A stretch of DNA of 64,000 nucleotides from NCBI GenBank assembly GCA_023091665.1, contig JALJCQ010000026.1, forward strand, positions 744,001-808,000, given 5' to 3'. The notes under the pieces were generated by a model. It was not told the origin of the DNA and searched no databases. It worked only from the letters and a program-made list of their open reading frames with translations. The position numbers were made by a program, and so were the translations under genes. Of this stretch, positions 1 to 64,000 are shown in pieces. The stretch comes from Pythium myriotylum. Its lineage: Eukaryota > Oomycota > Peronosporomycetes > Pythiales > Pythiaceae. Each line of letters begins with the position of its first letter. The first letter of the stretch is position 1.

Positions 1-261
1 CGTGAGCAGCCGCTCCGAGTCGACCCCTGTCGACGAGCGCCAAGGACTTGGCAAAAGGCGAACTGATTGTATTCAGATTATTCCCCTGGGGAATAATCCC
101 CCCATATACCTGATATCCCTGGTATCTAACACCCAGGGATATCCCCTACTGAATCTAATAAAAGAGAGTCACTACTTAGGGTAACTTTTCCCCTAAGTGG
201 ACCACACACATTATGTACCTACACAACCTAACCTACTTGTGTAACCTTGTACCCTGTTACA
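1..261 (-). mobile_element. End of an LTR (family X) inserted in the Gypsy integrase
   Basis: Reading the minus strand from 261, the sequence begins TGTAACAGGGT, a typical LTR start. It resembles the start of the Gypsy LTR in this window (TGTAACGGGGT). It interrupts the integrase reading frame exactly after the Leu-Val-Ser-Asp motif, so it is an insertion. Its other end, and any internal region, lie left of the window. The stretch encodes no recognisable protein. It holds three inverted repeats, listed separately. It could be a solo LTR or one LTR of a longer, probably Gypsy-type, element. Confidence 0.6.
77..198. repeat. Three consecutive perfect inverted repeats in LTR X
   Basis: 77-97 has 10-bp arms (ATTATTCCCC) around one base. 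112-143 has 11-bp arms (GATATCCCTGG) around 10 bases. 174-198 has 8-bp arms (ACTTAGGG) around 9 bases. They could form hairpins in the LTR transcript. Function unknown. Confidence 0.85.
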
Positions 262-1448
262 ATCTGACACGAGCTCTCGTGGCAGTCCATGGTGTCGAAA
301 CACCGTGTCGACGAAGACGCGAGCGCAGCCTTCGGCTGTGATCGTCTCTGGAACTGCAGCAAGATGCACCATCTTGCTGAAACGATCCACGAACACGAGG
401 ATCCCGTTGTTCTTCTGTTCATGGAGACGGACTCCCAGCACTCTGTCGGTACCGGCAGAGACTGTAGCGGCGCGCGAAGTGAAGGTCCCGACTTCACTCG
501 CTGGCAAACCTCGCAAGCACAGACGTACTTGCGCACGAACTTGAATTGGCGAGGCCAATAAAAGTCGCGACTCAACGTGAGATATGTCTTCTCACGTCCA
601 CGATGTCCGCTCACTGGAGCATCGTGGTACTCGTACATGATCCGCAGGCGCAGATCATGATCTCCTGGCACGACGACACGCGGAGTGTCGTCGGCAACGG
701 CGCTGTAGAACAGCAGGCCGTTCCGCTGCGTGTATTGATGAACCTTCGATCGATACGAAGCCGGCAAGCTCTTCAACGCTTGCGGCGATGGCTCCGCAAG
801 GTAGGCCATCAAGCGCACGACCTTAGGGTCGTGTGCATTCGCAGCACGAATGTCGTCGAGCAAGGTCGACGACGGAACACTGGAGCTGAACGCACTCGCT
901 GCGTTCAGGGAATCTTGGGCGGCGACCGTCGGCTCAAAGTCTGGCCGACGGGGCAGAGCATCCGCGACGACGTTGAGTCGTCCGGGCTTGTACTCGACGG
1001 AGAAGTCATACTCCGCGAAGAAAGACAGCCACCTTGCCATGCGCTGCGAGAGGTGTGGACTGTTCACAGCCGTGCGCAAAGACGCATGGTCTGTGAAGAC
1101 CTTGAACGGTCTATCTCCAAGCAGATAGACGCGGAACTTCGCCAGTGCATACTTCATGGCAAGGAGTTCCTTGTCATGCACTGGATAGTTACGCTCAGCT
1201 GGTTGCAGCTGACGCGACTGGTAACAGACGACGCGCTCAGCGCCGTCGTCGTCGAACTGCATCAGCGCTGCGCCGATGGCAAAGTCGCTTGCGTCACAAA
1301 CCACGTGGAATGGTTTGTCCTGGTCCGCGATCGCCAGAACTGGCGATTCAATCAAGCTTTGCTTGATGCCTTCGAAGGAACGCTGACACTCAGCGTTCCA
1401 AGTCCACTTGGTGTCTTTCTTGAGTAATCGAGAAAGAGGAACAGTCAT
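262..1448 (-). pseudogene. Gypsy RNase H and integrase, frameshifted and truncated
   Basis: This directly follows the RT in the same frame after a TAG at 1449-1451. RNase H is recognisable by the Val-Cys-Asp-Ala-Ser-Asp motif, the His-Asp-Lys-Glu-Leu-Leu motif and a Phe-Thr-Asp-His-Ala motif. The chromodomain-less integrase starts with an HHCC zinc-binding module (His-x6-His, then Cys-Ala-Cys-Glu-Val-Cys). Around 420-430 the frame shifts and the segment holding the first catalytic Asp is missing. The core then continues in another frame through the Phe-Val-Asp-Arg-Phe-Ser motif to Leu-Val-Ser-Asp, where LTR X interrupts it at 262. The third catalytic residue is not in the window. Not functional. 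Confidence 0.9.
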
Positions 1449-3101
1449 CTAGGCGTAGTTGCGCGAGTACTTGTGCAAGTACGCCGCGAGGCCAAGGAAC
1501 TTGCGCAGTCCCTTGACGTCGAGTGGCGTTGGCCACTCCTTGATCGCTCTGATCTTCTCGGGATCAGGGCGCACGCCGTTCTTGCCGACTATACACCCAA
1601 GAACGGGTATCTCGCTGGCCGCGAAGATACACTTCTTCAGGTTCGCGTACAGCTTATGCTCTCGCATAAGTGTGAGAACCTCTCTGATGTGGAGTCTGTG
1701 AACCTCCAGATCAGTCTTCCCGTCCATAGCTCGGCTATGAACGAAGGCGTCGTCGAAGTAGCTTGGTGCGAAGGCTCGCACTGGGCGCAATAGATGCGAG
1801 ACGCATCTATTGAATGTGGCTGGTGCGTTGCTGAGGCCCTGAGGCATCACCAACCACTCCCAGAGCATTCCGCTTGGGGTGCTGACGGCCGTGAACGGAA
1901 TATCCCGTTCACGCATCAAGATCTGATAGAATCCGTCCATCAGATCCATCGACGAGAAGATGGTGCTCTTCGCCATCCCGTCGATGATGACGTCCTTCCT
2001 CGGTATCGGCGTCTGCGCCGGTATCGTCGCCGCGTTCAACTTGTTGAACGCGTGTACAATCCGCCACCCTCCTGTTGCCTTGCGCACACAGAAGGTCGGA
2101 GAGCTGTGAGGGGAGGTAGACTCCCTCACATGGCCAGCAGCGAGACGTTCTGCGAAGAACTTGTCGATCGCTTCGACCTGTTCACGAGGCAGTGGCCACT
2201 GCTTCATGACACAGTACTTCGAACCTGGCTTCAGGTCGATCTCGTGCCGAATGCCTTTGTCCTTCGGCAATTCGCACGGCACGGATTCGGGGAACACATC
2301 CGCGAATTCGACCAAATCCTCGTAGAGAGGATTTCCCTTGAGCGACTCCCAGGATTGAGCCGAGTACCGCTCAATCCGAGTCTTCTCATCGAGGACGCTT
2401 TCGTCCATCGATGAGCTGCTGAGAAGCCGTTCCTTCTCAGCAAACACCACTGCCGACCGGATATCGGTCACACATTCGTCCTCCGCGACGAGAATACAGA
2501 TCTGCGCGATCTTTCCTTGGCGCAGATCTCGCAAGAACCGCTTGGTTTCGAGCGTAGGCAGTGCGGTGATCTCCGAAGTTGACTTCGGAGGCGCAACGAC
2601 CTCGAGAGTGGATGCACCCACTCTCGTGCCGTCATTGACTAAGACGTTGATCGTCTCAGTTTCTTCCTGCGGCTTTATGCGCGCAGACTCCTCGAGCTGC
2701 AGTTGCGCAACTGCAGCGAGATCTCCATCGCTCGACGTTCTAGTCGAGGCGGAGAGTCGACGTTGCCTCCTTGCGGCAGACGTCGAGACCTTCCTCTCAT
2801 AGTGCTGCCCCTGTGGCAAGCACTGTCTTCTTGGCTCGTGCGACTTATTCGCACGAGGATCTTCCTCACTTGACTCGTGCGACTCACTCGCACGAGAAGT
2901 CTTCGGCGCTGTCTGCGACTCTACGCAGACCCCGGCAGCTGGCTCGACGACAAAGGTCGACTCTTTGTCGTAGTCTTGGGCAGTCGTACTAACGACCGAG
3001 TGACTGATGAGGCCATCACACCCATCTTTCACACGTCCACGTGCATCTGGACGCTCCAGAACCGACATCAGGTGGCCACCTGATGACCGAGCGGCGGGCA
3101 T
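1449..3101 (-). pseudogene. Gypsy reverse transcriptase segment of pol
   Basis: A 550-residue open segment lies between two in-frame TAG codons (3234-3236 and 1449-1451). The first 200 residues or so are a low-complexity linker after the protease. The RT fingers and palm follow: Trp-Arg-Ile-Val, Ser-Ser-Met-Asp-Leu-Met-Asp-Gly-Phe (first catalytic Asp), Pro-Gln-Gly-Leu-Ser-Asn-Ala-Pro, and Tyr-Phe-Asp-Asp (near 1750-1761), the catalytic YxDD box. It ends in the thumb/connection motif Arg-Lys-Phe-Leu-Gly-Leu. All catalytic residues are kept. The ATG at 3101 is an internal Met of the original polyprotein, not a real start. Family members use a continuous Gag-Pol. Confidence 0.92.
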
Positions 3102-3929
3102 CGTAACGGATCGATGCCGCCAGCTGATCCATGGCTCGTGTGAACGGAGCCATGGCAGGCCTAGAATGACGTCGAACTTGTCATCTAGGTCGAGTACGAC
3201 AAAGTCGTCGTCGTACTCATTGCCTTCAAGCGTCTAGTGGAGGCCCACTACGCGTTTCATAACCCTCACCGTTGCGCCAGTTGCAAGGCGCACCGTCATC
3301 CTCGTCGGAGGAATGTCTCGCTTGACTACGTCGAGCCCCAAAGACTCGATAGACTGTCGTCGAACGAAGTTGTTCGACGCCCCATAGTCTACGAGGGCGC
3401 GAAGCGAAGACGAAGCTCCTTCGACTTCGAGCTCCAAGGTGATGAGGGCCTCGTCATCACCAGGTGTGGCGAAGCACAGAGACTGTGCTTTGGGAGCAGC
3501 CTTCGTCAAGAGTCCCACAAACTCTCTTGACGTGACTGAATCAGTAGGGCGCTCCGCCCCTACTGACCCTGACCGTTTTTTTTTTTTTTTTTTATCATCA
3601 CGCTGCTGTTTCTTCGCAGCGTGTTGATCCGACCACTGGACCTTCTTGTCCACGTGGCGGCCGCGTCCATTGCCGCGAGGCACTGGGCGCGCAGCATAAG
3701 CGTAATGCCCGGTCTTCTGGCATCGATTGCATTTCTGCAATCGCTTGTCCACGCGAGGGCGCTGCTCGCTCTCGGCGTAGGAAAGATCCATGGCCTCTGG
3801 ATCACTTGAGTCTTGTCGTCTAGACGGACGATAAGCAGCAGAATGGACATAAGCCTGTCGCAGGCTGAAGTCCTCTTGGCGAGCAGTCGAGATCGCGTCC
3901 TCGAGTTTATCAAACTCGAGACGGAACAT
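3102..3929 (-). pseudogene. Gypsy gag C-terminus, zinc knuckle and aspartic protease
   Basis: The frame continues from gag after a TAG at 3930-3932. A CCHC knuckle begins Cys-Asn-Arg-Cys-x4-His, but the last Cys is missing (Ala in its place). A Lys-rich run follows, encoded by a long T homopolymer near 3577-3595 on the plus strand. The protease active-site triplet is Asp-Tyr-Gly instead of the usual Asp-Ser-Gly or Asp-Thr-Gly. A third TAG (3234-3236) falls inside the protease. After it, the same frame still encodes the retropepsin C-terminal motif Val-Ile-Leu-Gly-Leu-Pro-Trp-Leu. The abnormal triplet and missing Cys support an inactive copy. Confidence 0.88.
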
Positions 3930-4628
3930 CTAGGTCTTGATCGGCCCGTCCTCGAGCCCCTTGATAAACGCAGCAACCTGCGTTTGATCATCGATGGGAT
4001 TCTCCACGATGCAACTCACGAGGTATCGTGCGTGCTGGGCGTAAGCGTGAATATCACACTTACCTTGCCTGAGGTCCAGGAACTCAGCGCGAGCCCTGAA
4101 CTCGGCTCGGGGTGGCTCAAACGCTTGTTTGATCTTGACCTTGAACTCTTCATACGATCCGAAGCAATACGGATCGTGCAACTTGAAACCGAGCGCCCAC
4201 ACCTTGGCACGACCTGCCAAGTTGGAGATGGCGTAGGTCACTCGCATCGCATCGTCATCGATGCGACGGGCTTCAATGGAATCGTCGAGTTCGACGAACC
4301 AACGCAACAGGCTGTCACCGTCAGCCTTGTACTTGGAGATCTCGATCTTCAACGGCTCGACACGTCGAGGCCGCTCTGCCGCCACAGCAGCAGACTGCTG
4401 CTGCCTCAATAACGCTGCTTGTTGAGCGCTCTGCTCGCGCAGAGCTGCAAGACTCCCTCTCGCTTCGTTCAGCTCATGCTGGATGAACTGGGCGATACTC
4501 GCGTGCTGTTCATCACGCGAGAGCGAGAGGAGCATGGCGCCGACGGCGGCTTCGCCCACCGTCGCGGCCATGCGTTGAACAGCCTGCCACTCGAGTTCAC
4601 TCAAGTGGAGGAAGACCCTGCGCGCCAA
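3930..4628 (-). pseudogene. Gypsy gag (capsid region)
   Basis: About 230 residues with a probable coiled coil (many Gln, Ala and Leu, roughly residues 55-80) followed by a retrotransposon gag core with Trp-Phe-x-Glu-Leu and a Trp-Ala-Leu-Gly motif. It ends in TAG at 3930-3932, and the same frame resumes at once with ATG. The first in-frame ATG is at 4571. A better-placed ATG at 4653, just after the primer site, is in another frame, so a one-base indel near the N terminus is likely. The segment from 4628 starts with TTG, which I do not accept as the start. Confidence 0.85.
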
Positions 4629-4664
4629 GGGTTTCCGGCGCAGGGGGATTCATAGTCGCTGGGC

Positions 4665-4683
4665 GGACTACGAAGTGCTACCA
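4665..4683 (-). other. Candidate primer binding site of the Gypsy element
   Basis: Two bases inside the 5' LTR the minus strand reads TGGTAGCACTTCGTAGTCC. Starting with TGG, the complement of a tRNA CCA end, is the normal pattern for Ty3/Gypsy. The tRNA was not identified. Confidence 0.55.
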
Positions 4684-4685
4684 GG

Positions 4686-5021
4686 TGTAACGAGGCTGAC
4701 CTCGTTACGTCACGTACACTATGGAGCAGTGTAAGAAGCGCGCAACACAGGGACTTGTGTTGGGTTGGGCAAATGGGAAACTGAATTTATGGATTGGGAA
4801 ACCTAGAAAAACCTACTCTTTGTATATAAAACCTCGCAGATCCGCCCTCGGATTTCTGCCATACACTCAATCACAAGACCCTAGCGTGATTGGTGGGAAA
4901 TCGGGATAATATTGTAGGATATTATCCAATCAGGAGACATCGCAACCAGATGGGTTCACGATGTTCCTATCGGACACCATTGACATGGGTCCGTACCATG
5001 TAACGGGCACACCCCGTTACA
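4686..5021 (-). repeat. 5' LTR of the Gypsy element
   Basis: This is a 336-bp LTR whose sense strand starts TGTAACGGGG and ends CTCGTTACA. The termini are perfect 7-bp inverted repeats (TGTAACG/CGTTACA). Both ends also fold into hairpins: 4687-4708 with 9-bp arms and 4-base loop, and 4999-5021 with 9-bp arms and 5-base loop. A third hairpin is at 4904-4927 (9-bp arms). The boundary at 5021/5022 is supported by the abrupt loss of Helitron Rep coding. Confidence 0.8.
4770..4830 (-). promoter_or_regulatory. Gypsy LTR promoter: TATA box plus oomycete-type initiator
   Basis: The sense strand has TTTATATA (complement of 4823-4830). About 40 bases downstream is TTCAGTTT followed by CCCATTTG (complement of 4770-4785). 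This fits the oomycete initiator pattern YTCANTYY followed by CAWTTT. Placing the start of R here is inference. Confidence 0.5.
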
Positions 5022-5330
5022 GAGTGGGATCTTCCGTTCATTGGGAAGCTGAAGATTTTCCATGCCGCCTCAATCGCGCACACGTAGATGCTGCTTGCAT
5101 ACCGAGAGATCTCGTCGTACTTCTCGTCAACAGACAACGTAACACGGTCGCTCCCCTTGTAAATATACTTGTGGAGATACTTGATCGCCATATCTCCAAT
5201 CACCGAATCAATGTAGATGTGGCAGTCGTACTTCGAGGAGAGGTAGGCGTTGTATGGAACAACATGTCGGTTGACAAAAGAAAACTTCGACTTGCCTTTC
5301 TTGTCTTTCTTGTCTTTCTTCTCGTCGACA

Positions 5331-5361
<31 letters not shown>

Positions 5362-6150
5362 CGTCTGTACCACTGTTCTTGTTTAGAATTGCTCGCTGGT
5401 TGTTGCGTCGTTTGAACACCACGCCATTGTGATCTGCTGTGGTTGTCTCTCAAAATGGTCGCGGATACTTCTTAGAGCACTTCCCATCCTTCATACACGG
5501 TGCATCTTCGTAGCCCTTGCCACATGGTCCATGCAGCATGCATCGTCGAACGGTCTGGTACAGTCTCGGGTCCTTCTCTCTACCTGGAATCTCTGCCGAT
5601 ACAAAACGATCAAAATCGGCGGTGGTTCGAGGCTTGTAGTCTTTGTGGAAGATTAGCAAAATGTGCGCGTGCGGAAGACCTCGTTTCTGGTACTCAATCA
5701 CGTATATGTACGCGACCACCTTACCAAAGATGTGTTTCTTGAGAATATCATGGAGAATAGCCTTCAACTTCTCGTTGAAGACTCTTGCCACCAGTTCAGG
5801 ACGGTTTTCAGCTTTTTGACCGTACTCCAACTCCCGTTCGATCTCTTCCCACTTTGGATTGCAAGTCAATGTAACAAAGGCATCTGGTGCGCCATATGTC
5901 CGAACGATCGCCATGGAATCCTGGTAAAGCTGATCCATATATCACGGGCTGCCGACAAACTTAGCCGGGAGAATGTAGAACTTGCAAGAGTTGAGAACCG
6001 CTTCGCGAGGTAATGTCCAGTCCAGATCTCGTCGGAATCGATCGATCAAGCCATGGTATAAGTCTGCGCGCAACTGCCTTTGGTTTCTGCGTGCTCACTT
6101 GTGATTATCTTGGCAAACTGATCAACGCAGATTTCCTGAAGAAGAGGACC
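5022..6150 (-). pseudogene. Helitron Rep (HUH/Y2) domain, broken
   Basis: HUH endonuclease domain of a Helitron RepHel, which nicks DNA for rolling-circle transposition. The metal-binding motif Gly-Leu-Pro-His-Ala-His lies near 5663-5671. The two-tyrosine motif Lys-Tyr-Leu-His-Lys-Tyr lies near 5165-5182. Conserved blocks include Thr-Cys-Asn-Pro-Lys-Trp and Met-Asn-Gly-Arg-Ser at the Gypsy junction. Two in-frame TGA codons (about 5939-5941 and 5450-5452) stand where relatives usually have Arg or a nearby residue. Frameshifts lie near 6010-6150. An unusual acidic-then-lysine run (ten Glu, then Asp/Lys repeats) near 5290-5362 sits between the two motifs. Non-functional. Confidence 0.9.
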
Positions 6151-6153
6151 AAA

Positions 6154-6513
6154 TTAATGCAAGTGGTTGTAGCGAGACTTGCGAAAGAAGAGCTGGAAAA
6201 GGATCCACCGACGAAATGTAATCTTCGCACGCTTCTTGGGCGCCGCAGGACCCTGGACGACGATTGCCATTTCTTCTACACCATCATCTTCAGTCTTGCC
6301 CTCAGCTTCCAGTTCGTTTACCCCTTCGACACTATCATCCTCTTTCCCTGAGTCGTCGTCAATGTTGTCTTGGTCGTCTTCAGATGATCCTTCGCCGAAA
6401 TCAATGTTCATCTTCTGGCCGTCCTTTGGCATTCTGCCCTTGATAGGATTGAGGCCTGGCTCACCTCTCAGATACACGATCATAGGATCGTACCACTCGT
6501 GAAGCTCGCTGAT
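6154..6513 (-). pseudogene. N-terminal part of the Helitron protein, acidic region
   Basis: An open stretch of about 110 residues beginning near the copia LTR boundary. It has an Asp/Glu-rich run of about 45 residues. It ends in a Leu-Phe-Gln-Leu-Phe-x-Arg-Lys-Ser-Arg-Tyr-Asn-His-Leu segment resembling the block that precedes Rep in Helitron proteins. The frame is lost just downstream at about 6150. The upstream end is cut by the copia LTR at 6517. No start can be assigned; the ATG at 6483 is internal to the similarity. Confidence 0.7.
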
Positions 6514-6516
6514 CCT

Positions 6517-6871
6517 TATTAAAGGTCACGAAGTCGAGAAGAGGAGTGGACTTGACTGAAGCTTGGCAAAATGCAGAGTGAATTGATCGGGACTTAGTTC
6601 GCTGTCGCTGCCTCTAAGCCGTCTTGTGTCCTACGCTACCATAAACATATGCATGTCCTACCTATCGTAATCATATGCAGAGGTATACACACTTCGTGGG
6701 TACTTCAACAAAGTTGATGGGTTGAACTGGGTTCAACCCAGAACTAGATGGAGAACTTTCCACCTGAGAATTTTCTACATGGGAATCTTCCACATGAGAA
6801 TTTTCTACAGTTGAATCTTCCACAACTTGAACTTCAACTTCAAGATGTTGTGACACATTGTACCCATAATA
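6517..6871 (-). repeat. Family A LTR (3' LTR of a minus-strand fragment)
   Basis: A 355-bp copy of the A LTR in reverse orientation, running TATTA...TAATA. It differs from the LTRs of the intact A element at a few bases, for example in the Val-Pro region near 6710. It joins Helitron sequence on the left (6512-6516 is ATCCT). Confidence 0.92.
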
Positions 6872-7058
6872 GCCCCCCTCAATGGTCACAGCCTTGAATT
6901 CCGAGGGCTTGAGTGAGCTCTTGGTGACGGGGACCGGGTAGACCCTTCGTGAGCAAGTCGGCGTTCATGGTTGAGCTTGGGCAGTACTTTACTTCGACTT
7001 CCCCGGACTTGACTTCATCACGAATGTGGTGGTATTTGATGTCGATGTGCTTGGCGCG
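6872..7058 (-). pseudogene. 3' end of a minus-strand family A pol gene
   Basis: The last 60 codons of A pol (RNase H end, His-Ile-Asp-Ile-Lys-Tyr to the final Cys-Asp-His), with the TGA complement at 6879-6881 and the polypurine tract at 6872-6878. It is cut at 7058 by the 5' LTR of the plus-strand A element. Nothing of the rest of this copy continues on the far side of that element. Confidence 0.9.
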
Positions 7059-7413
7059 TATTATGGGTACAATGTGTCACAACATCTTGAAGTTGAAGTT
7101 CAAGTTGTGGAAGATTCAACTGTAGAAAATTCTCATGTGGAAGATTCCCATGTAGAAAATTCTCAGGTGGAAAGTTCTCCATCTAGTTCTGGGTTGAACC
7201 CAGTTCAACCCATCAACCTTGTTGAAGTACCCACGAAGTGTGTATACCTCTGCATATGATTACGATAGGTAGGACATGCATATGTTTATGGTAGCGTAGG
7301 ACACAAGACGGCTTAGAGGTAGCGACAGCGAACTAAGTCCCGATCAATTCACTCTGCATTTTGCCAAGCTTCAGTCAAGTCCACTCCTCTTCTCGACTTC
7401 GTGACCTTTAATA
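7059..7413 (+). repeat. 5' LTR of intact element A
   Basis: 355 bp, TATTATGGG at the start and TTTAATA at the end. The ends are a 5-bp inverted pair (TATTA/TAATA) rather than TG...CA. A short imperfect repeat built on GTGGAAGATTC and GTAGAAAATTC lies near 7105-7175. Confidence 0.93.
7348..7367 (+). promoter_or_regulatory. Oomycete-type initiator in LTR A
   Basis: TTCACTCT (7348-7355) followed by GCATTTTGCC fits YTCANTYY plus CAWTTT. The A at 7351 would be the start of R, 67 bases before the gag ATG. The same motif is in LTR B. Confidence 0.5.
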
Positions 7414-7428
7414 GGTTATGAGCCCAAG
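7414..7428 (+). other. Primer binding site of element A, overlapping the start codon
   Basis: GGTTATGAGCCCAAG directly follows the LTR. It matches the anticodon-loop complement used by copia elements primed with a half-molecule of initiator tRNA-Met (GGTTATGRGCCCA). The gag ATG (7418-7420) lies within it. Confidence 0.65.
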
Positions 7429-10400
7429 TACCATGACGGACAAGACAAAGACTCTCGTTGACAAGTTCCGTGGCGACAACTACGCTTCGTGGGCACGCTA
7501 CATGCGAGGCGTGTTCCTAACCAAGTCGGTGTGGAATGTCGTGAACATCAACGAGACGCCGACGTTCACGGACCCGCGGATCAAGGACGAGTACATCAGG
7601 ACCAACAACATCGCGTTCGGCCTGATGCTCCTCCATATCGACGCGGAGTACCACCACATCGTCGACGACTGTGAAGAAGCTCATGTGGCATGGAAGCGAC
7701 TCCGTTCGTTGTACGAAGGGTCGCAGAAGGCGGGTCGAATCTACTTGAAGCGTCAGCTCTTTAGTATGGAGATGAAGGAAGGCGCGAATGTGTTGCATCA
7801 CTGCAACGAGATCCTCAACATCCACGCCAAGCTTGTGGCCATCGGCGCGAAGATGGAGGACGAAGATGTGGCAATTTGTCTGCTGCGCAGTTTGCCTAAG
7901 AGCTATGAGAACGTGGTTCTGCACATCGAGATGAGCAATGCCGACTTGAGAACTAAAGAAGTGATCAAGGCTCTCACGAACGAGCACGTGAAGCGTGCCG
8001 GCGAGATGAAGACTGCAGCCACCAAGCTCGACGACCAAGCCAAGGCGTTTGTGTCGGAGCAAGATACCCGTGTATGCTCGCACTGCGGCAAGACTGGTCA
8101 CTTAGTTGACCGTTGTTGGGCCAAGAACAAGCAAGAAGGTCGCAAACTCGGCGGTGGTCGCTTTGGCGGAAAACGCGCGAACCACGTACAACGCGACTAT
8201 GAAGAAGACGATGACGCCATCGCCTTCGCTGTGTCAATGGAGGCCAGTATAGCGCCGGACACTTCCATGATTGGGAAGTGGGCGATTGACAGTGGTGCCA
8301 CGCACCATGTCTGTAACGACCGCTCGATGTTTGCCAGTTTGGCTGAGGGCGACCACGGTGAACTTGTGGTCGCGGAAGGAACGAAGACCAAGATCCTCGG
8401 CGTTGGCACAGTGCACGAGCGCGCTATCATTCACGGCGGACAAGTTCGTGACCTCGAACTCCGCGACGTAATATACGTACCAGGAATCAAGAAGAATCTG
8501 CTTTCAATCCCGCAGATCAACAAGTCAGGCAAGTTTCGCGTTGTCTTCGAAGGGCCTGCAATGAGCGTACTCGACAAAAGGTCGCGGAAGGTCGTCGCGA
8601 CTGCTCAACTTGCGTTCGGGTTGTTTTGGCTCCGCTCATTCCCGCGCGCCACTTCGCCTTCAGCTTTGACAATCTCGGCGGACCGCGCAATCTCGATCCT
8701 GCACGAGCGCATGGGTCATGCATCGACTCCGTTGTTGCGCTTGTTGCTCGACAAGTCAATGGTGAAGGACGCGGATCTGCCTACGAGCACCAAAGCTACA
8801 CCGATGTGCCAAGGGTGCCAGCAAGGCAAAATGGTCCAGAAGCCATTCAAGTCCAACACCGAGAAGCGCAAGTTTCAACCGTTCGAACTCATCCATCTCG
8901 ACCTTTGTGGCCCGATGGAGGTCGACAGCATCGGCGGCAGCAAGTATTTGCTCCTGATCGTGGACGAATCCAGTGGTTTGATGCACGGTTCATGCATTGC
9001 GTCCAAGTCAGACTGCAGTGCACTGATCATCAAATTCATCAAGCAAGTCAGCAACCAGTTTGATCGCCGTGTCAAGTTTGTACGTCACGACGGAGCCAAG
9101 GAATTTGCTACGAGTGCAATCAAGGCGTTCTATGCTGACCAAGGCATCGAGCAGCAAGTCACTGTGCCATACGCGCACCAAACCAACAGTACGGCCGAGC
9201 GCAACATCCGAAGTATCGTCACGATGGGTCGCAGCATGCTCCATCATGCTGGTTTGGACAAAATCTTCTGGGCAGAAGCAGCAATGACCGCGATCTACAT
9301 CAAGAATCGCTTGCCATCACCGAAGTCCAACGACAAGACACCGTATGAACTGGTCTACGGTGAGAAACCTAGCATCAAGCACATGCGCGTCTTCGGCTGT
9401 CTCGCGTTCGTACTCACACCAAGTGAGATGCGCAAGAAATGGGATGCCAAGTCTCGCCCTGGCCTATTCGTCGGTTATCAAGAGTCATCAAAAGCGTATC
9501 GGATCTTCGACATTGAAGCTAACAAGATCGTCATCAGTCGCGACGTCAATTTCGACGAGACCAAGCCCGGCGGCTGGTACCTCGAAAACACTACATCAGG
9601 CATGGACGACTTGCTGGAACGACTCGATGACATCGACAACGAAGGTGGTCTCAACTTGGCCAATTTCAAGTACAGTGGCAAACGCCGCTCAGGTGCCCCA
9701 CAACCAGTTGACCCAATGCAATCCGACGCAGACGATGAAGCAAGCGGTTCGGAAAGTGTTCGAAGATCAACCCGACGACGAATGTCCCCAGTCGAGTGGT
9801 GGCGTGCAAGTGCGAACCTGACAGAGACCAGCGATTTCACTGAACCAAGCACGTATGAAGAGGCCGTCAGTGGCCCAGATCAAGAACACTGGAAGCGTGC
9901 GATTACCGCCGAGTTACGATCTATGCAAGAACGAGAAGTGTTCTCACCAGCCAAGCTTCCAAACGGCGAACGAGCGATCGACGCCAAGTGGGTGTTCAAG
10001 ATCAAAAGACGTGCCGATGGTTCGATCGACAAGTACAAGGCTCGACTTGTGGCTCGAGGATTCAAGCAGAAGTACGGTATCGACTACACCGAGACGTTTG
10101 CACCAGTATTCAAGTACACGACTCTTCGCATGATGATTGCACTAGCAAAGTCATTCGGTTGGCCTGTTGAGCAACTCGACGTCGTAACTGCTTTCCTTTA
10201 TGGCGTGATGAAGGAACAAGTATTCATCCGGACTCCCGAAGGCATGGAACTCGAGCGAGGCTACGACTGTCTCAAGCTACTCAAGTCCATCTACGGACTA
10301 AAACAGGCGTCTCGGGTCTGGAACGAAACCTTCGACGAGTACGTACGATCGATCGGCTTCAACGCATCCAAGTCCGATCCGTGTCTGTACATCAAGTGTA

Positions 10401-11398
10401 TCGATGGCCAGTGTGTGCTCCTACTCGTCTACGTTGACGATGTGATCATTACTGGAAGTTCGCCTGACCTGATCACGGACGTGAAGTCACAACTCAAGAC
10501 GCGATTCGAGATGACCAACAATGGTCCATGCAAGTTTGTCCTCGGCATCGAACTCGTCGACTATGCAGATGGTTCGGTTACTCTGTGCCAGCGCCGTTAC
10601 ATCAGTGACATCTTAAAGCGCTTCAACATGGAAGACTGCAAGCCGGTAGCAAGCCCAGTTGACGTCAGTGCCAAGCTCACCACGACGAATGAAGACGATG
10701 TGCCGGTCACCAATGCCCCATACCGCGAGGCAGTTGGTGCACTGATGCATGTAATGTGTGCCACTCGACCTGACATTGCATTCGCCGTGGGAATGGTCTC
10801 GCGATTCATGGAAGCGCCCCATGAAGTCCATTGGATTGCCGTCAAGCGCATCTTCCGTTACCTCCAAGGCACCAAGTCGCACGGGATTCGATTCACCACA
10901 GACCCGGACATGAAGTTTGCTGGCTACTCCGATGCCGATTGGGCCGGTGACATATCAGACCGCAAGTCAACATCCGGCTACGTGTTTACACTTGCCGGCG
11001 GACCCATTAGCTGGGGATCCAAGAAGCAATCAAGTGTCTCCCTATCTACAAGCGAAGCCGAGTACATCGCATTGAGTCTCGCAATTCAAGAGGGCAAGTG
11101 GGTCCATCGCCTACTGTGTGAAGCATTGGACGCTGCACAAGTCCCAAGTCCGAAGTTGGTGATTCTTGAAGACAACCAGTCATGCATCAAGATGACCAAG
11201 AACCCAGTAAACCATGGTCGTGCCAAGCACATCGACATCAAATACCACCACATTCGTGATGAAGTCAAGTCCGGGGAAGTCGAAGTAAAGTACTGCCCAA
11301 GCTCAACCATGAACGCCGACTTGCTCACGAAGGGTCTACCCGGTCCCCGTCACCAAGAGCTCACTCAAGCCCTCGGAATTCAAGGCTGTGACCATTGA
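7418..11398 (+). CDS. Copia Gag-Pol polyprotein, family A (intact, 1326 aa)
   Basis: A single polyprotein for retrotransposition: capsid, processing, integration and cDNA synthesis in cytoplasmic particles. Order and approximate residues: UBN2-type gag (1-215), CCHC knuckle Cys-x2-Cys-x4-His-x4-Cys (219-232), aspartic protease Asp-Ser-Gly-Ala (about 290), GAG-pre-integrase His...Cys-x2-Cys (429-465), integrase with catalytic Asp about 494, Asp about 559 and Glu about 592, RT with Tyr-Val-Asp-Asp about 1005-1008, RNase H with Asp-Ala-Asp-Trp about 1171 and Ser-Glu-Ala-Glu-Tyr about 1211. Protease before integrase before RT defines Ty1/Copia. The second integrase Asp lies in His-Asp-Gly-Ala-Lys-Glu, a divergent form of the usual Asp-Gly-Gly-Glu-Phe/Tyr. 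No stop or frameshift; length is normal. The ATG is the first after the LTR and overlaps the primer site. Confidence 0.97.
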   Translation: MSPSTMTDKTKTLVDKFRGDNYASWARYMRGVFLTKSVWNVVNINETPTFTDPRIKDEYIRTNNIAFGLMLLHIDAEYHHIVDDCEEAHVAWKRLRSLYEGSQKAGRIYLKRQLFSMEMKEGANVLHHCNEILNIHAKLVAIGAKMEDEDVAICLLRSLPKSYENVVLHIEMSNADLRTKEVIKALTNEHVKRAGEMKTAATKLDDQAKAFVSEQDTRVCSHCGKTGHLVDRCWAKNKQEGRKLGGGRFGGKRANHVQRDYEEDDDAIAFAVSMEASIAPDTSMIGKWAIDSGATHHVCNDRSMFASLAEGDHGELVVAEGTKTKILGVGTVHERAIIHGGQVRDLELRDVIYVPGIKKNLLSIPQINKSGKFRVVFEGPAMSVLDKRSRKVVATAQLAFGLFWLRSFPRATSPSALTISADRAISILHERMGHASTPLLRLLLDKSMVKDADLPTSTKATPMCQGCQQGKMVQKPFKSNTEKRKFQPFELIHLDLCGPMEVDSIGGSKYLLLIVDESSGLMHGSCIASKSDCSALIIKFIKQVSNQFDRRVKFVRHDGAKEFATSAIKAFYADQGIEQQVTVPYAHQTNSTAERNIRSIVTMGRSMLHHAGLDKIFWAEAAMTAIYIKNRLPSPKSNDKTPYELVYGEKPSIKHMRVFGCLAFVLTPSEMRKKWDAKSRPGLFVGYQESSKAYRIFDIEANKIVISRDVNFDETKPGGWYLENTTSGMDDLLERLDDIDNEGGLNLANFKYSGKRRSGAPQPVDPMQSDADDEASGSESVRRSTRRRMSPVEWWRASANLTETSDFTEPSTYEEAVSGPDQEHWKRAITAELRSMQEREVFSPAKLPNGERAIDAKWVFKIKRRADGSIDKYKARLVARGFKQKYGIDYTETFAPVFKYTTLRMMIALAKSFGWPVEQLDVVTAFLYGVMKEQVFIRTPEGMELERGYDCLKLLKSIYGLKQASRVWNETFDEYVRSIGFNASKSDPCLYIKCIDGQCVLLLVYVDDVIITGSSPDLITDVKSQLKTRFEMTNNGPCKFVLGIELVDYADGSVTLCQRRYISDILKRFNMEDCKPVASPVDVSAKLTTTNEDDVPVTNAPYREAVGALMHVMCATRPDIAFAVGMVSRFMEAPHEVHWIAVKRIFRYLQGTKSHGIRFTTDPDMKFAGYSDADWAGDISDRKSTSGYVFTLAGGPISWGSKKQSSVSLSTSEAEYIALSLAIQEGKWVHRLLCEALDAAQVPSPKLVILEDNQSCIKMTKNPVNHGRAKHIDIKYHHIRDEVKSGEVEVKYCPSSTMNADLLTKGLPGPRHQELTQALGIQGCDH

Positions 11399-11405
11399 GG
11401 GGGGC
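11399..11405 (+). other. Polypurine tract of element A
   Basis: GGGGGGC directly after the pol stop codon and before the 3' LTR, the expected plus-strand primer position. Confidence 0.75.
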
Positions 11406-11760
11406 TATTATGGGTACAATGTGTCACAACATCTTGAAGTTGAAGTTCAAGTTGTGGAAGATTCAACTGTAGAAAATTCTCATGTGGAAGATTCCCATGT
11501 AGAAAATTCTCAGGTGGAAAGTTCTCCATCTAGTTCTGGGTTGAACCCAGTTCAACCCATCAACCTTGTTGAAGTACCCACGAAGTGTGTATACCTCTGC
11601 ATATGATTACGATAGGTAGGACATGCATATGTTTATGGTAGCGTAGGACACAAGACGGCTTAGAGGTAGCGACAGCGAACTAAGTCCCGATCAATTCACT
11701 CTGCATTTTGCCAAGCTTCAGTCAAGTCCACTCCTCTTCTCGACTTCGTGACCTTTAATA
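11406..11760 (+). repeat. 3' LTR of intact element A
   Basis: 355 bp; I found no difference from the 5' LTR. It joins family B RT coding at 11761, where CTGAG (11761-11765) would be the target duplicate. Confidence 0.95.
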
Positions 11761-14700
11761 CTGAGTGCACGCTTGGTCGCCGTGAGCAACTCGAGGCTGT
11801 TGCAGGCGAGGATGAGGTCGTCGACGTAGATCACCACGAAGATCATCGCTGAGCCGCTCCGCTTGACGTACACGCAGTGGTCCATCTCGCACTTGGTGAA
11901 GCCGACCTTGCGCATGAAGGCGTCGATGGTCTGGTTCCACATGCGTGGCGACTGCTTGAGACCGTAGAGCGAGCGCTTGAGCTTGCACACGTAGTCGGGG
12001 TGGCGCTGGTCGACGAAGCCTTCGGGCTGCTTCATGTAGATTTCTTCGTCGAGGTTGCCGTTCAGGAACGCCGTCTTGACATCCATCTGATGGATCATGA
12101 GCTTGTGTCGAGCGGCGATGCTGAGGATGGTGCGGATCGACGTGAACTTGGCGACGGGTGCGAATGTCTCTTCGAAGTCGATGCCGTACTTCTGCAGGAA
12201 CCCCTTGGCAACGAGTCGAGCCTTGTACCGTTCGACGAGTCCTTCGGCGGTTTCCTTGACCTTGAACACCCACTTGCTGGTGATGGCCTTGCGTCCGGCT
12301 GGCAAAGGGACTAGGTCCCATGTCTCGTTCTTCTTGAGCGACTCGAGCTCGGAGTCGCAGGCTTCCTTCCAGTTGCTGGCGTCGTCGGATTCCATCGCCG
12401 ACTTGAACGATGTCGGCAACTCTCCCCCTGAATTCACGACGAGAGCAAACTCTTCGTAATCTTGGTCTTCTCCCCCTTGTTCTTGCACGTCTTCGCCTTC
12501 TTCATCTTCATCTTCTACGCCTTCCTCTTCGATCGACGTGAGCAGTGCAGACAGATCTTCGAGCGATGTCCTTGAACCTTGCGTGGGTGGTGGAGTCGCA
12601 CCACTTGTGCGTCCAACCCGTCCGTAGCGCTTCTCAACTGGCGGTTCAGCCAGGTTCTCGAGCGAGTGCGTGCGAGAGTGGCGCTTGGACCCTGGTGCGT
12701 AGTCGACATTCGGCTGCTGGGCCGATGCTGGTGCTGCTGGACGCTGCGACCGCTGGCCCTGTTGCCACTCCGGTCGCTCGTAGCTGCGCTGACTTGGTGC
12801 TGGTGAGGCTGGCTGCTCACCCATGTCTTCATCATCTTGGTTGTCGGTTGCTTCATCTTGATCTTCATCATCTTCATCGTCGCGGAACTCGACGGACTTG
12901 CTCCAGGGTTCTTCGCGCTTGCCGTCGTCGAATGTGTCTTCCATGAACTGCGCGTCTCGACTGATGACGATCCGGCCGGTTGCGATTTCTTCAAACCGAT
13001 ACGCTTTCTCGTGGTCCGAGTAGCCGAGGAACCGACACAAGATGGCTCGGGCGTCGAACTTCGACCGCTTCTCCTTGGGCACGTGGACGTACGCATGGCA
13101 GCCGAACACCTTGAAGTTGGCGAGCAAGGGCTTCTTCCCGTACCATTCTTCGTACGGCGACTTGTACAAGTCTTGAGCGCGGGTCGGAAGTCGGTTGCGA
13201 ACTTCGACTGCAGTCATGACGGCTTCGCCCCAGTACTCGTCGGACAAGTTGGCATGGTGGAGCTTGCAACGACCACACTCACCGATGGTTCGGTTCATGC
13301 GCTCCGCCACACCGTTCGACTGAGGCGTGTATGGCGGCGTGACGTCGTGCTCGATGCCACGCTTGCGGCAGAACTTGGCAAGTTTGGCCGACTGGTACTC
13401 GCCGCCGCCGTCGGTTCGAAGCACCTTGACTCGACGACCGGTTTGGTTCTCGGCCCAGTTGACGAACTCGACGAACTTGTCGTAGACTTCGTCCTTGGAC
13501 CGCATCAGGTACAACTTGCACAGTCGAGACTTGTCGTCGGTGAAGGTGGCAAAGTACTTCATGCCGCCGAAAGTCGGAGTCTTCATGGGGCCGGCCACAT
13601 CGCTGTACACGACGTCAAGCAGATTCGCAGACCGCTTGGTCGTGCCCGACTGGAACTTGACGCGAGTCAGCTTGCCGAGTGCACAGCCTTCACAGACCTC
13701 CCACTCCTGCACAGACCCGATATCGAGTCCGTCGGCGAGGTCCTTCTTGACGATGGCTTCGAGACCGCTGAAGCCGATGTGACCGAGTCGGAGGTGCCAC
13801 AGGTACGACTTGGACATGGCGCGACCTCGTCTTGTACTGGCGGCGTGGGCTGCTTCAATCGACACTGGAGACATGTTGAGCTTAAACAGACCCTTGCCGA
13901 TACGAGTGCCGATGGTCCGCTTGGCGCCCTTGAGAACGACGAAGCAACCGTCCTTGTCGAACGTCACGGGAGCAACGTCCTCCGTGAATCTTCCGACCGA
14001 GAACAGGTTGCGGCTGAGCTTGGGGATATGCCACACGTTGGTGAGCAAACCCTTCTTGACACCGCTTGGAGTCTTCATCGACATGAGAATGTCTCCCACG
14101 CCAACTGCTTGGACCGTGCCATCATCGGCCAGATGCACGTCGACTGGGTCAATCTTCTTGTAGTTCATCATGAACTGCTTGGTTCGCGACATGTGCTGAG
14201 TCGCACCCGAGTCGACCAACCACGCCGTGGATTGACTCGACTTGCCTTGGGTCTTCCCGACCGAGAACAGGTACTCGCCGGGGTCTTCATCTCGCGCAAG
14301 GTTCGCTCGCTGGAACCGTTGCCGAGGGTTGCCGTTGCCGTTGCCGTTGCCGTTTCCGTTGCCGCCGGAGTTGCCGTTGCCGTTGCCGTTGTCCTTGACA
14401 CGCGAGTGGCACTCCGCGGCCCAATGACCGATCTTGCCGCAGTAGTTGCACGTGCCAGTCTTCTTGACTGCACGGCCCTTGGGCTTCGCGTCACTTGTCA
14501 TGAACGCTTGGCCAAGCGTAGCTCCGTCGCCACCTTGCTCCTTGCGCTTCATGTCTTCATGGAGCAGCCGAGACGTCACGAGTTCCCACGTGAGCGCATC
14601 GACACGCGACTCCAACGCCGTGATGAGGAACTGGTACGACTCGCTGAGACTGCCGAGAAGCGTGATCACCAAGTCGTCTTCGCTGACCGGAGCGCCGACT

Positions 14701-15167
14701 GCGTCGAGTTGCTCCGCCAGGGTCTTGAGCTTGTTGATGTGCGTGAGCACATCGTCACCTTCTTCCATCATGGTCGTGAAGAAACGACGACGAAGAAAGA
14801 GCTTGTTGGCGAGGCTCTCCTTCTCGAAGTGTTCTTCCAGTCTTGACCATGCATCTTGCGCACCACTCGCCGACCGAACCAGCGGGAGCTGCGAGTCTTC
14901 CATCGCGAGACAGATCATCGCGAGCGCCTTGCGAGACTTCTTCTTGAAGAGGGCTCGGTCCGCGTCGGTCTGGCACTGCTCGAGTTTGACCTCACCACAG
15001 ACAACTTCCCAGACGTCGCGTTCTTCGAGCACCATCTGCATCTTGAACTTCCATGTGTGGAAGTTGGTTCCGTCGAACTTGTTGATGCGAGCTGGGGTGG
15101 TCGAATCCATGGCGAAGGCTGGGGAGGCGAAGTCGGTGGAGGCAGAGTCGGCTGGGCTTGGGCTCAT
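11761..15167 (-). pseudogene. Family B Gag-Pol, copy B1 (truncated, in frame)
   Basis: Starts at the ATG inside the primer site (15167) and stays open across gag, a CCHC knuckle (Cys-Asn-Tyr-Cys...His...Cys), an Asn-Gly repeat, protease Asp-Ser-Gly-Ala, GAG-pre-integrase, integrase (Asp; Asp in Thr-Asp-Gly-Gly-Gly-Glu; Glu in Ala-Glu-Arg-Met-Asn), an acidic spacer and RT through Tyr-Val-Asp-Asp. The A LTR adds about 14 foreign codons before a stop at 11718. Unlike B2, B4 and B5, gag and pol share one frame here. About 300 C-terminal residues are missing. Confidence 0.93.
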
Positions 15168-15171
15168 AACC

Positions 15172-15519
15172 TGTTGGAAGGTCGCTTGGTTGGTGGGATG
15201 CAAAATGCAAAGTGAATTGATCGGGACTTAGTTCGCTGCTGCTACCTCTAAGCCGTCTGTGTGTGTCCTACCTATCGTAAACATATGCAAACATAAACTG
15301 ACTTCGTGGATACTTCAACGAAGTCGATGGGTGGCACTGGATTCAAACCAGAACCAGACGGAGAATCTTCCACATGTCGAATCTTCCACATGTCGAATCT
15401 TCCACATGTCGAATCTTCCACGGAGAATCTTCTGCAGGAGAATCTTCTACAGCCGAGCTTCAACTGCCGAGCTTCAACTGGAATGATGACGCTGGGTTCG
15501 AGGCGCATCATCTTCAACA
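15172..15519 (-). repeat. Family B LTR, short form (348 bp), 5' LTR of B1
   Basis: Sense strand TGTTGAAGATG...CCTTCCAACA. It has three copies of a 16-bp unit (GAATCTTCCACATGTC on the plus strand) and lacks a 27-bp segment found in the long form. The initiator motif on the minus strand is the complement of 15200-15216. On the right it joins the last 24 bp of an A LTR (TTCTC...TAATA). Confidence 0.93.
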
Positions 15520-18500
15520 TTCTCGACTTCGTGACCTTTAATAGGTTATGAGCCCAAGTACCATGACGGACAAGACAAAGACTCTCGTTGACAAGTTCCG
15601 TGGCGACAACTACGCTTCGTGGGCACGCTACATGCGAGGCGTGTTCCTAACCAAGTCGGTGTGGAATGTCGTGAACATCAACGAGACGCCGACGTTCACG
15701 GACCCGCGGATCAAGGACGAGTACATCAGGACCAACAACATCGCGTTCGGCCTGATGCTCCTCCATATCGACGCGGAGTACCACCACATCGTCGACGACT
15801 GTGAAGAAGCTCATGTGGCATGGAAGCGACTCCGTTCGTTGTACGAAGGGTCGCAGAAGGCGGGTCGAATCTACTTGAAGCGTCAGCTCTTTAGTATGGA
15901 GATGAAGGAAGGCGCGAATGTGTTGCATCACTGCAACGAGATCCTCAACATCCACGCCAAGCTTGTGGCCATCGGCGCGAAGATGGAGGACGAAGATGTG
16001 GCAATTTGTCTGCTGCGCAGTTTGCCTAAGAGCTATGAGAACGTGGTTCTGCACATCGAGATGAGCAATGCCGACTTGAGAACTAAAGAAGTGATCAAGG
16101 CTCTCACGAACGAGCACGTGAAGCGTGCCGGCGAGATGAAGACTGCAGCCACCAAGCTCGACGACCAAGCCAAGGCGTTTGTGTCGGAGCAAGATACTCG
16201 TGTATGCTCGCACTGCGGCAAGACTGGTCACTTAGTTGACCGTTGTTGGGCCAAGAACAAGCAAGAAGGTCGCAAATTCGGCGGTGGTCGCTTTGGCGGA
16301 AAACGCGCGAACCACGTACAACGCGACTATGAAGAAGACGATGACGCCATCGCCTTCGCTGTATCAATGGAGGCCAGTATAGCGCCGGACACTTCCATGA
16401 TTGGGAAGTGGGCGATTGACAGTGGTGCCACGCACCATGTCTGTAACGACCGCTCGATGTTTGCCAGTTTGGCTGAGGGCGACCACGGTGAACTTGTGGT
16501 CGCGGAAGGAACGAAGACCAAGATCCTCGGCGTTGGCACAGTGCACGAGCGCGCTATCATTCACGGCGGACAAGTTCGTGACCTCGAACTCCGCGACGTA
16601 TTATACGTACCAGGAATCAAGAAGAATCTGCTTTCAATCCCGCAGATCAACAAGTCAGGCAAGTTTCGCGTTGTCTTCGAAGGGCCTGCAATGAGCGTAC
16701 TCGACAAAAGGTCGCGGAAGGTCGTCGCGACTGCTCAACTTGCGTTCGGGTTGTTTTGGCTCCGCTCATTCCCGCGCGCCACTTCGCCTTCAGCTTTGAC
16801 AATCTCGGCGGACCGCGCAATCTCGATCCTGCACGAGCGCATGGGTCATGCATCGACTCCGTTGTTGCGCTTGTTGCTCGACAAGTCAATGGTGAAGGAC
16901 GCGGATCTGCCTACGAGCACCAAAGCTACACCGATGTGCCAAGGGTGCCAGCAAGGCAAAATGGTCCAGAAGCCATTCAAGTCCAACACCGAGAAGCGCA
17001 AGTTTCAACCGTTCGAACTCATCCATCTCGACCTTTGTGGCCCGATGGAGGTCGACAGCATCGGCGGCAGCAAGTATTTGCTCCTGATCGTGGACGAATC
17101 CAGTGGTTTGATGCACGGTTCATGCATTGCGTCCAAGTCAGACTGCAGTGCACTGATCATCAAATTCATCAAGCAAGTCAGCAACCAGTTTGATCGCCGT
17201 GTCAAGTTTGTACGTCACGACGGAGCCAAGGAATTTGCTACGAGTGCAATCAAGGCGTTCTATGCTGACCAAGGCATCGAGCAGCAAGTCACTGTGCCAT
17301 ACGCGCACCAAACCAACAGTACGGCCGAGCGCAACATCCGAAGTATCGTCACGATGGGTCGCAGCATGCTCCATCATGCTGGTTTGGACAAAATCTTCTG
17401 GGCAGAAGCAGCAATGACCGCGATCTACATCAAGAATCGCTTGCCATCACCGAAGTCCAACGACAAGACACCGTATGAACTGGTCTACGGTAAGAAACCT
17501 AGCATCAAGCACATGCGCGTCTTCGGCTGTCTCGCGTTCGTACTCACACCAAGTGAGATGCGCAAGAAATGGGATGCCAAGTCTCGCCCTGGCCTATTCG
17601 TCGGTTATCAAGAGTCATCAAAAGCGTATCGGATCTTCGACATTGAAGCTAACAAGATCGTCATCAGTCGCGACGTCAATTTCGACGAGACCAAGCCCGG
17701 CGGCTGGTACCTCGAAAACACTACATCAGGCATGGACGACTTGCTGGAACGACTCGATGACATCGACAACGAAGGTGGTCTCAACTTGGCCAATTTCAAG
17801 TACAGTGGCAAACGCCGCTCAGGTGCCCCACAACCAGTTGACCCAATGCAATCCGACGCAGACGATGAAGCAAGCGGTTCGGAAAGTGTTCGAAGATCAA
17901 CCCGACGACGAATGTCCCCAGTCGAGTGGTGGCGTGCAAGTGCGAACCTGACAGAGACCAGCGATTTCACTGAACCAAGCACGTATGAAGAGGCCGTCAG
18001 TGGCCCAGATCAAGAACACTGGAAGCGTGCGATTACCGCCGAGTTACGATCTATGCAAGAACGAGAAGTGTTCTCACCAGCCAAGCTTCCAAACGGCGAA
18101 CGAGCGATCGACGCCAAGTGGGTGTTCAAGATCAAAAGACGTGCCGATGGTTCGATCGACAAGTACAAGGCTCGACTTGTGGCTCGAGGATTCAAGCAGA
18201 AGTACGGTATCGACTACACCGAGACGTTTGCACCAGTATTCAAGTACACGACTCTTCGCATGATGATTGCACTAGCAAAGTCATTCGGTTGGCCTGTTGA
18301 GCAACTCGACGTCGTAACTGCTTTCCTTTATGGCGTGATGAAGGAACAAGTATTCATCCGGACTCCCGAAGGCATGGAACTCGAGCGAGGCTACGACTGT
18401 CTCAAGCTACTCAAGTCCATCTACGGACTAAAACAGGCGTCTCGGGTCTGGAACGAAACCTTCGACGAGTACGTACGATCGATCGGCTTCAACGCATCCA

Positions 18501-18610
18501 AGTCCGATCCGTGTCTGTACATCAAGTGTATCGATGGCCAGTGTGTGCTCCTACTCGTCTACGTTGACGATGTGATCATTACTGGAAGTTCGCCTGACCT
18601 GATCACGGAC
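15520..18610 (+). mobile_element. Family A fragment A2 (LTR end to RT)
   Basis: Last 24 bp of an A LTR, primer site, then A internal sequence to the RT site ...CGGAC (18606-18610), where a B LTR begins. It is the longest uninterrupted A fragment after the intact copy. It keeps the ancestral Thr-Asp-Pro (others have Ser-Asp-Pro) near residue 50. Confidence 0.93.
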
Positions 18611-18670
18611 TGTTGGAAGGTCGCTTGGTTGGTGGGATGCAAAATGCAAAGTGAATTGATCGGGACTTAG
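15548..18670 (+). pseudogene. Truncated A Gag-Pol reading into a B LTR (1040 aa)
   Basis: Open from the primer-site ATG through gag, knuckle, protease, integrase and RT including Tyr-Val-Asp-Asp. At 18610 it leaves A after Leu-Ile-Thr-Asp and runs 20 codons into the B LTR before TAG. The RT thumb and RNase H are missing, so it cannot complete cDNA synthesis. Gag, protease and integrase domains look undamaged and might supply proteins in trans if transcribed; its own A promoter is missing (only 24 bp of LTR remain). Confidence 0.93.
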
Positions 18671-18985
18671 TTCGCTGCTGCTACCTCTAAGCCGTCTGTG
18701 TGTGTCCTACGCTACCGTAATCAAATGTATGTCCTACCTATCGTAAACATATGCAAACATAAACTGACTTCGTGGATACTTCAACGAAGTCGATGGGTGG
18801 CACTGGGTTCAAACCAGAACCAGACGGAGAATCTTCCACATGTCGAATCTTCCACATGTCGAATCTTCCACATGTCGAATCTTCCACGGAGAATCTTCTG
18901 CAGGAGAATCTTCTACAGCCGAGCTTCAACTGCCGAGCTTCAACTGGAATGATGACGCTGGGTTCGAGGCGCATCATCTTCAACA
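18611..18985 (-). repeat. Family B LTR, long form (375 bp)
   Basis: Includes the 27 bp between two TGTCCTAC direct repeats that the short form lacks. The A LTR also has this region, so the long form is ancestral. Three 16-bp units. Confidence 0.93.
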
Positions 18986-21900
18986 CTCCCCCTCGACTCG
19001 ACTGCGTCTTGGACACCAAGCTTGGTGCGGAGCACGTCGAACTGGACAGTGGGGATCGGCTTGGTCATGATGTCGGCAAGCATGTCTTGGGTCGGGCAAT
19101 ACTGCAGACACACTTGGCCGTCGTCGACCTTCTCACGAACGAAGTGGTAGCGAATGTCGATGTGCATGGTGCGCTTGTGGAACTCGGGGTTCTTGGCCAA
19201 CGCGATCGCACCTTGGTTGTCTTCGTACACCGTGAGCGCTTGGTCACTTGCAACTTCGCCGAGTTCGCACAGGAACGCCTTGAGCCACACGGCTTCTTGG
19301 ATCGCTTCCGATAGAGCCATGTACTCTGCTTCGGTCGAGGAGAGGGCGACAGTTCGCTGCTTCTTGCTGCGCCAGCTGATGCACCCGCCGTTGAGCATGA
19401 ACACGTAGCCGCTGGTGCTTCGACGTGACTCGATGTCGCCAGCCCAGTCGGCGTCGGAGTAGCCGACCAGTCTTCCATCGTTCGATGCCGAGAACTGCAG
19501 GCCGTACGTCGGAGTCGCTTGCAGATACCGGAGCACACGCTTGAGAGCTTGCCAGTGTGTTGGACACGGGTCCGCGGCGAACTGGCTGAGTGTGCCGACT
19601 GCCGCTGCGAGGTCTGGTCGAGTGCCGACCATGAGGTACATGAGTGCGCCGACTGCACTTCGGTACGGCACGTTCTTCATGGTGTCTTCGTGCTTGCAAC
19701 CACCCTCGCACATGGCCTTGGTCAGCTTGAGTCCGGGGTCTTGAGGGGTCCTCACTGGTTTGCAGTCTTGCATGCCGAACTTGGTCAGGATCGACTGCAG
19801 GAACTTGGTCTGCCGCATGGTCACGTCGCCGGACTTGGGGTCTTGATCAACTTCCATGCCGAGGCAGTACTTGAGTTCGCCGAGGTCGGACATCTCGAAG
19901 CGTTCGCTGAGTGCACGCTTGGTCGCCGTGAGCAACTCGAGGCTGTTGCAGGCGAGGATGAGGTCGTCGACGTAGATCACCACGAAGATCATCGCTGAGC
20001 CGCTCCGCTTGACGTACACGCAGTGGTCCATCTCGCACTTGGTGAAGCCGACCTTGCGCATGAAGGCGTCGATGGTCTGGTTCCACATGCGTGGCGACTG
20101 CTTGAGACCGTAGAGCGAGCGCTTGAGCTTGCACACGTAGTCGGGGTGGCGGTGGTCGACGAAGCCTTCGGGCTGCTTCATGTAGATTTCTTCGTCGAGG
20201 TTGCCGTTCAGGAACGCCGTCTTGACATCCATCTGATGGATCATGAGCTTGTGTCGAGCGGCGATGCTGAGGATGGTGCGGATCGACGTGAACTTGGCGA
20301 CGGGTGCGAATGTCTCTTCGAAGTCGATGCCGTACTTCTGCAGGAACCCCTTGGCAACGAGTCGAGCCTTGTACCGTTCGACGAGTCCTTCGGCGGTTTC
20401 CTTGACCTTGAACACCCACTTGCTGGTGATGGCCTTGCGTCCGGCTGGCAAAGGGACTAGGTCCCAGGTCTCGTTCTTCTTGAGCGACTCGAGCTCGGAG
20501 TCGCAGGCTTCCTTCCAGTTGCTGGCGTCGTCGGATTCCATCGCCGACTTGAACGATGTCGGCAACTCTCCCCCTGAATTCACGACGAGAGCAAACTCTT
20601 CGTAATCTTGGTCTTCTCCCCCTTGTTCTTGCACGTCTTCGCCTTCTTCATCTTCATCTTCTACGCCTTCCTCTTCGATCGACGTGAGCAGTGCAGACAG
20701 ATCTTCGAGCGATGTCCTTGAACCTTGCGTGGGTGGTGGAGTCGCACCACTTGTGCGACCAACCCGTCCGTAGCGCTTCTCAACTGGCGGTTCAGCCAGG
20801 TTCTCGAGCGAGTGCGTGCGAGAGTGGCGCTTGGACCCTGGTGCGTAGTCGACATTCGGCTGCTGGGCCGATGCTGGTGCTGCTGGACGCTGCGACCGCT
20901 GGCCCTGTTGCCACTCCGGTCGCTCGTAGCTGCGCTGACTTGGTGCTGGTGAGGCTGGCTGCTCACCCATGTCTTCATCATCTTGGTTGTCGGTTGCTTC
21001 ATCTTGATCTTCATCATCTTCATCGTCGCGGAACTCGACGGACTTGCTCCAGGGTTCTTCGCGCTTGCCGTCGTCGAATGTGTCTTCCATGAACTGCGCG
21101 TCTCGACTGATGACGATCCGGCCGGTTGCGATTTCTTCAAACCGATACGCTTTCTCGTGGTCCGAGTAGCCGAGGAACCGACACAAGATGGCTCGGGCGT
21201 CGAACTTCGACCGCTTCTCCTTGGGCACGTGGACGTACGCATGGCAGCCGAACACCTTGAAGTTGGCGAGCAAGGGCTTCTTCCCGTACCATTCTTCGTA
21301 CGGCGACTTGTACAAGTCTTGAGCGCGGGTCGGAAGTCGGTTGCGAACTTCGACTGCAGTCATGACGGCTTCGCCCCAGTACTCGTCGGACAAGTTGGCA
21401 TGGTGGAGCTTGCAACGACCACACTCACCGATGGTTCGGTTCATGCGCTCCGCCACACCGTTCGACTGAGGCGTGTATGGCGGCGTGACGTCGTGCTCGA
21501 TGCCACGCTTGCGGCAGAACTTGGCAAGTTTGGCCGACTGGTACTCGCCGCCGCCGTCGGTTCGAAGCACCTTGACTCGACGACCGGTTTGGTTCTCGGC
21601 CCAGTTGACGAACCCGACGAACTTGTCGTAGACTTCGTCCTTGGACCGCATCAGGTACAACTTGCACAGTCGAGACTTGTCGTCGGTGAAGGTGGCAAAG
21701 TACTTCATGCCGCCGAAAGTCGGAGTCTTCATGGGGCCGGCCACATCGCTGTACACGACGTCAAGCAGATTCGCAGACCGCTTGGTCGTGCCCGACTGGA
21801 ACTTGACGCGAGTCAGCTTGCCGAGTGCACAGCCTTCACAGACCTCCCACTCCTGCACAGACCCGATATCGAGTCCGTCGGCGAGGTCCTTCTTGACGAT

Positions 21901-22490
21901 GGCTTCGAGACCGCTGAAGCCGATGTGACCGAGTCGGAGGTGCCACAGGTACGACTTGGACATGGCGCGACCTCGTCTTGTACTGGCGGCGTGGGCTGCT
22001 TCAGTCGACACTGGAGACATGTTGAGCTTGAACAGACCCTTGCCGATACGAGTGCCGATGGTCCGCTTGGCGCCCTTGAGAACGACGAAGCAACCGTCCT
22101 TGTCGAACGTCACGGGAGCAACGTCCTCCGTGAATCTTCCGACCGAGAACAGGTTGCGGCTGAGCTTGGGGATATGCCACACGTTGGTGAGCAAACCCTT
22201 CTTGACACCGCTTGGAGTCTTCATCGACATGAGAATGTCTCCCACGCCAACTGCTTGGACCGTGCCATCATCGGCCAGATGCACGTCGACTGGGTCAATC
22301 TTCTTGTAGTTCATCATGAACTGCTTGGTTCGCGACATGTGCTGAGTCGCACCCGAGTCGACCAACCACGCCGTGGATTGACTCGACTTGCCTTGGGTCT
22401 TCCCGACCGAGAACAGGTACTCGCCGGGGTCTTCATCTCGCGCAAGGTTCGCTCGCTGGAACCGTTGCCGAGGGTTGCCGTTGCCGAGGG
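18940..22490 (-). pseudogene. Family B pol, copy B2 (out of frame with gag)
   Basis: Protease, integrase, RT and RNase H are all intact in one frame of about 1180 codons, ending in TGA inside the 3' LTR (18940). It has no start of its own. The frame is entered only after a 16-bp duplication in the Asn-Gly repeat (about 22460-22500) that shifts it against gag. Catalytic sets are as in B3: Asp-Ser-Gly, integrase D-D-E, Tyr-Val-Asp-Asp, Asp-Ala-Asp-Trp. It needs a frameshift to be expressed with Gag. Confidence 0.9.
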
Positions 22491-23317
22491 TTGCCGTTGC
22501 CGTTTCCGTTGCCGTTGCCGCCGGAGTTGCCGTTGCCGTTGCCGTTGTCCTTGACACGCGAGTGGCACTCCGCGGCCCAATGACCGATCTTGCCGCAGTA
22601 GTTGCACGTGCCAGTCTTCTTGACTGCACGGCCCTTGGGCTTCGCGTCACTTGTCATGAACGCTTGGCCAAGCGTGGCTCCGTCGCCACCTTGCTCCTTG
22701 CGCTTCATGTCTTCATGGAGCAGCCGAGACGTCACGAGTTCCCACGTGAGCGCGTCGACACGCGACTCCAACGCCGTGATGAGGAACTGGTACGACTCGC
22801 TGAGACTGCCGAGAAGCGTGATCACCAAGTCGTCTTCGCTGACCGGAGCGCCGACTGCGTCGAGTTGCTCCGCCAGGGTCTTGAGCTTGTTGATGTGCGT
22901 GAGCACATCGTCACCTTCTTCCATCATGGTCGTGAAGAAACGACGACGAAGAAAGAGCTTGTTGGCGAGGCTCTCCTTCTCGAAGTGTTCTTCCAGTCTT
23001 GCATCTTGCGCACCACTCGCCGACCGAACCAGCGGGAGCTGCGAGTCTTCCATCGCGAGACAGATCATCGCGAGCGCCTTGCGAGACTTCTTCTTGAAGA
23101 GGGCTCGGTCCGCGTCGGTCTGGCACTGCTCGAGTTTGACCTCTCCACAGACAACTTCCCAGACGTCGCGTTCTTCGAGCACCATCTGCATCTTGAACTT
23201 CCATGTGTGGAAGTTGGTTCCGTCGAACTTGTTGATGCGAGCTGGGGTGGTCGAATCCATGGCGAAGGCTGGGGAGGCGAAGTCGGTGGAGGCAGAGTCG
23301 GCTGGGCTTGGGCTCAT
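22433..23317 (-). pseudogene. Family B gag, copy B2
   Basis: Starts at the ATG in the primer site (23317). It contains the UBN2-type gag, the CCHC knuckle and the Asn-Gly repeat, then ends in TGA at 22433 in the shifted frame. It carries a 6-bp in-frame deletion near 23001 that removes Trp-Ser from the Asp-Ala-Trp-Ser-Arg-Leu-Glu motif kept in other copies. Reading frames extending into the LTR begin with TTG, so I use the ATG. Confidence 0.88.
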
Positions 23318-23321
23318 AACC

Positions 23322-23669
23322 TGTTGGAAGGTCGCTTGGTTGGTGGGATGCAAAATGCAAAGTGAATTGATCGGGACTTAGTTCGCTGCTGCTACCTCTA
23401 AGCCGTCTGTGTGTGTCCTACCTATCGTAAACATATGCAAACATAAACTGACTTCGTGGATACTTCAACGAAGTCGATGGGTGGCACTGGATTCAAACCA
23501 GAACCAGACGGAGAATCTTCCACATGTCGAATCTTCCACATGTCGAATCTTCCACATGTCGAATCTTCCACGGAGAATCTTCTGCAGGAGAATCTTCTAC
23601 AGCCGAGCTTCAACTGCCGAGCTTCAACTGGAATGATGACGCTGGGTTCGAGGCGCATCATCTTCAACA
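23322..23669 (-). repeat. Family B LTR, short form, 5' LTR of B2
   Basis: 348 bp, three 16-bp units, followed on the right by the A LTR tail (TTCTC...). Confidence 0.93.
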
Positions 23670-23697
23670 TTCTCGACTTCGTGACCTTTAATAGGTT

Positions 23698-25269
23698 ATG
23701 AGCCCAAGTACCATGACGGACAAGACAAAGACTCTCGTTGACAAGTTCCGTGGCGACAACTACGCTTCGTGGGCACGCTACATGCGAGGCGTGTTCCTAA
23801 CCAAGTCGGTGTGGAATGTCGTGAACATCAACGAGACGCCGACGTTCTCGGACCCGCGGATCAAGGACGAGTACATCAGGACCAACAACATCGCGTTCGG
23901 CCTGATGCTCCTCCATATCGACGCGGAGTACCACCACATCGTCGACGACTGTGAAGAAGCTCATGTGGCATGGAAGCGACTCCGTTCGTTGTACGAAGGG
24001 TCGCAGAAGGCGGGTCGAATCTACTTGAAGCGTCAGCTCTTTAGTATGGAGATGAAGGAAGGCGCGAATGTGTTGCATCACTGCAACGAGATCCTCAACA
24101 TCCACGCCAAGCTTGTGGCCATCGGCGCGAAGATGGAGGACGAAGATGTGGCAATTTGTCTGCTGCGCAGTTTGCCTAAGAGCTATGAGAACGTGGTTCT
24201 GCACATCGAGATGAGCAATGCCGACTTGAGAACTAAAGAAGTGATCAAGGCTCTCACGAACGAGCACGTGAAGCGTGCCGGCGAGATGAAGACTGCAGCC
24301 ACCAAGCTCGACGACCAAGCCAAGGCGTTTGTGTCGGAGCAAGATACTCGTGTATGCTCGCACTGCGGCAAGACTGGTCACTTAGTTGACCGTTGTTGGG
24401 CCAAGAACAAGCAAGAAGGTCGCAAATTCGGCGGTGGTCGCTTTGGCGGAAAACGCGCGAACCACGTACAACGCGACTATGAAGAAGACGATGACGCCAT
24501 CGCCTTCGCTGTATCAATGGAGGCCAGTATAGCGCCGGACACTTCCATGATTGGGAAGTGGGCGATTGACAGTGGTGCCACGCACCATGTCTGTAACGAC
24601 CGCTCGATGTTTGCCAGTTTGGCTGAGGGCGACCACGGTGAACTTGTGGTCGCGGAAGGAACGAAGACCAAGATCCTCGGCGTTGGCACAGTGCACGAGC
24701 GCGCTATCATTCACGGCGGACAAGTTCGTGACCTCGAACTCCGCGACGTATTATACGTACCAGGAATCAAGAAGAATCTGCTTTCAATCCCGCAGATCAA
24801 CAAGTCAGGCAAGTTTCGCGTTGTCTTCGAAGGGCCTGCAATGAGCGTACTCGACAAAAGGTCGCGGAAGGTCGTCGCGACTGCTCAACTTGCGTTCGGG
24901 TTGTTTTGGCTCCGCTCATTCCCGCGCGCCACTTCGCCTTCAGCTTTGACAATCTCGGCGGACCGCGCAATCTCGATCCTGCACGAGCGCATGGGTCATG
25001 CATCGACTCCGTTGTTGCGCTTGTTGCTCGACAAGTCAATGGTGAAGGACGCGGATCTGCCTACGAGCACCAAAGCTACACCGATGTGCCAAGGGTGCCA
25101 GCAAGGCAAAATGGTCCAGAAGCCATTCAAGTCCAACACCGAGAAGCGCAAGTTTCAACCGTTCGAACTCATCCATCTCGACCTTTGTGGCCCGATGGAG
25201 GTCGACAGCATCGGCGGCAGCAAGTTGTTGGAAGGTCGCTTGGTTGGTGGGATGCAAAATGCAAAGTGA
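23698..25269 (+). pseudogene. Chimeric A Gag-protease ORF, unit A3 (523 aa)
   Basis: Codons 1-509 are A gag, CCHC knuckle, protease and GAG-pre-integrase up to the first integrase strand (Gly-Gly-Ser-Lys). The last 14 come from a B LTR read in antisense, ending in TGA. The A fragment spans 23670-25225. It has the silent variants gatactcg and gtatca, shared with the unit at 29355, that separate it from array units. Confidence 0.93.
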
Positions 25270-25573
25270 ATTGATCGGGACTTAGTTCGCTGCTGCTACC
25301 TCTAAGCCGTCTGTGTGTGTCCTACCTATCGTAAACATATGCAAACATAAACTGACTTCGTGGATACTTCAACGAAGTCGATGGGTGGCACTGGATTCAA
25401 ACCAGAACCAGACGGAGAATCTTCCACATGTCGAATCTTCCACATGTCGAATCTTCCACATGTCGAATCTTCCACGGAGAATCTTCTGCAGGAGAATCTT
25501 CTACAGCCGAGCTTCAACTGCCGAGCTTCAACTGGAATGATGACGCTGGGTTCGAGGCGCATCATCTTCAACA
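25226..25573 (-). repeat. Family B LTR, short form
   Basis: 348 bp. Left flank CAAGT (A integrase), right flank TTCTC (A LTR tail). Confidence 0.93.
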
Positions 25574-28500
25574 TTCTCGACTTCGTGACCTTTAATAGGT
25601 TATGAGCCCAAGTACCATGACGGACAAGACAAAGACTCTCGTTGACAAGTTCCGTGGCGACAACTACGCTTCGTGGGCACGCTACATGCGAGGCGTGTTC
25701 CTAACCAAGTCGGTGTGGAATGTCGTGAACATCAACGAGACGCCGACGTTCTCGGACCCGCGGATCAAGGACGAGTACATCAGGACCAACAACATCGCGT
25801 TCGGCCTGATGCTCCTCCATATCGACGCGGAGTACCACCACATCGTCGACGACTGTGAAGAAGCTCATGTGGCATGGAAGCGACTCCGTTCGTTGTACGA
25901 AGGGTCGCAGAAGGCGGGTCGAATCTACTTGAAGCGTCAGCTCTTTAGTATGGAGATGAAGGAAGGCGCGAATGTGTTGCATCACTGCAACGAGATCCTC
26001 AACATCCACGCCAAGCTTGTGGCCATCGGCGCGAAGATGGAGGACGAAGATGTGGCAATTTGTCTGCTGCGCAGTTTGCCTAAGAGCTATGAGAACGTGG
26101 TTCTGCACATCGAGATGAGCAATGCCGACTTGAGAACTAAAGAAGTGATCAAGGCTCTCACGAACGAGCACGTGAAGCGTGCCGGCGAGATGAAGACTGC
26201 AGCCACCAAGCTCGACGACCAAGCCAAGGCGTTTGTGTCGGAGCAAGATACCCGTGTATGCTCGCACTGCGGCAAGACTGGTCACTTAGTTGACCGTTGT
26301 TGGGCCAAGAACAAGCAAGAAGGTCGCAAATTCGGCGGTGGTCGCTTTGGCGGAAAACGCGCGAACCACGTACAACGCGACTATGAAGAAGACGATGACG
26401 CCATCGCCTTCGCTGTGTCAATGGAGGCCAGTATAGCGCCGGACACTTCCATGATTGGGAAGTGGGCGATTGACAGTGGTGCCACGCACCATGTCTGTAA
26501 CGACCGCTCGATGTTTGCCAGTTTGGCTGAGGGCGACCACGGTGAACTTGTGGTCGCGGAAGGAACGAAGACCAAGATCCTCGGCGTTGGCACAGTGCAC
26601 GAGCGCGCTATCATTCACGGCGGACAAGTTCGTGACCTCGAACTCCGCGACGTATTATACGTACCAGGAATCAAGAAGAATCTGCTTTCAATCCCGCAGA
26701 TCAACAAGTCAGGCAAGTTTCGCGTTGTCTTCGAAGGGCCTGCAATGAGCGTACTCGACAGAAGGTCGCGGAAGGTCGTCGCGACTGCTCAACTTGCGTT
26801 CGGGTTGTTTTGGCTCCGCTCATTCCCGCGCGCCACTTCGCCTTCAGCTTTGACAATCTCGGCGGACCGCGCAATCTCGATCCTGCACGAGCGCATGGGT
26901 CATGCATCGACTCCGTTGTTGCGCTTGTTGCTCGACAAGTCAATGGTGAAGGACGCGGATCTGCCTACGAGCACCAAAGCTACACCGATGTGCCAAGGGT
27001 GCCAGCAAGGCAAAATGGTCCAGAAGCCATTCAAGTCCAACACCGAGAAGCGCAAGTTTCAACCGTTCGAACTCATCCATCTCGACCTTTGTGGCCCGAT
27101 GGAGGTCGACAGCATCGGCGGCAGCAAGTATTTGCTCCTGATCGTGGACGAATCCAGTGGTTTGATGCACGGTTCATGCATTGCGTCCAAGTCAGACTGC
27201 AGTGCACTGATCATCAAATTCATCAAGCAAGTCAGCAACCAGTTTGATCGCCGTGTCAAGTTTGTACGTCACGACGGAGCCAAGGAATTTGCTACGAGTG
27301 CAATCAAGGCGTTCTATGCTGACCAAGGCATCGAGCAGCAAGTCACTGTGCCATACGCGCACCAAACCAACAGTACGGCCGAGCGCAACATCCGAAGTAT
27401 CGTCACGATGGGTCGCAGCATGCTCCATCATGCTGGTTTGGACAAAATCTTCTGGGCAGAAGCAGCAATGACCGCGATCTACATCAAGAATCGCTTGCCA
27501 TCACCGAAGTCCAACGACAAGACACCGTATGAACTGGTCTACGGTAAGAAACCTAGCATCAAGCACATGCGCGTCTTCGGCTGTCTCGCGTTCGTACTCA
27601 CACCAAGTGAGATGCGCAAGAAATGGGATGCCAAGTCTCGCCCTGGCCTATTCGTCGGTTATCAAGAGTCATCAAAAGCGTATCGGATCTTCGACATTGA
27701 AGCTAACACTCAGTCGCGACGTCAATTTCGACGAGACCAAGCCCGGCGGCTGGTACCTCGAAAACACTACATCAGGCATGGACGACTTGCTGGAACGACT
27801 CGATGACATCGACAACGAAGGTGGTCTCAACTTGGCCAATTTCAAGTACAGTGGCAAACGCCGCTCAGGTGCCCCACAACCAGTTGACCCAATGCAATCC
27901 GACGCAGACGATGAAGCAAGCGGTTCGGAAAGTGTTCGAAGATCAACCCGACGACGAATGTCCCCAGTCGAGTGGTGGCGTGCAAGTGCGAACCTGACAG
28001 AGACCAGCGATTTCACTGAACCAAGCACGTATGAAGAGGCCGTCAGTGGCCCAGATCAAGAACACTGGAAGCGTGCGATTACCGCCGAGTTACGATCTAT
28101 GCAAGAACGAGAAGTGTTCTCACCAGCCAAGCTTCCAAACGGCGAACGAGCGATCGACGCCAAGTGGGTGTTCAAGATCAAAAGACGTGCCGATGGTTCG
28201 ATCGACAAGTACAAGGCTCGACTTGTGGCTCGAGGATTCAAGCAGAAGTACGGTATCGACTACACCGAGACGTTTGCACCAGTATTCAAGTACACGACTC
28301 TTCGCATGATGATTGCACTAGCAAAGTCATTCGGTTGGCCTGTTGAGCAACTCGACGTCGTAACTGCTTTCCTTTATGGCGTGATGAAGGAACAAGTATT
28401 CATCCGGACTCCCGAAGGCATGGAACTCGAGCGAGGCTACGACTGTCTCAAGCTACTCAAGTCCATCTACGGACTAAAACAGGCGTCTCGGGTCTGGAAC

Positions 28501-28656
28501 GAAACCTTCGACGAGTACGTACGATCGATCGGCTTCAACGCATCCAAGTCCGATCCGTGTCTGTACATCAAGTGTATCGATGGCCAGTGTGTGCTCCTAC
28601 TCGTCTACGTTGACGATGTGATCATTACTGGAAGTTCGCCTGACCTGATCACGGAC
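25574..28656 (+). pseudogene. Family A fragment A4 with an 8-bp frameshift deletion
   Basis: A LTR tail, primer site and Gag-Pol from ATG 25602 to the CGGAC site in RT. At about 27707-27711 twelve bases of the intact A (between Ala-Asn and Ser-Arg-Asp) are replaced by four, so the frame shifts after integrase and ends at 27806. The RT part continues in another frame to 28656 and into the next LTR (stop at 28716). It also has Lys-to-Arg in the Leu-Asp-Lys-Arg-Ser motif near 26760. Confidence 0.93.
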
Positions 28657-28953
28657 TGTTGGAAGGTCGCTTGGTTGGTGGGATGCAAAATGCAAAGTGA
28701 ATTGATCGGGACTTAGTTCGCTGCTGCTACCTCTAAGCCGTCTGTGTGTGTCCTACGCTACCGTAATCAAATGTATGTCCTACCTATCGTAAACATATGC
28801 AAACATAAACTGACTTCGTGGATACTTCAACGAAGTCGATGGGTGGCACTGGGTTCAAACCAGAACCAGACGGAGAATCTTCCACATGTCGAATCTTCCA
28901 CATGTCGAATCTTCCACGGAGAATCTTCTGCAGGAGAATCTTCTACAGCCGAG
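28657..28953 (-). repeat. Truncated family B LTR (297 bp)
   Basis: Long-form LTR with two 16-bp units, ending at CCGAG (28949-28953) where another B LTR starts. It is the left part of a host LTR whose remaining 62 bp are not found at this locus. Confidence 0.93.
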
Positions 28954-29326
28954 TGTTGGAAGGTCGCTTGGTTGGTGGGATGCAAAATGCAAAGTAAATT
29001 GATCGGGACTTAGTTCGCTACTGCTACCTCTAAGCCGTCTGTGTGTCCTACGCTACCATAATCAAATGTATGTCCTACCTATCGTAAACATATGCAAACA
29101 TAAACTGACTTCGTGGATACTTCAACGAAGTCGATGGGTGGCACTGGATTCAAACCAGAACCAGACGGAGAATCTTCCACATGTCGAATCTTCCACATGT
29201 CGAATCTTCCACATGTCGAATCTTCCACGGAGAATCTTCTGCAGGAGAATCTTCTACAGCCGAGCTTCAACTGCCGAGCTTCAACTGGAATGATGACGCT
29301 GGGTTCGAGGCGCATCATCTTCAACA
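28954..29326 (-). repeat. Family B LTR (373 bp) nested at CCGAG
   Basis: Long form with GTGTGTCC shortened by 2 bp and three 16-bp units. Left flank CCGAG, right flank TTCTC. Its initiator reads TTTACTTT on the sense strand instead of TTCACTTT. Confidence 0.93.
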
Positions 29327-29354
29327 TTCTCGACTTCGTGACCTTTAATAGGTT

Positions 29355-30926
29355 ATGAGCCCAAGTACCATGACGGACAAGACAAAGACTCTCGTTGACA
29401 AGTTCCGTGGCGACAACTACGCTTCGTGGGCACGCTACATGCGAGGCGTGTTCCTAACCAAGTCGGTGTGGAATGTCGTGAACATCAACGAGACGCCGAC
29501 GTTCTCGGACCCGCGGATCAAGGACGAGTACATCAGGACCAACAACATCGCGTTCGGCCTGATGCTCCTCCATATCGACGCGGAGTACCACCACATCGTC
29601 GACGACTGTGAAGAAGCTCATGTGGCATGGAAGCGACTCCGTTCGTTGTACGAAGGGTCGCAGAAGGCGGGTCGAATCTACTTGAAGCGTCAGCTCTTTA
29701 GTATGGAGATGAAGGAAGGCGCGAATGTGTTGCATCACTGCAACGAGATCCTCAACATCCACGCCAAGCTTGTGGCCATCGGCGCGAAGATGGAGGACGA
29801 AGATGTGGCAATTTGTCTGCTGCGCAGTTTGCCTAAGAGCTATGAGAACGTGGTTCTGCACATCGAGATGAGCAATGCCGACTTGAGAACTAAAGAAGTG
29901 ATCAAGGCTCTCACGAACGAGCACGTGAAGCGTGCCGGCGAGATGAAGACTGCAGCCACCAAGCTCGACGACCAAGCCAAGGCGTTTGTGTCGGAGCAAG
30001 ATACTCGTGTATGCTCGCACTGCGGCAAGACTGGTCACTTAGTTGACCGTTGTTGGGCCAAGAACAAGCAAGAAGGTCGCAAATTCGGCGGTGGTCGCTT
30101 TGGCGGAAAACGCGCGAACCACGTACAACGCGACTATGAAGAAGACGATGACGCCATCGCCTTCGCTGTATCAATGGAGGCCAGTATAGCGCCGGACACT
30201 TCCATGATTGGGAAGTGGGCGATTGACAGTGGTGCCACGCACCATGTCTGTAACGACCGCTCGATGTTTGCCAGTTTGGCTGAGGGCGACCACGGTGAAC
30301 TTGTGGTCGCGGAAGGAACGAAGACCAAGATCCTCGGCGTTGGCACAGTGCACGAGCGCGCTATCATTCACGGCGGACAAGTTCGTGACCTCGAACTCCG
30401 CGACGTATTATACGTACCAGGAATCAAGAAGAATCTGCTTTCAATCCCGCAGATCAACAAGTCAGGCAAGTTTCGCGTTGTCTTCGAAGGGCCTGCAATG
30501 AGCGTACTCGACAAAAGGTCGCGGAAGGTCGTCGCGACTGCTCAACTTGCGTTCGGGTTGTTTTGGCTCCGCTCATTCCCGCGCGCCACTTCGCCTTCAG
30601 CTTTGACAATCTCGGCGGACCGCGCAATCTCGATCCTGCACGAGCGCATGGGTCATGCATCGACTCCGTTGTTGCGCTTGTTGCTCGACAAGTCAATGGT
30701 GAAGGACGCGGATCTGCCTACGAGCACCAAAGCTACACCGATGTGCCAAGGGTGCCAGCAAGGCAAAATGGTCCAGAAGCCATTCAAGTCCAACACCGAG
30801 AAGCGCAAGTTTCAACCGTTCGAACTCATCCATCTCGACCTTTGTGGCCCGATGGAGGTCGACAGCATCGGCGGCAGCAAGTTGTTGGAAGGTCGCTTGG
30901 TTGGTGGGATGCAAAATGCAAAGTGA
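29355..30926 (+). pseudogene. Chimeric A Gag-protease ORF, unit A5 (523 aa)
   Basis: Duplicate of the 23698 unit, with the same silent variants and the same junction after Gly-Gly-Ser-Lys. The A fragment spans 29327-30882. Confidence 0.93.
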
Positions 30927-31230
30927 ATTGATCGGGACTTAGTTCGCTGCTGCTACCTCTAAGCCGTCTGTGTGTGTCCTACCTATCGTAAACATATGCA
31001 AACATAAACTGACTTCGTGGATACTTCAACGAAGTCGATGGGTGGCACTGGATTCAAACCAGAACCAGACGGAGAATCTTCCACATGTCGAATCTTCCAC
31101 ATGTCGAATCTTCCACATGTCGAATCTTCCACGGAGAATCTTCTGCAGGAGAATCTTCTACAGCCGAGCTTCAACTGCCGAGCTTCAACTGGAATGATGA
31201 CGCTGGGTTCGAGGCGCATCATCTTCAACA
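30883..31230 (-). repeat. Family B LTR, short form
   Basis: 348 bp, flanks CAAGT and TTCTC, the counterpart of 25226-25573. Confidence 0.93.
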
Positions 31231-34200
31231 TTCTCGACTTCGTGACCTTTAATAGGTTATGAGCCCAAGTACCATGACGGACAAGACAAAGACTCTCGTT
31301 GACAAGTTCCGTGGCGACAACTACGCTTCGTGGGCACGCTACATGCGAGGCGTGTTCCTAACCAAGTCGGTGTGGAATGTCGTGAACATCAACGAGACGC
31401 CGACGTTCTCGGACCCGCGGATCAAGGACGAGTACATCAGGACCAACAACATCGCGTTCGGCCTGATGCTCCTCCATATCGACGCGGAGTACCACCACAT
31501 CGTCGACGACTGTGAAGAAGCTCATGTGGCATGGAAGCGACTCCGTTCGTTGTACGAAGGGTCGCAGAAGGCGGGTCGAATCTACTTGAAGCGTCAGCTC
31601 TTTAGTATGGAGATGAAGGAAGGCGCGAATGTGTTGCATCACTGCAACGAGATCCTCAACATCCACGCCAAGCTTGTGGCCATCGGCGCGAAGATGGAGG
31701 ACGAAGATGTGGCAATTTGTCTGCTGCGCAGTTTGCCTAAGAGCTATGAGAACGTGGTTCTGCACATCGAGATGAGCAATGCCGACTTGAGAACTAAAGA
31801 AGTGATCAAGGCTCTCACGAACGAGCACGTGAAGCGTGCCGGCGAGATGAAGACTGCAGCCACCAAGCTCGACGACCAAGCCAAGGCGTTTGTGTCGGAG
31901 CAAGATACCCGTGTATGCTCGCACTGCGGCAAGACTGGTCACTTAGTTGACCGTTGTTGGGCCAAGAACAAGCAAGAAGGTCGCAAATTCGGCGGTGGTC
32001 GCTTTGGCGGAAAACGCGCGAACCACGTACAACGCGACTATGAAGAAGACGATGACGCCATCGCCTTCGCTGTGTCAATGGAGGCCAGTATAGCGCCGGA
32101 CACTTCCATGATTGGGAAGTGGGCGATTGACAGTGGTGCCACGCACCATGTCTGTAACGACCGCTCGATGTTTGCCAGTTTGGCTGAGGGCGACCACGGT
32201 GAACTTGTGGTCGCGGAAGGAACGAAGACCAAGATCCTCGGCGTTGGCACAGTGCACGAGCGCGCTATCATTCACGGCGGACAAGTTCGTGACCTCGAAC
32301 TCCGCGACGTATTATACGTACCAGGAATCAAGAAGAATCTGCTTTCAATCCCGCAGATCAACAAGTCAGGCAAGTTTCGCGTTGTCTTCGAAGGGCCTGC
32401 AATGAGCGTACTCGACAGAAGGTCGCGGAAGGTCGTCGCGACTGCTCAACTTGCGTTCGGGTTGTTTTGGCTCCGCTCATTCCCGCGCGCCACTTCGCCT
32501 TCAGCTTTGACAATCTCGGCGGACCGCGCAATCTCGATCCTGCACGAGCGCATGGGTCATGCATCGACTCCGTTGTTGCGCTTGTTGCTCGACAAGTCAA
32601 TGGTGAAGGACGCGGATCTGCCTACGAGCACCAAAGCTACACCGATGTGCCAAGGGTGCCAGCAAGGCAAAATGGTCCAGAAGCCATTCAAGTCCAACAC
32701 CGAGAAGCGCAAGTTTCAACCGTTCGAACTCATCCATCTCGACCTTTGTGGCCCGATGGAGGTCGACAGCATCGGCGGCAGCAAGTATTTGCTCCTGATC
32801 GTGGACGAATCCAGTGGTTTGATGCACGGTTCATGCATTGCGTCCAAGTCAGACTGCAGTGCACTGATCATCAAATTCATCAAGCAAGTCAGCAACCAGT
32901 TTGATCGCCGTGTCAAGTTTGTACGTCACGACGGAGCCAAGGAATTTGCTACGAGTGCAATCAAGGCGTTCTATGCTGACCAAGGCATCGAGCAGCAAGT
33001 CACTGTGCCATACGCGCACCAAACCAACAGTACGGCCGAGCGCAACATCCGAAGTATCGTCACGATGGGTCGCAGCATGCTCCATCATGCTGGTTTGGAC
33101 AAAATCTTCTGGGCAGAAGCAGCAATGACCGCGATCTACATCAAGAATCGCTTGCCATCACCGAAGTCCAACGACAAGACACCGTATGAACTGGTCTACG
33201 GTAAGAAACCTAGCATCAAGCACATGCGCGTCTTCGGCTGTCTCGCGTTCGTACTCACACCAAGTGAGATGCGCAAGAAATGGGATGCCAAGTCTCGCCC
33301 TGGCCTATTCGTCGGTTATCAAGAGTCATCAAAAGCGTATCGGATCTTCGACATTGAAGCTAACACTCAGTCGCGACGTCAATTTCGACGAGACCAAGCC
33401 CGGCGGCTGGTACCTCGAAAACACTACATCAGGCATGGACGACTTGCTGGAACGACTCGATGACATCGACAACGAAGGTGGTCTCAACTTGGCCAATTTC
33501 AAGTACAGTGGCAAACGCCGCTCAGGTGCCCCACAACCAGTTGACCCAATGCAATCCGACGCAGACGATGAAGCAAGCGGTTCGGAAAGTGTTCGAAGAT
33601 CAACCCGACGACGAATGTCCCCAGTCGAGTGGTGGCGTGCAAGTGCGAACCTGACAGAGACCAGCGATTTCACTGAACCAAGCACGTATGAAGAGGCCGT
33701 CAGTGGCCCAGATCAAGAACACTGGAAGCGTGCGATTACCGCCGAGTTACGATCTATGCAAGAACGAGAAGTGTTCTCACCAGCCAAGCTTCCAAACGGC
33801 GAACGAGCGATCGACGCCAAGTGGGTGTTCAAGATCAAAAGACGTGCCGATGGTTCGATCGACAAGTACAAGGCTCGACTTGTGGCTCGAGGATTCAAGC
33901 AGAAGTACGGTATCGACTACACCGAGACGTTTGCACCAGTATTCAAGTACACGACTCTTCGCATGATGATTGCACTAGCAAAGTCATTCGGTTGGCCTGT
34001 TGAGCAACTCGACGTCGTAACTGCTTTCCTTTATGGCGTGATGAAGGAACAAGTATTCATCCGGACTCCCGAAGGCATGGAACTCGAGCGAGGCTACGAC
34101 TGTCTCAAGCTACTCAAGTCCATCTACGGACTAAAACAGGCGTCTCGGGTCTGGAACGAAACCTTCGACGAGTACGTACGATCGATCGGCTTCAACGCAT

Positions 34201-34313
34201 CCAAGTCCGATCCGTGTCTGTACATCAAGTGTATCGATGGCCAGTGTGTGCTCCTACTCGTCTACGTTGACGATGTGATCATTACTGGAAGTTCGCCTGA
34301 CCTGATCACGGAC
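31231..34313 (+). pseudogene. Family A fragment A6, duplicate of A4
   Basis: Same ends (A LTR tail to CGGAC in RT), the same 8-bp deletion (about 33364-33368) and the same Lys-to-Arg change as the 25574-28656 fragment. Gag to integrase is open from 31259 to 33463. The RT part is in another frame to 34373. Confidence 0.93.
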
Positions 34314-34610
34314 TGTTGGAAGGTCGCTTGGTTGGTGGGATGCAAAATGCAAAGTGAATTGATCGGGACTTAGTTCGCTGCTGCTACCTCTAAGCCGTCT
34401 GTGTGTGTCCTACGCTACCGTAATCAAATGTATGTCCTACCTATCGTAAACATATGCAAACATAAACTGACTTCGTGGATACTTCAACGAAGTCGATGGG
34501 TGGCACTGGGTTCAAACCAGAACCAGACGGAGAATCTTCCACATGTCGAATCTTCCACATGTCGAATCTTCCACGGAGAATCTTCTGCAGGAGAATCTTC
34601 TACAGCCGAG
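34314..34610 (-). repeat. Left part of a host B LTR split by a nested LTR
   Basis: 297 bp ending in CCGAG (34606-34610). With 34957-35018 it makes one 359-bp long-form LTR holding two 16-bp units. Confidence 0.93.
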
Positions 34611-34951
34611 TGTTGGAAGGTCGCTTGGTTGGTGGGATGCAAAATGCAAAGTAAATTGATCGGGACTTAGTTCGCTACTGCTACCTCTAAGCCGTCTGTG
34701 TGTCCTACGCTACCATAATCAAATGTATGTCCTACCTATCGTAAACATATGCAAACATAAACTGACTTCGTGGATACTTCAACGAAGTCGATGGGTGGCA
34801 CTGGATTCAAACCAGAACCAGACGGAGAATCTTCCACATGTCGAATCTTCCACGGAGAATCTTCTGCAGGAGAATCTTCTACAGCCGAGCTTCAACTGCC
34901 GAGCTTCAACTGGAATGATGACGCTGGGTTCGAGGCGCATCATCTTCAACA
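34611..34951 (-). mobile_element. Solo family B LTR nested in a B LTR, with a matching 5-bp duplication
   Basis: A 341-bp LTR with one 16-bp unit, complete from TGTTGG to CAACA. CCGAG occurs on both sides (34606-34610 and 34952-34956). This is a regular integration, later reduced to a solo LTR. Confidence 0.9.
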
Positions 34952-35018
34952 CCGAGCTTCAACTGCCGAGCTTCAACTGGAATGATGACGCTGGGTTCGA
35001 GGTGCATCATCTTCAACA
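34952..35018 (-). repeat. Right part of the split host LTR
   Basis: 67 bp: the CCGAG duplicate plus the remaining 62 bp of the host LTR, ending CAACA before the B3 polypurine tract. Confidence 0.9.
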
Positions 35019-38000
35019 CTCCCCCTCGACTCGACTGCGTCTTGGACACCAAGCTTGGTGCGGAGCACGTCGAACTGGACAGTGGGGATCGGCTTGGTCA
35101 TGATGTCGGCAAGCATGTCTTGGGTCGGGCAATACTGCAGACACACTTGGCCGTCGTCGACCTTCTCACGAACGAAGTGGTAGCGAATGTCGATGTGCAT
35201 GGTGCGCTTGTGGAACTCGGGGTTCTTGGCCAACGCGATCGCACCTTGGTTGTCTTCGTACACCGTGAGCGCTTGGTCACTTGCAACTTCGCCGAGTTCG
35301 CACAGGAACGCCTTGAGCCACACGGCTTCTTGGATCGCTTCCGATAGAGCCATGTACTCTGCTTCGGTCGAGGAGAGGGCGACAGTTCGCTGCTTCTTGC
35401 TGCGCCAGCTGATGCATCCGCCGTTGAGCATGAACACGTAGCCGCTGGTGCTTCGACGTGACTCGATGTCGCCAGCCCAGTCGGCGTCGGAGTAGCCGAC
35501 CAGTCTTCCGTCGTTCGATGCCGAGAACTGCAGGCCGTACGTCGGAGTCGCTTGCAGATACCGGAGCACACGCTTGAGAGCTTGCCAGTGTGTTGGACAC
35601 GGGTCCGCGGCGAACTGGCTGAGTGTGCCGACTGCCGCTGCGAGGTCTGGTCGAGTGCCGACCACGAGGTACATGAGTGCGCCGACTGCACTTCGGTACG
35701 GCACGTTCTTCATGGTGTCTTCGTGCTTGCAACCACCTTCGCACATGGCCTTGGTCAGCTTGAGTCCGGGGTCTTGAGGAGTCCTCACTGGTTTGCAGTC
35801 TTGCATGCCGAACTTGGTCAGGATCGACTGCAGGAACTTGGTCTGCCGCATGGTCACGTCGCCGGACTTGGGGTCTTGATCAACTTCCATGCCGAGGCAG
35901 TACTTGAGTTCGCCGAGGTCCGACATCTCGAAGCGTTCGCTGAGTGCACGCTTGGTCGCCGTGAGCAACTCGAGGCTGTTGCAGGCGAGGATGAGGTCGT
36001 CGACGTAGATCACCACGAAGATCATCGCTGAGCCGCTCCGCTTGACGTACACGCAGTGGTCCATCTCGCACTTGGTGAAGCCGACCTTGCGCATGAAGGC
36101 GTCGATGGTCTGGTTCCACATGCGTGGCGACTGCTTGAGACCGTAGAGCGAGCGCTTGAGCTTGCACACGTAGTCGGGGTGGCGGTGGTCGACGAAGCCT
36201 TCGGGCTGCTTCATGTAGATTTCTTCGTCGAGGTTGCCGTTCAGGAACGCCGTCTTGACATCCATCTGATGGATCATGAGCTTGTGTCGAGCGGCGATGC
36301 TGAGGATGGTCCGGATCGACGTGAACTTGGCGACGGGTGCGAATGTCTCTTCGAAGTCGATGCCGTACTTTTGCAGGAACCCCTTGGCAACGAGTCGAGC
36401 CTTGTACCGCTCGACGAGTCCTTCGGCGGTTTCCTTGACCTTGAACACCCACTTGCTGGTGATGGCCTTGCGTCCGGCTGGCAAAGGGACTAGGTCCCAG
36501 GTCTCGTTCTTCTTGAGCGACTCGAGCTCGGAGTCGCAGGCTTCCTTCCAGTTGCTGGCGTCGTCGGATTCCATCGCCGACTTGAACGATGTCGGCAACT
36601 CTCCCCCTGAATTCACGACGAGAGCAAACTCTTCGAGATCGTGATCTTGGTCTTCTCCCCCTTGTTCTTGCACGTCTTCGCCTTCTTCGTCTTCATCTTC
36701 TACGCCTTCCTCTTCGATCGACGTGAGCAGTGCAGACAGATCTTCGAGCGATGTCCTTGGACCTTGCGTGGGTGGTGGAGTCGCACCACTTGTGCGACCA
36801 ACCCGTCCGTAGCGCTTCTCAACTGGCGGTTCAGCCAGGTTCTCGAGCGAGTGCGTGCGAGAGTGGCGCTTGGACCCTGGTGCGTAGTCGACATTCGGCT
36901 GCTGGGCCGATGCTGGTGCTGCTGGACGCTGCGACCGCTGGCCCTGTTGCCACTCCGGTCGCTCGTAGCTGCGCTGACTTGGTGCTGGTGAGGCTGGCTG
37001 CTCACCCATGTCTTCATCATCTTGGTTGTCGGTTGCTTCATCTTGATCCTCATCATCTTCATCGTCGCGGAACTCGACGGACTTGCTCCAGGGTTCTTCG
37101 CGCTTGCCATCGTCGAACGTGTCTTCCATGAACTGCGCGTCTCGACTGATGACGATCCGACCGGTTGCGATTTCTTCAAACCGATACGCCTTCTCGTGGT
37201 CCGAGTAGCCGAGGAACCGACACAAGATGGCTCGGGCGTCGAACTTCGACCGCTTCTCCTTGGGCACGTGGACGTACGCATGGCAGCCGAACACCTTGAA
37301 GTTGGCGAGCAAGGGCTTCTTCCCGTACCATTCTTCGTACGGCGACTTGTACAAGTCTTGAGCGCGGGTCGGAAGTCGGTTGCGAACTTCGACTGCAGTC
37401 ATGACGGCTTCGCCCCAGTACTCGTCGGACAAGTTGGCATGGTGGAGCTTGCAACGACCACACTCACCGATGGTTCGGTTCATGCGCTCCGCCACACCGT
37501 TCAACTGAGGCGTGTATGGCGGCGTGACGTCGTGCTCGATGCCACGCTTGCGGCAGAACTTGGCAAGTTTGGCCGACTGGTACTCGCCGCCGCCGTCGGT
37601 TCGAAGCACCTTGACTCGACGACCGGTTTGGTTCTCGGCCCAGTTGACGAACCCGACGAACTTGTCGTAGACTTCGTCCTTGGACCGCATCAGGTACAAC
37701 TTGCACAGTCGAGACTTGTCGTCGGTGAAGGTGGCAAAGTACTTCATGCCGCCGAAAGTCGGAGTCTTCATGGGGCCGGCCACATCGCTGTACACGACGT
37801 CAAGCAGATTCGCAGACCGCTTGGTCGTGCCCGACTGGAACTTGACGCGAGTCAGCTTGCCGAGTGCACAGCCTTCACAGACCTCCCACTCCTGCACAGA
37901 CCCGATATCGAGTCCGTCGGCGAGGTCCTTCTTGACGATGGCTTCGAGACCGCTGAAGCCGATGTGACCGAGTCGGAGGTGCCACAGGTACGACTTGGAC

Positions 38001-39322
38001 ATGGCGCGACCTCGTCTTGTACTGGCGGCGTGGGCTGCTTCAGTCGACACTGGAGACATGTTGAGCTTGAACAGACCCTTGCCGATACGAGTGCCGATGG
38101 TCCGCTTGGCGCCCTTGAGAACGACGAAGCAACCGTCCTTGTCGAACGTCACGGGAGCAACGTCCTCCGTGAATCTTCCGACCGAGAACAGGTTGCGGCT
38201 GAGCTTGGGGATATGCCACACGTTGGTGAGCAAACCCTTCTTGACACCGCTTGGAGTCTTCATCGACATGAGAATGTCTCCCACGCCAACTGCTTGGACC
38301 GTGCCATCATCGGCCAGATGCACGTCGACTGGGTCGATCTTCCTGTAGTTCATCATGAACTGCTTGGTTCGCGACATGTGCTGAGTCGCACCCGAGTCGA
38401 CCAACCACGCCGTGGATTGACTCGACTTGCCTTGGGTCTTCCCGACCGAGAACAGGTACTCGCCGGGGTCTTCATCTCGCGCAAGGTTCGCTCGCTGGAA
38501 CCGTTGCCGAGGGTTGCCGTTTCCGTTGCCGTTGCCGTTGCCGTTGTCCTTGACACGCGAGTGGCACTCCGCGGCCCAATGACCGATCTTGCCGCAGTAG
38601 TTGCACGTGCCAGTCTTCTTGACTGCACGGCCCTTGGGCTTCGCGTCACTTGTCATGAACGCTTGGCCAAGCGTGGCTCCGTCGCCACCTTGCTCCTTGC
38701 GCTTCATGTCTTCATGGAGCAGCCGAGACGTCACGAGTTCCCACGTGAGCGCGTCGACACGCGACTCCAACGCCGTGATGAGGAACTGGTACGACTCGCT
38801 GAGACTGCCGAGAAGCGTGATCACCAAGTCGTCTTCGCTGACCGGAGCGCCGACTGCGTCGAGTTGCTCCGCCAGGGTCTTGAGCTTGTTGATGTGCGTG
38901 AGCACATCGTCACCTTCTTCCATCATGGTCGTGAAGAAACGACGACGAAGAAAGAGCTTGTTGGCAAGGCTCTTCTTCTCGAAGTGTTCTTCCAGTCTTG
39001 ACCATGCATCTTGCGCACCACTCGCCGACCGAACCAGCGGGAGCTGCGAGTCTTCCATCGCGAGACAGATCATCGCGAGCGCCTTGCGAGACTTCTTCTT
39101 GAAGAGGGCTCGGTCCGCGTCGGTCTGGCACTGCTCGAGTTTGACCTCTCCACAGACAACTTCCCAGACGTCGCGTTCTTCGAGCACCATCTGCATCTTG
39201 AACTTCCATGTGTGGAAGTTGGTTCCGTCGAACTTGTTGATGCGGGCTGGGGTGGTCGAATCCATGGCGAAGGCTGGGGAGGCGAAGTCGGTGGAGGCAG
39301 AGTCGGCTGGGCTTGGGCTCAT
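34973..39322 (-). CDS. Family B Gag-Pol, copy B3 (open, 1449 aa)
   Basis: The only complete open B polyprotein here. It starts at the ATG within the primer site (39322) and ends in TGA inside the 3' LTR. Order: UBN2-type gag, CCHC knuckle, short Asn-Gly repeat, protease Asp-Ser-Gly-Ala (about residue 308), GAG-pre-integrase, integrase D-D-E, a long acidic and Gln/Pro-rich spacer, RT with Tyr-Val-Asp-Asp (about 1106), RNase H with Asp-Ala-Asp-Trp and Ser-Thr-Glu-Ala-Glu-Tyr. Private change: Arg for Lys in Asn-Tyr-Lys-Lys-Ile-Asp. It shares the Asp-His-Asp-Leu-Glu insertion before RT with B4. Catalytically complete, so it could be active or a trans donor. Expression is uncertain because its 5' LTR has a changed initiator. 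Confidence 0.94.
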
Positions 39323-39326
39323 AACC
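35019..39326 (-). mobile_element. Internal region of family B element B3
   Basis: Bounded by the split LTR on the left and by a 341-bp LTR on the right, with primer site GGTTATGAGCCCAAGC (complement, ending at 39326) and polypurine tract GAGGGGGAG at 35019-35027 (complement). Its left end is preceded like B4 and its right end is followed by the nested LTR type, so it looks recombinant. Confidence 0.9.
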
Positions 39327-39734
39327 TGTTGGAAGGTCGCTTGGTTGGTGGGATGCAAAATGCAAAGTAAATTGATCGGGACTTAGTTCGCTACTGCTAC
39401 CTCTAAGCCGTCTGTGTGTCCTACGCTACCATAATCAAATGTATGTCCTACCTATCGTAAACATATGCAAACATAAACTGACTTCGTGGATACTTCAACG
39501 AAGTCGATGGGTGGCACTGGATTCAAACCAGAACCAGACGGAGAATCTTCCACATGTCGAATCTTCCACGGAGAATCTTCTGCAGGAGAATCTTCTACAG
39601 CCGAGCTTCAACTGCCGAGCTTCAACTGGAATGATGACGCTGGGTTCGAGGCGCATCATCTTCAACACCGAGCTTCAACTGCCGAGCTTCAACTGGAATG
39701 ATGACGCTGGGTTCGAGGCGCATCATCTTCAACA
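39327..39734 (-). repeat. Composite B LTR: nested 341-bp LTR plus 67-bp host tail
   Basis: 39327-39667 is the 341-bp LTR type and 39668-39734 begins with CCGAG and repeats the host tail, exactly as at 34611-35018. It serves as 5' LTR of B3 and 3' LTR of B4, so the two elements share one LTR. Confidence 0.92.
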
Positions 39735-42700
39735 CTCCCCCTCGACTCGACTGCGTCTTGGACACCAAGCTTGGTGCGGAGCACGTCGAACTGGACAGTG
39801 GGGATCGGCTTGGTCATGATGTCGGCAAGCATGTCTTGGGTCGGGCAATACTGCAGACACACTTGGCCGTCGTCGACCTTCTCACGAACGAAGTGGTAGC
39901 GAATGTCGATGTGCATGGTGCGCTTGTGGAACTCGGGGTTCTTGGCCAACGCGATCGCACCTTGGTTGTCTTCGTACACCGTGAGCGCTTGGTCACTTGC
40001 AACTTCGCCGAGTTCGCACAGGAACGCCTTGAGCCACACGGCTTCTTGGATCGCTTCCGATAGAGCCATGTACTCTGCTTCGGTCGAGGAGAGGGCGACA
40101 GTTCGCTGCTTCTTGCTGCGCCAGCTGATGCATCCGCCGTTGAGCATGAACACGTAGCCGCTGGTGCTTCGACGTGACTCGATGTCGCCAGCCCAGTCGG
40201 CGTCGGAGTAGCCGACCAGTCTTCCGTCGTTCGATGCCGAGAACTGCAGGCCGTACGTCGGAGTCGCTTGCAGATACCGGAGCACACGCTTGAGAGCTTG
40301 CCAGTGTGTTGGACACGGGTCCGCGGCGAACTGGCTGAGTGTGCCGACTGCCGCTGCGAGGTCTGGTCGAGTGCCGACCACGAGGTACATGAGTGCGCCG
40401 ACTGCACTTCGGTACGGCACGTTCTTCATGGTGTCTTCGTGCTTGCAACCACCTTCGCACATGGCCTTGGTCAGCTTGAGTCCGGGGTCTTGAGGAGTCC
40501 TCACTGGTTTGCAGTCTTGCATGCCGAACTTGGTCAGGATCGACTGCAGGAACTTGGTCTGCCGCATGGTCACGTCGCCGGACTTGGGGTCTTGATCAAC
40601 TTCCATGCCGAGGCAGTACTTGAGTTCGCCGAGGTCCGACATCTCGAAGCGTTCGCTGAGTGCACGCTTGGTCGCCGTGAGCAACTCGAGGCTGTTGCAG
40701 GCGAGGATGAGGTCGTCGACGTAGATCACCACGAAGATCATCGCTGAGCCGCTCCGCTTGACGTACACGCAGTGGTCCATCTCGCACTTGGTGAAGCCGA
40801 CCTTGCGCATGAAGGCGTCGATGGTCTGGTTCCACATGCGTGGCGACTGCTTGAGACCGTAGAGCGAGCGCTTGAGCTTGCACACGTAGTCGGGGTGGCG
40901 GTGGTCGACGAAGCCTTCGGGCTGCTTCATGTAGATTTCTTCGTCGAGGTTGCCGTTCAGGAACGCCGTCTTGACATCCATCTGATGGATCATGAGCTTG
41001 TGTCGAGCGGCGATGCTGAGGATGGTTCGGATCGACGTGAACTTGGCGACGGGTGCGAATGTCTCTTCGAAGTCGATGCCGTACTTCTGCAGGAACCCCT
41101 TGGCAACGAGTCGAGCCTTGTACCGCTCGACGAGTCCTTCGGCGGTTTCCTTGACCTTGAACACCCACTTGCTGGTGATGGCCTTGCGTCCGGCTGGCAA
41201 AGGGACTAGGTCCCAGGTCTCGTTCTTCTTGAGCGACTCGAGCTCGGAGTCGCAGGCTTCCTTCCAGTTGCTGGCGTCGTCGGATTCCATCGCCGACTTG
41301 AACGATGTCGGCAACTCTCCCCCTGAATTCACGACGAGAGCAAACTCTTCGAGATCGTGATCTTGGTCTTCTCCCCCTTGTTCTTGCACGTCTTCGCCTT
41401 CTTCGTCTTCATCTTCTACGCCTTCCTCTTCGATCGACGTGAGCAGTGCAGACAGATCTTCGAGCGATGTCCTTGGACCTTGCGTGGGTGGTGGAGTCGC
41501 ACCACTTGTGCGACCAACACGTCCGTAGCGCTTCTCAACTGGCGGTTCAGCCAGGTTCTCGAGCGAGTGCGTGCGAGAGTGGCGCTTGGACCCTGGTGCG
41601 TAGTCGACATTCGGCTGCTGGGCCGATGCTGGTGCTACTGGACGCTGCGACCGCTGGCCCTGTTGCCACTCCGGTCGCTCGTAGCTGCGCTGACTTGGTG
41701 CTGGTGAGGCTGGCTGCTCACCCATGTCTTCATCATCTTGGTTGTCGGTTGCTTCATCTTGATCCTCATCATCTCCATCGTCGCGGAACTCGACGGACTT
41801 GCTCCAGGGTTCTTCGCGCTTGCCATCGTCGAACGTGTCTTCCATGAACTGCGCGTCTCGACTGATGACGATCCGACCGGTTGCGATTTCTTCAAACCGA
41901 TACGCCTTCTCGTGGTCCGAGTAGCCGAGGAACCGACACAAGATGGCTCGGGCGTCGAACTTCGACCGCTTCTCCTTGGGCACGTGGACGTACGCATGGC
42001 AGCCGAACACCTTGAAGTTGGCGAGCAAGGGCTTCTTCCCGTACCATTCTTCGTACGGCGACTTGTACAAGTCTTGAGCGCGGGTCGGAAGTCGGTTGCG
42101 AACTTCGACTGCAGTCATGACGGCTTCGCCCCAGTACTCGTCGGACAAGTTGGCATGGTGGAGCTTGCAACGACCACACTCACCGATGGTTCGGTTCATG
42201 CGCTCCGCCACACCGTTCAACTGAGGCGTGTATGGCGGCGTGACGTCGTGCTCGATGCCACGCTTGCGGCAGAACTTGGCAAGTTTGGCCGACTGGTACT
42301 CGCCGCCGCCGTCGGTTCGAAGCACCTTGACTCGACGACCGGTTTGGTTCTCGGCCCAGTTGACGAACTCGACGAACTTGTCGTAGACTTCGTCCTTGGA
42401 CCGCATCAGGTACAACTTGCACAGTCGAGACTTGTCGTCGGTGAAGGTGGCGAAGTACTTCATGCCACCGAAAGTCGGAGTCTTCATGGGGCCGGCCACA
42501 TCGCTGTACACGACGTCAAGCAGATTCGCAGACCGCTTGGTCGTGCCCGACTGGAACTTGACGCGAGTCAGCTTGCCGAGTGCACAGCCTTCACAGACCT
42601 CCCACTCCTGCACAGACCCGATATCGAGTCCGTCGGCGAGGTCCTTCTTGACGATGGCTTCGAGACCGCTGAAGCCGATGTGACCGAGTCGGAGGTGCCA

Positions 42701-43245
42701 CAGGTACGACTTGGACATGGCGCGACCTCGTCTTGTACTGGCGGCGTGGGCTGCTTCAATCGACACTGGAGACATGTTGAGCTTGAACAGACCCTTGCCG
42801 ATACGAGTGCCGATGGTCCGCTTGGCGCCCTTGAGAACGACGAAGCAACCGTCCTTGTCGAACGTCACGGGAGCAACGTCCTCCGTGAATCTTCCGACCG
42901 AGAACAGGTTGCGGCTGAGCTTGGGGATATGCCACACGTTGGTGAGCAAACCCTTCTTGACACCGCTTGGAGTCTTCATCGACATGAGAATGTCTCCCAC
43001 GCCAACTGCTTGGACCGTGCCATCATCGGCCAGATGCACGTCGACTGGGTCAATCTTCTTGTAGTTCATCATGAACTGCTTGGTTCGCGACATGTGCTGA
43101 GTCGCACCCGAGTCGACCAACCACGCCGTGGATTGACTCGACTTGCCTTGGGTCTTCCCGACCGAGAACAGGTACTCGCCGGGGTCTTCATCTCGCGCAA
43201 GGTTCGCTCGCTGGAACCGTTGCCGAGGGTTGCCGTTGCCGAGGG
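39689..43245 (-). pseudogene. Family B pol, copy B4 (out of frame with gag)
   Basis: Open from the Asn-Gly repeat to TGA in the shared LTR, with protease, integrase, RT and RNase H catalytic residues present. It carries the same 16-bp duplication as B2 at the gag-pol boundary (about 43215-43260). Pro-Gln-Leu-Asn in integrase (Ser in B1 and B2) and Asp-His-Asp-Leu-Glu before RT link it to B3. Confidence 0.9.
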
Positions 43246-44082
43246 TTGCCGTTGCCGTTTCCGTTGCCGTTGCCGCCGGAGTTGCCGTTGCCGTTGCCGT
43301 TGTCCTTGACACGCGAGTGGCACTCCGCGGCCCAATGACCGATCTTGCCGCAGTAGTTGCACGTGCCAGTCTTCTTGACTGCACGGCCCTTGGGCTTCGC
43401 GTCACTTGTCATGAACGCTTGGCCAAGCGTGGCTCCGTCGCCACCTTGCTCCTTGCGCTTCATGTCTTCATGGAGCAGCCGAGACGTCACGAGTTCCCAC
43501 GTGAGCGCGTCGACACGCGACTCCAACGCCGTGATGAGGAACTGGTACGACTCGCTGAGACTGCCGAGAAGCGTGATCACCAAGTCGTCTTCGCTGACCG
43601 GAGCGCCGACTGCGTCGAGTTGCTCCGCCAGGGTCTTGAGCTTGTTGATGTGCGTGAGCACATCGTCACCTTCTTCCATCATGGTCGTGAAGAAACGACG
43701 ACGAAGAAAGAGCTTGTTGGCGAGGCTCTCCTTCTCGAAGTGTTCTTCCAGTCTTGACCATGCATCTTGCGCACCACTCGCCGACCGAACCAGCGGGAGC
43801 TGCGAGTCTTCCATCGCGAGACAGATCATCGCGAGCGCCTTGCGAGACTTCTTCTTGAAGAGGGCTCGGTCCGCGTCGGTCTGGCACTGCTCGAGTTTGA
43901 CCTCTCCACAGACAACTTCCCAGACGTCGCGTTCTTCGAGCACCATCTGCATCTTGAACTTCCATGTGTGGAAGTTGGTTCCGTCGAACTTGTTGATGCG
44001 AGCTGGGGTGGTCGAATCCATGGCGAAGGCTGGGGAGGCGAAGTCGGTGGAGGCAGAGTCGGCTGGGCTTGGGCTCATAACC
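39735..44082 (-). mobile_element. Internal region of family B element B4
   Basis: Complete internal region between the composite LTR and the short-form LTR at 44083. With the host LTR part at 34314 the outer flanks are CGGAC and TTCTC, the same pair as B2. Confidence 0.9.
43188..44078 (-). pseudogene. Family B gag, copy B4
   Basis: ATG in the primer site at 44078, gag core, CCHC knuckle and Asn-Gly repeat, then a shifted frame to TGA at 43188. It keeps the Trp-Ser that B2 lost and has Lys-Glu-Ser where B3 and B5 have Lys-Lys-Ser. Confidence 0.88.
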
Positions 44083-44430
44083 TGTTGGAAGGTCGCTTGG
44101 TTGGTGGGATGCAAAATGCAAAGTGAATTGATCGGGACTTAGTTCGCTGCTGCTACCTCTAAGCCGTCTGTGTGTGTCCTACCTATCGTAAACATATGCA
44201 AACATAAACTGACTTCGTGGATACTTCAACGAAGTCGATGGGTGGCACTGGATTCAAACCAGAACCAGACGGAGAATCTTCCACATGTCGAATCTTCCAC
44301 ATGTCGAATCTTCCACATGTCGAATCTTCCACGGAGAATCTTCTGCAGGAGAATCTTCTACAGCCGAGCTTCAACTGCCGAGCTTCAACTGGAATGATGA
44401 CGCTGGGTTCGAGGCGCATCATCTTCAACA
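44083..44430 (-). repeat. Family B LTR, short form, 5' LTR of B4
   Basis: 348 bp; right flank TTCTC starts the first array unit. Confidence 0.93.
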
Positions 44431-44458
44431 TTCTCGACTTCGTGACCTTTAATAGGTT

Positions 44459-46030
44459 ATGAGCCCAAGTACCATGACGGACAAGACAAAGACTCTCGTT
44501 GACAAGTTCCGTGGCGACAACTACGCTTCGTGGGCACGCTACATGCGAGGCGTGTTCCTAACCAAGTCGGTGTGGAATGTCGTGAACATCAACGAGACGC
44601 CGACGTTCTCGGACCCGCGGATCAAGGACGAGTACATCAGGACCAACAACATCGCGTTCGGCCTGATGCTCCTCCATATCGACGCGGAGTACCACCACAT
44701 CGTCGACGACTGTGAAGAAGCTCATGTGGCATGGAAGCGACTCCGTTCGTTGTACGAAGGGTCGCAGAAGGCGGGTCGAATCTACTTGAAGCGTCAGCTC
44801 TTTAGTATGGAGATGAAGGAAGGCGCGAATGTGTTGCATCACTGCAACGAGATCCTCAACATCCACGCCAAGCTTGTGGCCATCGGCGCGAAGATGGAGG
44901 ACGAAGATGTGGCAATTTGTCTGCTGCGCAGTTTGCCTAAGAGCTATGAGAACGTGGTTCTGCACATCGAGATGAGCAATGCCGACTTGAGAACTAAAGA
45001 AGTGATCAAGGCTCTCACGAACGAGCACGTGAAGCGTGCCGGCGAGATGAAGACTGCAGCCACCAAGCTCGACGACCAAGCCAAGGCGTTTGTGTCGGAG
45101 CAAGATACCCGTGTATGCTCGCACTGCGGCAAGACTGGTCACTTAGTTGACCGTTGTTGGGCCAAGAACAAGCAAGAAGGTCGCAAATTCGGCGGTGGTC
45201 GCTTTGGCGGAAAACGCGCGAACCACGTACAACGCGACTATGAAGAAGACGATGACGCCATCGCCTTCGCTGTGTCAATGGAGGCCAGTATAGCGCCGGA
45301 CACTTCCATGATTGGGAAGTGGGCGATTGACAGTGGTGCCACGCACCATGTCTGTAACGACCGCTCGATGTTTGCCAGTTTGGCTGAGGGCGACCACGGT
45401 GAACTTGTGGTCGCGGAAGGAACGAAGACCAAGATCCTCGGCGTTGGCACAGTGCACGAGCGCGCTATCATTCACGGCGGACAAGTTCGTGACCTCGAAC
45501 TCCGCGACGTATTATACGTACCAGGAATCAAGAAGAATCTGCTTTCAATCCCGCAGATCAACAAGTCAGGCAAGTTTCGCGTTGTCTTCGAAGGGCCTGC
45601 AATGAGCGTACTCGACAAAAGGTCGCGGAAGGTCGTCGCGACTGCTCAACTTGCGTTCGGGTTGTTTTGGCTCCGCTCATTCCCGCGCGCCACTTCGCCT
45701 TCAGCTTTGACAATCTCGGCGGACCGCGCAATCTCGATCCTGCACGAGCGCATGGGTCATGCATCGACTCCGTTGTTGCGCTTGTTGCTCGACAAGTCAA
45801 TGGTGAAGGACGCGGATCTGCCTACGAGCACCAAAGCTACACCGATGTGCCAAGGGTGCCAGCAAGGCAAAATGGTCCAGAAGCCATTCAAGTCCAACAC
45901 CGAGAAGCGCAAGTTTCAACCGTTCGAACTCATCCATCTCGACCTTTGTGGCCCGATGGAGGTCGACAGCATCGGCGGCAGCAAGTTGTTGGAAGGTCGC
46001 TTGGTTGGTGGGATGCAAAATGCAAAGTGA
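44459..46030 (+). CDS. Array unit 1: Gag-protease chimera (523 aa)
   Basis: Gag core, CCHC knuckle (about residues 219-232), protease Asp-Ser-Gly-Ala (about 290), GAG-pre-integrase zinc module with Cys-x2-Cys (about 462-465), then the first integrase Asp (about 494). After Gly-Gly-Ser-Lys, the last 14 codons are antisense B LTR. Structurally it can make capsid and mature it, but it has no working integrase or RT. The layout resembles non-autonomous TR-GAG elements. No sense promoter is present: the A LTR is reduced to 24 bp and the B LTR points the other way. Translation is therefore unproven. Confidence 0.8.
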   Translation: MSPSTMTDKTKTLVDKFRGDNYASWARYMRGVFLTKSVWNVVNINETPTFSDPRIKDEYIRTNNIAFGLMLLHIDAEYHHIVDDCEEAHVAWKRLRSLYEGSQKAGRIYLKRQLFSMEMKEGANVLHHCNEILNIHAKLVAIGAKMEDEDVAICLLRSLPKSYENVVLHIEMSNADLRTKEVIKALTNEHVKRAGEMKTAATKLDDQAKAFVSEQDTRVCSHCGKTGHLVDRCWAKNKQEGRKFGGGRFGGKRANHVQRDYEEDDDAIAFAVSMEASIAPDTSMIGKWAIDSGATHHVCNDRSMFASLAEGDHGELVVAEGTKTKILGVGTVHERAIIHGGQVRDLELRDVLYVPGIKKNLLSIPQINKSGKFRVVFEGPAMSVLDKRSRKVVATAQLAFGLFWLRSFPRATSPSALTISADRAISILHERMGHASTPLLRLLLDKSMVKDADLPTSTKATPMCQGCQQGKMVQKPFKSNTEKRKFQPFELIHLDLCGPMEVDSIGGSKLLEGRLVGGMQNAK

Positions 46031-46334
46031 ATTGATCGGGACTTAGTTCGCTGCTGCTACCTCTAAGCCGTCTGTGTGTGTCCTACCTATCGTAAACATA
46101 TGCAAACATAAACTGACTTCGTGGATACTTCAACGAAGTCGATGGGTGGCACTGGATTCAAACCAGAACCAGACGGAGAATCTTCCACATGTCGAATCTT
46201 CCACATGTCGAATCTTCCACATGTCGAATCTTCCACGGAGAATCTTCTGCAGGAGAATCTTCTACAGCCGAGCTTCAACTGCCGAGCTTCAACTGGAATG
46301 ATGACGCTGGGTTCGAGGCGCATCATCTTCAACA
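45987..46334 (-). repeat. B LTR of array unit 1
   Basis: 348 bp, flanks CAAGT and TTCTC. Confidence 0.93.
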
Positions 46335-46362
46335 TTCTCGACTTCGTGACCTTTAATAGGTT

Positions 46363-47934
46363 ATGAGCCCAAGTACCATGACGGACAAGACAAAGACTCT
46401 CGTTGACAAGTTCCGTGGCGACAACTACGCTTCGTGGGCACGCTACATGCGAGGCGTGTTCCTAACCAAGTCGGTGTGGAATGTCGTGAACATCAACGAG
46501 ACGCCGACGTTCTCGGACCCGCGGATCAAGGACGAGTACATCAGGACCAACAACATCGCGTTCGGCCTGATGCTCCTCCATATCGACGCGGAGTACCACC
46601 ACATCGTCGACGACTGTGAAGAAGCTCATGTGGCATGGAAGCGACTCCGTTCGTTGTACGAAGGGTCGCAGAAGGCGGGTCGAATCTACTTGAAGCGTCA
46701 GCTCTTTAGTATGGAGATGAAGGAAGGCGCGAATGTGTTGCATCACTGCAACGAGATCCTCAACATCCACGCCAAGCTTGTGGCCATCGGCGCGAAGATG
46801 GAGGACGAAGATGTGGCAATTTGTCTGCTGCGCAGTTTGCCTAAGAGCTATGAGAACGTGGTTCTGCACATCGAGATGAGCAATGCCGACTTGAGAACTA
46901 AAGAAGTGATCAAGGCTCTCACGAACGAGCACGTGAAGCGTGCCGGCGAGATGAAGACTGCAGCCACCAAGCTCGACGACCAAGCCAAGGCGTTTGTGTC
47001 GGAGCAAGATACCCGTGTATGCTCGCACTGCGGCAAGACTGGTCACTTAGTTGACCGTTGTTGGGCCAAGAACAAGCAAGAAGGTCGCAAATTCGGCGGT
47101 GGTCGCTTTGGCGGAAAACGCGCGAACCACGTACAACGCGACTATGAAGAAGACGATGACGCCATCGCCTTCGCTGTGTCAATGGAGGCCAGTATAGCGC
47201 CGGACACTTCCATGATTGGGAAGTGGGCGATTGACAGTGGTGCCACGCACCATGTCTGTAACGACCGCTCGATGTTTGCCAGTTTGGCTGAGGGCGACCA
47301 CGGTGAACTTGTGGTCGCGGAAGGAACGAAGACCAAGATCCTCGGCGTTGGCACAGTGCACGAGCGCGCTATCATTCACGGCGGACAAGTTCGTGACCTC
47401 GAACTCCGCGACGTATTATACGTACCAGGAATCAAGAAGAATCTGCTTTCAATCCCGCAGATCAACAAGTCAGGCAAGTTTCGCGTTGTCTTCGAAGGGC
47501 CTGCAATGAGCGTACTCGACAAAAGGTCGCGGAAGGTCGTCGCGACTGCTCAACTTGCGTTCGGGTTGTTTTGGCTCCGCTCATTCCCGCGCGCCACTTC
47601 GCCTTCAGCTTTGACAATCTCGGCGGACCGCGCAATCTCGATCCTGCACGAGCGCATGGGTCATGCATCGACTCCGTTGTTGCGCTTGTTGCTCGACAAG
47701 TCAATGGTGAAGGACGCGGATCTGCCTACGAGCACCAAAGCTACACCGATGTGCCAAGGGTGCCAGCAAGGCAAAATGGTCCAGAAGCCATTCAAGTCCA
47801 ACACCGAGAAGCGCAAGTTTCAACCGTTCGAACTCATCCATCTCGACCTTTGTGGCCCGATGGAGGTCGACAGCATCGGCGGCAGCAAGTTGTTGGAAGG
47901 TCGCTTGGTTGGTGGGATGCAAAATGCAAAGTGA
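46363..47934 (+). CDS. Array unit 2: Gag-protease chimera
   Basis: Translation identical to unit 1. A part 46335-47890. Confidence 0.8.
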   Translation: MSPSTMTDKTKTLVDKFRGDNYASWARYMRGVFLTKSVWNVVNINETPTFSDPRIKDEYIRTNNIAFGLMLLHIDAEYHHIVDDCEEAHVAWKRLRSLYEGSQKAGRIYLKRQLFSMEMKEGANVLHHCNEILNIHAKLVAIGAKMEDEDVAICLLRSLPKSYENVVLHIEMSNADLRTKEVIKALTNEHVKRAGEMKTAATKLDDQAKAFVSEQDTRVCSHCGKTGHLVDRCWAKNKQEGRKFGGGRFGGKRANHVQRDYEEDDDAIAFAVSMEASIAPDTSMIGKWAIDSGATHHVCNDRSMFASLAEGDHGELVVAEGTKTKILGVGTVHERAIIHGGQVRDLELRDVLYVPGIKKNLLSIPQINKSGKFRVVFEGPAMSVLDKRSRKVVATAQLAFGLFWLRSFPRATSPSALTISADRAISILHERMGHASTPLLRLLLDKSMVKDADLPTSTKATPMCQGCQQGKMVQKPFKSNTEKRKFQPFELIHLDLCGPMEVDSIGGSKLLEGRLVGGMQNAK

Positions 47935-48238
47935 ATTGATCGGGACTTAGTTCGCTGCTGCTACCTCTAAGCCGTCTGTGTGTGTCCTACCTATCGTAAA
48001 CATATGCAAACATAAACTGACTTCGTGGATACTTCAACGAAGTCGATGGGTGGCACTGGATTCAAACCAGAACCAGACGGAGAATCTTCCACATGTCGAA
48101 TCTTCCACATGTCGAATCTTCCACATGTCGAATCTTCCACGGAGAATCTTCTGCAGGAGAATCTTCTACAGCCGAGCTTCAACTGCCGAGCTTCAACTGG
48201 AATGATGACGCTGGGTTCGAGGCGCATCATCTTCAACA
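47891..48238 (-). repeat. B LTR of array unit 2
   Basis: 348 bp, three 16-bp units. Confidence 0.93.
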
Positions 48239-48266
48239 TTCTCGACTTCGTGACCTTTAATAGGTT

Positions 48267-49838
48267 ATGAGCCCAAGTACCATGACGGACAAGACAAAGA
48301 CTCTCGTTGACAAGTTCCGTGGCGACAACTACGCTTCGTGGGCACGCTACATGCGAGGCGTGTTCCTAACCAAGTCGGTGTGGAATGTCGTGAACATCAA
48401 CGAGACGCCGACGTTCTCGGACCCGCGGATCAAGGACGAGTACATCAGGACCAACAACATCGCGTTCGGCCTGATGCTCCTCCATATCGACGCGGAGTAC
48501 CACCACATCGTCGACGACTGTGAAGAAGCTCATGTGGCATGGAAGCGACTCCGTTCGTTGTACGAAGGGTCGCAGAAGGCGGGTCGAATCTACTTGAAGC
48601 GTCAGCTCTTTAGTATGGAGATGAAGGAAGGCGCGAATGTGTTGCATCACTGCAACGAGATCCTCAACATCCACGCCAAGCTTGTGGCCATCGGCGCGAA
48701 GATGGAGGACGAAGATGTGGCAATTTGTCTGCTGCGCAGTTTGCCTAAGAGCTATGAGAACGTGGTTCTGCACATCGAGATGAGCAATGCCGACTTGAGA
48801 ACTAAAGAAGTGATCAAGGCTCTCACGAACGAGCACGTGAAGCGTGCCGGCGAGATGAAGACTGCAGCCACCAAGCTCGACGACCAAGCCAAGGCGTTTG
48901 TGTCGGAGCAAGATACCCGTGTATGCTCGCACTGCGGCAAGACTGGTCACTTAGTTGACCGTTGTTGGGCCAAGAACAAGCAAGAAGGTCGCAAATTCGG
49001 CGGTGGTCGCTTTGGCGGAAAACGCGCGAACCACGTACAACGCGACTATGAAGAAGACGATGACGCCATCGCCTTCGCTGTGTCAATGGAGGCCAGTATA
49101 GCGCCGGACACTTCCATGATTGGGAAGTGGGCGATTGACAGTGGTGCCACGCACCATGTCTGTAACGACCGCTCGATGTTTGCCAGTTTGGCTGAGGGCG
49201 ACCACGGTGAACTTGTGGTCGCGGAAGGAACGAAGACCAAGATCCTCGGCGTTGGCACAGTGCACGAGCGCGCTATCATTCACGGCGGACAAGTTCGTGA
49301 CCTCGAACTCCGCGACGTATTATACGTACCAGGAATCAAGAAGAATCTGCTTTCAATCCCGCAGATCAACAAGTCAGGCAAGTTTCGCGTTGTCTTCGAA
49401 GGGCCTGCAATGAGCGTACTCGACAAAAGGTCGCGGAAGGTCGTCGCGACTGCTCAACTTGCGTTCGGGTTGTTTTGGCTCCGCTCATTCCCGCGCGCCA
49501 CTTCGCCTTCAGCTTTGACAATCTCGGCGGACCGCGCAATCTCGATCCTGCACGAGCGCATGGGTCATGCATCGACTCCGTTGTTGCGCTTGTTGCTCGA
49601 CAAGTCAATGGTGAAGGACGCGGATCTGCCTACGAGCACCAAAGCTACACCGATGTGCCAAGGGTGCCAGCAAGGCAAAATGGTCCAGAAGCCATTCAAG
49701 TCCAACACCGAGAAGCGCAAGTTTCAACCGTTCGAACTCATCCATCTCGACCTTTGTGGCCCGATGGAGGTCGACAGCATCGGCGGCAGCAAGTTGTTGG
49801 AAGGTCGCTTGGTTGGTGGGATGCAAAATGCAAAGTGA
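48267..49838 (+). CDS. Array unit 3: Gag-protease chimera
   Basis: Translation identical to unit 1. A part 48239-49794. Confidence 0.8.
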   Translation: MSPSTMTDKTKTLVDKFRGDNYASWARYMRGVFLTKSVWNVVNINETPTFSDPRIKDEYIRTNNIAFGLMLLHIDAEYHHIVDDCEEAHVAWKRLRSLYEGSQKAGRIYLKRQLFSMEMKEGANVLHHCNEILNIHAKLVAIGAKMEDEDVAICLLRSLPKSYENVVLHIEMSNADLRTKEVIKALTNEHVKRAGEMKTAATKLDDQAKAFVSEQDTRVCSHCGKTGHLVDRCWAKNKQEGRKFGGGRFGGKRANHVQRDYEEDDDAIAFAVSMEASIAPDTSMIGKWAIDSGATHHVCNDRSMFASLAEGDHGELVVAEGTKTKILGVGTVHERAIIHGGQVRDLELRDVLYVPGIKKNLLSIPQINKSGKFRVVFEGPAMSVLDKRSRKVVATAQLAFGLFWLRSFPRATSPSALTISADRAISILHERMGHASTPLLRLLLDKSMVKDADLPTSTKATPMCQGCQQGKMVQKPFKSNTEKRKFQPFELIHLDLCGPMEVDSIGGSKLLEGRLVGGMQNAK

Positions 49839-50142
49839 ATTGATCGGGACTTAGTTCGCTGCTGCTACCTCTAAGCCGTCTGTGTGTGTCCTACCTATCG
49901 TAAACATATGCAAACATAAACTGACTTCGTGGATACTTCAACGAAGTCGATGGGTGGCACTGGATTCAAACCAGAACCAGACGGAGAATCTTCCACATGT
50001 CGAATCTTCCACATGTCGAATCTTCCACATGTCGAATCTTCCACGGAGAATCTTCTGCAGGAGAATCTTCTACAGCCGAGCTTCAACTGCCGAGCTTCAA
50101 CTGGAATGATGACGCTGGGTTCGAGGCGCATCATCTTCAACA
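49795..50142 (-). repeat. B LTR of array unit 3
   Basis: 348 bp, three 16-bp units. Confidence 0.93.
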
Positions 50143-50170
50143 TTCTCGACTTCGTGACCTTTAATAGGTT

Positions 50171-51742
50171 ATGAGCCCAAGTACCATGACGGACAAGACA
50201 AAGACTCTCGTTGACAAGTTCCGTGGCGACAACTACGCTTCGTGGGCACGCTACATGCGAGGCGTGTTCCTAACCAAGTCGGTGTGGAATGTCGTGAACA
50301 TCAACGAGACGCCGACGTTCTCGGACCCGCGGATCAAGGACGAGTACATCAGGACCAACAACATCGCGTTCGGCCTGATGCTCCTCCATATCGACGCGGA
50401 GTACCACCACATCGTCGACGACTGTGAAGAAGCTCATGTGGCATGGAAGCGACTCCGTTCGTTGTACGAAGGGTCGCAGAAGGCGGGTCGAATCTACTTG
50501 AAGCGTCAGCTCTTTAGTATGGAGATGAAGGAAGGCGCGAATGTGTTGCATCACTGCAACGAGATCCTCAACATCCACGCCAAGCTTGTGGCCATCGGCG
50601 CGAAGATGGAGGACGAAGATGTGGCAATTTGTCTGCTGCGCAGTTTGCCTAAGAGCTATGAGAACGTGGTTCTGCACATCGAGATGAGCAATGCCGACTT
50701 GAGAACTAAAGAAGTGATCAAGGCTCTCACGAACGAGCACGTGAAGCGTGCCGGCGAGATGAAGACTGCAGCCACCAAGCTCGACGACCAAGCCAAGGCG
50801 TTTGTGTCGGAGCAAGATACCCGTGTATGCTCGCACTGCGGCAAGACTGGTCACTTAGTTGACCGTTGTTGGGCCAAGAACAAGCAAGAAGGTCGCAAAT
50901 TCGGCGGTGGTCGCTTTGGCGGAAAACGCGCGAACCACGTACAACGCGACTATGAAGAAGACGATGACGCCATCGCCTTCGCTGTGTCAATGGAGGCCAG
51001 TATAGCGCCGGACACTTCCATGATTGGGAAGTGGGCGATTGACAGTGGTGCCACGCACCATGTCTGTAACGACCGCTCGATGTTTGCCAGTTTGGCTGAG
51101 GGCGACCACGGTGAACTTGTGGTCGCGGAAGGAACGAAGACCAAGATCCTCGGCGTTGGCACAGTGCACGAGCGCGCTATCATTCACGGCGGACAAGTTC
51201 GTGACCTCGAACTCCGCGACGTATTATACGTACCAGGAATCAAGAAGAATCTGCTTTCAATCCCGCAGATCAACAAGTCAGGCAAGTTTCGCGTTGTCTT
51301 CGAAGGGCCTGCAATGAGCGTACTCGACAAAAGGTCGCGGAAGGTCGTCGCGACTGCTCAACTTGCGTTCGGGTTGTTTTGGCTCCGCTCATTCCCGCGC
51401 GCCACTTCGCCTTCAGCTTTGACAATCTCGGCGGACCGCGCAATCTCGATCCTGCACGAGCGCATGGGTCATGCATCGACTCCGTTGTTGCGCTTGTTGC
51501 TCGACAAGTCAATGGTGAAGGACGCGGATCTGCCTACGAGCACCAAAGCTACACCGATGTGCCAAGGGTGCCAGCAAGGCAAAATGGTCCAGAAGCCATT
51601 CAAGTCCAACACCGAGAAGCGCAAGTTTCAACCGTTCGAACTCATCCATCTCGACCTTTGTGGCCCGATGGAGGTCGACAGCATCGGCGGCAGCAAGTTG
51701 TTGGAAGGTCGCTTGGTTGGTGGGATGCAAAATGCAAAGTGA
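50171..51742 (+). CDS. Array unit 4: Gag-protease chimera
   Basis: Translation identical to unit 1. A part 50143-51698. Confidence 0.8.
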   Translation: MSPSTMTDKTKTLVDKFRGDNYASWARYMRGVFLTKSVWNVVNINETPTFSDPRIKDEYIRTNNIAFGLMLLHIDAEYHHIVDDCEEAHVAWKRLRSLYEGSQKAGRIYLKRQLFSMEMKEGANVLHHCNEILNIHAKLVAIGAKMEDEDVAICLLRSLPKSYENVVLHIEMSNADLRTKEVIKALTNEHVKRAGEMKTAATKLDDQAKAFVSEQDTRVCSHCGKTGHLVDRCWAKNKQEGRKFGGGRFGGKRANHVQRDYEEDDDAIAFAVSMEASIAPDTSMIGKWAIDSGATHHVCNDRSMFASLAEGDHGELVVAEGTKTKILGVGTVHERAIIHGGQVRDLELRDVLYVPGIKKNLLSIPQINKSGKFRVVFEGPAMSVLDKRSRKVVATAQLAFGLFWLRSFPRATSPSALTISADRAISILHERMGHASTPLLRLLLDKSMVKDADLPTSTKATPMCQGCQQGKMVQKPFKSNTEKRKFQPFELIHLDLCGPMEVDSIGGSKLLEGRLVGGMQNAK

Positions 51743-52046
51743 ATTGATCGGGACTTAGTTCGCTGCTGCTACCTCTAAGCCGTCTGTGTGTGTCCTACCT
51801 ATCGTAAACATATGCAAACATAAACTGACTTCGTGGATACTTCAACGAAGTCGATGGGTGGCACTGGATTCAAACCAGAACCAGACGGAGAATCTTCCAC
51901 ATGTCGAATCTTCCACATGTCGAATCTTCCACATGTCGAATCTTCCACGGAGAATCTTCTGCAGGAGAATCTTCTACAGCCGAGCTTCAACTGCCGAGCT
52001 TCAACTGGAATGATGACGCTGGGTTCGAGGCGCATCATCTTCAACA
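51699..52046 (-). repeat. B LTR of array unit 4
   Basis: 348 bp, three 16-bp units. Confidence 0.93.
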
Positions 52047-52074
52047 TTCTCGACTTCGTGACCTTTAATAGGTT

Positions 52075-53646
52075 ATGAGCCCAAGTACCATGACGGACAA
52101 GACAAAGACTCTCGTTGACAAGTTCCGTGGCGACAACTACGCTTCGTGGGCACGCTACATGCGAGGCGTGTTCCTAACCAAGTCGGTGTGGAATGTCGTG
52201 AACATCAACGAGACGCCGACGTTCTCGGACCCGCGGATCAAGGACGAGTACATCAGGACCAACAACATCGCGTTCGGCCTGATGCTCCTCCATATCGACG
52301 CGGAGTACCACCACATCGTCGACGACTGTGAAGAAGCTCATGTGGCATGGAAGCGACTCCGTTCGTTGTACGAAGGGTCGCAGAAGGCGGGTCGAATCTA
52401 CTTGAAGCGTCAGCTCTTTAGTATGGAGATGAAGGAAGGCGCGAATGTGTTGCATCACTGCAACGAGATCCTCAACATCCACGCCAAGCTTGTGGCCATC
52501 GGCGCGAAGATGGAGGACGAAGATGTGGCAATTTGTCTGCTGCGCAGTTTGCCTAAGAGCTATGAGAACGTGGTTCTGCACATCGAGATGAGCAATGCCG
52601 ACTTGAGAACTAAAGAAGTGATCAAGGCTCTCACGAACGAGCACGTGAAGCGTGCCGGCGAGATGAAGACTGCAGCCACCAAGCTCGACGACCAAGCCAA
52701 GGCGTTTGTGTCGGAGCAAGATACCCGTGTATGCTCGCACTGCGGCAAGACTGGTCACTTAGTTGACCGTTGTTGGGCCAAGAACAAGCAAGAAGGTCGC
52801 AAATTCGGCGGTGGTCGCTTTGGCGGAAAACGCGCGAACCACGTACAACGCGACTATGAAGAAGACGATGACGCCATCGCCTTCGCTGTGTCAATGGAGG
52901 CCAGTATAGCGCCGGACACTTCCATGATTGGGAAGTGGGCGATTGACAGTGGTGCCACGCACCATGTCTGTAACGACCGCTCGATGTTTGCCAGTTTGGC
53001 TGAGGGCGACCACGGTGAACTTGTGGTCGCGGAAGGAACGAAGACCAAGATCCTCGGCGTTGGCACAGTGCACGAGCGCGCTATCATTCACGGCGGACAA
53101 GTTCGTGACCTCGAACTCCGCGACGTATTATACGTACCAGGAATCAAGAAGAATCTGCTTTCAATCCCGCAGATCAACAAGTCAGGCAAGTTTCGCGTTG
53201 TCTTCGAAGGGCCTGCAATGAGCGTACTCGACAAAAGGTCGCGGAAGGTCGTCGCGACTGCTCAACTTGCGTTCGGGTTGTTTTGGCTCCGCTCATTCCC
53301 GCGCGCCACTTCGCCTTCAGCTTTGACAATCTCGGCGGACCGCGCAATCTCGATCCTGCACGAGCGCATGGGTCATGCATCGACTCCGTTGTTGCGCTTG
53401 TTGCTCGACAAGTCAATGGTGAAGGACGCGGATCTGCCTACGAGCACCAAAGCTACACCGATGTGCCAAGGGTGCCAGCAAGGCAAAATGGTCCAGAAGC
53501 CATTCAAGTCCAACACCGAGAAGCGCAAGTTTCAACCGTTCGAACTCATCCATCTCGACCTTTGTGGCCCGATGGAGGTCGACAGCATCGGCGGCAGCAA
53601 GTTGTTGGAAGGTCGCTTGGTTGGTGGGATGCAAAATGCAAAGTGA
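52075..53646 (+). CDS. Array unit 5: Gag-protease chimera
   Basis: Translation identical to unit 1. A part 52047-53602. Confidence 0.8.
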   Translation: MSPSTMTDKTKTLVDKFRGDNYASWARYMRGVFLTKSVWNVVNINETPTFSDPRIKDEYIRTNNIAFGLMLLHIDAEYHHIVDDCEEAHVAWKRLRSLYEGSQKAGRIYLKRQLFSMEMKEGANVLHHCNEILNIHAKLVAIGAKMEDEDVAICLLRSLPKSYENVVLHIEMSNADLRTKEVIKALTNEHVKRAGEMKTAATKLDDQAKAFVSEQDTRVCSHCGKTGHLVDRCWAKNKQEGRKFGGGRFGGKRANHVQRDYEEDDDAIAFAVSMEASIAPDTSMIGKWAIDSGATHHVCNDRSMFASLAEGDHGELVVAEGTKTKILGVGTVHERAIIHGGQVRDLELRDVLYVPGIKKNLLSIPQINKSGKFRVVFEGPAMSVLDKRSRKVVATAQLAFGLFWLRSFPRATSPSALTISADRAISILHERMGHASTPLLRLLLDKSMVKDADLPTSTKATPMCQGCQQGKMVQKPFKSNTEKRKFQPFELIHLDLCGPMEVDSIGGSKLLEGRLVGGMQNAK

Positions 53647-53950
53647 ATTGATCGGGACTTAGTTCGCTGCTGCTACCTCTAAGCCGTCTGTGTGTGTCCT
53701 ACCTATCGTAAACATATGCAAACATAAACTGACTTCGTGGATACTTCAACGAAGTCGATGGGTGGCACTGGATTCAAACCAGAACCAGACGGAGAATCTT
53801 CCACATGTCGAATCTTCCACATGTCGAATCTTCCACATGTCGAATCTTCCACGGAGAATCTTCTGCAGGAGAATCTTCTACAGCCGAGCTTCAACTGCCG
53901 AGCTTCAACTGGAATGATGACGCTGGGTTCGAGGCGCATCATCTTCAACA
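53603..53950 (-). repeat. B LTR of array unit 5
   Basis: 348 bp, three 16-bp units. Confidence 0.93.
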
Positions 53951-53978
53951 TTCTCGACTTCGTGACCTTTAATAGGTT

Positions 53979-55550
53979 ATGAGCCCAAGTACCATGACGG
54001 ACAAGACAAAGACTCTCGTTGACAAGTTCCGTGGCGACAACTACGCTTCGTGGGCACGCTACATGCGAGGCGTGTTCCTAACCAAGTCGGTGTGGAATGT
54101 CGTGAACATCAACGAGACGCCGACGTTCTCGGACCCGCGGATCAAGGACGAGTACATCAGGACCAACAACATCGCGTTCGGCCTGATGCTCCTCCATATC
54201 GACGCGGAGTACCACCACATCGTCGACGACTGTGAAGAAGCTCATGTGGCATGGAAGCGACTCCGTTCGTTGTACGAAGGGTCGCAGAAGGCGGGTCGAA
54301 TCTACTTGAAGCGTCAGCTCTTTAGTATGGAGATGAAGGAAGGCGCGAATGTGTTGCATCACTGCAACGAGATCCTCAACATCCACGCCAAGCTTGTGGC
54401 CATCGGCGCGAAGATGGAGGACGAAGATGTGGCAATTTGTCTGCTGCGCAGTTTGCCTAAGAGCTATGAGAACGTGGTTCTGCACATCGAGATGAGCAAT
54501 GCCGACTTGAGAACTAAAGAAGTGATCAAGGCTCTCACGAACGAGCACGTGAAGCGTGCCGGCGAGATGAAGACTGCAGCCACCAAGCTCGACGACCAAG
54601 CCAAGGCGTTTGTGTCGGAGCAAGATACCCGTGTATGCTCGCACTGCGGCAAGACTGGTCACTTAGTTGACCGTTGTTGGGCCAAGAACAAGCAAGAAGG
54701 TCGCAAATTCGGCGGTGGTCGCTTTGGCGGAAAACGCGCGAACCACGTACAACGCGACTATGAAGAAGACGATGACGCCATCGCCTTCGCTGTGTCAATG
54801 GAGGCCAGTATAGCGCCGGACACTTCCATGATTGGGAAGTGGGCGATTGACAGTGGTGCCACGCACCATGTCTGTAACGACCGCTCGATGTTTGCCAGTT
54901 TGGCTGAGGGCGACCACGGTGAACTTGTGGTCGCGGAAGGAACGAAGACCAAGATCCTCGGCGTTGGCACAGTGCACGAGCGCGCTATCATTCACGGCGG
55001 ACAAGTTCGTGACCTCGAACTCCGCGACGTATTATACGTACCAGGAATCAAGAAGAATCTGCTTTCAATCCCGCAGATCAACAAGTCAGGCAAGTTTCGC
55101 GTTGTCTTCGAAGGGCCTGCAATGAGCGTACTCGACAAAAGGTCGCGGAAGGTCGTCGCGACTGCTCAACTTGCGTTCGGGTTGTTTTGGCTCCGCTCAT
55201 TCCCGCGCGCCACTTCGCCTTCAGCTTTGACAATCTCGGCGGACCGCGCAATCTCGATCCTGCACGAGCGCATGGGTCATGCATCGACTCCGTTGTTGCG
55301 CTTGTTGCTCGACAAGTCAATGGTGAAGGACGCGGATCTGCCTACGAGCACCAAAGCTACACCGATGTGCCAAGGGTGCCAGCAAGGCAAAATGGTCCAG
55401 AAGCCATTCAAGTCCAACACCGAGAAGCGCAAGTTTCAACCGTTCGAACTCATCCATCTCGACCTTTGTGGCCCGATGGAGGTCGACAGCATCGGCGGCA
55501 GCAAGTTGTTGGAAGGTCGCTTGGTTGGTGGGATGCAAAATGCAAAGTGA
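53979..55550 (+). CDS. Array unit 6: Gag-protease chimera
   Basis: Translation identical to unit 1. A part 53951-55506. Confidence 0.8.
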   Translation: MSPSTMTDKTKTLVDKFRGDNYASWARYMRGVFLTKSVWNVVNINETPTFSDPRIKDEYIRTNNIAFGLMLLHIDAEYHHIVDDCEEAHVAWKRLRSLYEGSQKAGRIYLKRQLFSMEMKEGANVLHHCNEILNIHAKLVAIGAKMEDEDVAICLLRSLPKSYENVVLHIEMSNADLRTKEVIKALTNEHVKRAGEMKTAATKLDDQAKAFVSEQDTRVCSHCGKTGHLVDRCWAKNKQEGRKFGGGRFGGKRANHVQRDYEEDDDAIAFAVSMEASIAPDTSMIGKWAIDSGATHHVCNDRSMFASLAEGDHGELVVAEGTKTKILGVGTVHERAIIHGGQVRDLELRDVLYVPGIKKNLLSIPQINKSGKFRVVFEGPAMSVLDKRSRKVVATAQLAFGLFWLRSFPRATSPSALTISADRAISILHERMGHASTPLLRLLLDKSMVKDADLPTSTKATPMCQGCQQGKMVQKPFKSNTEKRKFQPFELIHLDLCGPMEVDSIGGSKLLEGRLVGGMQNAK

Positions 55551-55854
55551 ATTGATCGGGACTTAGTTCGCTGCTGCTACCTCTAAGCCGTCTGTGTGTG
55601 TCCTACCTATCGTAAACATATGCAAACATAAACTGACTTCGTGGATACTTCAACGAAGTCGATGGGTGGCACTGGATTCAAACCAGAACCAGACGGAGAA
55701 TCTTCCACATGTCGAATCTTCCACATGTCGAATCTTCCACATGTCGAATCTTCCACGGAGAATCTTCTGCAGGAGAATCTTCTACAGCCGAGCTTCAACT
55801 GCCGAGCTTCAACTGGAATGATGACGCTGGGTTCGAGGCGCATCATCTTCAACA
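55507..55854 (-). repeat. B LTR of array unit 6
   Basis: 348 bp, three 16-bp units. Confidence 0.93.
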
Positions 55855-55882
55855 TTCTCGACTTCGTGACCTTTAATAGGTT

Positions 55883-57454
55883 ATGAGCCCAAGTACCATG
55901 ACGGACAAGACAAAGACTCTCGTTGACAAGTTCCGTGGCGACAACTACGCTTCGTGGGCACGCTACATGCGAGGCGTGTTCCTAACCAAGTCGGTGTGGA
56001 ATGTCGTGAACATCAACGAGACGCCGACGTTCTCGGACCCGCGGATCAAGGACGAGTACATCAGGACCAACAACATCGCGTTCGGCCTGATGCTCCTCCA
56101 TATCGACGCGGAGTACCACCACATCGTCGACGACTGTGAAGAAGCTCATGTGGCATGGAAGCGACTCCGTTCGTTGTACGAAGGGTCGCAGAAGGCGGGT
56201 CGAATCTACTTGAAGCGTCAGCTCTTTAGTATGGAGATGAAGGAAGGCGCGAATGTGTTGCATCACTGCAACGAGATCCTCAACATCCACGCCAAGCTTG
56301 TGGCCATCGGCGCGAAGATGGAGGACGAAGATGTGGCAATTTGTCTGCTGCGCAGTTTGCCTAAGAGCTATGAGAACGTGGTTCTGCACATCGAGATGAG
56401 CAATGCCGACTTGAGAACTAAAGAAGTGATCAAGGCTCTCACGAACGAGCACGTGAAGCGTGCCGGCGAGATGAAGACTGCAGCCACCAAGCTCGACGAC
56501 CAAGCCAAGGCGTTTGTGTCGGAGCAAGATACCCGTGTATGCTCGCACTGCGGCAAGACTGGTCACTTAGTTGACCGTTGTTGGGCCAAGAACAAGCAAG
56601 AAGGTCGCAAATTCGGCGGTGGTCGCTTTGGCGGAAAACGCGCGAACCACGTACAACGCGACTATGAAGAAGACGATGACGCCATCGCCTTCGCTGTGTC
56701 AATGGAGGCCAGTATAGCGCCGGACACTTCCATGATTGGGAAGTGGGCGATTGACAGTGGTGCCACGCACCATGTCTGTAACGACCGCTCGATGTTTGCC
56801 AGTTTGGCTGAGGGCGACCACGGTGAACTTGTGGTCGCGGAAGGAACGAAGACCAAGATCCTCGGCGTTGGCACAGTGCACGAGCGCGCTATCATTCACG
56901 GCGGACAAGTTCGTGACCTCGAACTCCGCGACGTATTATACGTACCAGGAATCAAGAAGAATCTGCTTTCAATCCCGCAGATCAACAAGTCAGGCAAGTT
57001 TCGCGTTGTCTTCGAAGGGCCTGCAATGAGCGTACTCGACAAAAGGTCGCGGAAGGTCGTCGCGACTGCTCAACTTGCGTTCGGGTTGTTTTGGCTCCGC
57101 TCATTCCCGCGCGCCACTTCGCCTTCAGCTTTGACAATCTCGGCGGACCGCGCAATCTCGATCCTGCACGAGCGCATGGGTCATGCATCGACTCCGTTGT
57201 TGCGCTTGTTGCTCGACAAGTCAATGGTGAAGGACGCGGATCTGCCTACGAGCACCAAAGCTACACCGATGTGCCAAGGGTGCCAGCAAGGCAAAATGGT
57301 CCAGAAGCCATTCAAGTCCAACACCGAGAAGCGCAAGTTTCAACCGTTCGAACTCATCCATCTCGACCTTTGTGGCCCGATGGAGGTCGACAGCATCGGC
57401 GGCAGCAAGTTGTTGGAAGGTCGCTTGGTTGGTGGGATGCAAAATGCAAAGTGA
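55883..57454 (+). CDS. Array unit 7: Gag-protease chimera
   Basis: Translation identical to unit 1. A part 55855-57410. Confidence 0.8.
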   Translation: MSPSTMTDKTKTLVDKFRGDNYASWARYMRGVFLTKSVWNVVNINETPTFSDPRIKDEYIRTNNIAFGLMLLHIDAEYHHIVDDCEEAHVAWKRLRSLYEGSQKAGRIYLKRQLFSMEMKEGANVLHHCNEILNIHAKLVAIGAKMEDEDVAICLLRSLPKSYENVVLHIEMSNADLRTKEVIKALTNEHVKRAGEMKTAATKLDDQAKAFVSEQDTRVCSHCGKTGHLVDRCWAKNKQEGRKFGGGRFGGKRANHVQRDYEEDDDAIAFAVSMEASIAPDTSMIGKWAIDSGATHHVCNDRSMFASLAEGDHGELVVAEGTKTKILGVGTVHERAIIHGGQVRDLELRDVLYVPGIKKNLLSIPQINKSGKFRVVFEGPAMSVLDKRSRKVVATAQLAFGLFWLRSFPRATSPSALTISADRAISILHERMGHASTPLLRLLLDKSMVKDADLPTSTKATPMCQGCQQGKMVQKPFKSNTEKRKFQPFELIHLDLCGPMEVDSIGGSKLLEGRLVGGMQNAK

Positions 57455-57742
57455 ATTGATCGGGACTTAGTTCGCTGCTGCTACCTCTAAGCCGTCTGTG
57501 TGTGTCCTACCTATCGTAAACATATGCAAACATAAACTAACTTCGTGGATACTTCAACGAAGTCGATGGGTGGCACTGGATTCAAACCAGAACCAGACGG
57601 AGAATCTTCCACATGTCGAATCTTCCACATGTCGAATCTTCCACGGAGAATCTTCTGCAGGAGAATCTTCTACAGCCGAGCTTCAACTGCCGAGCTTCAA
57701 CTGGAATGATGACGCTGGGTTCGAGGCGCATCATCTTCAACA
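57411..57742 (-). repeat. B LTR of array unit 7 (332 bp)
   Basis: One 16-bp unit fewer than its neighbours and one private base (ACTAACTT for ACTGACTT near 57537). The right flank is GGCGC, a site inside A gag, not TTCTC. Confidence 0.93.
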
Positions 57743-58844
57743 GGCGCGAAGATGGAGGACGAAGATGTGGCAATTTGTCTGCTGCGCAGTTTGCCTAAGA
57801 GCTATGAGAACGTGGTTCTGCACATCGAGATGAGCAATGCCGACTTGAGAACTAAAGAAGTGATCAAGGCTCTCACGAACGAGCACGTGAAGCGTGCCGG
57901 CGAGATGAAGACTGCAGCCACCAAGCTCGACGACCAAGCCAAGGCGTTTGTGTCGGAGCAAGATACCCGTGTATGCTCGCACTGCGGCAAGACTGGTCAC
58001 TTAGTTGACCGTTGTTGGGCCAAGAACAAGCAAGAAGGTCGCAAATTCGGCGGTGGTCGCTTTGGCGGAAAACGCGCGAACCACGTACAACGCGACTATG
58101 AAGAAGACGATGACGCCATCGCCTTCGCTGTGTCAATGGAGGCCAGTATAGCGCCGGACACTTCCATGATTGGGAAGTGGGCGATTGACAGTGGTGCCAC
58201 GCACCATGTCTGTAACGACCGCTCGATGTTTGCCAGTTTGGCTGAGGGCGACCACGGTGAACTTGTGGTCGCGGAAGGAACGAAGACCAAGATCCTCGGC
58301 GTTGGCACAGTGCACGAGCGCGCTATCATTCACGGCGGACAAGTTCGTGACCTCGAACTCCGCGACGTGTTATACGTACCAGGAATCAAGAAGAATCTGC
58401 TTTCAATCCCGCAGATCAACAAGTCAGGCAAGTTTCGCGTTGTCTTCGAAGGGCCTGCAATGAGCGTACTCGACAAAAGGTCGCGGAAGGTCGTCGCGAC
58501 TGCTCAACTTGCGTTCGGGTTGTTTTGGCTCCGCTCATTCCCGCGCGCCACTTCGCCTTCAGCTTTGACAATCTCGGCGGACCGCGCAATCTCGATCCTG
58601 CACGAGCGCATGGGTCATGCATCGACTCCGTTGTTGCGCTTGTTGCTCGACAAGTCAATGGTGAAGGACGCGGATCTGCCTACGAGCACCAAAGCTACAC
58701 CGATGTGCCAAGGGTGCCAGCAAGGCAAAATGGTCCAGAAGCCATTCAAGTCCAACACCGAGAAGCGCAAGTTTCAACCGTTCGAACTCATCCATCTCGA
58801 CCTTTGTGGCCCGATGGAGGTCGACAGCATCGGCGGCAGCAAGT
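57743..58844 (+). pseudogene. 5'-truncated array unit 8
   Basis: Begins inside gag at GGCGCGAAGATGG and runs to the usual CAAGT integrase junction. The frame from ATG 57752 (378 codons including 14 from the next LTR) covers the gag C-terminus, knuckle, protease and GAG-pre-integrase. That ATG is an internal Met. A private change is DVLYV spelled with GTG near 58368. Confidence 0.92.
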
Positions 58845-59176
58845 TGTTGGAAGGTCGCTTGGTTGGTGGGATGCAAAATGCAAAGTGAATTGATCGGGAC
58901 TTAGTTCGCTGCTGCTACCTCTAAGCCGTCTGTGTGTGTCCTACCTATCGTAAACATATGCAAACATAAACTGACTTCGTGGATACTTCAACGAAGTCGA
59001 TGGGTGGCACTGGATTCAAACCAGAACCAGACGGAGAATCTTCCACATGTCGAATCTTCCACATGTCGAATCTTCCACGGAGAATCTTCTGCAGGAGAAT
59101 CTTCTACAGCCGAGCTTCAACTGCCGAGCTTCAACTGGAATGATGACGCTGGGTTCGAGGCGCATCATCTTCAACA
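58845..59176 (-). repeat. B LTR after unit 8 (332 bp), 3' LTR of a B fragment
   Basis: Short form with two 16-bp units; right side continues into the B polypurine tract and pol end. Confidence 0.93.
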
Positions 59177-59652
59177 CTCCCCCTCGACTCGACTGCGTCT
59201 TGGACACCGAGCTTGGTGCGGAGCACGTCGAACTGGACAGTGGGGATCGGCTTGGTCATGATGTCGGCAAGCATGTCTTGGGTCGGGCAATACTGCAGAC
59301 ACACTTGACCGTCCTCGACCTTCTCACGAACGAAGTGGTAGCGAATGTCGATGTGCTTGGTGCGCTTGTGGAACTCGGGGTTCTTGGCCAACGCGATCGC
59401 ACCTTGGTTGTCTTCGTACACCGTGAGCGCTTGGTCACTTGCAACTTCGCCGAGTTCGCACAGGAACGCCTTGAGCCACACGGCTTCTTGGATCGCTTCC
59501 GATAGAGCCATGTACTCTGCTTCGGTCGAGGAGAGGGCGACAGTTCGCTGCTTCTTGCTGCGCCAGCTGATGCATCCGCCGTTGAGCATGAACACGTAGC
59601 CGCTGGTGCTTCGACGTGACTCGATGTCGCCAGCCCAGTCGGCGTCGGAGTA
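59131..59652 (-). pseudogene. 3' end of a family B pol (RNase H)
   Basis: RNase H from Tyr-Ser-Asp-Ala-Asp-Trp to the end, stop inside the LTR at 59131. It has a few private changes (Lys for Met in Arg-Thr-Met-His, Glu for Asp in Val-Asp-Asp-Gly). It is cut at 59652 by the inserted plus-strand B5 element. GAGTA (59648-59652) is the expected target duplicate. Confidence 0.92.
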
Positions 59653-60015
59653 TGTTGAAGATGATGCGCCTCGAACCCAGCGTCATCATTCCAGTTGAAG
59701 CTCGGCAGTTGAAGCTCGGCTGTAGAAGATTCTCCTGCAGAAGATTCTCCGTGGAAGATTCGACATGTGGAAGATTCGACATGTGGAAGATTCTCCGTCT
59801 GGTTCTGGTTTGAATCCAGTGCCACCCATCGACTTCGTTGAAGTATCCACGAAGTTAGTTTATGTTTGCATATGTTTACGATAGGTAGGACATACATATG
59901 ATTACGGTAGCGTAGGTAGGACACACACAGACGGCTTAGAGGTAGCAGTAGCGAACTAAGTCCCGATCAATTCACTTTGCATTTTGCATCCCACCAACCA
60001 AGCGACCTTCCAACA
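59653..60015 (+). repeat. 5' LTR of B5 (363 bp)
   Basis: Long form with two 16-bp units and an extra 4-bp CTAC near 59910. TGTTGAAG...CCAACA. Confidence 0.93.
59971..59987 (+). promoter_or_regulatory. Oomycete-type initiator in LTR B
   Basis: TTCACTTTGCATTTTGC fits YTCANTYY followed by CATTTT. The A at 59974 is the likely start of R. Confidence 0.5.
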
Positions 60016-60031
60016 CGTTATGAGCCCAAGC
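60016..60031 (+). other. Primer binding site of B5, first base changed
   Basis: CGTTATGAGCCCAAGC. All other copies begin GG. The site overlaps the gag ATG at 60020. Confidence 0.6.
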
Positions 60032-60910
60032 CCAGCCGACTCTGCCTCCACCGACTTCGCCTCCCCAGCCTTCGCCATGGATTCGACCACCCCAGCCCGC
60101 ATCAACAAGTTCGACGGAACCAACTTCCACACATGGAAGTTCAAGATGCAGATGGTGCTCGAAGAACGCGACGTCTGGGAAGTTGTCTGTGGAGAGGTCA
60201 AACTCGAGCAGTGCCAGACCGACGCGGACCGAGCCCTCTTCAAGAAGAAGTCTCGCAAGGCGCTCGCGATGATCTGTCTCGCGATGGAAGACTCGCAGCT
60301 CCCGCTGGTTCGGTCGGCGAGTGGTGCGCAAGATGCATGGTCAAGACTGGAAGAACACTTCGAGAAGAAGAGCCTTGCCAACAAGCTCTTTCTTCGTCGT
60401 CGTTTCTTCACGACCATGATGGAAGAAGGTGACGATGTGCTCACGCACATCAACAAGCTCAAGACCCTGGCCGAGCAACTCGACGCAGTCGGCGCTCCGG
60501 TCAGCGAAGACGACTTGGTGATCACGCTTCTCGGCAGTCTCAGCGAGTCGTACCAGTTCCTCATCACGGCGTTGGAGTCGCGTGTCGACGCGCTCACGTG
60601 GGAACTCGTGACGTCTCGGCTGCTCCATGAAGACATGAAGCGCAAGGAGCAAGGTGGCGACGGAGCCACGCTTGGCCAAGCGTTCATGACAAGTGACGCG
60701 AAGCCCAAGGGCCGTGCAGTCAAGAAGACTGGCACGTGCAACTACTGCGGCAAGATCGGTCATTGGGCCGCGGAGTGCCACTCGCGTGTCAAGGACAACG
60801 GCAACGGCAACGGCAACTCCGGCGGCAACGGCAACGGAAACGGCAACGGCAACCCTCGGCAACGGCAACCCTCGGCAACGGTTCCAGCGAGCGAACCTTG
60901 CGCGAGATGA
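60020..60910 (+). pseudogene. Family B gag, copy B5
   Basis: ATG in the primer site, UBN2-type gag, CCHC knuckle at about 60740-60780 and Asn-Gly repeat. It carries the same 16-bp duplication near 60850-60880 as B2 and B4 and so ends out of frame at TGA 60908-60910. It shares Lys-Lys-Ser (about 60367) with B3. Confidence 0.9.
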
Positions 60911-63900
60911 AGACCCCGGCGAGTACCTGTTCTCGGTCGGGAAGACCCAAGGCAAGTCGAGTCAATCCACGGCGTGGTTGGTCGACTCGGGTGCGACTCA
61001 GCACATGTCGCGAACCAAGCAGTTCATGATGAACTACAAGAAGATTGACCCAGTCGACGTGCATCTGGCCGATGATGGCACGGTCCAAGCGGTTGGCGTG
61101 GGAGACATTCTCATGTCGATGAAGACTCCAAGCGGTGTCAAGAAGGGTTTGCTCACCAACGTGTGGCATATCCCCAAGCTCAGCCGCAACCTGTTCTCGG
61201 TCGGAAGATTCACGGAGGACGTTGCTCCCGTGACGTTCGACAAGGACGGTTGCTTCGTCGTTCTCAAGGGCGCCAAGCGGACCATCGGCACTCGTATCGG
61301 CAAGGGTCTGTTCAAGCTCAACATGTCTCCAGTGTCGATTGAAGCAGCCCACGCCGCCAGTACAAGACGAGGTCGCGCCATGTCCAAGTCGTACCTGTGG
61401 CACCTCCGACTCGGTCACATCGGCTTCAGCGGTCTCGAAGCCATCGTCAAGAAGGACCTCGCCGACGGACTCGATATCGCGTCTGTGCAGGAGTGGGAGG
61501 TCTGTGAAGGCTGTGCACTCGGCAAGCTGACTCGCGTCAAGTTCCAGTCGGGCACGACCAAGCGGTCTGCGAATCTGCTTGACGTCGTGTACAGCGATGT
61601 GGCCGGCCCCATGAAGACTCCGACTTTCGGCGGCATGAAGTACTTCGCCACGTTCACCGACGACAAGTCTCGACTGTGCAAGTTGTACCTCATGCGGTCC
61701 AAGGACGAAGTCTACGACAAGTTCGTCGAGTTCGTCAACTGGGCCGAGAACCAAACCGGTCGTCGAGTCAAGGTGCTTCGAACCGACGGCGGCGGCGAGT
61801 ACCAGTCGGCCAAACTTGCCAAGTTCTGCCGCAAGCGTGGCATCGAGCACGACGTCACACCGCCATACACGCCTCAGTTGAACGGTGTGGCGGAGCGCAT
61901 GAACCGAACCATCGGTGAGTGTGGTCGTTGCAAGCTCCACCATGCCAACTTGTCCGACGAGTACTGGGGCGAAGCCGTCATGACTGCAGTCGAAGTTCGC
62001 AACCGACTTCCGACCCGCGCTCAAGACTTGTACAAGTCGCCGTACGAAGAATGGTACGGGAAGAAGCCCTTGCTCGCCAACTTCAAGGTGTTCGGCTGCC
62101 ATGCGTACGTCCACGTGCCCAAGGAGAAGCGGTCGAAGTTCGACGCCCGAGCCATCTTGTGTCGGTTCCTCGGCTACTCGGACCACGAGAAGGCGTATCG
62201 GTTTGAAGAAATCGCAACCGGTCGGATCGTCATCAGTCGAGACGCGCAGTTCATGGAAGACACGTTCGACGATGGCAAGCGCGAAGAACCCTGGAGCAAG
62301 TCCGTCGAGTTCCGCGACGATGAAGATGATGAGGATCAAGATGAAGCAACCGACAACCAAGATGATGAAGACATGGGTGAGCAGCCAGCCTCACCAGCAC
62401 CAAGTCAGCGCAGCTACGAGCGACCGGAGTGGCAACAGGGCCAGCGGTCGCAGCGTCCAGCAGCACCAGCATCGGCCCAGCAGCCGAATGTCGACTACGC
62501 ACCAGGGTCCAAGCGCCACTCTCGCACGCACTCGCTCGAGAACCTGGCTGAACCGCCAGTTGAGAAGCGCTACGGACGTGTTGGACGCACAAGTGGTGCG
62601 ACTCCACCACCCACGCAAGGTCCAAGGACATCGCTCGAAGATCTGTCTGCACTGCTCACGTCGATCGAAGAGGAAGGCGTAGAAGATCAAGATGAAGAAG
62701 GCGAAGACGTGCAAGAACAAGGGGGAGAAGACCAGGATTACGAAGAGTTTGCTCTCGTCGTGAATTCAGGGGGAGAGTTGCCGACATCGTTCAAGTCGGC
62801 GATGGAATCCGACGACGCCAGCAACTGGAAGGAAGCCTGCGACTCCGAGCTTGAGTCGCTCAAGAAGAACGAGACCTGGGACCTAGTCCCTTTGCCAGCC
62901 GGACGCAAGGCCATCACCAGCAAGTGGGTGTTCAAGGTCAAGGAAACCGCCGAAGGACTCGTCGAACGGTACAAGGCTCGACTCGTTGCCAAGGGGTTCC
63001 TGCAGAAGTACGGCATCGACTTCGAAGAGACGTTCGCACCCGTCGCCAAGTTCACGTCGATCCGCACCATCCTCAGCATCGCCGCTCGACACAAGCTCAT
63101 GATCCATCAGATGGATGTCAAGACGGCGTTCCTGAACGGCAACCTCGACGAAGAAATCTACATGAAGCAGCCCGAAGGCTTCGTCGACCAGCGCCACCCC
63201 GACTACGTGTGCAAGCTCAAGCGCTCGCTCTACGGTCTCAAGCAGTCACCACGCATGTGGAACCAGACGATCGACGCCTTCATGCGCAAGGTCGGCTTCA
63301 CCAAGTGCGAGATGGACCACTGCGTGTACGTCAAGCGGAGCGGCTCAGCGATGATCTTCGTGGTGATCTACGTCGACGACCTCATCCTCGCCTGCAACAG
63401 CCTCGAGTTGCTCACGGCGACCAAGCGTGCACTCAGCGAACGCTTCGAGATGTCGGACCTCGGCGAACTCAAGTACTGCCTCGGCATGGAAGTTGACCAA
63501 GACCCCAAGTCCGGCGACGTGACCATGCGGCAGACCAAGTTCTTGCAGTCGATCCTGACCAAGTTCGGCATGCAAGACTGCAAACCAGTGAGGACCCCTC
63601 AAGACCCCGGACTCAAGCTGACCAAGGCCATGTGCGAAGGTGGTTGCAAGCACGAAGACACCATGAAGAACGTGCCGTACCGAAGTGCAGTCGGCGCACT
63701 GATGTACCTCATGGTCGGCACTCGACCAGACCTCGCAGCGGCAGTCGGCACACTCAGCCAGTTCGCCGCGGACCCGTGTCCAACACATTGGCAAGCTCTC
63801 AAGCGTGTGCTCCGGTATCTGCAAGCGACTCCGACGTACGGCCTGCAGTTCTCGGCATCGAACGACGGAAGACTGGTCGGCTACTCCGACGCCGACTGGG

Positions 63901-64000
63901 CTGGCGACATCGAGTCACGTCGAAGCACCAGCGGCTACGTGTTCATGCTCAACGGCGGATGCATCAGCTGGCGCAGCAAGAAGCAGCGAACTGTCGCCCT
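60862..64000 (+). pseudogene. Family B pol, copy B5 (open to window edge)
   Basis: After the frameshift the pol frame stays open to 64000: protease Asp-Ser-Gly-Ala (about 60980), GAG-pre-integrase, integrase with Asp, Asp and Glu, RT with Tyr-Val-Asp-Asp (about 63370), and RNase H up to Ser-Lys-Lys-Gln-Arg-Thr. Private changes include Ala for Gly in Asp-Ile-Gly-Ser-Val near 61477 and Gln for Glu near 62687. No internal stop seen. Expression as Gag-Pol would need a frameshift. Confidence 0.9.

What the first reader, a model, noticed from the sequence alone, without database searches (positions are those of the whole stretch)
262..5021. The Gypsy element is saturated with perfect short inverted repeats, including in conserved coding
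By hand I count at least 43 perfect stems of 8-11 bp with loops of 14 bases or fewer in 4.76 kb. About one is expected by chance (about 15 loop sizes times 4^-8 per base). Examples (stem/loop): 671-693 (9/5), 1377-1399 (10/3), 1788-1812 (11/3), 2031-2052 (10/2), 2417-2442 (10/6), 2498-2529 (10/12), 2696-2717 (11/0), 3066-3085 (10/0), 3900-3920 (9/3), 4385-4403 (9/1), 4687-4708 (9/4), 4904-4927 (9/6), 4999-5021 (9/5). They run through gag, RT, RNase H and the LTR. The copia and Helitron stretches I scanned show nothing like it. At 2031-2052 the palindrome lies on Ala-Phe-Asn-Lys-Leu-Asn-Ala, so synonymous choices appear to create it. Possible causes: selection for RNA hairpins, template switching during reverse transcription that writes palindromes, or an unknown mutational process. 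I know of no description of this.
Basis: partly seen in the sequence, partly recalled or inferred. Interest (0 to 1): 0.8.

Follow-up and report, generated by a model that had tools for sequence, protein, structure and literature searches.

The report
Hairpin-saturated Gypsy retrotransposon family
A jumping gene in an oomycete genome carries a perfect DNA hairpin about every 100 letters, even inside its protein-coding parts, and differences between its copies suggest that a copying slip which jumps between DNA strands at hairpins helps to write them.

Summary
Window 262-5021 holds 48 perfect stems (at least 8 bp, loop at most 14), against a mean of 1.5 in Markov sequences; its coding part holds 44, against 1.9 in codon-preserving shuffles (max 6 of 300). 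All 13 cited examples check out. The element is a minus-strand Ty3/Gypsy copy, family A, at least 40 copies. Eight of eight loci carry 9.0-10.5 stems/kb; sister families B and C 3-4.5 and 1-1.5; 36 other RT loci 0-1.1.

Selection on sense RNA is poorly supported: G.T and A.C near-stems are about equally common, the sense strand folds no better than the antisense, and most stems differ between families.

Template switching is directly seen between 22 copies: three in-place loop inversions (12, 5, 3 nt; 0.003 expected), one with arm repair, a 2-nt flip, and a 3-nt templated insertion lengthening a stem from 10 to 13 bp. Most likely the element's replication drives imperfect palindromes to perfection under protein constraint; that this happens in reverse transcription, and built most stems, is inferred. 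Hairpin 3541-3566 is a conserved candidate frameshift stimulator.

The parts
262..5021 (-). Family A Ty3/Gypsy element, copy cut at about 262 inside the integrase; carries 48 perfect stems >=8 bp with loop <=14
4686..5021 (-). LTR of family A; these 336 bp match the 3' LTR of copy L054 at 98%; stems 4687-4708, 4904-4927, 4999-5021
   Evidence: stems
3594..4655 (-). gag region, approximate bounds
   Evidence: reading frames
3541..3566 (-). Hairpin 9/8 holding the gag UAG stop, downstream of an A-rich slippery run: candidate -1 frameshift stimulator, kept with compensatory changes in families A, B and C
1000..3540 (-). Protease, RT and RNase H coding (pol), approximate bounds
262..1000 (-). End of RNase H and N-terminal part of the integrase, cut; the frame changes near 480-500 in this copy; approximate bounds
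886..908 (.). Hairpin 9/5; its 5-nt loop is inverted in copy L067 (GCGAG to CTCGC, stem intact)
1377..1399 (.). Hairpin 10/3; its loop is inverted in copies L002 and L067 (GTG to CAC, stem intact)
1451..1486 (.). Quasi-palindrome; in copy L060 the arm mismatch is corrected and the 12-nt loop inverted, giving a perfect 12-bp stem (and a stop codon in the reading frame)
2031..2052 (.). Hairpin 10/2; L063 has the loop flipped (AA to TT), L057 a 3-nt insertion copied from the other arm (stem 13), L060 a paired C-G to T-A change
2498..2529 (.). Hairpin 10/12; one base pair is C-G in some copies and T-A in others, with T.G intermediates in three copies
3586..3629 (.). Hairpin 8/9; extended to 14 bp in copy L065
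1..261 (-). LTR of a family C Gypsy element abutting the cut end; three stems (76-98, 112-143, 174-198)

Best explanation
Family A is a Ty3/Gypsy LTR retrotransposon whose sequence is repeatedly rewritten by template switching at short imperfect inverted repeats. During DNA synthesis the polymerase jumps to the nascent or complementary strand within a fold-back of about 10-40 nt, copies one arm (and sometimes the loop) from the wrong template, and jumps back. Arms become perfect complements, stems lengthen and loops flip. Point mutation breaks the stems again on either strand, and selection on the encoded proteins filters what survives. Over many replication cycles the element drifts to about 10 perfect stems per kb. 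SHOWN: the excess, its restriction to one Gypsy clade among the loci examined, near strand symmetry, loop inversions with intact stems, one arm repair coupled to a loop inversion, and one templated insertion. INFERRED: that this process built most of the stems, and that the switching enzyme is the element's own reverse transcriptase working on single-stranded cDNA rather than the host replication machinery. One hairpin (3541-3566) is in addition conserved, probably for gag-pol frameshifting.
For: 48 stems against 1.5; 44 against 1.85 with codons kept. Loops of 3-9 nt are commonest and no stem motif is shared (commonest 5-mer in 7 of 69 stems of L054), as for fold-back rather than a dimer-binding site. 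One-mismatch stems of >=7 pairs, G.T to A.C: 11:13 (copy L054), 12:13 (L057, same family, not independent), 11:9 (B), about 2 expected of each; 6:4 for mismatches fixed in >=80% of copies. Fold z per 150 nt in A: sense -3.72, antisense -3.56. In-place inversions with >=3 changes among 22 A copies: 3 distinct, reverse control 0; 0.0033 expected from random substitutions. A 2-nt loop flip in L063. Templated 3-nt insertion lengthening a stem from 10 to 13 bp in L057. The same signature (arm homogenisation, spacer inversion, even AA/TT flips) is attributed to template switching in yeast genes (PMC8604942, sections 3 and 6 read). Copia (6 loci) and the other RT loci (30) of this genome lack a comparable density, pointing to the element's own replication.
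Against: Stem gains by private mutations are not in excess overall: 5 observed against 4.45 simulated (max 10); only stems of >=12 bp are (4 against 0.85, max 4 of 20). The clear switch events are few: three inversions, one 2-nt flip and one insertion in 22 copies beside about 700 private substitutions, so that they suffice to build 48 stems is not shown. The L060 event puts a stop codon in RT (read), so it was not passed on. G.T exceeds A.C in some cuts: 7:2 in B at >=8 pairs, 27:18 in C (10.9 and 7.0 expected). Variants shared by >=3 copies are rarer in arms (8 of 924 columns against 51 of 2515, 0.43 times), which selection would also give. Base pairs of A stems changed on both sides stay complementary in B in 41 of 99 cases against 24% in a shifted control. 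No inversion was found in 10 B or 4 C copies, but these give far fewer comparisons.
Confidence: 0.62

Rival explanations
1. Selection for genome-wide RNA structure of the sense transcript (protection from RNA silencing, packaging, translation control), built by synonymous changes.
For: Very strong folding: z -13.1 as RNA for 901 nt. Arms carry no significant excess of unusual residues. Variants shared by >=3 copies avoid arms. Some between-family covariation. One hairpin is clearly conserved. G.T exceeds A.C in B at >=8 pairs (7:2) and in C (27:18).
Against: G.T and A.C near-stems are about equal in A and, at >=7 pairs, in B. The antisense strand folds as well as the sense in A, and slightly better in B and C. 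Only 2 of 43 A stems share a base pair with a B stem and 1 of 33 with a C stem. Loop inversions change amino acids (read).
Confidence: 0.15
2. Template switching by the host DNA replication or repair machinery at already integrated copies, not by the element's reverse transcription.
For: The same signature occurs in yeast chromosomal genes (PMC8604942). Most observed events are private to one copy, and one of them (L060) introduces a stop codon.
Against: Copia and other RT loci of the same genome show no comparable density. One inversion (1377-1399) is shared by L002 and L067, which also share other variants, so it probably passed through an active lineage. Copies diverging independently after insertion would not share most of their stems.
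Confidence: 0.15
3. Selection for hairpins or cruciforms at the DNA level (in single-stranded cDNA, or for chromatin, integration or evasion of silencing), acting on both strands.
For: Nearly strand-symmetric structure; strong single-strand DNA folding (z -12.7); the antisense strand slightly more structured in B and C.
Against: No shared motif or fixed loop size. Private mutations hit arms nearly as often as other sites (0.93 times). Stems turn over between families.
Confidence: 0.07
4. Chance, base composition or an assembly artefact.
For: None found.
Against: Markov and codon controls; the same stems in most of the copies compared, at different places in the genome.
Confidence: 0.01

Closest known systems
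Template switching between inverted-repeat arms in Saccharomyces cerevisiae genes (PMC8604942; abstract, sections 3 and 6 read)
   Same: Arm homogenisation; inversion of 2-5 nt spacers with arms of 10 bp or more; AA/TT flips; one case of arm conversion plus spacer inversion; amino-acid changes result.
   Different: There: events in 39 genes of a whole proteome. Here: one mobile element family carries about 10 perfect stems per kb.
Coding palindromes in mitochondrial genes of Nematomorpha (PMC6649704; abstract and discussion read)
   Same: Many perfect inverted repeats inside conserved coding sequence, dynamic gain and loss, template switching proposed as a possible source.
   Different: There: repeats up to 284 bp in organelle DNA with no excess of imperfect repeats. 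Here: 8-14 bp stems in a nuclear retrotransposon with a clear excess of one-mismatch stems, and switch events caught between copies.
Template switching creating and maintaining RNA hairpins (PMC8794818; abstract and discussion read)
   Same: One-step creation of perfect stems, instantaneous compensatory changes, rare loop inversions.
   Different: There: RNA genes under structural selection. Here: protein-coding sequence with no sense-strand preference in A.
Structured RNA genomes of LTR retroelements such as Ty3 (PMC11381356; abstract and one results section read); genome-scale ordered RNA structure of viruses (recalled)
   Same: Secondary structure spread along a retroelement genome.
   Different: Ty3, Ty1 and HIV-1 are described as mosaics of stable and dynamic RNA regions; here the stems are short, perfect, local and about equally strong on both strands.

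Membership tests
Ty3/Gypsy LTR retrotransposon | Pol order protease, RT, RNase H, integrase with Gypsy-type relatives | tested here: met
   Frames; relatives among the 120 listed carry PF00078, PF17917, PF17921, PF00665, and those with a species name are oomycetes
Ty3/Gypsy LTR retrotransposon | Long terminal repeats | tested here: met
   473-bp direct repeat at 100% in copy L054; the 5' ends of the window and L057 copies match it over 336-337 bp at 98%. No 3' LTR was found in the L057 piece fetched, and the window copy is cut
Ty3/Gypsy LTR retrotransposon | tRNA primer binding site and polypurine tract | not tested
   Not examined
Template-switch (quasi-palindrome) mutation | Perfection of an imperfect arm using the other arm as template | tested here: met
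   L060 at 1451-1486 and L057 at 2031-2052; but stem gains overall do not exceed simulation
Template-switch (quasi-palindrome) mutation | In-place inversion of the loop with arms intact | tested here: met
   3 distinct cases with >=3 changes against 0.0033 expected; reverse control 0
Template-switch (quasi-palindrome) mutation | Made by the element's own reverse transcriptase | not testable with these tools
   Needs a single-cycle assay
Selected RNA-genome structure | Sense strand favoured; G.U tolerated more than A.C | tested here: not met
   Not met for family A. In B and C mixed: G.T above A.C in some cuts (7:2 in B at >=8 pairs; 27:18 in C), but the antisense strand folds slightly better
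Selected RNA-genome structure | Stems conserved by compensatory change between relatives | tested here: inconclusive
   2 of 43 (A-B) and 1 of 33 (A-C) stems share a pair; both-changed pairs complementary in 41 of 99 against 24% control
-1 programmed ribosomal frameshift site | Slippery heptamer in the gag frame, about 8-nt spacer, downstream hairpin, pol in the -1 frame | tested here: met
   A AAA AAC in A and B, G GGA AAC in C (frames read); hairpin covaries among A, B and C; -1 frame open for 39-1600 codons downstream in 19 A copies. Heptamer rules recalled; frameshifting itself not measured

The most novel reading that the evidence does not exclude
The reverse transcription of this Gypsy clade is itself palindrome-writing: strand switching on single-stranded cDNA acts as a mutational drive, strongest in family A and weaker in B and C, which converts an entire replicating genome, coding regions included, into an array of perfect hairpins limited only by protein constraint.
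Probability: 0.4. Interest if true: 0.85.

Novelty: new variant of a known kind. Interest (0 to 1): 0.72.

Why it matters
Template switching at quasi-palindromes is usually reported as isolated events. Here it seems to have reshaped an entire mobile element, so the outcome of long repeated action, including the balance of writing, decay and protein constraint, can be studied in tens of natural copies. It gives a natural test of how perfect hairpins arise without selection for RNA structure, warns that strong predicted RNA folding or covariation need not mean RNA function, and points to a retroelement replication machinery that may be unusually prone to strand switching.

Tried and rejected
Tried, of little use: relatives at DNA level in viral contigs and genome contigs gave none, so whether the same clade is hairpin-rich in other species is open; protein relatives were found but carry no DNA. 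A test whether stems sit on unusual amino acids was negative: arm residues differing from the majority of 60 relatives (of 120 listed) 0.392, outside 0.335; a shifted mask reaches the difference in 0.156 of shifts. Counting stem gains by private mutations gave no overall excess, so I do not use the gains as main evidence. Base-pair orientation (G-C above C-G, but A-T at or above T-A) did not fit the published switch model and was left.

Considered and rejected: chance or composition; dispersed palindromic elements (the stems share no sequence); protein-binding palindromes (loop length varies from 0 to 14); sense-RNA selection as main cause.
Full report
WHAT IS THERE. The element occupies 262-5021 on the minus strand: LTR at 4686-5021, then gag, protease, RT, RNase H and part of the integrase. 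It is cut at about 262 by the LTR of another Gypsy family, C. The window lies at G000:C26:744001-808000 of a 58.7-Mb genome. One 1.2-kb probe gave 42 matches, 41 of them at 96% identity or more and one a 38-base piece; two more lie in one copy, so at least 40 copies, the tool having scored 40 of 159 candidates. A protein search scored 135 of 520 candidates; these fall in three tiers, family A (94-100% in RT), family B (68-75%) and family C (59-69%), with nothing between 75 and 94%. I call the host an oomycete because the species-named proteins among the 120 relatives listed are from Globisporangium, Peronospora and Phytophthora.

THE EXCESS. A direct count gives 48 perfect stems of 8-11 bp with loops up to 14, and all 13 cited examples are exact. 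Markov controls give a mean of 1.53, max 5 of 30. Shuffling synonymous codons in 4652-423 gives a mean of 1.85, max 6 of 300, against 44 observed. A longer copy (L054) has 70 stems in 6.7 kb against 1.76 (max 5 of 100); B has 20 against 1.92 (max 5) and C 14 against 1.66 (max 7). Of ten other loci tested the same way nine are within their null; L010 exceeds it (4 against 0.61), three of its four stems being the C-type LTR hairpins. Densities per kb: A 9.0-10.5 in 8 of 8 loci; B 3.0-4.5 in 10 loci, C 1.0-1.5 in 4, a more distant Gypsy-type locus (L050, 43% identical) 0; thirty other RT loci 0-1.1; six Copia loci 0.27-1.07. Many of the thirty I call LINE-like from the shape of their RT match only; that label was not tested. 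Folding agrees: 901 nt of A has z -12.7 as DNA and -13.1 as RNA, and 901 nt of C has -7.7 as DNA, 20 shuffles each. Over 150-nt windows the mean z is -3.7 for A, -1.3 to -2.6 for B and C, -0.8 for L050, and -0.5 to 0.3 for two LINE-like, two Copia, L013 and a window control.

RNA OR DNA LEVEL. If the sense RNA were selected, G.U pairs would be tolerated and A.C mismatches not. Among one-mismatch stems with at least 7 pairs, G.T to A.C is 11:13 in L054, 12:13 in L057 (same family, not independent), 11:9 in B, against about 2 expected for each class, and 3:2 in C (about 1.5 expected). At 8 or more pairs it is 8:8, 9:8, 7:2 and 3:1; at 9 or more 2:5, 4:6, 4:2 and 1:1. B and C thus lean to G.T in the stricter cuts, with small numbers. 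With stems of 9 or more and wobbles allowed the figures are 41:45, 39:44, 30:25 and, in C, 27:18 (10.9 and 7.0 expected). Mismatches fixed in at least 80% of copies are 6:4. Sense minus antisense z is -0.16 +- 0.24 in A, +0.54 +- 0.19 in B and +0.38 +- 0.18 in C, that is, the antisense strand folds slightly better in B and C. In A there is no sense preference.

TEMPLATE SWITCHING CAUGHT BETWEEN COPIES. In 22 copies of A: (1) at 1451-1486 most copies have an imperfect palindrome; L060 has the arm mismatch corrected and the 12-nt loop inverted, giving a perfect 12-bp stem; read in frame this makes a stop codon in RT, so this copy did not pass it on by its own protein; (2) at 886-908 L067 has the 5-nt loop inverted, all five letters changed, stem intact; (3) at 1377-1399 L002 and L067 have the 3-nt loop inverted; (4) at 2031-2052 L063 has AA turned to TT; (5) at the same hairpin L057 has a 3-nt insertion copied from the other arm (stem 10 to 13 bp). 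Read in frame, (2) and (3) change two residues each. A scan for in-place inversions with at least three changes finds exactly the three of (1)-(3), plus two sub-segments of (2); reversed-sequence control 0; the complement control gives only the 3-nt case, where complement and reverse complement are the same string. None in 10 B, 4 C and 19 LINE-like copies; B and C offer far fewer comparisons (81,503 and 10,711 aligned pair-columns against 738,221 in A), and LINE-like copies have almost no hairpins to flip. Random substitution gives 0.0033 per 22 copies. The loop scan at lower stringency also lists a part of event (1), a weak 4-nt case with a 5-bp stem, which I do not count, and as a control hit a 3-nt loop equal to its plain reverse. 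This is the signature that Abraham and Hazkani-Covo attribute to template switching in yeast (PMC8604942).

RESULTS THAT LIMIT THIS. Private changes create stems of 9 bp or more with a gain of at least 3 bp about as often as simulation predicts (5 against 4.45, max 10), though stems of 12 bp or more are commoner (4 against 0.85, max 4 of 20). Private changes hit arms nearly as often as elsewhere (0.93 times), as do variants in two copies (0.91), but variants shared by at least three copies are rarer in arms (8 of 924 columns against 51 of 2515, 0.43 times). Of those eight, four leave the pair broken in the carriers, two make a pair the majority lacks, and two are the two sides of one pair that changed together. 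Arms were defined as pairs seen in at least 4 of 22 copies, which may bias this. Repair by switching or selection in the active lineage could both give it. Stems are mostly not shared between families (2 of 43 A-B, 1 of 33 A-C, 2 of 15 B-C), yet where both partners of an A pair differ in B, 41 of 99 remain complementary against 24% in a shifted control, and 29 of 73 against 20% for C; for B stems in C it is 8 of 29 against 21%. Part of this is one truly conserved hairpin; other stems kept best lie in conserved protein motifs that are naturally near-palindromic. Such near-palindromes may be the seeds that switching perfects; this is inference.

A CONSERVED HAIRPIN. At 3541-3566 a 9-bp stem holds the gag UAG stop. 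Upstream lies A AAA AAC in families A and B and G GGA AAC in C, in the gag frame as read, with pol in the -1 frame; the stem keeps pairing through changes in all three families. By recalled rules this is a -1 frameshift site. The site was located in 19 of 22 A copies: 13 share one identical 16-nt upstream string with seven A's, the others vary, and the window copy's run is expanded to 18 A's.

MECHANISM. I consider it most likely that strand switching in the element's own cDNA synthesis writes the stems: the excess follows a clade of one element type and is absent, at anything like this level, from the Copia and other RT loci examined in the same genome. That step is inferred. Loop inversion needs a jump to the complementary strand; a 3-nt templated insertion can arise by fold-back of the nascent strand. 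Decay on both strands, and loop sizes favouring fold-back (3-9 nt commonest), fit. Columns under arms are about as conserved among relatives as others (0.629 against 0.665 outside, not significant), so proteins seem to filter the products.

LITERATURE. Searches (open-licence full text; several listings capped at 8-20 of up to 693 papers; two returned none) list no paper that, by title and the start of its abstract, describes a hairpin-saturated retrotransposon. Nearest in appearance are the Nematomorpha mitochondrial palindromes (PMC6649704). PMC8794818 and PMC3820800 (abstract) support the mechanism in other settings.

VERDICT. A real, strong and unusual pattern; a known mutation type is shown to act at these hairpins, apparently carried to saturation in one element family. 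That it built most of the stems, and the enzyme responsible, remain to be proved.

Noticed in passing
3541-3593: Candidate -1 frameshift site between gag and pol with a covarying hairpin in three Gypsy families; in the window copy the A run is expanded to 18.
   Followed up: partly
1-261: LTR of a different Gypsy family (C) abuts the element at about 262 and is itself hairpin-rich (three stems of 8-11 bp).
   Followed up: partly
44211-55660: The same hairpin occurs seven times at six exact 1904-bp steps, indicating a tandem array in this part of the window.
   Followed up: no
window copy, codons at 3932, 3236 and 1451: Three in-frame TAG codons in the main frame of this copy; several other copies keep longer open frames.
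   Followed up: no
L054 against window and L057: LTR length differs: 473-bp direct repeat in L054, while the window and L057 copies match it over about 336 bp only, from the same starting point.
   Followed up: no
G000, many contigs: Copia RT matches crowd into one stretch of each of several contigs (150 of 780 candidates scored), reminiscent of the Copia-like centromeric elements of oomycetes (recalled; PMC7082073 seen in a search listing only).
   Followed up: no
L054 (A) and B, one-mismatch stems of >=7 pairs: On the sense strand pyrimidine-pyrimidine mismatches (26) exceed purine-purine ones (7), with about 8 of each expected (sums); weaker in L057 (9:5), absent in C (3:5) and in the L006 core (6:5). 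Unexplained, perhaps codon constraint.
   Followed up: no
families B and C: The antisense strand folds slightly better than the sense (z difference 0.54 and 0.38, about 2-3 standard errors).
   Followed up: no
L061, window 2243-2283: A 12-bp stem with loop 17 present only in this divergent copy among the 22, with changes in both arms.
   Followed up: partly
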